IMG/VR virus record: IMGVR_UViG_3300010430_000352
Span: 1-29,532 of that record
DNA: 29,532 nt
Reading direction: 5' to 3' (one strand)
Origin: a virus
This document shows positions 1 to 29,532 of the stretch, in pieces (the first letter of the stretch is position 1; every line of letters begins with the position of its first letter). The notes beneath the pieces were generated by a model. That model was not told the origin of the DNA. It saw only the letters and a program-made list of their open reading frames with translations, and did no database searches. Position numbers and translations under genes: made by a program.

Positions 1-374
1 AAATTAGGACAAGATTTTCTTTTACTAAAATAGTTGTGGGGATAGACGTCCGCATAGATATCTAGGTCAAATGAGGAGCTTAGATCTTGTACTAGATTAG
101 CTAAAGCTCTTATTTGAGTCTCAGTAAACTGGTGACGTCCTCCAATACAAATACCTACGCTAGTAGAGTTGAACCCTTTACAATGGGATCCAGTTTCCTC
201 TAGATCTCTACCGGCAAATATTTCCCCTTTCTTATTAATGTAATAATGATACCCGACGTCTCTAAAGCCTCGGTCCATGTGCCATTCTCTTATCTCATTA
301 ATATTATCGTGGTGTTTTAAATCAGAATCACTACAGTGGATAATAATCTTATCCACCTTCCGTTGAATAGGCAT
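1..374 (-). CDS. T7 lysozyme-like N-acetylmuramoyl-L-alanine amidase (3' end cut by window edge)
   Basis: Translation from the ATG at 374 gives 124 residues before the window ends. It has the Amidase_2/PGRP pattern: IIIHCSDSD with the first zinc ligand His13, WHMDRGFRDVGYHYYI with the conserved Tyr, GSHCKGFNSTSVGICI, and SKRKSCPN with Lys120 and the zinc ligand Cys122. The Lys-x-Cys spacing matches T7 lysozyme K128/C130. The middle His ligand is probably His113 in a YPHNYF context, where most relatives have GHRD. The family cleaves the amide bond between MurNAc and L-Ala in peptidoglycan, so the role is host lysis. In T7 the protein also inhibits the phage RNA polymerase, but no such polymerase is seen here. 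A Shine-Dalgarno AGAAGGA lies 7 nt before the ATG, and the upstream gene's stop lies within this leader. Only the last residues are missing if the length is close to T7's (about 150 aa). Confidence 0.9.
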   Translation of the reverse strand, partial: MPIQRKVDKIIIHCSDSDLKHHDNINEIREWHMDRGFRDVGYHYYINKKGEIFAGRDLEETGSHCKGFNSTSVGICIGGRHQFTETQIRALANLVQDLSSSFDLDIYADVYPHNYFSKRKSCPN

Positions 375-387
375 AATTTTCCTTCTG

Positions 388-654
388 CTAGTATTCTTCT
401 ATGGCCTTAAACCAAAGTCTCAATTCCTCTATCTTAACTAGAGATTGCTGAGTTGCCAAGGTAGGCTCGAATTCCTGAACGTGATTGAAAAGGGCGAGAA
501 GGAGCATATCTACGTAATAATCCGTAAATCCGTCGCTCTCGAATATTTTAGGGATTAAATTATGGATAATAGTTTCCACTCTATCGTTAGGATCCTCATT
601 ACCTCTGAATATTTGAAGGATTTTACCTTCTTTATCCTTGATAGACGTACCCAT
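388..654 (-). CDS. Hypothetical phage protein, 88 aa
   Basis: This is a short acidic protein of unknown function with no recognised domain. It is predicted to be mostly helical, with a leucine-rich stretch in its middle (DMLLLALFNHV). Its start lies inside the end of the metallophosphoesterase gene (23-nt overlap) and its stop is 13 nt before the amidase start. It is therefore the middle member of a tight leftward cluster and is probably translated from the same mRNA. The Shine-Dalgarno is weak (AAGGCGG about 9 nt before the ATG). Placement next to the amidase could suggest a lysis accessory role, but it has no clear membrane segment, so this is only context. Confidence 0.7.
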   Translation of the reverse strand: MGTSIKDKEGKILQIFRGNEDPNDRVETIIHNLIPKIFESDGFTDYYVDMLLLALFNHVQEFEPTLATQQSLVKIEELRLWFKAIEEY

Positions 655-1411
655 TTACGACCGCCTTATATCCTGGGAGTATTCTGATTTGTTTATTAAC
701 GAATTCTTTACCGTCAATAACTGTGAGAAGTGAAAAACATTGCTGCCAGGACTGATGCCCTTTAGCGTATCTAAAGACCTCATTATGCTCTGGGGACAGC
801 GAGAAGGAGCCAAGCCAACCATTTGCCCACACTTCATAAATACGACCAGACCCGCCCGTTCTAACAGCATGATCTATACGGTGGGAACACCCGTATATTG
901 CAGAGATATCAAGCTTTTTCTCCAGACAAGTCATGGCCAAATTTTTGGAATAACTGGGAGGACTATGCTGAATTCTCAGAATCGTATCCTCTACGGCGTA
1001 TTCATAATTATATCGGTACCATTCAATATTATGTTTTTTAAGTTGGAGCTGTTTATCGAGGGTGAGGAGATTCCAAAAGGATGGGCAATCTCTAATAATC
1101 ATGCGCTCTAGACGGTCCTCGTGGTTTCCGTATAAGTAAACAATTTTCTCAGTAGGAAATTTTTTCCGCAGGTCGGAGAAAAAGTCGATTCCCCACTGAA
1201 GTTCGTCCTCTAAAATAGCTTGAATATGGGGAGATTTAGGTCCGTGACTATTGCAATTATAGAAATCTAGGAGATCACCATTGATTACAATATGGGTAAC
1301 ACCTTGATCTTTAGCTATGTCTAGGACGAGTTGGAGAGCCCGAGGATCTTCCCAAGGACCGTGAGGGTCATTGAACACTAGATAAGTATTGATTTTCACG
1401 CTCTCCTCCAT
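632..1411 (-). CDS. Calcineurin-like metallophosphoesterase
   Basis: All metal-binding motifs of the calcineurin-like phosphoesterase superfamily are visible in order: NDPHG (Asp15, His17), NGDLLD (Asp46, Asp49), YGNHED (Asn96, His97), QHS (His149) and GCSH (His177). The family hydrolyses phosphomono- or phosphodiesters with two metal ions. In phages the substrate is usually unknown (nucleotides, RNA ends or protein phosphates), so no substrate is assigned. The whole domain spans residues 8 to about 200, with a short C-terminal extension. Start choice: the ATG at 1411 has no ribosome site ahead of it, but GGAGG overlaps that ATG and sits 5 nt before an in-frame GTG at 1399. The GTG, giving 255 aa, may be the true start. 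It is the first gene of the group overlapping the 88-aa protein and the amidase. Confidence 0.88.
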   Translation of the reverse strand: MEESVKINTYLVFNDPHGPWEDPRALQLVLDIAKDQGVTHIVINGDLLDFYNCNSHGPKSPHIQAILEDELQWGIDFFSDLRKKFPTEKIVYLYGNHEDRLERMIIRDCPSFWNLLTLDKQLQLKKHNIEWYRYNYEYAVEDTILRIQHSPPSYSKNLAMTCLEKKLDISAIYGCSHRIDHAVRTGGSGRIYEVWANGWLGSFSLSPEHNEVFRYAKGHQSWQQCFSLLTVIDGKEFVNKQIRILPGYKAVVNGYVYQG

Positions 1412-1450
1412 GAGAGTGGGAAGTATTTACCTAGCTAGTATAACAGACTT

Positions 1451-1711
1451 TTAGGAGAGAAGTGTTCGGAGTTGGTGTACAGTAATTTCACTTTCTTCGT
1501 ACATGATTGCGTCGAATTTAATACCTCTTAACTTATTAAGATCAGCCATAAGATATAAAAAAGTCGTAGCTCCGTCATGAACTGTGAACTCGGACCTATT
1601 TATTATTATAGGTTGTCCGTCCAACCTTTTAAGCCATCTAAGACTGTCAACTTTCTCGTTAAAGGCTTCTATAAGAGCTTCTCTAGTATCGAAAATCATC
1701 CCTACAACCAC
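1451..1711 (-). CDS. Hypothetical phage protein, 86 aa
   Basis: The reading frame begins with GTG at 1711, 10 nt inside the end of the upstream membrane-protein gene, with GAGG 8 nt ahead; an ATG four codons later (1699) is an alternative. The product looks like a small alpha/beta protein, with a predicted helix at residues 7-20 (DTREALIEAFNEKVDS) followed by beta-rich sequence. No family is recognised. It follows the SNF2 helicase and the two-helix membrane protein in the leftward replication operon, and the overlap suggests translational coupling. Confidence 0.6.
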   Translation of the reverse strand: MVVGMIFDTREALIEAFNEKVDSLRWLKRLDGQPIIINRSEFTVHDGATTFLYLMADLNKLRGIKFDAIMYEESEITVHQLRTLLS

Positions 1712-1947
1712 AATTCTAACCTCTTACACCTTTCAACTACTGTCATCGTAAAGCAAGTATATAGAATAACCCAAGCGAACTGGGATATTGAAACCCATAT
1801 GTATTGCTTACTATCGAACAAAGTTATTATGTAAAACACTCCGCCTAGTAGAACGCCTAAGTAAGCTATAGCTGCGGCTACTATAGCTAGAAGCTTAAAC
1901 GTCTCGACCAAGTTTTTTAAAAAATCTTTAAAGAAGTTACCAATCAT
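1702..1947 (-). CDS. Small two-helix membrane protein, 81 aa
   Basis: Two hydrophobic segments are visible, roughly residues 18-42 (LLAIVAAAIAYLGVLLGGVF and following) and 50-70 (YIWVSISQFAWVILYTCFTM). They are separated by a short polar turn with Asp and Lys, so the protein is probably a hairpin in the inner membrane. The ATG overlaps the SNF2 helicase stop as ATGA (1944-1947), a standard coupling arrangement. It could be a holin-like or superinfection-related protein. Nothing in the sequence decides this, and it is separated from the amidase by three genes. Confidence 0.72.
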   Translation of the reverse strand: MIGNFFKDFLKNLVETFKLLAIVAAAIAYLGVLLGGVFYIITLFDSKQYIWVSISQFAWVILYTCFTMTVVERCKRLELWL

Positions 1948-3221
1948 AATACCGCCAAAGTTTCTTTCTCTTTCTCTTCTAACATTTTTGAAATTTTAAG
2001 ATCTTGGTGAGAGCCCTGGATCCTGTGTATAAGACATTTCTTTTCTTGCCCAATTCTATAGATTCTCTTTCTCGCTTGGCGATTCCTGCCAGGAACCCAA
2101 GATTCATCATTAAAAACAGCGTCAGCCGCTTTAGTAAGTGTAAATCCTGTAGAGAATGAGCCAATTGTCGCCACCAAATACTTGTACTTACTTTCCTGAA
2201 ATTGTACTGCCATTTCAGATCGTTTCTTTGATGGGGTTGCGCCAGATATAAAGGGGCACTCGAGCTTTGCTGCAATCGCTTCACCCGATTCGATGTGGTC
2301 GGTAAACACAATAATTGGGTGTCCCACTTCGTCATGGAGATCTGCCACGTATTTAGCCGTATAGGGAGCTTTTGCCAATGCTGATAAAGCTTTTGCGCTG
2401 GAATCGTTGGATTTGTTAGTTGAAACGAAATCGTCCCATTCTTCCTCCAAATTTCCGTCAAAACTATAATTGATAAGTACGTCTTTGATTGAAATAGGCG
2501 GAAGGTCCAGAACGTCCTCCGCAACACGCCGTAAATATCTTCCTCGTTGAATCGCCTTAAGATCTTGTACATTTCTACTACCCTTGAATTTGGTTACTGT
2601 CCTACCGTTTACTGTGAACTTTACCGGATTGCTAAAATGGTAGTTGAATTTCCACTGATTTGGAAATAATTCCATGAACGTATCCGCTCTAGGATTGTCA
2701 TATTCATAGTTTATGAGTTTAAAGAGGGAGTACCACTCAATAGTTCTATTCTCTACTGGAGTCCCTGTCATTAAGGTAAGTCTTCTAGGCATTTTCTCGT
2801 AGATATACTCGTGAAATAGGCCTCCACGAATAGAGTCTACGTTCTTTAAATAGTGGGCTTCGTCTGCCACTACCCAGTCAGCTAAATCGAACAGCTCCTC
2901 AATATGCTTGAGGTTAGAGTAAGTGGATATAATTAAAGAGGTTTCATAACAGTAGTATTCTGTGAACCTTTTAGATTTTGTTTTGAGCTTGAATTCTGTA
3001 AGTTTCTCTACTTCATTTTCCCAGTTCCCACGTAGGTAGGAGGGGACAATGACTAAGGCGGCTTGGGGACGTACATTAAGTATCGCCCCAAGTGCCTGTA
3101 GTGTTTTCCCGAGACCCATGTCGTCCCCAAGGACGGCATAGGGAGAAGATTCGAGAAAACCAATGCCCTCCGCTTGGAAGGGCTTAGGTATAATATTTGG
3201 CTTAAACCCCACGATTTTCAT
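1944..3221 (-). CDS. SNF2-family (SF2) DNA helicase/ATPase
   Basis: This is a complete SF2 ATPase of 425 aa. The Walker A motif is GDDMGLGKT (residues 32-40), motif Ia VIVPSYL (58-64), motif II ADEAH (119-123) and motif III MTGTP (151-155). The C-terminal half carries motif V/VI: ATIGSFSTGFTLTKA, then RNRQARKRIYRIGQ. DMGLGKT and the RxxRxxRIGQ ending are typical of SNF2/RapA-type translocases. Related phage proteins are thought to act on branched or stalled replication forks or in recombination, as with UvsW-like functions, and that role here is inference. The start overlaps the upstream gene by 20 nt and has no clear Shine-Dalgarno, so expression may depend on coupling. The gene is compact for the family and has no extra DNA-binding domain. 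Confidence 0.93.
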   Translation of the reverse strand: MKIVGFKPNIIPKPFQAEGIGFLESSPYAVLGDDMGLGKTLQALGAILNVRPQAALVIVPSYLRGNWENEVEKLTEFKLKTKSKRFTEYYCYETSLIISTYSNLKHIEELFDLADWVVADEAHYLKNVDSIRGGLFHEYIYEKMPRRLTLMTGTPVENRTIEWYSLFKLINYEYDNPRADTFMELFPNQWKFNYHFSNPVKFTVNGRTVTKFKGSRNVQDLKAIQRGRYLRRVAEDVLDLPPISIKDVLINYSFDGNLEEEWDDFVSTNKSNDSSAKALSALAKAPYTAKYVADLHDEVGHPIIVFTDHIESGEAIAAKLECPFISGATPSKKRSEMAVQFQESKYKYLVATIGSFSTGFTLTKAADAVFNDESWVPGRNRQARKRIYRIGQEKKCLIHRIQGSHQDLKISKMLEEKEKETLAVL

Positions 3222-3744
3222 CGACAGTAGCTACTACTTTTTCAATGAAAGCCGGAAGTACTTTATCCCCGTCAAGGAAATCAACACCAACAACAGCTTG
3301 GCTCACCTTACCGGCGATACCTTTTTCTTCAGATCCTTCTACTCTCCACCCTGGAAGGGCGTCGTCTAGAATGTCAGCAATACGTTCCTTATGATCGTTT
3401 AAGGTACGATCATAACTAAGGATCTTAGGCTTACGAGTTGAAGCTTTTTTCTTAGTCACCTTCTTCTTAGCAGGCTCCTTTTTAGGTGCTTCTTCTTTTG
3501 GCTCCTCAGCTTTCGGCTCCTCTTTAGGGGCTTCTTTCTTAGGTGCTGTTTTCTTTGCCACTTTTTTAACGGTGGCTGGTTTATGTCCTGACTGAGCTTC
3601 AATGGTTTTGTTAACCTCTTCTACAAGTTCAGCACGAACAGCGTTCATATCTTCGCCTGGGAAAACGTCAGCTCTCACCTCAGCTTTGATGTAGGACTCT
3701 CCAATTTTTTCGGTCGCTCCGACCATTACTTCTTTAATTTGCAT
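3202..3744 (-). CDS. Two-domain phage protein with Lys/Pro/Glu-rich linker, 180 aa
   Basis: An N-terminal beta-alpha-beta unit of about 50 residues (SYIKAEVRADVFPGEDMNAV and following) resembles a small domain seen in many phage and bacterial hypothetical proteins; no named function is known to me. It is joined by a low-complexity, highly charged linker (residues about 60-105) made of KKEAPKEEP/KKxAKKK-like repeats. The C-terminal 70-residue domain is acidic and begins ILSYDRTLNDHKERIADIL. The basic linker could bind nucleic acid. The position between the exonuclease/SSB-like genes and the SNF2 helicase suggests a replication or recombination accessory protein. Shine-Dalgarno AAGGAG lies 9 nt before the ATG. 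Confidence 0.75.
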   Translation of the reverse strand: MQIKEVMVGATEKIGESYIKAEVRADVFPGEDMNAVRAELVEEVNKTIEAQSGHKPATVKKVAKKTAPKKEAPKEEPKAEEPKEEAPKKEPAKKKVTKKKASTRKPKILSYDRTLNDHKERIADILDDALPGWRVEGSEEKGIAGKVSQAVVGVDFLDGDKVLPAFIEKVVATVDENRGV

Positions 3745-3756
3745 GATAATTACTCC

Positions 3757-4008
3757 TTATATTTTTGAATTACCGCTTTCTATATATTTTTTAATCTTAG
3801 TAGCTAAGTTATCTCCGGTTAGAGTAGATAGATTTTTAGAATAATTCTCCATACCGTACCAATTTCTATTCGCCGCAATCACTTGAGCTAAAGCACCGTT
3901 ATTGAAAATATGAAAAAGTGTTCTGGCCTCTTCAACAGTTTCTACTTCGAGAGTTAAGCTAAACGGTTTAAACCCATTAGGTACGTTCTGATTTATAAAT
4001 CCCTTCAT
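3757..4008 (-). CDS. Hypothetical phage protein, 83 aa
   Basis: The ATG at 4008 is preceded by AGGAG at 6 nt spacing, a good start. The sequence has a beta strand (FSLTLEVET) followed by a helix (VEEARTLFHIFN), the pattern of small phage alpha/beta proteins. No catalytic motif is visible. It lies 9 nt after the exonuclease stop and 12 nt ahead of the next gene's start, so it belongs to the replication operon. Confidence 0.7.
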   Translation of the reverse strand: MKGFINQNVPNGFKPFSLTLEVETVEEARTLFHIFNNGALAQVIAANRNWYGMENYSKNLSTLTGDNLATKIKKYIESGNSKI

Positions 4009-4017
4009 AACTATCTC

Positions 4018-4920
4018 CTATAGACCGTCTAGGTCGTTTGATTGTGTTTCTTCTTCGTCCTCGAGCCATTCATCTACTACCCATCGTGGAGGATCTAAAC
4101 ACTCCACCTCGTCAGTAAATTCCCACTCGTTGTCCTGGAACTTCTTAATCTCAGCTAAGGCCTTTTGATACTTAGCTCTCCCCACCTCTAACATGAGTTC
4201 AGTTGAGGCGTAGGTTCTACAAGTTCCTTGATCTTTAGAAGCAAAGGTCCAGTAGAAAGTCTCAATCTTAGCGTAAGGCTGATTAGTTTTCTCGATCCAG
4301 CTATTGATCGTGTCCACATAAAGAGCAGCGGATAGGTCATAAGAGAGAGATTCAATCTTTTTCCTAATTCCATGAGGATCTCTTACCGAGCCTGTAGTAG
4401 ATTTAAGGTCCACAATATAAGACTCTTCCTCTGAAAGTTGAAGCCAGTCAGCTCTCACCTTCACATTACACCCCATAAGCTCCCAAAAGAGTGAGGCTTC
4501 AGCTTCCCCACTCTCTAGAAGCTCCATGGCGATTGGAGAATCTTGTACAGCTTCTACAAGAACATTGGCGGTTTTTACTTGATCCGCAGTAAGACAGGTT
4601 GCTCCCTTTTCTTCAGCGGCTTCCTGGGCATCTCTCCACTCCTTCCCAGCTCTACGGGCAACGTCAGCAATGACGAACTCCTTCTCTAGAACATCGGGCT
4701 CTAGAACAGCAGCATGGAAATAACTTCCAATATCGAAAGCTGATTGGAGTTGAGCTGAAACCTTCATTTCTAAGGTCTTAGTAATATATTTTGCGTGAAA
4801 TAGTTCAGGATCTTTCAACATATCCTTAAGAGTTGAGGAAGAAAAGAACCCTTCAGTACCGTGATAGTCGGCGTTAGTTAAGTCGGCTGATGCGTACATC
4901 TGCCCTTTTTCAATTTTCAT
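4018..4920 (-). CDS. PD-(D/E)XK exonuclease, RecE/exodeoxyribonuclease VIII type
   Basis: The 300-aa product carries the motif series of PDDEXK phage exonucleases. These are FSSSTLKDMLKDP near the N-terminus, GSYFHAAVLEP (His69), VRADW (Asp158) and IVDLKST (Asp171, Lys173), then a tyrosine-bearing helix SYDLSAALYVD. The family degrades one strand of duplex ends to leave a 3' single-stranded tail for annealing, and in phages serves recombination and DNA end processing. The start was moved from the upstream GTG (4977) to the ATG at 4920, because AAGGG lies 7 nt before it and the N-terminal homology-like sequence begins just after. No separate single-strand annealing protein is recognised beside it; the candidate SSB precedes it. 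Confidence 0.88.
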   Translation of the reverse strand: MKIEKGQMYASADLTNADYHGTEGFFSSSTLKDMLKDPELFHAKYITKTLEMKVSAQLQSAFDIGSYFHAAVLEPDVLEKEFVIADVARRAGKEWRDAQEAAEEKGATCLTADQVKTANVLVEAVQDSPIAMELLESGEAEASLFWELMGCNVKVRADWLQLSEEESYIVDLKSTTGSVRDPHGIRKKIESLSYDLSAALYVDTINSWIEKTNQPYAKIETFYWTFASKDQGTCRTYASTELMLEVGRAKYQKALAEIKKFQDNEWEFTDEVECLDPPRWVVDEWLEDEEETQSNDLDGL

Positions 4921-4994
4921 TTTGTAACCCTTCTGCTTAAAGGAAGGATGCCAGGAGGGTAGTAGATCCCCTGACACCCCAAAGATATCAGACC
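4921..4994 (-). other. Short intergenic spacer with imperfect inverted repeat
   Basis: Between the candidate SSB gene and the exonuclease there is an imperfect stem (TGTCAGGGG against a TGCCAGGAGGG copy, about 4948-4976) without a T-run. It may be an RNA stability or processing element. It is not convincing as a terminator. Confidence 0.3.
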
Positions 4995-5396
4995 TTAGAG
5001 GCCTGAAGTTGTTTCTTGTTCTTCTGAAGTATCTTCCCCTGTGAGGACTTCAGAAACTTCTACAGTATGACACTCTTTACCCTTATACTTCCCTTTTTCA
5101 AGAGTCGTAGTACCTTGGTAAATAATCTCAATGTCCATACCGATCTCAACTTGCTCCATAGCATAGTCAAGGGATCCACAAGAATTAAGAACAAGCTTCT
5201 TTCCAGCTTCTACGTTCTCTTCTTCCTCTGCGAAATCTGTCTCGATAACTTCAATGTGATAATTAGGCTTGTCGTACTGGTCAACAGACTGGTTTACAAA
5301 ACGACCAACTAGGATATCCCCAGCTGTCCAATTTTTCCACCCTCTGTAAGAACGGGCTCCACCAGAAATTGATCTTTTTCTTCTTTGAACTGTCAT
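4995..5396 (-). CDS. Candidate single-stranded DNA-binding protein (OB-fold-like), 133 aa
   Basis: A strong ribosome site (AAAGGAG, 7 nt spacing) precedes the ATG. The product has a basic N-terminus (QRRKRS), a beta-rich core with GDILVGRFV, YHIEVIET, KKLVLNSCGSL, MDIEIIYQGTTTLEKGKYKG and CHTVEVSEV, and a strongly acidic tail (EDTSEEQE). Beta-rich core, basic patch and acidic C-terminus, set between the polymerase and the exonuclease, are what a phage SSB looks like. Known SSBs use the acidic tail to recruit partners. No diagnostic SSB signature is certain, so the function is inferred from architecture and context. A cell-attachment or structural role is unlikely given the operon. Confidence 0.6.
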   Translation of the reverse strand: MTVQRRKRSISGGARSYRGWKNWTAGDILVGRFVNQSVDQYDKPNYHIEVIETDFAEEEENVEAGKKLVLNSCGSLDYAMEQVEIGMDIEIIYQGTTTLEKGKYKGKECHTVEVSEVLTGEDTSEEQETTSGL

Positions 5397-5437
5397 ACTT
5401 TTCTCCTTTTTACTTTTATGACTTTTATCTTGAACGC

Positions 5438-7573
5438 TTAAAGTACGTCCAAATCTATATCTCTGTCAAAATATTTTGAAAACTTTTTATACTCATTTAT
5501 TCCACGAGGGTCTACATATTTTTGTTGCTTCTTAACAGTTAATCCACCTGGCGTTTGTACATAATCGTCAATATCGTCGTAATCAGTAGACCACACGTTG
5601 GCGTCCAAACCAACATTAGCAAGGTGACGAATGTCTTCAGGGAAAGACTCCCTGAATCCCAAATCCATAGCAGTAGCGAGGACGTCGATAGGGCCGAGAT
5701 CGTCTGAATCATGCTCAATGTAAAGAGCGTCGTGCAGAGTGAAGATAACCTTAAGCCCCCGCCTCTGAGCATGGCGGACAGCTTTTCGCATGATGCTGGA
5801 TCCTGCCCCCTGGATCGGGAAATTAGCGACTGACCTAAAGTTTCGGTTGTCTCCCCACATAGTCCACCCGTCATCGAGTATAAGGAATCCGTTCGTTTCG
5901 TAGTCATCTAAAATATCCTCCCTATAATCCATATATTTATGGAAAACATCTTCAAACATATCAATAAATTCCTGGGCTTCTTCCTCAGAACATGGCTGTC
6001 CAGTATCATTAGCAATTTTATTTGCTAATGAGGGAGCCATCATTCCATATTGGATACCGAGTACTGAAGACTTAAAGCGGTCCCGTAAATCACTGTGGGA
6101 AGCTTTAGTTGCTGATTTTGGTATCCTTCCAGTTGCTTTCCCAAACCATAAGTACACATCACCTGATTTATAGGCCTCAAGCATTGCTGAATCGTTAGAC
6201 AATAATCCTCCCACGAGAAATTCTTCCGATTTATAGTCAATACCACTAATCGCTCTCCCTGCTTCTGGAGCGCAAAGGGACCGCATCCATGCTGATTTGA
6301 GGAAAATGAATCCAGTGGCAGAAGGCTGCGATCTAGCAGACTGAGAGCCGTAAATATTGAAATAAGGTCTAACTCGCTTATCGGATCCAACGGATGACCA
6401 AAAAGTTTTCTTTCCTTCCTTTGCAGGTAGGAATCCATTAAGGTTCTGTCTAGTATGCAAAAATCTAACGAGCTGGGCTCCGAGATTATGTTTAGGATAG
6501 TCATGTCTAAAATCGTAAAATCTTTTAAATGCTTCCAAGCTGAGGGAGTAGGAACCTTTATCTGTTTTAAGCCATCCATCTAGTTGATCCTTTGTGTGAT
6601 TTTCTACAATCCATTTTTTCGTCCCGACTTGATTCCAAGCGTATTTATGCTCGGTTCTCTTCCAGCGGAAAACGTCCCAATCGAATTGGGAGTTAATATC
6701 TCTCTGAATTTCCCTAAGAATCTTAGGAACTGAATCGGAGAAGTTCTTTAATCTATCGTAGTCAATAGGGTAGCCCAGGGACACCATAAGAGCGGTTCTA
6801 GCAGAGTATTCACCCCGATTGAGCATCCACTCTTTTAGGTTGGGCAATATGTGTGAGGGATATCTTCTAGCATATTCCTTACCTATATGAAAGAACAAAG
6901 CAGGAAGATATCTAACGTCGTCCTGGCAATATTTCATAATGGCGGCTTTTTGCTGGATAGTGAATTCATCCGGCGCACTAATGATTAAATCCCTGGTATT
7001 CCTCTTTCTTTCATGGTCGATAACTGTATTATCAAGCATTTTAAAGACCGCTGAGGTAATCCCGTCAGCCGGTTTAGAGTTATTTTCTCCCTGTACCTTT
7101 GACCATTTGGGTTTAGGTGGGAAGGTTTTAATGATTCGCCCTTCTTTAGTCATTTGCCTACCATAAGAAAGACGGTGATCGTGGTTAAGAAGGCAGCGAT
7201 ATTCTAGCCAGAGGTCAATCCAGCTAAATTCCAAGGGATCGAGCCCTAACGCCATAAACGATCTAGCCTCCGCTTCCACACTATAGGCTACAAAGGTGAA
7301 ACCTTTATCCTTAAGATCAGTAAGCTCCTTAACTAGACGCTTTTGTTCATATTCTTCATTATGAAGCCAGTACTCCGTATAATTAGCTATTGCAGAAGTC
7401 TTAATAAAACAACAAGATACAAGATTTACCTGGGTTTCTAGAACTTCATTGAATTCAAAGTCAATGAAGCAATATTTTCCAGAGAACTTTAAATTTTTCT
7501 TATTTAGTAGTGGTCTTGTCATATTCTTTTTTTTTACGTTTATGTAATCTTTCTCCACATGGAAAATTTCCAT
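5438..7573 (-). CDS. Family A DNA polymerase with 3'-5' proofreading exonuclease
   Basis: The 711-aa product has an N-terminal DnaQ-like exonuclease with ExoI IDFEF (Asp38, Glu40), ExoII region FVAYSVEAEA (95-104) and ExoIII YCQDDVRYL (Asp218/219). The polymerase domain has motif A SGIDYKSEE (Asp446), motif B RDRFKSSVLGIQYG (497-510) and motif C FTLHDALYIE (His614, Asp615). All catalytic carboxylates are present, so it should be the replicative polymerase of the phage. At the position of E. coli Pol I Phe762 there is Leu505. No thioredoxin-binding insertion is obvious. The ATG at 7573 lacks a good Shine-Dalgarno and sits in a 7-bp inverted repeat (7559-7573). A second in-frame ATG (7522), just before the LLNKK segment, is an alternative start. 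The C-terminus adds a short charged tail after motif C. Confidence 0.95.
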   Translation of the reverse strand: MEIFHVEKDYINVKKKNMTRPLLNKKNLKFSGKYCFIDFEFNEVLETQVNLVSCCFIKTSAIANYTEYWLHNEEYEQKRLVKELTDLKDKGFTFVAYSVEAEARSFMALGLDPLEFSWIDLWLEYRCLLNHDHRLSYGRQMTKEGRIIKTFPPKPKWSKVQGENNSKPADGITSAVFKMLDNTVIDHERKRNTRDLIISAPDEFTIQQKAAIMKYCQDDVRYLPALFFHIGKEYARRYPSHILPNLKEWMLNRGEYSARTALMVSLGYPIDYDRLKNFSDSVPKILREIQRDINSQFDWDVFRWKRTEHKYAWNQVGTKKWIVENHTKDQLDGWLKTDKGSYSLSLEAFKRFYDFRHDYPKHNLGAQLVRFLHTRQNLNGFLPAKEGKKTFWSSVGSDKRVRPYFNIYGSQSARSQPSATGFIFLKSAWMRSLCAPEAGRAISGIDYKSEEFLVGGLLSNDSAMLEAYKSGDVYLWFGKATGRIPKSATKASHSDLRDRFKSSVLGIQYGMMAPSLANKIANDTGQPCSEEEAQEFIDMFEDVFHKYMDYREDILDDYETNGFLILDDGWTMWGDNRNFRSVANFPIQGAGSSIMRKAVRHAQRRGLKVIFTLHDALYIEHDSDDLGPIDVLATAMDLGFRESFPEDIRHLANVGLDANVWSTDYDDIDDYVQTPGGLTVKKQQKYVDPRGINEYKKFSKYFDRDIDLDVL

Positions 7574-7645
7574 TAAAGTATGTAAATTACGGCTTTTCGG
7601 TGTTGTTTACACGGTTTATTAGGTCTTGGTGTTTTTATTAAAGTA

Positions 7646-7903
7646 TTAATAAGTATCCATCTCCTCAAGTAATCTTATTACTTCTCTCTTAAGCTTGGTA
7701 TTCTCCTCTTTTAGTTTGGCAATCTCGTTGTCTAGTGTTCCGCAAAGATTATACATATCTACAAATAGCTGCAATTCTTCCGGTATCGAGTCTTCATCAA
7801 AGTCCGCCTCGTTACTGATAAGCCTATCCGCATCTTTATATATCCTTTCTTTTTTCCTGAGAGCTATATCCCTTGCGAGTTTAATTGCATCATTTTTACT
7901 CAT
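7646..7903 (-). CDS. Small coiled-coil protein, 85 aa
   Basis: The C-terminal third (about 55-82: LDNEIAKLKEENTKLKREVI) is a clear heptad coiled coil with Leu/Ile at a/d positions, so the protein should oligomerise. The N-terminal part is helical and charged. AGGAG lies 6 nt before the ATG, and the start overlaps the upstream gene by 8 nt. Function unknown. It is the last gene of a run of small early genes feeding into the polymerase gene, with a 72-nt gap in between where only weak promoter-like sequence is seen. Confidence 0.68.
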   Translation of the reverse strand: MSKNDAIKLARDIALRKKERIYKDADRLISNEADFDEDSIPEELQLFVDMYNLCGTLDNEIAKLKEENTKLKREVIRLLEEMDTY

Positions 7904-8123
7904 CTCTTTCTCCTAGTATTTTAGCGATCTCTGCTTTTACCTTATCAATACGGCTCTTGTTGTGGATAGTGCAAAGCTTTTCAAGTGCATCCGTCGCCAC
8001 CTCAAGCGCTTGCTTGGTGGTTTGGAGTTCTTTTTCGATCTTACAATAGTCGCAATTGCCTTCTGAGTATTCAGAATGTTTCCACTCTTGCTTATGATTT
8101 TTACATAGGTTTAAGTCACTCAC
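7896..8123 (-). CDS. Small Cys/His-containing coiled-coil protein, 75 aa
   Basis: The frame opens with GTG at 8123 (GAGGTAGA ahead), 3 nt after the preceding gene's stop. The N-terminus has CKNH and NCDYCKIE, a possible zinc-binding cluster. It is followed by helical sequence with heptad character (ELQTTKQALEVATDALEKL). Layout and spacing recall the two upstream genes, which also pair a helix with a Cys/His cluster. Function unknown. Confidence 0.6.
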   Translation of the reverse strand: MSDLNLCKNHKQEWKHSEYSEGNCDYCKIEKELQTTKQALEVATDALEKLCTIHNKSRIDKVKAEIAKILGERDE

Positions 8124-8126
8124 TCT

Positions 8127-8399
8127 CTACCTCGCTTTTTCTAGGGCTTCATTTGCAAGTCCTGTACATAGTCTGCATTTACCAGAGTGGTCACATGTAC
8201 TGATCTGTTCAAGCGCCTCGGTTAACTCTTTGAGCTGCGCTGCTTGGGATTGGATTTTTTCATATTCACTATTAGCATTTTCACCGATACTTGCCCAAGT
8301 ATGAAGTTCTTCAAGCTCGGAGAATCTGTTTGAGGCTATCCCTTTTCGTATAAATTCTTCACTGAGTGATTTGTATAATTCGTTCACTGTTTTACTCAT
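8127..8399 (-). CDS. Small helical protein with CDHxxxCxxC cluster, 90 aa
   Basis: The ATG at 8399 is chosen over the GTG one codon earlier because AAGGGG stands 6 nt ahead of it; it overlaps the end of the upstream gene. The product is a long helix (NSEYEKIQSQAAQLKELTEA) followed by CDHSGKCRLC, three Cys and one His that could bind zinc, then another short helix. The cluster matches the spacing style of the neighbour to the right (CDHRDASECTPC). The two may be diverged duplicates. Function unknown. Confidence 0.62.
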   Translation of the reverse strand: MSKTVNELYKSLSEEFIRKGIASNRFSELEELHTWASIGENANSEYEKIQSQAAQLKELTEALEQISTCDHSGKCRLCTGLANEALEKAR

Positions 8400-8922
8400 C
8401 ACAAACCCCTTTGACTTGCTTATAGATTTCTGAGTTTTCGAATTCTCGGGCCTTTTCGCCAGCTTTCCCCTGACTATTTACTGATGAATCACAAACCCTT
8501 GGAGTGATCTTGTCGTAGAACCAGTTATCCATATCCCCATAAAAGCCAATCACCTTAATCGCCTGCTTGGCGAATTGCTTAAGGGTTTTTAATTTCATAA
8601 CAAGTGATATATTATCGTGATCTGAGTACCTGGCTAAAACTGCGTCAATATTACAAGGGGTGCACTCACTGGCGTCTCTATGGTCGCACGAAATATTATC
8701 CAAATTATCAGATAAGCAGCTTGTTAAAATCTGAACTCGCTCCTTCAACCTCTCAATCTCAGCGTTCGCCTTGTCGAGCTTGGTTTGAACAAGATTAAGC
8801 TCAGTCGCAGCGGCTTCTGCGCCATCGGCACAATCAAATTCACCGAAGTAAAATAACTGAACACCGTCTTTATAAACTTCTACCTCATTAACTACTTGAT
8901 ACGTCTCTTTTGTTTCGCTCAT
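8392..8922 (-). CDS. Coiled-coil protein with CDH...C..C cluster, 176 aa
   Basis: The N-terminal 35 residues are beta-like. Residues about 36-70 form a coiled coil (NLVQTKLDKANAEIERLKER). Then comes a Cys/His cluster, CDHRDASECTPC, at about 79-90, and a C-terminal helical part rich in charged residues. GGAGGTGGGG precedes the ATG, and ATGA overlaps the upstream gene's stop (8919-8922). The Cys/His cluster together with the coiled coil suggests an adaptor or anti-host protein, but no known family is recognised. Confidence 0.65.
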   Translation of the reverse strand: MSETKETYQVVNEVEVYKDGVQLFYFGEFDCADGAEAAATELNLVQTKLDKANAEIERLKERVQILTSCLSDNLDNISCDHRDASECTPCNIDAVLARYSDHDNISLVMKLKTLKQFAKQAIKVIGFYGDMDNWFYDKITPRVCDSSVNSQGKAGEKAREFENSEIYKQVKGVCDE

Positions 8923-9260
8923 TTCCCCACCTCCAAAATCGCCTTAGCTGTTGCAACAGCAGCGGCTTGCTTAACTGAATTACTATAATGCTTAGCTCTA
9001 GCAATATAGCCAATATTGCCCTCTTCTCGATACCACTCAGCCTGACTATCATATCCACACAGAGACACCTCTAGGAAGCCAGTTTCTATCTTTTCCCAAA
9101 CCAACTCCAAGTTATCCAATGAGCTACTAAAGGGATTGATAGCCAATATTGATTTGATCCCATGGGTATATGAAGCAACTCCTATGTCTCCACTAGGAAG
9201 CGTATCCCACTCAAGCTCCATAAATTCCGCTATAATCTTATTCGCTTCCTTGTTAGTCAT
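8919..9260 (-). CDS. Phage ABA-sandwich-domain-like protein, 113 aa
   Basis: The pattern of an N-terminal helix (TNKEANKIIAEFMEL), SLDNLELVWEKIE, a short strand set and a C-terminal Ala-rich helix (KQAAAVATAKAILE) resembles the Phage_ABA_S type of small phage protein. Those are common in phage genomes with no known biochemical role. The ATG at 9260 has GAGGTG immediately upstream and is preferred over the GTG two codons earlier (9266). It overlaps the end of the next gene to the right by 8 nt. Family assignment is by pattern only. Confidence 0.6.
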   Translation of the reverse strand: MTNKEANKIIAEFMELEWDTLPSGDIGVASYTHGIKSILAINPFSSSLDNLELVWEKIETGFLEVSLCGYDSQAEWYREEGNIGYIARAKHYSNSVKQAAAVATAKAILEVGK

Positions 9261-9492
9261 CTTCACCTCTCATAAAAATAGGGTCAGGCATTTTCAACTC
9301 AGACAATTTTCCCTCAAATGAGTACAGAGCTATTTCGTTTTCTTCTGGCTGTCTCATAATTAAAAAATGAGGATCATTTCTACCTTCACAGGCCTTCTCG
9401 ATCATTTTCAAGATTTGCTTTTTATTGCCCAGGTATTGCAAATCAGCATTGTCGATAACTGTTTTCTTTGTCGCCTTTAATAAATCAATCAT
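9253..9492 (-). CDS. Hypothetical phage protein, 79 aa
   Basis: AGGAGGAAGGGG precedes two possible starts, GTG at 9498 (5 nt spacing to AGGAGG) and ATG at 9492; either is acceptable. The product has a charged helical N-terminal half (LLKATKKTVIDNADLQYL) and a beta-like C-terminal half (ENEIALYSFEGKLSEL). No domain is recognised. It sits in the run of overlapping small early genes between the XRE-type regulator and the ABA-like protein. Confidence 0.62.
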   Translation of the reverse strand: MIDLLKATKKTVIDNADLQYLGNKKQILKMIEKACEGRNDPHFLIMRQPEENEIALYSFEGKLSELKMPDPIFMRGEDD

Positions 9493-9507
9493 CCTCACCC
9501 CTTCCTC

Positions 9508-9729
9508 CTAGTTCTCAGCAAAATACCACTGGAAAACGTCTCCAGGTTTAATGCCGAAATAGTTAGCAAAATTGAGCATAAATTCGTGACTTGGAAACAC
9601 GTCACCTTTCTCAATATATTGAATATGAGAAGCGCAATAGCCCAAACCTTTAGCAAACTCTTTTTGAGTGATATGGGTATTATTCAATCGGAAGGTTTTT
9701 ATATGTTTCCCGCCCTGAATTTTCGCCAT
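9508..9729 (-). CDS. XRE-type helix-turn-helix transcriptional regulator, 73 aa
   Basis: From the ATG at 9729 the protein is 73 aa with one HTH_3 domain: ITQKEFAKGLGYCASHIQYI gives the two DNA-contacting helices, and FMLNFANYFGIKPGDVF the last two. Proteins like this bind operator DNA as dimers, and here it would be an early regulator of the leftward genes. A longer reading frame back to a TTG (9795) would overlap the upstream gene by 59 nt and add no domain, so it was rejected. The ribosome site is weak. No C-terminal peptidase domain is present, so it is Cro-like rather than a LexA-type repressor. Confidence 0.78.
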   Translation of the reverse strand: MAKIQGGKHIKTFRLNNTHITQKEFAKGLGYCASHIQYIEKGDVFPSHEFMLNFANYFGIKPGDVFQWYFAEN

Positions 9730-9736
9730 CTTATGT

Positions 9737-9952
9737 CTAGCTATTATCACGATTAAACTCCTCTTCCATATCCCAGGCGTCCATTTGTTGTTCAAATAGA
9801 GCGTCCTGCTTTCTGCTTTCTTTTTCCAGAATCATATCGTCAACGGTGGGCGCATCGTACTCCCTTCCGTCAGATCCGAAATATCTGTTTTCTTGAATTT
9901 TCTTTAAGTTCTCTAAGCTTGTTCGCTTATTTGGAAATTTACAACCGTACAT
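9737..9952 (-). CDS. Small acidic hypothetical protein, 71 aa
   Basis: The ATG at 9952 has AAGGTAGTAG ahead of it, the same leader element found before three other small genes in this window. A GTG at 9991 would place the start inside a hairpin and is less likely. The product is charged and mostly helical (RTSLENLKKIQENRYFGSDG), acidic at the C-terminus (AWDMEEEFNRD). Function unknown. Its stop is 7 nt before the XRE regulator's ATG, so the two are probably co-translated. Confidence 0.6.
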   Translation of the reverse strand: MYGCKFPNKRTSLENLKKIQENRYFGSDGREYDAPTVDDMILEKESRKQDALFEQQMDAWDMEEEFNRDNS

Positions 9953-9980
9953 TTTTACTACTACCTTGTTAAAATTGGCG

Positions 9981-9999
9981 GGTCGAATCACACGACCCT
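9981..9999 (-). promoter_or_regulatory. Hairpin between helicase gene and small regulator pair
   Basis: GGGTCG/CGACCC arms (6 bp) enclose a 7-nt loop, in the 106-nt gap after the SF3 helicase stop. On the leftward transcript it is followed by a short TTTT after six bases. It could be a weak terminator, a processing site or an operator for the HTH protein encoded just downstream. Confidence 0.45.
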
Positions 10000-10058
10000 G
10001 GGCCTCTATATTTGGTTTGCGGTAAAAGGGACACCTAAAATACTCCGCATTACTTTAT

Positions 10059-11603
10059 CTATAAAAAATCAATGTCGTTTTCTGTTTGATCTGATTCTTC
10101 TACTACCTCAGATCTATATTGTTCTGCTGGAATAAGATACACATCCCTTCCTTCTCTGTCAAGTTCCCCTATCCTTTCTACACCTTCATGTCGGTAATTA
10201 TCTAAGAAATCTTGAATTTTTTGGTAGTTACGTGGGAAAGTCCTGCCGGTTGGATGCTCTTTAGAGAATTCTTTTGCCATTCCCTTCACCCGATAGCTCT
10301 CAGCTTCCCTGGAAAGTACCTTATCTACGATAAATTTCTGCCATTCTGTTAATGAGGCATAAACTAGGTCATAAAACCTTTTAGTTTTAAGTACTGAAAA
10401 CTCATTAAACTTAGAATTTTCTCCATTAAAGAAGATATAGTAGCCAAATTCCTTAATTAAATCACTTTCCTCATTGTCCAGTTCTTGAGTAAGCTCGGCA
10501 ATTTCTTCCTGCCCCATAATCTCAGTTAGTGCCTTAGAAGTGAGCTGAGGGACGCTAAAGCGACGGTCATCGTACTCAAGGAACATATCACTAAGATCAT
10601 TATTAGCAATAAGGTAGGAATTGTAGGTTTCGACAGCTTCAGTAGCATCAAATCCCTTCTTTTCGATATTCTGATACCTATTGGCAAAACGCTTGAGCCT
10701 CGTGTGTTCTTTCTTGCCAACACGAAACTCGTCCATAACCACAACCCGTTTCTGGTCGAGTATTGCATTGAAATTAGAGATAAGGAGAGCCACGGGAGCC
10801 TCACTGTAATTCTGTCTTCCCACAAGGGACCGAAGTAGTGACGTAAAAACTCCCTTTCCGATGCCTTTCGCCCCATTGAGAACAAGATAAACCTCGTTTC
10901 TCCCGGTGAGGGCCTGAAAAAGCCAATTTTCAACATATTCTCTCTCCTCAGTAAACGGGAATAGGTGATCTAGCACCCGATCTATAATAGGTGGGCATTT
11001 AGCCGGTTTCTCAGGCGTTAAACGCCACGCTGGAGGACTATACAGGTTTATGAGGGCAAAGTTACCTCCACTCTCTGAAATCGTCTTTATGGGCGTTATA
11101 TCGTAGGGCTCGTAGGAGGTTTTAGCTGGCTTCATGCTGCTCTTAAGTACCTCAGACTCGTCCTTATTGAGGAGACTAAGCCAAGCGTCCACATTGATCG
11201 AGGACACTTCCCTTCTTTGCATATCGTAGAAGAATCTCACATTATTCTCTAAATCTATGAACAGATCAAAAGCCCCAGGATCAATAGATAAGTCTAACTC
11301 CCCATCATTCTCCTGGATAAGCTCCTGAGTGAGGTTCTGCCTCTTAATATAGTTGATTCTCTGGACCACACTAGAAACAAAGTCCAGCATGGCAGAATTG
11401 TCCTTAACCGCCTCAAGCCCTTTATCTAATAAACCATAATCATTAATATCACTCAGTAGGTAGTCACTAAAGAACTTACCGTACCTCAGCGTGATACCGT
11501 CTAAGGTAACTCTGTTTTGGGTAGATTTTTTGACTGAAGGATATTTCTTAACAATGTGGTGAGCGAAATTGTCTATCTTTTCCAGATATTCTTGATGTTC
11601 CAT
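10059..11603 (-). CDS. SF3/D5-like replicative helicase (DUF5906-type), 514 aa
   Basis: The Walker A motif is NGAKGIGKG (about residues 243-251) and Walker B is VVVMDEF (287-293). The sensor/arginine-finger region YLIANND ... DDRRFSVP follows, the pattern of SF3 helicases of the D5/primase C-terminal class. This places it as the hexameric fork helicase working with the family A polymerase. The N-terminal 200 residues are helical and contain no visible primase (TOPRIM or AEP) motif, and no other primase is in the window. The start was set at the ATG at 11603, with GGAG 6 nt ahead, rather than a TTG nine codons earlier. The acidic C-terminal tail (EESDQTENDIDFL) resembles a protein-interaction tail. 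Confidence 0.85.
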   Translation of the reverse strand: MEHQEYLEKIDNFAHHIVKKYPSVKKSTQNRVTLDGITLRYGKFFSDYLLSDINDYGLLDKGLEAVKDNSAMLDFVSSVVQRINYIKRQNLTQELIQENDGELDLSIDPGAFDLFIDLENNVRFFYDMQRREVSSINVDAWLSLLNKDESEVLKSSMKPAKTSYEPYDITPIKTISESGGNFALINLYSPPAWRLTPEKPAKCPPIIDRVLDHLFPFTEEREYVENWLFQALTGRNEVYLVLNGAKGIGKGVFTSLLRSLVGRQNYSEAPVALLISNFNAILDQKRVVVMDEFRVGKKEHTRLKRFANRYQNIEKKGFDATEAVETYNSYLIANNDLSDMFLEYDDRRFSVPQLTSKALTEIMGQEEIAELTQELDNEESDLIKEFGYYIFFNGENSKFNEFSVLKTKRFYDLVYASLTEWQKFIVDKVLSREAESYRVKGMAKEFSKEHPTGRTFPRNYQKIQDFLDNYRHEGVERIGELDREGRDVYLIPAEQYRSEVVEESDQTENDIDFL

Positions 11604-11628
11604 TAATTCTCCATTCCCTATTGCAGAC

Positions 11629-11670
11629 AAAAACGAGGGAAGGCTAATAGGGTAACCGATCCCTCGTTTT
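11629..11670 (-). terminator. Terminator-like hairpin upstream of helicase gene
   Basis: Arms AAAACGAGGGA and TCCCTCGTTTT pair perfectly over 11 bp around a 19-nt loop, with a T-run on both strands. Read leftward it would end or attenuate the transcript from the promoter at 12134 after the 65-aa gene. The helicase and downstream genes would then need read-through or another promoter. Confidence 0.6.
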
Positions 11671-11719
11671 CGTCAATGGCCAATTGTTTTATGATTGGTA
11701 GCGAAATTCTTGCTAGATA

Positions 11720-11917
11720 TTATCTACCTGTCAACTTAATTTTAGAGAATTTTATAGAAAGGATTTCACCTTCCCAAACTCGACTCTCGAAACGAGTCAT
11801 AGCTTCGAGTAAACTTGAGGCGCGGATAATTTTCTCGTCCTTCACTCTTCTAGTTAATGTTGGATATAAAGATTTATCTTTTATCAAAACCTCGTAAGTA
11901 ATTTTCCATTGATCCAT
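11720..11917 (-). CDS. Small beta-alpha-beta phage protein, 65 aa
   Basis: From the ATG at 11917 (AGGAG and AAGG ahead) the protein reads as strand (KITYEVLIKDK), helix (ASSLLEAMTRFES) and strand (GEILSIKFSKIKL). That is the shape of DpnD/PcfM-type small phage domains. It is the first gene after the strong leftward promoter and its 200-nt leader, so it is likely an early-expressed gene. Exact function unknown. The 58-aa gene at 13477 has a similar strand-helix-strand plan. Confidence 0.68.
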   Translation of the reverse strand: MDQWKITYEVLIKDKSLYPTLTRRVKDEKIIRASSLLEAMTRFESRVWEGEILSIKFSKIKLTGR

Positions 11918-11959
11918 AAGTAGTCCTTCTCCTAAATAAATATTGTACAAAAAATTTGT

Positions 11960-11983
11960 GGGGTAAATTCTTTCCCCCTTTTT
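11960..11983 (+). terminator. Bidirectional terminator-like hairpin in leader
   Basis: GGGG-x-AAA pairs with TTT-x-CCCC around a three-base loop. It is followed on the + strand by CTTTTTA and on the - strand by an AT spacer and six T. On the - strand it lies within the leader of the 65-aa gene and could act as an attenuator. Confidence 0.5.
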
Positions 11984-12076
11984 ATACTAGTAATCTCACT
12001 CTCTCTCTCTCGACACGTCGTCGGGGTTTCAAAACAACAAGTACAATGGGGAATAGTCTTAGTGCGTTAGGATTCT

Positions 12077-12108
12077 AACTACGGTAGTTGTGAGCAAGGC
12101 TTGTGAAC
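12077..12108. promoter_or_regulatory. Candidate operator repeats in early leader
   Basis: A 13-bp inverted repeat AACTACGGTAGTT (12077-12089) is followed by direct repeats TTGTGAGC (12088) and TTGTGAAC (12101), with a CAAGGCTTG palindrome between them. They lie about 20-50 nt after the start expected from the promoter at 12134, where a repressor such as the neighbouring HTH proteins could bind. No binding data; position and symmetry only. Confidence 0.4.
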
Positions 12109-12133
12109 TGCCTTACAAAACTTCGTTGTAACT

Positions 12134-12162
12134 ATTATACCAATTTTACTTATTCGTGTAAA
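12134..12162 (-). promoter_or_regulatory. Strong leftward sigma70-like promoter
   Basis: On the - strand TTTACA and TATAAT are separated by exactly 17 nt, which matches 11 of 12 consensus bases. The -35 begins at 12162, just after the stop of the HTH gene, and the start should be near 12127. It would drive the leftward early genes from 11917 through a roughly 210-nt leader. Confidence 0.8.
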
Positions 12163-12163
12163 C

Positions 12164-12427
12164 CTAGAGGGCGTCTATGCCTTGGAAACGGTCCTGACAC
12201 TCCTTAAAACTCTGTATTTCCGTAGGGTTAAGCAACTTGGTCAAATCGAGCTGTCCTCCTGAAATATAGTGCATTTTAAGGGCAATTAGGAGTGTTGGTG
12301 TCCTTTCCCAGTTCATGTAATGGTGGATCGAAGTCCTATCAATACCCACCTTTTTAGAAAATGTTGTCTTATTGAACTGCGGATTTTCTTCAAAGAATTC
12401 CTCTAAATTCATGGAATTTTTTGCCAT
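12164..12427 (-). CDS. YdaS/Cro-like helix-turn-helix regulator, 87 aa
   Basis: The ATG at 12427 has GGAGG 8 nt ahead (with the GGTAGTAGA element). The N-terminus holds a helix-turn-helix (NKTTFSKKVGIDRTSIHHYM) followed by NWERTPTLLIALKMHYISGG and LDLTKLL, the layout of phage YdaS/Cro-type regulators. It is a likely DNA-binding switch protein. Its stop abuts the -35 of the strong leftward promoter, and it is divergent from the HNH/TerS unit, so it is placed to control both. A 16-residue extension to an upstream start lacks a ribosome site. Confidence 0.8.
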   Translation of the reverse strand: MAKNSMNLEEFFEENPQFNKTTFSKKVGIDRTSIHHYMNWERTPTLLIALKMHYISGGQLDLTKLLNPTEIQSFKECQDRFQGIDAL

Positions 12428-12581
12428 TCTACTACCTCCCGACAAAATCGTGTCCTTAGCTAGTGCGTTAAACACTAACTATTATTTAGTAAATAAAAAC
12501 ATAACTAGTGACAAACGTCAACAAAATTGTCAGATTTTCGGTAAATTTTACATTTTTTCAATGTGCCAGTATTATAATTTC
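12428..12581. promoter_or_regulatory. Divergent intergenic region with inverted repeat and weak promoters
   Basis: TGACAA (12509-12514) and TTGTCA (12527-12532) form an inverted repeat. Rightward, TTGTCA could serve as a -35 for TACATT (12549-12554, 16-nt spacing). TATAAT also occurs at 12573-12578. Leftward, TTGACG (12521-12516) could be a -35 for the HTH gene, but its -10 is poor. The region is AT-rich and the likely site of divergent control. Confidence 0.4.
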
Positions 12582-12959
12582 ATGGCAAAAAAGAAGAAAA
12601 AACCTCCCGTTCACGGTCGAATTATTGCTTCACTTCGTATGCTTTGGTTGAAATCTGAGCTTCGAGCTGGCGCATTTAAGAAGGCAAAATACAAAAAATT
12701 AGTCGGTACTTACAAAAATGGGAATGACAAATACCTCACTTTTGTTGTGTGCAAGCTTTGTGGTTTTGAATCCAGGTTAGAAAAGGACTTTCAAGCGGAT
12801 CATATTGAGGAAGTTGGGGGTTATCAAGGTAGTTGGGACGTGTTCATAGACAGGCTGTTATTTTGCTCCCCAGACAATATTCAGGTATTATGTAAAAAAT
12901 GCCACCATGAAAAAACCCAGAGGGTTAAATGTCAAAAAACCGCACTAAAGATATTATGA
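12582..12959 (+). CDS. HNH endonuclease
   Basis: From the ATG at 12582 (125 aa) the motifs are CKLC (Cys57, Cys60), ADHIEE (Asp73-His74), DNIQVLC (Asn99) and CKKCHHEKT (Cys104, Cys107, His108). This is a complete HNH nuclease with a Cys4 zinc site. The N-terminus is strongly basic (AKKKKKPPVHGR), suitable for DNA binding. HNH proteins next to terminase genes are known to nick DNA during packaging in several phages. The 31-nt overlap with the small terminase gene supports a packaging role, though a free-standing homing nuclease is possible. No Shine-Dalgarno precedes this ATG or the in-frame one at 12561, so the exact start is uncertain. Confidence 0.85.
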   Translation: MAKKKKKPPVHGRIIASLRMLWLKSELRAGAFKKAKYKKLVGTYKNGNDKYLTFVVCKLCGFESRLEKDFQADHIEEVGGYQGSWDVFIDRLLFCSPDNIQVLCKKCHHEKTQRVKCQKTALKIL

Positions 12960-13480
12960 AAGACCCTGAGTACCAACTCGCTAGAGAATCTGAGAAAACT
13001 CTCTCAAAGCTTGGGCATTATAGGAAATATCACGAAGACTTTGCTTTGCAATTGGTTGAATGGATGGCCGAGGGGCGTACTTTCACCACATTTGGGACCC
13101 AAGCTAAGGTTTGCCCCATGACTCTAGTTAAGTGGTCCAAGGAACATCCCGAATTTGAGAAAGCTAGGGAAATTGGGAAAATGTATCAACTAGCTAAATG
13201 GGAAGAATTAGCTCTTTTATCCGCTTCTGGTGAATCTCCTAAATCTAATCCAGCTTCATTAATCTTTATGCTTAAGAACCTATTTCCTATGAACTATCAG
13301 GATAGAAGAGATACAGGTCAAAATAACGTTGGTCCTGCCACTATTATTATTGATACGGGCGTCGATCGTGGAAAACTACCAGATAAAGCTGAGGTAGTTG
13401 AAGTCATAAAAAAGGAGCAGGAAAAACCTGCCCCTGTTTTAATAGATAATAATGGTTCTAGTGGTTTAGACGGTCTTTAG
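12929..13480 (+). CDS. terS: Terminase small subunit
   Basis: 183 aa. Residues about 45-85 form an HTH DNA-binding region (FTTFGTQAKVCPMTLVKWSK), followed by the oligomerisation helices (EFEKAREIGKMYQLAKWEEL). The NPASLIFMLKNLFPMNYQDR stretch is typical of phage small terminases that recognise the packaging site and feed DNA to the large subunit. The C-terminal tail is poorly conserved and flexible. It overlaps the HNH gene by 31 nt. Unusually, its large-subunit partner is about 2.7 kb away, beyond a cassette on the opposite strand. Its stop overlaps the stop of the leftward 58-aa gene. Confidence 0.78.
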   Translation: MSKNRTKDIMKDPEYQLARESEKTLSKLGHYRKYHEDFALQLVEWMAEGRTFTTFGTQAKVCPMTLVKWSKEHPEFEKAREIGKMYQLAKWEELALLSASGESPKSNPASLIFMLKNLFPMNYQDRRDTGQNNVGPATIIIDTGVDRGKLPDKAEVVEVIKKEQEKPAPVLIDNNGSSGLDGL

Positions 13481-13653
13481 TCCTCAATTTCTTCTATTTC
13501 AATATCGTAGCTATCTAAAATCCCTTGATAGCCCTCTTTACACTCGTCAGTAGGGACTAGATTAAATTTCTCCATAGCTTCTTCCTCATTTTCCGCCTCA
13601 ACTATTGCGCTCAACGTGAACCAATACGGTACAATTACTCTATATTTTGCCAT
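13477..13653 (-). CDS. Small beta-alpha-beta protein, 58 aa (short gene)
   Basis: The ATG at 13653 is preceded by AAGGAAGGG at good spacing. The protein begins MAKYRVIVPYWFTLSAIVEA and continues through ENEEEAMEKF to an acidic C-terminus (YDIEIEEIED). This strand-helix-strand form with an E-rich helix is common among small phage proteins of the DpnD/PcfM type. The reading frame is intact and ends exactly across the terS stop (convergent, overlapping 13477-13480). Function unknown; part of the accessory cassette. Confidence 0.72.
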   Translation of the reverse strand: MAKYRVIVPYWFTLSAIVEAENEEEAMEKFNLVPTDECKEGYQGILDSYDIEIEEIED

Positions 13654-13718
13654 TATTCCCTTCCTTCTTTAAATGTGGGTTAGTTTGGTCATTTATGCCC
13701 AGCAGTTTATTAATTAGC

Positions 13719-13742
13719 TTATTCTTCTTTTGTTGGTTCCAT
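13719..13742 (-). CDS. Possible 7-codon leader peptide
   Basis: ATG-led frame MEPTKEE with a perfect AGGAG ahead, which itself overlaps the stop of the pentapeptide gene. It could be a translated leader that couples to downstream expression, or chance. Too short to support by sequence alone. Confidence 0.25.
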   Translation of the reverse strand: MEPTKEE

Positions 13743-13753
13743 TATTTATTCTC

Positions 13754-14167
13754 CTAGAATATATCTTCTGCCCTATGTGATTTCTCAGCATAAGGTCTAA
13801 TTAGTTCTTGAATATTTTTGGTTTCCTCGTCGTCACAATTCATTGAGCAAATGAAGGCACAAAGCATCTTTGGCAGCTTATCGTCAACCGTCCAGTTCTT
13901 ACCACCACACCACAAAGGAAAGCAGGAGAAGTCTAGGTCAGTACCCCGAAGATCTGCATCTTGAAGGTCACAATTCTGAAGCTTTGCATATTGAAGGTCA
14001 CAATTTTGAAGGTCACAATTTTGAAGGTTACAACCCTGAAGGTCGGCATCTCGGAGGTCACAACCCCGGAGGTCACAACCCCGGAGGTCTGCACGTTCAC
14101 CGCCCTCTTCGCCTTCGAACCATAACTTATGTTTTCTTAAAATCTCATTTAGTTCTTCTTGTTTCAT
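13754..14167 (-). CDS. Pentapeptide-repeat protein, 137 aa
   Basis: Residues 26 to about 78 are ten consecutive A/C-D/N-L-x-x pentapeptides plus a partial one (ADLRG, CDLRG, CDLRD, ADLQG and similar), which fold into a right-handed quadrilateral beta-helix. Seven of the ten first positions are Cys. The C-terminal domain (FPLWCGGKNWTVDDKLPKM and following) resembles the capping part seen in phage pentapeptide proteins. The related Qnr/MfpA class mimics DNA and protects gyrase, and phage homologues might counter host or defence enzymes, but that is inference. GGAG lies 9 nt before the ATG. Part of the leftward cassette between the terminase genes. Confidence 0.88.
   Translation of the reverse strand: MKQEELNEILRKHKLWFEGEEGGERADLRGCDLRGCDLRDADLQGCNLQNCDLQNCDLQYAKLQNCDLQDADLRGTDLDFSCFPLWCGGKNWTVDDKLPKMLCAFICSMNCDDEETKNIQELIRPYAEKSHRAEDIF
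13943..14092 (-). repeat. 15-bp tandem repeats encoding the pentapeptides
   Basis: Ten degenerate 15-bp units (type AACCTTCAGGGTTGT) lie in frame within the pentapeptide gene. Several units (CTCCGGGGTTGTGAC and CTTCAAAATTGTGAC) are nearly identical to each other, so copy number may change by slippage or recombination. Confidence 0.85.
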
Positions 14168-14180
14168 TGTTCTTTGCTCC

Positions 14181-14489
14181 TTACCATTGAATACAGTAAT
14201 AGGTATCGCCGTCTTCTATCCAACTAAATAGAGCGTCTTCTAAAGCTTCTTTACTGTACTGTTCAACCTCACTAGGCGTGACTATTTCAGCGTTAATAGC
14301 ATAGTTATCGGCTAAATTATTTACGTTAATAAGGTCTTTAGTTTCTACCCCACAATCTGACAATAATCGTGCCATTGCTTGTTTTTCAAGCTCAGACATA
14401 GTGTGGTTAAATCCCTTAGCTCTTTCGGCTATTCTTTCCACTAGGTCTAAAGCGTCGTCAAATTCTAAATAATTAACTGTGTTTCCCAT
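14181..14489 (-). CDS. Hypothetical phage protein, 102 aa
   Basis: Acidic and helical: an N-terminal helix (FDDALDLVERIAERAKGF) and a second helix around SELEKQAMARLLSDCG, ending EDGDTYYCIQW. AAAGGTAGTAGAACA precedes the ATG, a leader element shared with other small genes here. No family is recognised. It belongs to the accessory cassette and ends 14 nt before the pentapeptide gene start. Confidence 0.66.
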   Translation of the reverse strand: MGNTVNYLEFDDALDLVERIAERAKGFNHTMSELEKQAMARLLSDCGVETKDLINVNNLADNYAINAEIVTPSEVEQYSKEALEDALFSWIEDGDTYYCIQW

Positions 14490-14505
14490 TGTTCTACTAC
14501 CTTTG

Positions 14506-14754
14506 TTAGCTCAAATACAAGTATTTAAGTTCTATTTCTTCTCTGTTTGACAGGTTATTTAGGAGCCTATCGAGTTCTTCAATCATGTCCCAACCGACGT
14601 CAGCACCTTCTAATATCTCATAACAAAAACCATTGGGATTAGGAGCCAGTCCATAACTGACTAGCTCCACTTCTCCACATAAAGACTCTAAATGTCTTAC
14701 GCAAGCCCTTAAATTAGTGGCGTCTCTGAATTCAGCCATTGTCATTCTTTCCAT
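14506..14754 (-). CDS. Hypothetical phage protein, 82 aa
   Basis: The ATG at 14754 has AGGAG 7 nt ahead, overlapping the stop of the 24-aa peptide gene upstream. The product opens with helix MAEFRDATNLRACVRHLESL, then a short strand (EVELVSYG), then an acidic helix (DMIEELDRLLNNLS). No domain is recognised. Member of the cassette of small leftward genes. Confidence 0.62.
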   Translation of the reverse strand: MERMTMAEFRDATNLRACVRHLESLCGEVELVSYGLAPNPNGFCYEILEGADVGWDMIEELDRLLNNLSNREEIELKYLYLS

Positions 14755-14756
14755 AA

Positions 14757-14831
14757 CTAAACTCCTAACGCTTGTACGTGATTAATTAATAATGTGAATG
14801 TGATTGATACTGTAACGATGAAATAAAGCAT
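14757..14831 (-). CDS. Possible 24-aa single-pass membrane peptide
   Basis: GAGG lies 8 nt before the ATG at 14831, and the frame MLYFIVTVSITFTLLINHVQ followed by ALGV is intact. It is mostly hydrophobic for the first 16 residues, enough for one membrane span. It starts 5 nt after the stop of the 81-aa gene and its stop sits in the leader of the 82-aa gene, so it fills an otherwise empty gap in a tight operon. A toxin, holin-like or anti-host role is possible. Only the position, ribosome site and hydrophobicity support it. Confidence 0.42.
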   Translation of the reverse strand: MLYFIVTVSITFTLLINHVQALGV

Positions 14832-14836
14832 AATTA

Positions 14837-15082
14837 TTACCTCATTACCTGTGAAATATACTCACCTTGGAATAGTTCAGCGCCAGAAAGAATAGAGTCT
14901 ACGTTCATCTTAACTAGACCTCTATCACCTCTAGAACCCTTAACCTTTACGGTTAACTCGTGACTTGGGTTAATCTCATAGATTGACCTTACAAGCTCTT
15001 TAGAGATAATCCCCAGCTCTTTAACCATTCCATCGTTCTGGATTAATTGACTTACTAATAACTCTTTTTGTGTTTTATTCAT
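14837..15082 (-). CDS. Hypothetical phage protein, 81 aa
   Basis: First gene of the leftward cassette after the candidate promoter at 15129-15157. The N-terminus is helical (KTQKELLVSQLIQNDGMVKEL), followed by a basic/Gly stretch (VKVKGSRGDRGLVKM) and an acidic/aromatic end. GAAGGTAGTAGATC precedes the ATG. No family is recognised. Confidence 0.6.
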   Translation of the reverse strand: MNKTQKELLVSQLIQNDGMVKELGIISKELVRSIYEINPSHELTVKVKGSRGDRGLVKMNVDSILSGAELFQGEYISQVMR

Positions 15083-15128
15083 GATCTACTACCTTCGTGA
15101 ATTGGCTTTAATGCCATTGCTTGAATAT

Positions 15129-15157
15129 ACATTAGCGCGGTTTTTATGTGTTGACAA
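15129..15157 (-). promoter_or_regulatory. Candidate promoter for the leftward accessory cassette
   Basis: On the - strand TTGTCA and TAATGT are spaced by 17 nt, with the start expected near 15122, about 40 nt before the ATG at 15082. The -10 keeps only the three most important bases, so the strength is moderate at best. Confidence 0.45.
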
Positions 15158-15257
15158 GTGTAGACTGTAAAAAATACTCACTCCCTTTAGTAAAAAGAGG
15201 GGTATTGAATACTTTAAAAAGGACCGGACATTCGTGCTTTTATTTATCCACTATAAA

Positions 15258-15286
15258 TTGAAGCAGCGCCGAATCACCTTTATCAT
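15258..15286 (+). promoter_or_regulatory. Candidate rightward promoter before the hairpin region
   Basis: TTGAAG and TATCAT are spaced by 17 nt (nine of twelve consensus bases). A transcript from here would begin near 15293 and include the hairpin array and the repeats before the late genes. Confidence 0.5.
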
Positions 15287-15306
15287 AAGCAATATTTATG
15301 ACCTTA

Positions 15307-15599
15307 GTACTAAGCCTGAGCCTAGTACACTAGGGATAGTGTGCCTTGGAGTACTAGAACACTAGAGGGAAGTGGGCTGCTCTGCGTGACAAGTGTCATT
15401 AGCATAGTGTGTGTTGTGCTGTGCCCTCTCCTTTATATAGGTTATGTTATGAGTGAATACGAATAACATAATACAAGTACCTTTGACCGAGCTACGAAGT
15501 AATGAGTAGCGAGATATAGGTGCGAGTGAAACGAGTACCGGAGTAAGGTACCTTATCTGAACTGAAGGACGAGGGGGTACCCCCAAGAACGGAAGTTCT
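15307..15599 (+). ncRNA. Hairpin-rich region, candidate structured RNA or DNA site
   Basis: Perfect inverted repeats, in order: GTACTA/TAGTAC (15307-15328); ACACTA-GGGA-TAGTGT (15327-15342) nested within CTAGTAC/GTACTAG (15322-15357); TGACA/TGTCA (15387-15398); TTATGTTAT/ATAACATAA (15442-15471); GCTAC/GTAGC (15491-15510); GTACC/GGTAC (15535-15551); GGGGGTACCCCC (15573-15584); and AGAAC-GGAA-GTTCT (15586-15599), which has a GNRA tetraloop. Such density is unusual and has no coding explanation. It may be a structured leader RNA, a packaging or origin site, or a remnant of a mobile element. No known RNA family is recognised. Confidence 0.4.
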
Positions 15600-15615
15600 G
15601 AGAAGGAGGGAGCCG

Positions 15616-15741
15616 TCACCTCACACCCAATTTTTATAAAACATTCATAAACAAATATTATATATATATAATTTCTAGATCACCTCACACCCAATTTTTA
15701 TAAAACATTCGTAAACAAATATTATTTTATATTTCTGACGA
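15616..15741. repeat. Two tandem 64-bp AT-rich repeats
   Basis: Copy one starts at 15616 and copy two at 15680; the first 46 bases differ at only one position. Each begins TCACCTCACACCCAATTTTT, contains the palindrome TTTTATAAAA and ends in an AT-rich tract. TTTATA and TATTAT occur 17 nt apart in both copies, so each copy may be a promoter (15633-15661 and 15697-15725). They could also be iterons of an origin or packaging site. Confidence 0.8.
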
Positions 15742-15752
15742 AATCGCACCTG

Positions 15753-15781
15753 TTGCAACGGAGTAATTTTGAGTTTATTCT
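15753..15781 (+). promoter_or_regulatory. Candidate late rightward promoter
   Basis: TTGCAA and TATTCT are separated by 17 nt; the start would be near 15788, 33 nt before the ATG of the first late gene. It agrees moderately with the sigma70 consensus. Confidence 0.5.
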
Positions 15782-15820
15782 ATTGTTTATTATTACCAAC
15801 CAATTCAAAAGGATTACCTA

Positions 15821-16189
15821 ATGAGAGCTAGAATTTTAAATCCAGACGGAACTTTTTCTTATGCTGACGTTAAAAAATCAGCACCTAAAGCCTCGACCGA
15901 AAGTAAACCTCTTACTAAAAGAGAGGAAAAGGACGATAAGGAAAAGCCTGTTACTGAAAGACCTGTAATGAAGCTAAACCTTAAGGAACTTAAGGAACTT
16001 GCTGTTACTGAAGGTGTAGATTTTGCTAAGAACGTCACTAAGAAAAGACTTCTTGAGCAAATCATTCAGAGACGCCAAGGACAAAAATCTGAAGCCGTTG
16101 CGAAACTTAACAGTGAAGTTAAGGGTGAAGAGACTTCTGTAATCAAGGCGCAGAAGCAAGATGAGAAAATGGCTGAGATCGGTCTTTAA
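15821..16189 (+). CDS. SAP/HeH-like motif protein preceding TerL, 122 aa
   Basis: The middle of the protein (about residues 50-83: MKLNLKELKELAVTEGVDFA, then TKKRLLEQIIQ) matches the helix-extension-helix plan of SAP/HeH motifs, which bind DNA. The remainder is charged and low in complexity. AAGG lies 8 nt before the ATG. It is the first gene of the late operon and is in the same reading frame as TerL, separated from it by one TAA. A DNA-packaging or terminase-accessory role is plausible but not shown. Confidence 0.7.
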   Translation: MRARILNPDGTFSYADVKKSAPKASTESKPLTKREEKDDKEKPVTERPVMKLNLKELKELAVTEGVDFAKNVTKKRLLEQIIQRRQGQKSEAVAKLNSEVKGEETSVIKAQKQDEKMAEIGL

Positions 16190-17782
16190 TTGAGCAATTC
16201 ATCAGAATCTATGACGGGTGTAAAACGTATTACTACGGGTTACACCCCTCGTAAATTACAGAAGGTAGTCCACAAGTGCTTAAAGAGATTTAATGTACTT
16301 GTCTGCCATCGGCGATTCGGTAAGACAGTTCTTTGTATTAATGAGCTGATTGACCGAGCTTTATCTAATCCCTTAAGGAATCCTCAATATGTCTATTTGG
16401 CTCCGACCTATAAGCAAGCTAAAAAAATCGCTTGGCAATACATTGTTGATTACACGAGGAACATACCAGGCGTTAAGGTTAATAAGTCAGAACTTACGGT
16501 CTATATTAAAAGAGACTGGTTCATTGATCCCGAGAACGGTGAGAATGACCCCGATACTATCTCCATTATGCTTGCCGGTAGTGACGATCCTGATTCCTAT
16601 CGTGGTATGTATTTTGATGGTGGGATTATTGACGAGTATGCTCAATGTGATCCTAGCATTTGGGGCCAAATTCTTCGTCCTGCTTTGTCGGATAGAGGGA
16701 AAATTGCCAAAGATCTAGGACTTAAGTGGGATTTGAAACAACAGCCTCTTGATCCCTGGATTATTTTCATTGGTACGCCTAAGGGCAAGAACCACTTTTG
16801 GAAAAGATTTGTTTCGGCTCAGGAAATGGAAGCCTGGGCAGAGTCCTATGAGGATTCTAACGACGTTGATGAAGTTAGGGTCAAAATGGGGGAATGGGAA
16901 GTAGCTAAGGGGATCACTCCTGAGACTACTGACGTTGAATTAAAGGAAATACTCCGCAAATCCACCTCAGATGAGGCGGAAAGATATAATATGTGGAGGA
17001 AATATAAGGCGAATTCCAACTGGTTCACCTCAATTTATAAGGCGAGTGAAACTGGGATTGTTTCCCAGGAAGAACTTGATGAAATGAGAGCGGACCTTAC
17101 CGACGAGGAAGTGGAGCAAGAGCTTGAGTGTTCTTTCACCGCTGCCATTCTAGGTAGTTATTTCGGACATTTGCTAAATCAAGCGGAGAGAGAGGAGAGA
17201 ATCGGGGTAGTTCCCTATGATCCTAGATATCCGGTTGAAACTTTCTGGGACATCGGTGTTGGTGACAAATGTACTATTTGGTTCCGCCAGCGTGTGGGCG
17301 CAATGTACCACTATATCGACTATTATGAGAATAATGGGGAAGGTGTAGAGCATTATGCCAAGGTGATTAAGGATAAAGGGTATATATACGGTCGTCATAT
17401 ATGGCCGCACGATGGGAAGGTAAAAGAGTTCGGATCTGGGCAAACCAGACAGGAAACTGCCCGAAAATTGGGACTTATCGTAGAAATTCAGCCAAGACAA
17501 GCGGTTGATGATAGAATAAGTGCTAGTCGTGCCCGTATCAGAATTTCCCGGTTCGATAAAGAAAAATGTGCAAGGGGTCTAGATTGCCTGTATGATTATC
17601 AGAAGGAATGGGACGAAAAGACTATGATGTTCAAGGAAAAACCTAAACATAACTGGGCTTCTCACGGTTCCGACTCCTTTGGATACTCTGCGCTTGACGA
17701 CAGGGTTTCTACTAGGGATGATGATTGGGTAAACAATAAGCAAGTCCAAGCCGACGACGACTGGGACGAATTGGGGTATTAG
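16190..17782 (+). CDS. terL: Terminase large subunit (DNA-packaging ATPase/nuclease)
   Basis: 530 aa from a TTG (16190), or 523 aa from the ATG at 16211. The ATPase domain has Walker A-like CHRRFGKT (39-46), Walker B GGIIDEY (144-150) with the catalytic Glu149, and coupling motif IIFIGTPKG (191-199). The C-terminal RNase H-like nuclease begins at FWDIGVGD (Asp354), with the last acidic cluster around HGSDSFGYSA. A charged 45-residue stretch (about 222-268) lies between the ATPase and the SIYKASETG segment. The protein translocates and cuts concatemeric DNA into the procapsid through the portal encoded next. Neither start has a clear Shine-Dalgarno, so initiation may depend on termination of the gene just before it. 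Confidence 0.95.
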   Translation: MSNSSESMTGVKRITTGYTPRKLQKVVHKCLKRFNVLVCHRRFGKTVLCINELIDRALSNPLRNPQYVYLAPTYKQAKKIAWQYIVDYTRNIPGVKVNKSELTVYIKRDWFIDPENGENDPDTISIMLAGSDDPDSYRGMYFDGGIIDEYAQCDPSIWGQILRPALSDRGKIAKDLGLKWDLKQQPLDPWIIFIGTPKGKNHFWKRFVSAQEMEAWAESYEDSNDVDEVRVKMGEWEVAKGITPETTDVELKEILRKSTSDEAERYNMWRKYKANSNWFTSIYKASETGIVSQEELDEMRADLTDEEVEQELECSFTAAILGSYFGHLLNQAEREERIGVVPYDPRYPVETFWDIGVGDKCTIWFRQRVGAMYHYIDYYENNGEGVEHYAKVIKDKGYIYGRHIWPHDGKVKEFGSGQTRQETARKLGLIVEIQPRQAVDDRISASRARIRISRFDKEKCARGLDCLYDYQKEWDEKTMMFKEKPKHNWASHGSDSFGYSALDDRVSTRDDDWVNNKQVQADDDWDELGY

Positions 17783-17783
17783 T

Positions 17784-18089
17784 ATGAGTTCAAGTTCTGG
17801 GCAAAGTTCTGTGACTGAAACTAACGTAGGTTTTCGTAGAACCGACGTGGAGAAACTTCAACAACAGGGGGTAAGTCTTGCCTCTACTCCGGGCGCTAAA
17901 CTAGATAAACCTAAGGAAACTTCTGTTTCTGGTCCTGAGGGAAGTAAGTTCCTTGAGGATAGAAAAGCTCAATTGGTTAATCCTGACCAAGTAAAGGCCC
18001 TTATTTCTTCATTTACTCAAAGAAGAACGGATATTCTTCGAAGAAGACGACAACCCGGCGTAAGCGGATTAAACCTATCAGGTAGATAA
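17784..18089 (+). CDS. Hypothetical structural-operon protein, 101 aa
   Basis: Ser/Gln-rich start (SSSSGQSSVTETN) and a basic C-terminal patch (SFTQRRTDILRRRRQPG), without recognisable domains; it looks disordered. It begins 2 nt after the terL stop and ends 2 nt before the portal start, with GGGG 8 nt ahead of its ATG. A small gene between terminase and portal is usual in these phages. It may bind DNA or assist portal assembly, which is speculation. Confidence 0.7.
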   Translation: MSSSSGQSSVTETNVGFRRTDVEKLQQQGVSLASTPGAKLDKPKETSVSGPEGSKFLEDRKAQLVNPDQVKALISSFTQRRTDILRRRRQPGVSGLNLSGR

Positions 18090-18090
18090 T

Positions 18091-19740
18091 ATGACCATTA
18101 AAGAGAACGATCGTGCTAAACGAATTGTAAAATTCCATGAGAAGAAAGTAGGAGAACGTGCTAATTGGGATGACCATTGGTACAACACCGCTTTTTATGT
18201 GATTCCAGAACTTGATGACGTATATGAGTGGCAACACAAGTCAAAAGGCGAGGAAAAGCACTATAAATTGTACGATAACTCCGCTGAACATAATAATGAG
18301 CTGTTAAGTTCTGCTCTTATGAGTATGGCGATTAACCCTACATCTCAATGGTTTGAGCTGACTACTGGGGACCCACAACTTGATAAGGTTGCCGGTGTTC
18401 GTAAATATCTTCAAGAAACTGTACGAATTGCTCTAAATATTCTAAATAACACGAATTTCCACCCCGAAGCTGGCGGTATGTTCAAAGGGCTTAATGCTCT
18501 TGGAACCGGTCCACTTATGATGTTTGAGGACGATGAATTTGTAGTTCGCTTCCAGGCGCTTCCGGTTTACATGGTTTATCTTGGTGAGAACAATAGAGGA
18601 CTTGTTTCCACTATGTCTCAAGAGAAAAAGATGACTGTCTATCAAGCCTACGCTGAATATGGGAAGGATAAGTTCCCTGAGGACATTCAGAGGAAGTATG
18701 ATAAGGATTTGGACAAGGATATTATTATCGTCCACCTCCTTATGGAGAGGAAAGAAGCCGAGCTTCGTGGGTTTGTTGAGCCTAGAAAAGGGCGAAAAAG
18801 AAAGAAAAACGTAGGTGTGAACAAGGATCTAGTATCCTTGCACGTACTTAAAGATAAACCGGTTTTCCTTAAGGAAGCGGGATTTGACGAATTTCCTGGA
18901 GCTGTACCTCGTTGGAGTAAGACTCCTGGCGAAGTTTACGGTCGTGGTCCTGGGATGAAAGCTTTGCCTGAGATCCGTATGGTTAACCAAATGAGAAAGG
19001 TGACTATTCGTGGAGCCCAAAAAATTGTGGACCCCCCTCTTCTTGCACCCGATGACGGTATCATGGGTCGGGTCAATACTCGTCCTGGTGGGATTACCAC
19101 CTACAGAGCTGGGACTAACGATAGGGTGGAGTCTCTTAATACTAACGCTAATGTGCCAGTCGGCTTGGACTTGGTGGAAGACTCTCGAGGAGAGATACGT
19201 AAATATTTCTTTATCGACCAACTCCAACTGAGAGAAGGTCCACAAATGACGGCTACCGAGGTAAATGAGCGTATTGACCAATCATTACGTCTACTTGGAC
19301 CGATGTTGACTCGTTTAGAGTTTGAATTACTTCAACCGATTGTAGCTAGACTTATCAGAATTATGAAGGATAACGATCTTTTACCGCCAGATCCTCCAGA
19401 GGAATTGGACGGTATTAACCCGAGAGCTAGGTTCTCGAGTCAGATCGCTAAGGCTCAAAGAGCTATCGAAGCCCAGTCTATTGAAAGATTTTTAGGAAGT
19501 GTGGCTCCAATTGTTGAATTAGACCCTTCCACTATGGATCATTTGAATATACCATCTTACTTACAAGTAATGGCTGATAGTTATAGTGTTCCTCAGGAGA
19601 TTTTCAACGATCCTGCTAAAGTCAAGAAAATGCAAGAGCAGAGAGCTGCCCAAGCAGAAGATGAGAGACGTAGGCAAGTAGAAATGGAGGACGCTGAAAA
19701 AGTGTCAAAAGTGGCTCCGGCCATCAAAGCAGAAGGATAG
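18091..19740 (+). CDS. Head-to-tail connector / portal protein (T7 gp8-like)
   Basis: 549 aa, the usual length for the T7 gp8/head-tail connector family. Conserved features include a Trp-rich early part (NWDDHWYNTAFYVIPE), AEHNNELLSSALMSMAINPT, GGMFKGLNALGTGPLMMFED and a long C-terminal helical region (QLQLREGPQMTATEVNERID). The dodecameric ring sits at one vertex, serving as DNA channel and docking site for TerL and the tail tubular protein A. The C-terminal 40 residues are a charged coiled coil. AGGT lies 8 nt before the ATG. Confidence 0.94.
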   Translation: MTIKENDRAKRIVKFHEKKVGERANWDDHWYNTAFYVIPELDDVYEWQHKSKGEEKHYKLYDNSAEHNNELLSSALMSMAINPTSQWFELTTGDPQLDKVAGVRKYLQETVRIALNILNNTNFHPEAGGMFKGLNALGTGPLMMFEDDEFVVRFQALPVYMVYLGENNRGLVSTMSQEKKMTVYQAYAEYGKDKFPEDIQRKYDKDLDKDIIIVHLLMERKEAELRGFVEPRKGRKRKKNVGVNKDLVSLHVLKDKPVFLKEAGFDEFPGAVPRWSKTPGEVYGRGPGMKALPEIRMVNQMRKVTIRGAQKIVDPPLLAPDDGIMGRVNTRPGGITTYRAGTNDRVESLNTNANVPVGLDLVEDSRGEIRKYFFIDQLQLREGPQMTATEVNERIDQSLRLLGPMLTRLEFELLQPIVARLIRIMKDNDLLPPDPPEELDGINPRARFSSQIAKAQRAIEAQSIERFLGSVAPIVELDPSTMDHLNIPSYLQVMADSYSVPQEIFNDPAKVKKMQEQRAAQAEDERRRQVEMEDAEKVSKVAPAIKAEG

Positions 19741-19743
19741 GAA

Positions 19744-20049
19744 ATGACTACAGAAAAAGAACTAGAGGAGATTGCCAAGCAATCTCAAAAGACCGTTGAC
19801 TTAATCAGAGCTTACCAAACAGTATTTAAAACCGAAGACGGGCAGAAAGTTTTGTTCGATCTTATGCAATATGGGTGCTTTATCACTCCGATTGCCTCAG
19901 TAGACCTGCCAGAGTATGTGGCGTGGATTAATGAGGGTAAGAGATCTGTTGTTCTAGAAATCTTAAAACTTATGAATAAAGACGTAGAGCAAGTCCACAA
20001 TATGATTGCCGAGTCTATCAGACAGGAGAAGGAATACGATGTTCGCTAA
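19744..20049 (+). CDS. Bbp19-like virion protein, 101 aa
   Basis: The stretch AYQTVFKTEDGQKVLFDLMQ followed by EGKRSVVLEILKLM matches the Bbp19-like phage domain, a small helical protein found between portal and scaffold/capsid genes in BPP-1-like and related podoviruses. AAGGATAGG precedes the ATG. Its 3' end overlaps the scaffold start by 11 nt. Its exact role is not established; a minor head or assembly function is likely from position. Confidence 0.72.
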   Translation: MTTEKELEEIAKQSQKTVDLIRAYQTVFKTEDGQKVLFDLMQYGCFITPIASVDLPEYVAWINEGKRSVVLEILKLMNKDVEQVHNMIAESIRQEKEYDVR

Positions 20050-20968
20050 ACTATTGAAATTTTTGATGTTTATGTTACTAGACGTACGTGGAGAAGCCGG
20101 AGGAGACGGCGGTAGTCCAGATGACGGCGGAGGAGCCGGCGGTAGTCCAGATGGCGGAGGTAGCGATATTGTCTGGCCAGAAGGATTGGACGCCAATTAC
20201 CATGGCGACCCTACTCTCCTTAAATATGTCGATAAAGGCACTAATCAAATTGATGTAAATAAGGCTTTAGTAGGTCTTGTTCATGCAAATAAGATGATTG
20301 GAGCCGATAAGGTGTTGAAACCACGGGATTCTTGGGATGCTGACCAGTGGAAAGATTTCTACCAACAGACCGGAGTTCCTGCGTCATTAGAGGATTACGC
20401 TGTTGAAAATAACCTTCCAGAAGGTATTCAAGCTAATGAAGACCTTTATACAGGTTTCAAGCAAACTGCCCACGAACTAGGTCTTAGACCAAATCAAGCC
20501 CAGGGATTGTTGGACTATTACAACAATGCTCTAGGTGAGGGTATGAAGCAACAACAAGAGCATTATGCTAAAGTGGATAAGGAGGCTAAAGAAGCCCTTG
20601 AAACTGAATGGGCAGACGCTTATGAGAAAAATACTCACATGGCTAGTGAAGCTCTTAAGAATTTCACGGACACAGCCGAGGAATTTGAAGCAGTTAAAGA
20701 AGTCCTCAAAGATCCGGCGCTCGCCAAAGTATTTAAAAGAATTGCGGACGGTCTCGGAGAAGACTCGTTTACTCAAGACGTTGGGAACACCTTCGGATTG
20801 ACCGCTGCCGAGATTGACGAGCAGATGGCAACGATCTATAGTCAGATCACTGATAAGGGCAATGTTGCTAATAAGAAAGAACTTAAGAATAAATTCGATA
20901 AGTTAGCAGCCCAAAAATCTAATCTTAAAGCTAAAAATAGAGCGAGACAGATGGCAGGTACAGTGTAA
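20039..20968 (+). CDS. Scaffold/prohead assembly protein with hydrophobic N-terminus
   Basis: The ATG at 20039 (AGGAGAAGG ahead) gives 309 aa. Residues 1-15 (MFAKLLKFLMFMLLD) are hydrophobic, and residues 19-43 are a Gly/Asp-rich linker containing two 10-residue repeats with GGSPD. The body is acidic and helical, with WPEGLDANYHGDPTLLKYVD near the start and a basic C-terminus (LKAKNRARQMAGT). It is placed directly before the capsid gene, as podovirus scaffolds are, and would guide procapsid assembly and be expelled during packaging. The basic C-terminus is a usual capsid-binding element. The membrane-like N-terminus is not usual. Confidence 0.85.
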   Translation: MFAKLLKFLMFMLLDVRGEAGGDGGSPDDGGGAGGSPDGGGSDIVWPEGLDANYHGDPTLLKYVDKGTNQIDVNKALVGLVHANKMIGADKVLKPRDSWDADQWKDFYQQTGVPASLEDYAVENNLPEGIQANEDLYTGFKQTAHELGLRPNQAQGLLDYYNNALGEGMKQQQEHYAKVDKEAKEALETEWADAYEKNTHMASEALKNFTDTAEEFEAVKEVLKDPALAKVFKRIADGLGEDSFTQDVGNTFGLTAAEIDEQMATIYSQITDKGNVANKKELKNKFDKLAAQKSNLKAKNRARQMAGTV

Positions 20969-20996
20969 CCTGGGAACTGGCTCTCTCAACTCTTAC

Positions 20997-21018
20997 GGGG
21001 ATTATTAGCCTAGTCCCC
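20997..21018 (+). promoter_or_regulatory. Hairpin after scaffold gene
   Basis: GGGGA and TCCCC arms (5 bp) lie just before the main terminator, with no T-run of their own. Possibly an RNA 3'-end stabiliser. Confidence 0.4.
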
Positions 21019-21021
21019 ACT

Positions 21022-21057
21022 AAAGCCTGGTTTGTGTGCCGGGCTTTTTTATTTTTT
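21022..21057 (+). terminator. Rho-independent terminator after the scaffold gene
   Basis: AAAGCCTGG and CCGGGCTTT pair (one T-G wobble) around an 8-nt loop. They are followed by TTT, A and TTTTTT. It would end or reduce transcription coming from portal/scaffold before the capsid gene. Confidence 0.88.
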
Positions 21058-21058
21058 G

Positions 21059-21086
21059 TTGACAAAATTCCACAGCTTGCTAATAT
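21059..21086 (+). promoter_or_regulatory. Promoter for the major capsid gene
   Basis: A perfect TTGACA is followed after 16 nt by TAATAT, immediately past the terminator T-run; the start would be near 21093. The roughly 125-nt leader to the capsid ATG contains small hairpins (CCTA-CCGA-TAGG and CCC-TTA-GGG) and a strong TTAGGAG ribosome site. Confidence 0.72.
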
Positions 21087-21219
21087 TTAATCAGATATTT
21101 GCCGGACACCCTACCGATAGGCCCTAAAAGAGCGATATCAGGTGAATCCCTTAGGGGACACTTCAACCGAAAGTTTGTTGTTTTAACCTGTAACCATATA
21201 ACCTTTTAGGAGTTCTAAA

Positions 21220-22230
21220 ATGAACCAACTAATTAATTTCCTAGTGGCCTTTATTGGCTTCTTTCTAGGTTTCGTTAAAGATGAAACCGGATCTGTTACT
21301 ATTCCAGAAGCTATGATCGAAGGGTACAACTCTTCACTTTATTTCCTTTCTCAGCAGAAAGCTCCCCGTCTTTACGGAAAATCCCAGATGCGGGAACAAG
21401 CTTCCGAAACTGACTACTATGAGCGTATCGGTGCTGGAGAAGCCAATGATTCTAATGATCGTCACGGCGATACTCCGATCAACAACGCTGAACACTCTAG
21501 ACGTGCAGTAGACCTTACTGACGCTGACTGGGGTGATTTGGTTGACCGTTTTGACAAGCTACGTCTTCTTATTGCTCCTGAGGGTGCCTATGTTAAGACT
21601 GGTGTAATGGCCCTTAACCGTAAGAAAGACGATATCTTTATCGCTGCTATTCTTGGTGTTGCTCGTGCAGGTAAACGTGGAACTACTCTAGTTTCTCTTC
21701 CAGAAAGCCAAAAATTGGTTGCTGTTGCCAGTGAAACCGGTGCTGTAGAGACTGGACTTAACGTCTATACTCTTACTAAAACTTCTGAGAAATTCGACGA
21801 AGCTGATGTTGATGAGGATGAGGAAAGATATTTCGCTTACTCTTCACGTCAAAAGCAAAACCTTCTACGTCAAACTGAAGTTACTTCTGCTGACTACAAC
21901 ACCGTTAAGGCGCTTGTACAAGGTAAAGTAAACAGTTTCATGGGCTTTGAGTTCATCCGATCTCAACGTCTTCCTGTAGCCGCTGCCGCTGTTGATTTCG
22001 AGACAGGTGGTCAGGTTCTTACAGGTGCCGCCAACACTACTGCCTCTACTATGCGTAGATGTGTAGCTTGGTGTGGTGACGGTATGATCTCTGCTGACGG
22101 TATCAACCTTGAGTCTATGATGGCTCCACGACCAGACAAAAAATGGTCAATCCAGGTTTATGTTCGTCACTCAGTAGGTGCCGTACGTATGGAAGAAGAG
22201 AAGGTTGTTGAAGTACTTTGTGCTGAATAA
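21220..22230 (+). CDS. Major capsid protein (Bbp17/Phage_capsid_2-like) with N-terminal hydrophobic helix
   Basis: 336 aa. After a hydrophobic N-terminal segment (residues 4-19, LINFLVAFIGFFLGFV) and an acidic turn, the body begins IPEAMIEGYNSSLYFLSQQK. It continues through ASETDYYERIG, HSRRAVDLTDADWGDLVDRF and YVKTGVMALNRKKDD, features of the HK97-fold capsid family of BPP-1-like podoviruses, and ends VRMEEEKVVEVLCAE. It assembles into the procapsid with the scaffold. The ATG is fixed by TTAGGAG 7 nt ahead, so the hydrophobic start is real and not a mis-called extension. Codon use is regular and consistent with high expression, and it has its own promoter. Confidence 0.88.
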   Translation: MNQLINFLVAFIGFFLGFVKDETGSVTIPEAMIEGYNSSLYFLSQQKAPRLYGKSQMREQASETDYYERIGAGEANDSNDRHGDTPINNAEHSRRAVDLTDADWGDLVDRFDKLRLLIAPEGAYVKTGVMALNRKKDDIFIAAILGVARAGKRGTTLVSLPESQKLVAVASETGAVETGLNVYTLTKTSEKFDEADVDEDEERYFAYSSRQKQNLLRQTEVTSADYNTVKALVQGKVNSFMGFEFIRSQRLPVAAAAVDFETGGQVLTGAANTTASTMRRCVAWCGDGMISADGINLESMMAPRPDKKWSIQVYVRHSVGAVRMEEEKVVEVLCAE

Positions 22231-22252
22231 TAACTAACACAAACCCTAAACT

Positions 22253-22270
22253 GGGCTATATGACGAGCCC
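22253..22270 (+). promoter_or_regulatory. Hairpin in the capsid/cement intergenic region
   Basis: GGGCT and AGCCC arms with an 8-nt loop end just before the GAGG ribosome site of the cement gene. It may modulate translation or protect the capsid mRNA. No T-run, so not a terminator. Confidence 0.5.
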
Positions 22271-22282
22271 TGAGGATATGAA

Positions 22283-22744
22283 ATGGCTGTATTAAAAGGC
22301 GCAAACAAAACTCTGATTGATTCTTCTCCAAAAGAGAAAATTAATCCGGGCAAGCAAAACTCAAGAATTAAGATTATCCACGATACGTATTCTGGACCTA
22401 TTGGGAACGGCGATACTATCGTTCTTGGGGACAAAATCCCTGAGGGTGCTTTGATTAAAGGTGCTAAACTTAAGTCGTCAAACGGCGGTGCTACTGGGAT
22501 CCTAGATCTTGGTTGCCAGGCTTTTTCTGACCTAGACGGTAACGCTGTTGCCGCCGACCAGAACGGACTTGTAGATCAAGCCGATGCTGGTGGACAGAAA
22601 GTTATGAAGCGTGACGGAGCTGACAGTGACCTTCTTGGCAAGGTTGTTGGACAAGGTGGGGCTCAGATTGAAGCCACTTGTACTGAAGCTTACGCTGTCG
22701 ATGGCGATATCGAAATTTTCGTTGAATACTCTCTAGAATCATAG
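22283..22744 (+). CDS. Capsid cement/decoration-like protein (Bbp16-like position), 153 aa
   Basis: The sequence is beta-rich, with TIVLGDKIPEGALIKGAKLK, a Gly/Asp-rich middle (FSDLDGNAVAADQNGLVDQA) and GDIEIFVEYSLE at the end. This resembles capsid-stabilising proteins encoded just after the major capsid gene in BPP-1-like podoviruses. It would bind the outside of the capsid lattice and brace it during packaging. GAGG lies 7 nt before the ATG. The gene is cotranscribed with the capsid gene and followed by a strong terminator. The assignment rests on location and beta-rich pattern. Confidence 0.7.
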   Translation: MAVLKGANKTLIDSSPKEKINPGKQNSRIKIIHDTYSGPIGNGDTIVLGDKIPEGALIKGAKLKSSNGGATGILDLGCQAFSDLDGNAVAADQNGLVDQADAGGQKVMKRDGADSDLLGKVVGQGGAQIEATCTEAYAVDGDIEIFVEYSLES

Positions 22745-22762
22745 AGGGTAATCCTTCTGCTT

Positions 22763-22802
22763 AGAAGCCGGGGTTTTCCTAGACACCCGGCTTCTTTTTT
22801 TT
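22763..22802 (+). terminator. Strong rho-independent terminator after capsid/cement genes
   Basis: A perfect 10-bp stem AGAAGCCGGG/CCCGGCTTCT with a 13-nt loop is followed by seven T. It separates the capsid unit from the tail genes, which must be reached by read-through. Confidence 0.93.
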
Positions 22803-22818
22803 CTTATTTGGAGGTTTA

Positions 22819-23409
22819 ATGGCTTCAGACATAGATATCTGCAATAGTGCTTTAGATATTCTTGGGGTGGAAAATATCGCAAGTTTCTCTGAGGACAGCA
22901 AGGCAGCTTTCCTTTGCCAGAAAAACTATCCAAGAGTCCGAGACGAGTTCTTAGGCTCACACTACTGGAACTTTGCTATGATTAGGGCAAGCTTTACAGC
23001 TCTCCCAGACGCTCCAACCTTTGGATTCAGTAAAGCCTTCCAGCTTCCAGCCGACTGTATTAGAGTCCGCCAATTAGAAGACCCAGGCGTTAAATTCAAA
23101 GTAGAGGGTCGAACCTTAATCACCGACGTATCTGAAGCCTTGGTAGAGTATATTTCAAGCGGAATATTACCTGGGAATTTCAGCCCTATGTTTGCCGAAG
23201 CCCTTGCATATCAGTTAGCATCTAAGCTGGCATATCCTTTAATCCAAAGCGTTTCCTTATCTGAGCAATTAGAGAGAAAGGCGCAATTGAAATTAAGGGA
23301 CGCTAGAAGTTTTGATGGACAAGAAGGATGGCAGGACGACCTTGTAACAGATGAGTTTCTGGACGCAAGGAGGGTATCTGTGACTGGGGAACCTCGTGTC
23401 AAAGTTTAA
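22819..23409 (+). CDS. Tail tubular protein A (T7 gp11-like gatekeeper)
   Basis: 196 aa, family length. Conserved start IDICNSALDILGVENIASFS, then LCQKNYPRVRDEFLGSHYWNFA, FGFSKAFQLPADCIRV and YQLASKLAYPL. The protein docks onto the portal ring and starts the short tail. GGAGG is 4 nt before the ATG. It overlaps the next gene by 14 nt, which couples A and B subunit synthesis. Confidence 0.93.
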   Translation: MASDIDICNSALDILGVENIASFSEDSKAAFLCQKNYPRVRDEFLGSHYWNFAMIRASFTALPDAPTFGFSKAFQLPADCIRVRQLEDPGVKFKVEGRTLITDVSEALVEYISSGILPGNFSPMFAEALAYQLASKLAYPLIQSVSLSEQLERKAQLKLRDARSFDGQEGWQDDLVTDEFLDARRVSVTGEPRVKV

Positions 23410-25699
23410 TCACTTAAAATTTTCCTTTAAATCAGGCGAATGGTCTCCTAGAGCTTTAGGGCGTAAAGATACCGAAGATTATAGGGATGCCTGTAGGCAG
23501 ATGCACAACTGGTTTCCGTATAAGACCGGGGGAGCTGTAAAGCGTCCCGGTACCCAGTATAGAGCTGAGGTGGAATCCTTCGGAGCTTTAAACCCGGCAG
23601 CTCCAAACATAGGACTAGGGGTATTTCCTTTCGTATTTAACAAAAATGAAGCATTTACTATTGTCCTTAGTATTAACTCTGTTGTTGTTAGCCCTATTGA
23701 CGAGTTCATTAAAATTTTCAATACCGACGGCACCTTAGTTTCTAGTGCCGATATTATCGTAGGAGCTGATATTGCTCCCACAGCCTTAGGCGAGACTTAC
23801 AATCTAGACCCTGCTGGATTTAACTATGTTCAGGTTAGGGACGTTCTATTTATCACTCACAGCTCAGGAACCTTTGAGCCTATATATATTGCCAGATATA
23901 TTACCCAGGACGGATCCTACAAGTGGGAAGTCAGGAAATATCTCGAGGCTACTCCAGCCGGTTTTGGGCAGATTAGTCCTGTAATTAAAAGACCTTATAG
24001 AGATTCTAATATTGAGCCTGTTAAAATCCAGGCTTTAAATGAGGATAACCCAGCTAACAGAATCGACCTTAGGATGCTGGACGCTGCAAATAACCCTATT
24101 GACTGGTTTAATCCCGGTCATGTCGGAGCTTATTTTCGTATTGTAAGTGGTGCCCAGGAGTGGGTAGTCCAAGCTTTTGAGTATACAAGTCCTCAACTCC
24201 TAAAATGTAACACTATTATCAACCCCGGCGTTATCGGGGCGGCTTATTTCACAGATAATTGGCAAGAGCAATCTTGGTCAGATTATCGAGGGTGGCCTAG
24301 AACTGTAGAGTTCTTCGATCAAAGACTTATGTGGGGCGGGAACGACGCCGAAAAGAATAAGGTTTGGGGATCTCTAGCTGGAAACGTATTCCACATGATG
24401 GCAAAGCGCCTAGATCAAGATATTACCTCAGGGTCAGATACTTCAGGCGTGAATTACTTTATTGGTGCCGCTGTACCAGATACCAGTAAGATAACTCTTA
24501 AGAATAACTTAATCGGGTTACTCAGTGACCCAATTAGCTTCGCAATCGGGTCACAGCAATTTAACCCTATTACCTGGCTATCAAGCGGAGAAAGTCTCCA
24601 TGTTGGGACATTAGGTGGGGAATATATCCTCACAGGCGGAGAACAGATCGTTTCTGCTGAATCAGTCTCATTTAGACAAAATACCGCTTTTGGCGGTGAT
24701 ACTGTCCAACCTGTCCGAGTCGATAATGAAACTCTCTTTATCTCCAGGGACGGACGAAAGTTAAGAAATTTTAAATTCAATGATAATAATGGCTCCTATT
24801 TGTCTGGAGACGTCAGCGGAACTGCCGACCACCTCCACCAATACGGAACCTTAAACCAGTCTGAGGACGGTCCAGTAGTCGCTAAAAAGTTTAAATCTCT
24901 CCATTACCAACAAGATAGAGAGATTGTTTGGCTTAGAACTACCTTAAACGACCTAGTTGGAGTCACCTACTCTCCTGGAGAGCAAGCTTCTGGATGGTTT
25001 ACGGTAGGTATTACGGATGCTGAGAATATTTGGGGAGTAGCTTATATTCCCGAATCTGACGGACAAGAGGACGCTTTATGGGTTCTAGTTCAAAGAGGGA
25101 CTGGAGTAGGTGCTAAATATTACCTAGAATCTATTGGGATTGACTTCGACGGACCTACATTAGCTTCAACTACTGTATTTAGACAGGATATCCCAGTTTA
25201 TCTAGATAGTGCCAAACTCTCCACAGCGGTTGGGGACGTCACTACAATCTCAGGTCTGGACCACTTAGAAGGTCTAGAGGTAGCTATTACAGCCGACGGA
25301 GAATATATTGGGGACGATACCGTAGATATTGGGTCTATCGACCTTCCTCAATCTTACCCAGACGGGACTAGATTTGTAGTAGGTCTGAAATATACTGCCA
25401 CTCTAGATACAGCGAGTGTCGAAGCTGGCGGAGATTTTGGATATTCAGAGGGCGCTATTAAGAAGATTGATAGAGTTGTAGCCAAACTTTATAAGACTAA
25501 AGGTCTTAGGGTAGGAAGCCCAGATGGGAAACAAAAGACTTATCCGGCGAAAATACCCTCAAACGATGCATATACGGGTAATGTACGGGTGGAAGTCCCT
25601 AATTCCCCAAGTCTCGAACAATCCATTAGATTACTATCCGAGGATCCTTATCCTGCTCACGTCGTATCACTTGCCATTAGAGGAGTGAGTTATGACTAA
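23396..25699 (+). CDS. Tail tubular protein B (T7 gp12-like nozzle)
   Basis: 767 aa, the usual size. The N-terminal FSFKSGEWSPRALGRKDTED and RQMHNWFPYKTGGAVKRPGT are diagnostic for tail nozzle proteins, followed by a long beta-rich body (YRGWPRTVEFFDQRLMWGGN, WLSSGESLHVGTLGGEYI). It forms the hexameric nozzle through which DNA leaves and onto which tail fibres attach. The start is GTG at 23396 with GGGG ahead, overlapping the tubular A gene by 14 nt. Confidence 0.94.
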   Translation: MSKFNHLKFSFKSGEWSPRALGRKDTEDYRDACRQMHNWFPYKTGGAVKRPGTQYRAEVESFGALNPAAPNIGLGVFPFVFNKNEAFTIVLSINSVVVSPIDEFIKIFNTDGTLVSSADIIVGADIAPTALGETYNLDPAGFNYVQVRDVLFITHSSGTFEPIYIARYITQDGSYKWEVRKYLEATPAGFGQISPVIKRPYRDSNIEPVKIQALNEDNPANRIDLRMLDAANNPIDWFNPGHVGAYFRIVSGAQEWVVQAFEYTSPQLLKCNTIINPGVIGAAYFTDNWQEQSWSDYRGWPRTVEFFDQRLMWGGNDAEKNKVWGSLAGNVFHMMAKRLDQDITSGSDTSGVNYFIGAAVPDTSKITLKNNLIGLLSDPISFAIGSQQFNPITWLSSGESLHVGTLGGEYILTGGEQIVSAESVSFRQNTAFGGDTVQPVRVDNETLFISRDGRKLRNFKFNDNNGSYLSGDVSGTADHLHQYGTLNQSEDGPVVAKKFKSLHYQQDREIVWLRTTLNDLVGVTYSPGEQASGWFTVGITDAENIWGVAYIPESDGQEDALWVLVQRGTGVGAKYYLESIGIDFDGPTLASTTVFRQDIPVYLDSAKLSTAVGDVTTISGLDHLEGLEVAITADGEYIGDDTVDIGSIDLPQSYPDGTRFVVGLKYTATLDTASVEAGGDFGYSEGAIKKIDRVVAKLYKTKGLRVGSPDGKQKTYPAKIPSNDAYTGNVRVEVPNSPSLEQSIRLLSEDPYPAHVVSLAIRGVSYD

Positions 25700-26126
25700 G
25701 GTGGAAGAATTTGAAATATCCCACATGGACAACTTTGTACCGCTCTTTAAAGAAAAGAACTGGAAAGCGATTCTCGCCTCGAATATCCCAGACCCGACGA
25801 GGGAAGTCCTCACGATCAAGCAAAACGGGGAAATCCTCTTTTTTGCGGGACTTCACTTCCACAGACCGGGAGTAGCTGAAGGTTGGATCATGGCGAGTGA
25901 GAGAGTCCAGGAAAATAAAGTTATATTTTTTAAACAAGTTTACCGTCTTATCCATAGGGTATGTAATACAGCTTACGGCTTGCACAGGTTCTCTATTGCG
26001 GTAGACTTAGATTACGCAGAAGGCGATAAGTGGGCGAGAAAGCTCGGGCTATCCTACGAAGGAATTGCCAGAGGATATACCGCCGATAACCGAGATCACG
26101 CTATTTATGCGAAGAGGTGGCACTAA
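25692..26126 (+). CDS. GNAT-like virion-associated protein (T7 gp13/DUF2833-like position), 144 aa
   Basis: The pattern HMDNFVPLFKEKNW ... KQNGEILFFAGLHFHRP ... ARKLGLSYEGIARGY ... DHAIYAKRW is that of a GNAT acyltransferase fold. Small proteins like this stand between the nozzle and internal virion genes in T7-like phages. The GNAT Q/RxxGxG/A loop is not clear, so it may be catalytically inactive or structural. It overlaps the nozzle gene by 8 nt and the next gene by 1 nt. Confidence 0.7.
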   Translation: MTKVEEFEISHMDNFVPLFKEKNWKAILASNIPDPTREVLTIKQNGEILFFAGLHFHRPGVAEGWIMASERVQENKVIFFKQVYRLIHRVCNTAYGLHRFSIAVDLDYAEGDKWARKLGLSYEGIARGYTADNRDHAIYAKRWH

Positions 26127-26650
26127 TGGGCTCATCATCAGGAATTGCCGCATTTGGTGGACTCGCCAATGCAATGGCCAACAGAGAGGCAGCGAATTCA
26201 GAAATTGCTTCTTTACTAGATGAAATCGAAGCAGATAAGATTGAAGCTGCTGATATTTTGGAGAGATTTGAAGTTAATAAGTTCCTTACTGTTCAGGAAG
26301 GTGAAGCCTTTAAACAAGAGCAAATAGGGGCTTTTATCAAGTCTGGAGTAGATATCGGTACAGGTAGTCCACTTCTTACTTTAGAACAGACCAGTAGTGC
26401 TATTGCTCGTGAAATAGAGATAGCTCAAATGGAAGCTGAATCCGAGATTAAAGCCCTTGAGACAGGGATCGAAGGTAAGAAAAGAAGTACTAGCAGGCTT
26501 AGAGGTGCTAGAGATATCAGAACTTTTGCTGATATCTTGGGCGGAGCTGGGACAGCAGCTAGAGCTAGGAGGTTTGATAGTAAAAGCGGGTCTAAGACTA
26601 GCAATACTGGAAGATCTCCGGCTATAGGCGGAAGGAAGAGGGAAAGATAA
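26126..26650 (+). CDS. Internal virion protein B-like (T7 gp14-like), 174 aa
   Basis: Starts at the ATG at 26126 (GAGG 8 nt before; TAATG overlap with the preceding stop). The N-terminal Gly/Ala-rich stretch (GSSSGIAAFGGLANAMANRE) is followed by a long acidic helix (NSEIASLLDEIEADKIEAAD) and a basic C-terminus (KKRSTSRLRGARD; SPAIGGRKRER). The position between the gp13-like and gp15-like genes and this plan match gp14-type ejection proteins, which form the outer-membrane pore section in T7. No strong sequence signature, so it is named by order. Confidence 0.65.
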   Translation: MGSSSGIAAFGGLANAMANREAANSEIASLLDEIEADKIEAADILERFEVNKFLTVQEGEAFKQEQIGAFIKSGVDIGTGSPLLTLEQTSSAIAREIEIAQMEAESEIKALETGIEGKKRSTSRLRGARDIRTFADILGGAGTAARARRFDSKSGSKTSNTGRSPAIGGRKRER

Positions 26651-28839
26651 TGGCCACAAGAATTCCAACATTAGGCGCAGGATCGAAGGTCAGAGCTAAA
26701 GGACCGAAAACTCCTAAGTCCGATATGAGAGGCAGTAGAGCCTTAGCTCAAGCCACTAGCCATCTAGTTAAGACGGCTACAGGTACTTCCCTAGACCTTA
26801 TTGAAATGAGGGAGAAGTCTAAAGCTAACGAATACTCCTCTAAAAAGACTTTAGAATATCGACAGAGTATGGAGAACTGGAGCCGTGAAAACAAAGTAGT
26901 CAAAGAATCAGACCCTACCGGATACGCTAAATCCTACCAGGACGAGGCTGAAAGGCTTAAAGAACAGATGGTGACTGAGGCTCCTTCAGGATTCGCCCAA
27001 GATCACTTCAATTCCACCATTAGAAACTATCATAATTCTAGAATTTTAGAGGCAGATAGTTGGGAAAATACTCAAAGAATTAAGGTTAAATCTGCTTTGG
27101 ATGACAAAGAATCCAAGGAAGTAGGTTCTTCAGGAAATACTAAAACCGCTATGAGTAGATACGCTATGGTTAGGGATAATATCCAAAATAGTGAAGGTCT
27201 TGAATACGGTGGTGAGACTGTTAAGAAGAAGCTAGCCGGACTTAGATTTAACTACAGAAAGAATTACTTTACTGAAATGTCAGACCCTAGTCACCCGATC
27301 ACTAAAAGTGCTTCAGTGGCAGATCTTACCAAATATCTAGACGATATGATGGACGGGAAGCATCCCGAAACCTCAGAAGTGTTCGACGATATCTCCTCTA
27401 AAGAGAAACTAAGTTATAAGAGAAGCGTTCTAGCTGCTAAGAAAGCGGCTGTTTCAGCTAATCAAAGTGCCGTATTTTCAGAAGCTAAAGCTGCTTTAGA
27501 GTTAGCGGAGAGAGGGGACGTAGGCTTCCTAGCTAAATCCTTCGACAGCGTAAATTCTCTGCCAAATAGCCCAAAGAAATCTAAAATGTTGTCTGATATT
27601 AAGATTATGGGGACTGTAGGGAGCTTAATTGGCGGTTTAGAAAATACAGATAATCAAGCCATATCCAAAATGGTTAGAGAGTCTGGAACTATATTTTCTA
27701 GCGGAGCTACTGCCGTGGAAGAAAACTCCCGAGATAAAGCAGAGATGTTGTTTGGAATGTCGGCTAGTAAGATGCTCAAAGATAGAAAAAATGATCCTGC
27801 TTTAAGCGTTATTAAGTCCTCTCCCGAACTTATAAACGACCCTGACAAATTATTAGCTAGGCAGAAAGAGCTTAAAATAGCTAATCCTAGAGTACTTACA
27901 AACGATATAGCTTCTAGAATGGGAGTGGAGTTTGAAGAGTCTACTTTTGAAGGTCAATCTGATATGTTAGACAACGTAATCAGAAAATACGGGAAACACG
28001 CTTCAGCGGTATTTAACGACATTGGAGATAAGACGCCAGGGTTTGAGAAGTCTGTAGTTCTAGCCCCTTACCTGGATAACAAATCGTCAAAAGAAATATT
28101 ATTAAGAAATTTTAAAAACGCTCCTACTATTCGTAAAGAGTTTGCCGATAAACACCCAGGAGGAGAATCCTCGGTCACATCCACTGTACTAGATAACATT
28201 AAAGATTTTACAACCGTATTTGAGAAATCAAATAACGAGTTTATGGCCACAAGTATTAAAGATGCTGTATCTTTAGAAGCTAAGAGGCTTATGGCGTTCA
28301 AAGGTAAGTCTGAGGACGTAGCTGTTGAAATGGCGACTAAATCTGTACTGGGCGATAACTTCGACTTTGGAAACAATCACGGAGGAAAGACCAGATACCT
28401 TATCCCTAAGAAAATACCGTCTCTGGACTTTGAAGGCAATGAAACTTTTGTTTCTGTAGATAAAGGTCTGGTAGATACTTACGTAGAAGGGTCTTTAACA
28501 AGACAGGTTTTAGAAGAAGAACTAAACATAACTAAAGCTAACTTCCTATTTCCAGGGAGTGATGAAGAGTTCTATGAACAAGCTAAAGAAAGCTTTTTCT
28601 GGGCTAATAATAAAGACCAAAACGGACTAAAGCTATACTTTACATCGAGAGATGGGTTTGTAAAACCTGTTAAAAATAGCGAGGCTGAACCTATTGTAGT
28701 GCCGTTTGATGCTTTAAAAGATCACGCTGTTACAGAAGGTACGAGACTTTATAACGATCTGAGAGGGATTACTAGAACCGATAAAGAGTTCCTTCCAGGA
28801 ACAAAAGAAAGACGATTTATTAGATCGAGGGAGGATTAG
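26650..28839 (+). CDS. Internal virion protein C-like (T7 gp15-like), 729 aa
   Basis: Long, helical and highly charged, without membrane spans or known catalytic motifs: ALAQATSHLVKTATGTSLDL near the start, then many heptad-like segments (TLEYRQSMENWSRENKVV and KKAAVSANQSAVFSEAKAAL) and a basic C-terminus (GTKERRFIRSRED). Size and order fit the gp15-type core protein that is ejected with the DNA and forms the periplasmic tube with gp16. The start overlaps the previous stop as TAATG. Confidence 0.78.
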   Translation: MATRIPTLGAGSKVRAKGPKTPKSDMRGSRALAQATSHLVKTATGTSLDLIEMREKSKANEYSSKKTLEYRQSMENWSRENKVVKESDPTGYAKSYQDEAERLKEQMVTEAPSGFAQDHFNSTIRNYHNSRILEADSWENTQRIKVKSALDDKESKEVGSSGNTKTAMSRYAMVRDNIQNSEGLEYGGETVKKKLAGLRFNYRKNYFTEMSDPSHPITKSASVADLTKYLDDMMDGKHPETSEVFDDISSKEKLSYKRSVLAAKKAAVSANQSAVFSEAKAALELAERGDVGFLAKSFDSVNSLPNSPKKSKMLSDIKIMGTVGSLIGGLENTDNQAISKMVRESGTIFSSGATAVEENSRDKAEMLFGMSASKMLKDRKNDPALSVIKSSPELINDPDKLLARQKELKIANPRVLTNDIASRMGVEFEESTFEGQSDMLDNVIRKYGKHASAVFNDIGDKTPGFEKSVVLAPYLDNKSSKEILLRNFKNAPTIRKEFADKHPGGESSVTSTVLDNIKDFTTVFEKSNNEFMATSIKDAVSLEAKRLMAFKGKSEDVAVEMATKSVLGDNFDFGNNHGGKTRYLIPKKIPSLDFEGNETFVSVDKGLVDTYVEGSLTRQVLEEELNITKANFLFPGSDEEFYEQAKESFFWANNKDQNGLKLYFTSRDGFVKPVKNSEAEPIVVPFDALKDHAVTEGTRLYNDLRGITRTDKEFLPGTKERRFIRSRED

Positions 28840-29532
28840 TGGCTAGGCTCCCATTCGATATAAAGCCCGAGGTAGATGACGACGCTCCAGGACTTGAGAG
28901 GAAAGTACCTTTCCCCCAATTCGCCGCCGCTAATATAGCCGCCGGTTTCAGGGATTCTGATTTTGGAGCTATTCTTAGGGCTCCAGAATTGATCTATAAG
29001 TCACACCAGGGGGATTTAGTAGACCCTGAAGAACTTAACGCCGAATTTAAGAATATCGAAACTCCTTTTAAAGAGCCTCAAACTAGATCTTTCGCTAAAG
29101 AGCTTAATGACAGAGCTGTAGAAAGAAGGATTATACAAGATACGATTAGTAAGGGCGAAGGTGACTCTACTTTCAACAAGGTAGTCTCATTTGGGATTCA
29201 AGCAGTACCTCAAATATTAGACCCTGTAGGGTTTGCTATGGGAGCTGGTATAGGTGTGGGGATTAACAGAGTCCTCACCAAAACCGCCATAAAAGGCGGC
29301 GTAGCCAGTATGCTTGCTAATCAGTCCTTAAAAGCTCAAATAGCTGAAGGTATCTCCGGTAACGTAATAAGTGAACTAGCTATTCATAAGCCTTTAGCAG
29401 AGTATGAGCAGAGAGACTATGATACATATCAGTCTTTAGTATTTTCTGTAGCAGCCGGTGCAGGATTCCCAGCTATTTTGAAAGGTGCCTCCAAGCTCTT
29501 TAAAAGCACTCCTGAACTAATCAATAAAAGTA
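28839..29532 (+). CDS. Internal virion protein D-like (T7 gp16-like), N-terminal part, cut by window end
   Basis: Frame opens with GTG at 28839, overlapping the previous stop by one base, with GGGAGG 4 nt ahead. It stays open for 231 codons to the window end. It starts ARLPFDIKPEVDDDAPGLER and contains FPQFAAANIAAGFRDSDFGA, an amphipathic/hydrophobic stretch (ILDPVGFAMGAGIGVGIN) and FSVAAGAGFPAILKGASKLF. These Gly/Ala-rich hydrophobic helices suit a membrane-crossing ejection protein. No lytic transglycosylase motif is seen in the part present, unlike T7 gp16. It follows the gp15-like gene, which supports the call. Confidence 0.75.
   Translation, partial: MARLPFDIKPEVDDDAPGLERKVPFPQFAAANIAAGFRDSDFGAILRAPELIYKSHQGDLVDPEELNAEFKNIETPFKEPQTRSFAKELNDRAVERRIIQDTISKGEGDSTFNKVVSFGIQAVPQILDPVGFAMGAGIGVGINRVLTKTAIKGGVASMLANQSLKAQIAEGISGNVISELAIHKPLAEYEQRDYDTYQSLVFSVAAGAGFPAILKGASKLFKSTPELINKS

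Follow-up and report, generated by a model that had tools for sequence, protein, structure and literature searches.

A hairpin-rich stretch upstream of terL in a 29.5-kb virus record probably contains a phage cos region

What is the role of the hairpin-rich stretch (15293–15615) that lies upstream of the terminase gene in this virus record? The window, meaning the whole 29.5-kb stretch of DNA analysed here, is a virus record whose replication genes (DNA polymerase, primase) form a leftward arm and whose rightward late arm includes terL, a head–tail adaptor and the major head protein. The initial annotation had listed several RNA options for the stretch alongside a DNA site used by terminase in packaging. 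Comparison of sequences across phages leads us to propose that the stretch probably contains the phage cos (DNA-packaging) region.

The stretch sits in an intergenic region (15083–15820) bounded by a leftward gene (14837–15082) and a rightward 122-aa ORF (15821–16189, + strand), after which terL begins. The 122-aa ORF has a weak best match to phrog_3281 (E=4.6e-5, annotated endonuclease VII), and a search for its relatives found none. The terL gene, encoding the terminase large subunit (16190–17782, + strand), matches phrog_2 (E=3e-34), a family that covers several packaging types, and phrog_2472 (E=1.8e-46). The start of terL (16200–16349, + strand) holds the strongest local RNA fold in the scanned region (z about −6), stronger than that of the hairpin array. 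Further left are an HNH endonuclease ORF (12372–12959, + strand; phrog_1985, E=2.4e-12; PF01844, E=3.5e-5) and a terS-like small terminase ORF (12929–13480, + strand; phrog_309, E=1.1e-12; no Pfam match). A pentapeptide-repeat-like protein (LRGCDLRGCDLRDADLQGCNLQ...) is encoded by 15-bp DNA repeats at 13754–14167 (− strand), and its PHROG matches are of unknown function.

All repeats named in the initial annotation were located in the sequence. They include a 9-bp perfect stem, TTATGTTAT/ATAACATAA (15442–15450/15463–15471), a nested repeat, CTAGTACACTAGGG/CCTTGGAGTACTAG (15322–15335/15344–15357), AGAGGG at 15364 with its CCCTCT partner at 15424, the perfect 12-bp palindrome GGGGGTACCCCC (15573–15584) and, directly right of the palindrome, a short GNRA-loop hairpin, AGAAC-GGAA-GTTCT (15586–15599). 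The claim of 'eight or more' perfect inverted repeats depends on the definition, as we counted 6 with perfect arms of ≥6 nt and loops of 3–30 nt, but the excess over shuffled sequence is real: 500 dinucleotide shuffles gave 1.6 ± 1.2, and 3 of the 500 reached 6. The same number occurs in 3 of the 73 other 323-nt segments of the contig.

Some hairpins are mutually exclusive, for example 15307–15328 and 15322–15357, as would be expected if the + strand were transcribed into a structured RNA, either non-coding or a late 5′ leader, that controls the late operon by antitermination or other regulation. The + strand is G-rich at this stretch, and its RNA fold departs from that of shuffles by z = −3.0 to −3.25, compared with about −2 for the − strand. 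This score, however, ranks only fourth of 74 segments. Three of the 73 others fold better relative to shuffles, including those starting at 16001 and 16801, both in the coding late region. Removal of the part containing the palindrome reduces z to −1.9, and the conserved part of the stretch is a symmetric DNA palindrome; folded as single-stranded DNA, the stretch gives a z of −1.4. Rfam returned no family at gathering thresholds, and relaxed thresholds gave weak, chance-level matches only. In L176, a contig whose TerL is 57% identical to that of the window, the equivalent region has an unexceptional z of −0.9. The search for alignable relatives to assess covariation yielded none, with blastn against phages giving chance matches only; L002 (TerL 58% identical to that of the window) begins inside the element, L175 begins downstream of it, and L176 keeps the layout without alignable sequence. 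The hairpin repeats are real, yet they do not single out an RNA. With no Rfam match and a fold score exceeded elsewhere in the contig, the RNA options proposed initially (an unknown family, a packaging RNA, a late-leader regulator) gain no support, and we regard a leader or non-coding RNA as quite unlikely.

The stretch also contains seven GTAC tetramers in 323 bp (0.83 expected), on which the initial annotation was silent; other 323-bp segments of the contig have at most 3 each. Six of them lie in the hairpin-rich array at 15303–15572 (15307, 15325, 15351, 15477, 15535 and 15548), and the seventh forms the core of the palindrome. The array may serve protein binding or act as a leader RNA. To the right of the palindrome are two 46-bp direct repeats (15616–15661 and 15680–15725, + strand), 98% identical, 64 bp apart and present in no further copies in the window. 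An operator/promoter region between divergent operons would account for these elements if a phage repressor or activator recognizes the GTAC dyads and repeats, with late promoters located inside the 46-bp repeats. The flanking genes are indeed divergent, the GTAC cluster is found nowhere else in the contig, sigma-70-like matches lie inside the 46-bp repeats, and the window has a repressor-like ORF at 9508–9795. Yet promoter matches are near chance level in this region (7 against 4.8 expected), and the candidate promoter at 15258–15286 in the initial annotation proved to be an ordinary consensus match. Nor would such a region explain why unrelated phages have the palindrome near their genome ends and upstream of TerL. 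GTAC words showed no enrichment around the palindrome in other phages. As the explanation of the stretch, an operator/promoter region is unlikely, but this role is compatible with a cos region and the two may well coexist.

The palindrome is the single G4+N0–6C4+ string in the whole 29.5-kb window, starting at 15573 and lying 605 bp upstream of the terL start. The HNH and terS ORFs are to its left and terL to its right, the junction position expected of cos sites, with HNH and terS about 2 kb from the palindrome and not adjacent to it.

To examine its distribution, we scanned IMG/VR with GGGGGGTACCCCCC (G6TAC6) and restricted the test to the palindrome alone, because loci picked via the AAGGAGG seed are biased. 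The scan gave at least 118 loci, of which 118 were analysed. TerL was sought in 100 of the listed records and found in 42; of these, 30 had the palindrome ≤4.7 kb upstream of TerL, 4 had it ≤3.1 kb downstream and the remaining 8 had it in other places. After removal of duplicates, 23 of 35 palindromes in the listed records were ≤3.1 kb upstream of TerL, compared with 6.7 for random placement (0 of 200,000 trials reached 23). The upstream sites among those listed represent roughly two dozen sequence groups, and further listed records with a TerL of the PF20441 family had the palindrome upstream in 8 of 9. For comparison, across 80 TerL-selected loci GGGTACCC was upstream in 3 and downstream in 0, other G/C palindromes were scarce or of mixed placement, and GGTACC alone was upstream in 12 and downstream in 6 (p=0.005 before multiple testing, unexceptional among palindromes). 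On the side of the palindrome that faces terL, TATATA was counted 14 times where background predicts about 1.8; these copies came from 7 of 34 loci. In the window it lies some 75 bp right of the palindrome.

The palindromes also crowd towards contig ends. Among the 118 listed loci, 7 were ≤50 bp from an end (0.95 expected), 13 were ≤100 bp (1.9) and 19 were ≤200 bp (3.8), counts that include some near-copy loci; contig ends occur on both sides of the palindrome. Contig ends can also arise where assemblies break at G/C hairpins, which tempers this clustering as support for a cos region. In an alternative reading, the clustering is such an artefact and the stretch itself a replication origin or terminator. 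Origins carry palindromes and direct repeats, and the sign of the GC skew flips near the hairpin-rich stretch. The skew change also tracks gene orientation, however, and assembly breaks cannot produce placement upstream of TerL or near deposited genome ends. The absence of a T-run 3′ of the window palindrome led us to reject a terminator reading. An origin or terminator with artefactual contig ends is, in our assessment, highly improbable.

L002 starts 32 bp ahead of a copy of GGGGGTACCCCC, which is followed by AAGGAGG. Patterns built from GGGGGTACCCCC and AAGGAGG found L016, L017, L018 and L024, which, as motif-selected loci, are leads and not a test; the palindrome is upstream of terminase genes in all four. 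The TerL proteins of L016 and L017 are 48–54% identical to each other and belong to a TerL group other than that of the window. In L002, L016 and L017, the contig start is ≤33 bp from the palindrome, and the 44.4-kb contig L017 has a G-rich tail at its end (...GGGCAGGGGGAGGGG). L278 (41.5 kb) encodes a TerL sharing about 60% identity with the TerL of Gordonia phages, Posh among them. At one of its contig ends, an HNH gene (phrog_333, E=5.5e-21) extends to the palindrome; 143 bp from the other end is an ORF in the terS position, and ORFs in the places of terL and portal come next. In L356, the palindrome is at 26–39, a PF05119 terS at 81 and terL at 550, and L153 carries GGGGTACCCC 33 bp from the contig end, beside a PF05119 terS. 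In cohesive-end phages of Paenibacillus larvae, terS begins 50 bp from base 1 (PMC6070908). L176 has the layout of the window and lacks the palindrome; its three tandem repeats (2923–3050), with a GGTTTAACGC...TATAAAAC core, precede a Dam-like methyltransferase gene (PF05869) and occupy the place of the 46-bp repeats of the window, the TATAAAAC core being similar. A search for repeats common to both ends of long contigs found none, apart from the tandem array of L020. Used alone as a seed, TATATAAGGAGGTAG matched ribosome-binding sites, and L019–L023 and most other AAGGAGG matches look like chance.

Further features were seen in these and other contigs. In L156 (1–2500), GGGGTACCCC comes after TTTTTTCGTGCGGGAGTTTCTGGGGGA, with a flank nearly that beside terS in L153, and beyond the site are two ORFs of unknown function and a capsid gene (PF05065); L156 is possibly a capsid-encoding satellite or a related phage with the same cos-like site. 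L273, L279 and L283 are related 14–16-kb contigs with the palindrome near one end, and L273 and L283 have a TerL match at the opposite end; all three are perhaps small complete linear genomes. One TAG interrupts the TerL frame of L002 (570–2132), near a stretch missing relative to the window TerL. Upstream of a related TerL, L003 has four GGTACCC/GGGTACC words in 250 bp (1012–1263), none of which is the G4TAC4 palindrome.

Lambda cos (cosQ–cosN–cosB) combines a two-fold symmetric cut site with adjacent repeated terminase-binding sites and has 5′ overhangs; its likeness to the window is by analogy only, and the lambda sequence differs. For closer counterparts, we read the right ends of ten isolates' genomes as deposited. 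Gordonia phage Nibbles is reported to have a 10-base 3′ overhang and OlgasClover a 9-base 3′ overhang (PMC11008117). In Nibbles (OR253918), GGGGGGTACCCC, which has a G4TAC4 core, lies 44 bp inside the right terminus, on the side where the HNH gene is located; OlgasClover has a longer-looped form, GGGGTA...TACCCC, 40 bp from its right end. Nibbles differs from the window in host lineage and flanks, and in the window HNH and terS are about 2 kb off and the cut is predicted. G-run/C-run dyads also lie 46 bp from the deposited right end in Posh and 45 bp from it in Angelique, BritBrat (all Gordonia) and ThetaBob (Mycobacterium), with a spacer of ACCA or CAA instead of TA, and so are not the same palindrome; the genomes of Posh, Angelique and BritBrat end with an HNH gene. 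In TPA4, a dyad whose spacer is likewise not TA lies 23 bp from that end as deposited. These genomes provide less independent support than their number suggests, because Posh, Angelique and BritBrat are closely related to one another and their ends, like those of ThetaBob and TPA4, were taken as deposited. HK97 and Pseudomonas phage D3 have an HNH gene near the right end and a G-run about 45–55 bp from it, but the C-run partner is absent and hence there is no palindrome; JorRay (11-base overhang) has neither run at its right end. A feature common to phages with known or deposited ends was found as the Nibbles core and five other dyads, and is absent in HK97, D3 and JorRay. Among cohesive-end phages, the G-run/C-run dyad is one variant and does not mark them all. 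Recurrence of the palindrome upstream of terminase genes and near deposited cohesive-end genome ends supports a DNA site for terminase, a proposal of the initial annotation that gained support where its RNA options did not.

In the proposed cos region, terminase would recognize its site within DNA concatemers and cut the two strands at staggered positions, a few dozen bp beyond the right side of the G5-TA-C5 palindrome. From the dyad-to-end distance in other phages, the cut is predicted at 15600–15620, an interval that includes AAGGAGG (15603–15609). Carrying over the 44–46-bp spacing of Nibbles, Posh, Angelique, BritBrat and ThetaBob places the predicted right end at ~15617–15619, adjoining AAGGAGGGAGCC, where the 46-bp direct repeats begin. 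HNH, terS and the hairpin/GTAC array would then belong to the right virion end, which would terminate shortly beyond the palindrome. The left virion end would open with the two 46-bp repeats, which may be small-terminase sites or promoters, followed by terL and the late operon. The contig continues through the palindrome, and no genome ends are visible at the proposed cos.

A broader proposal, which we put forward tentatively and at somewhat less than even confidence, is that G4+TAC4+ is a recurrent, unremarked cos element across unrelated terminase lineages that could make genome ends predictable from sequence, and that the packaging protein acting on it here also binds the array of GTAC-centred dyads ahead of it. 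Full-text literature searches, whose reach excludes most subscription papers, found no description of the motif. Cohesive-end sites have so far been known mostly phage by phage. If the proposal is true, a short palindrome would allow genome ends and packaging type to be predicted in uncultured phages, and would raise the question of why different terminases use one DNA feature.
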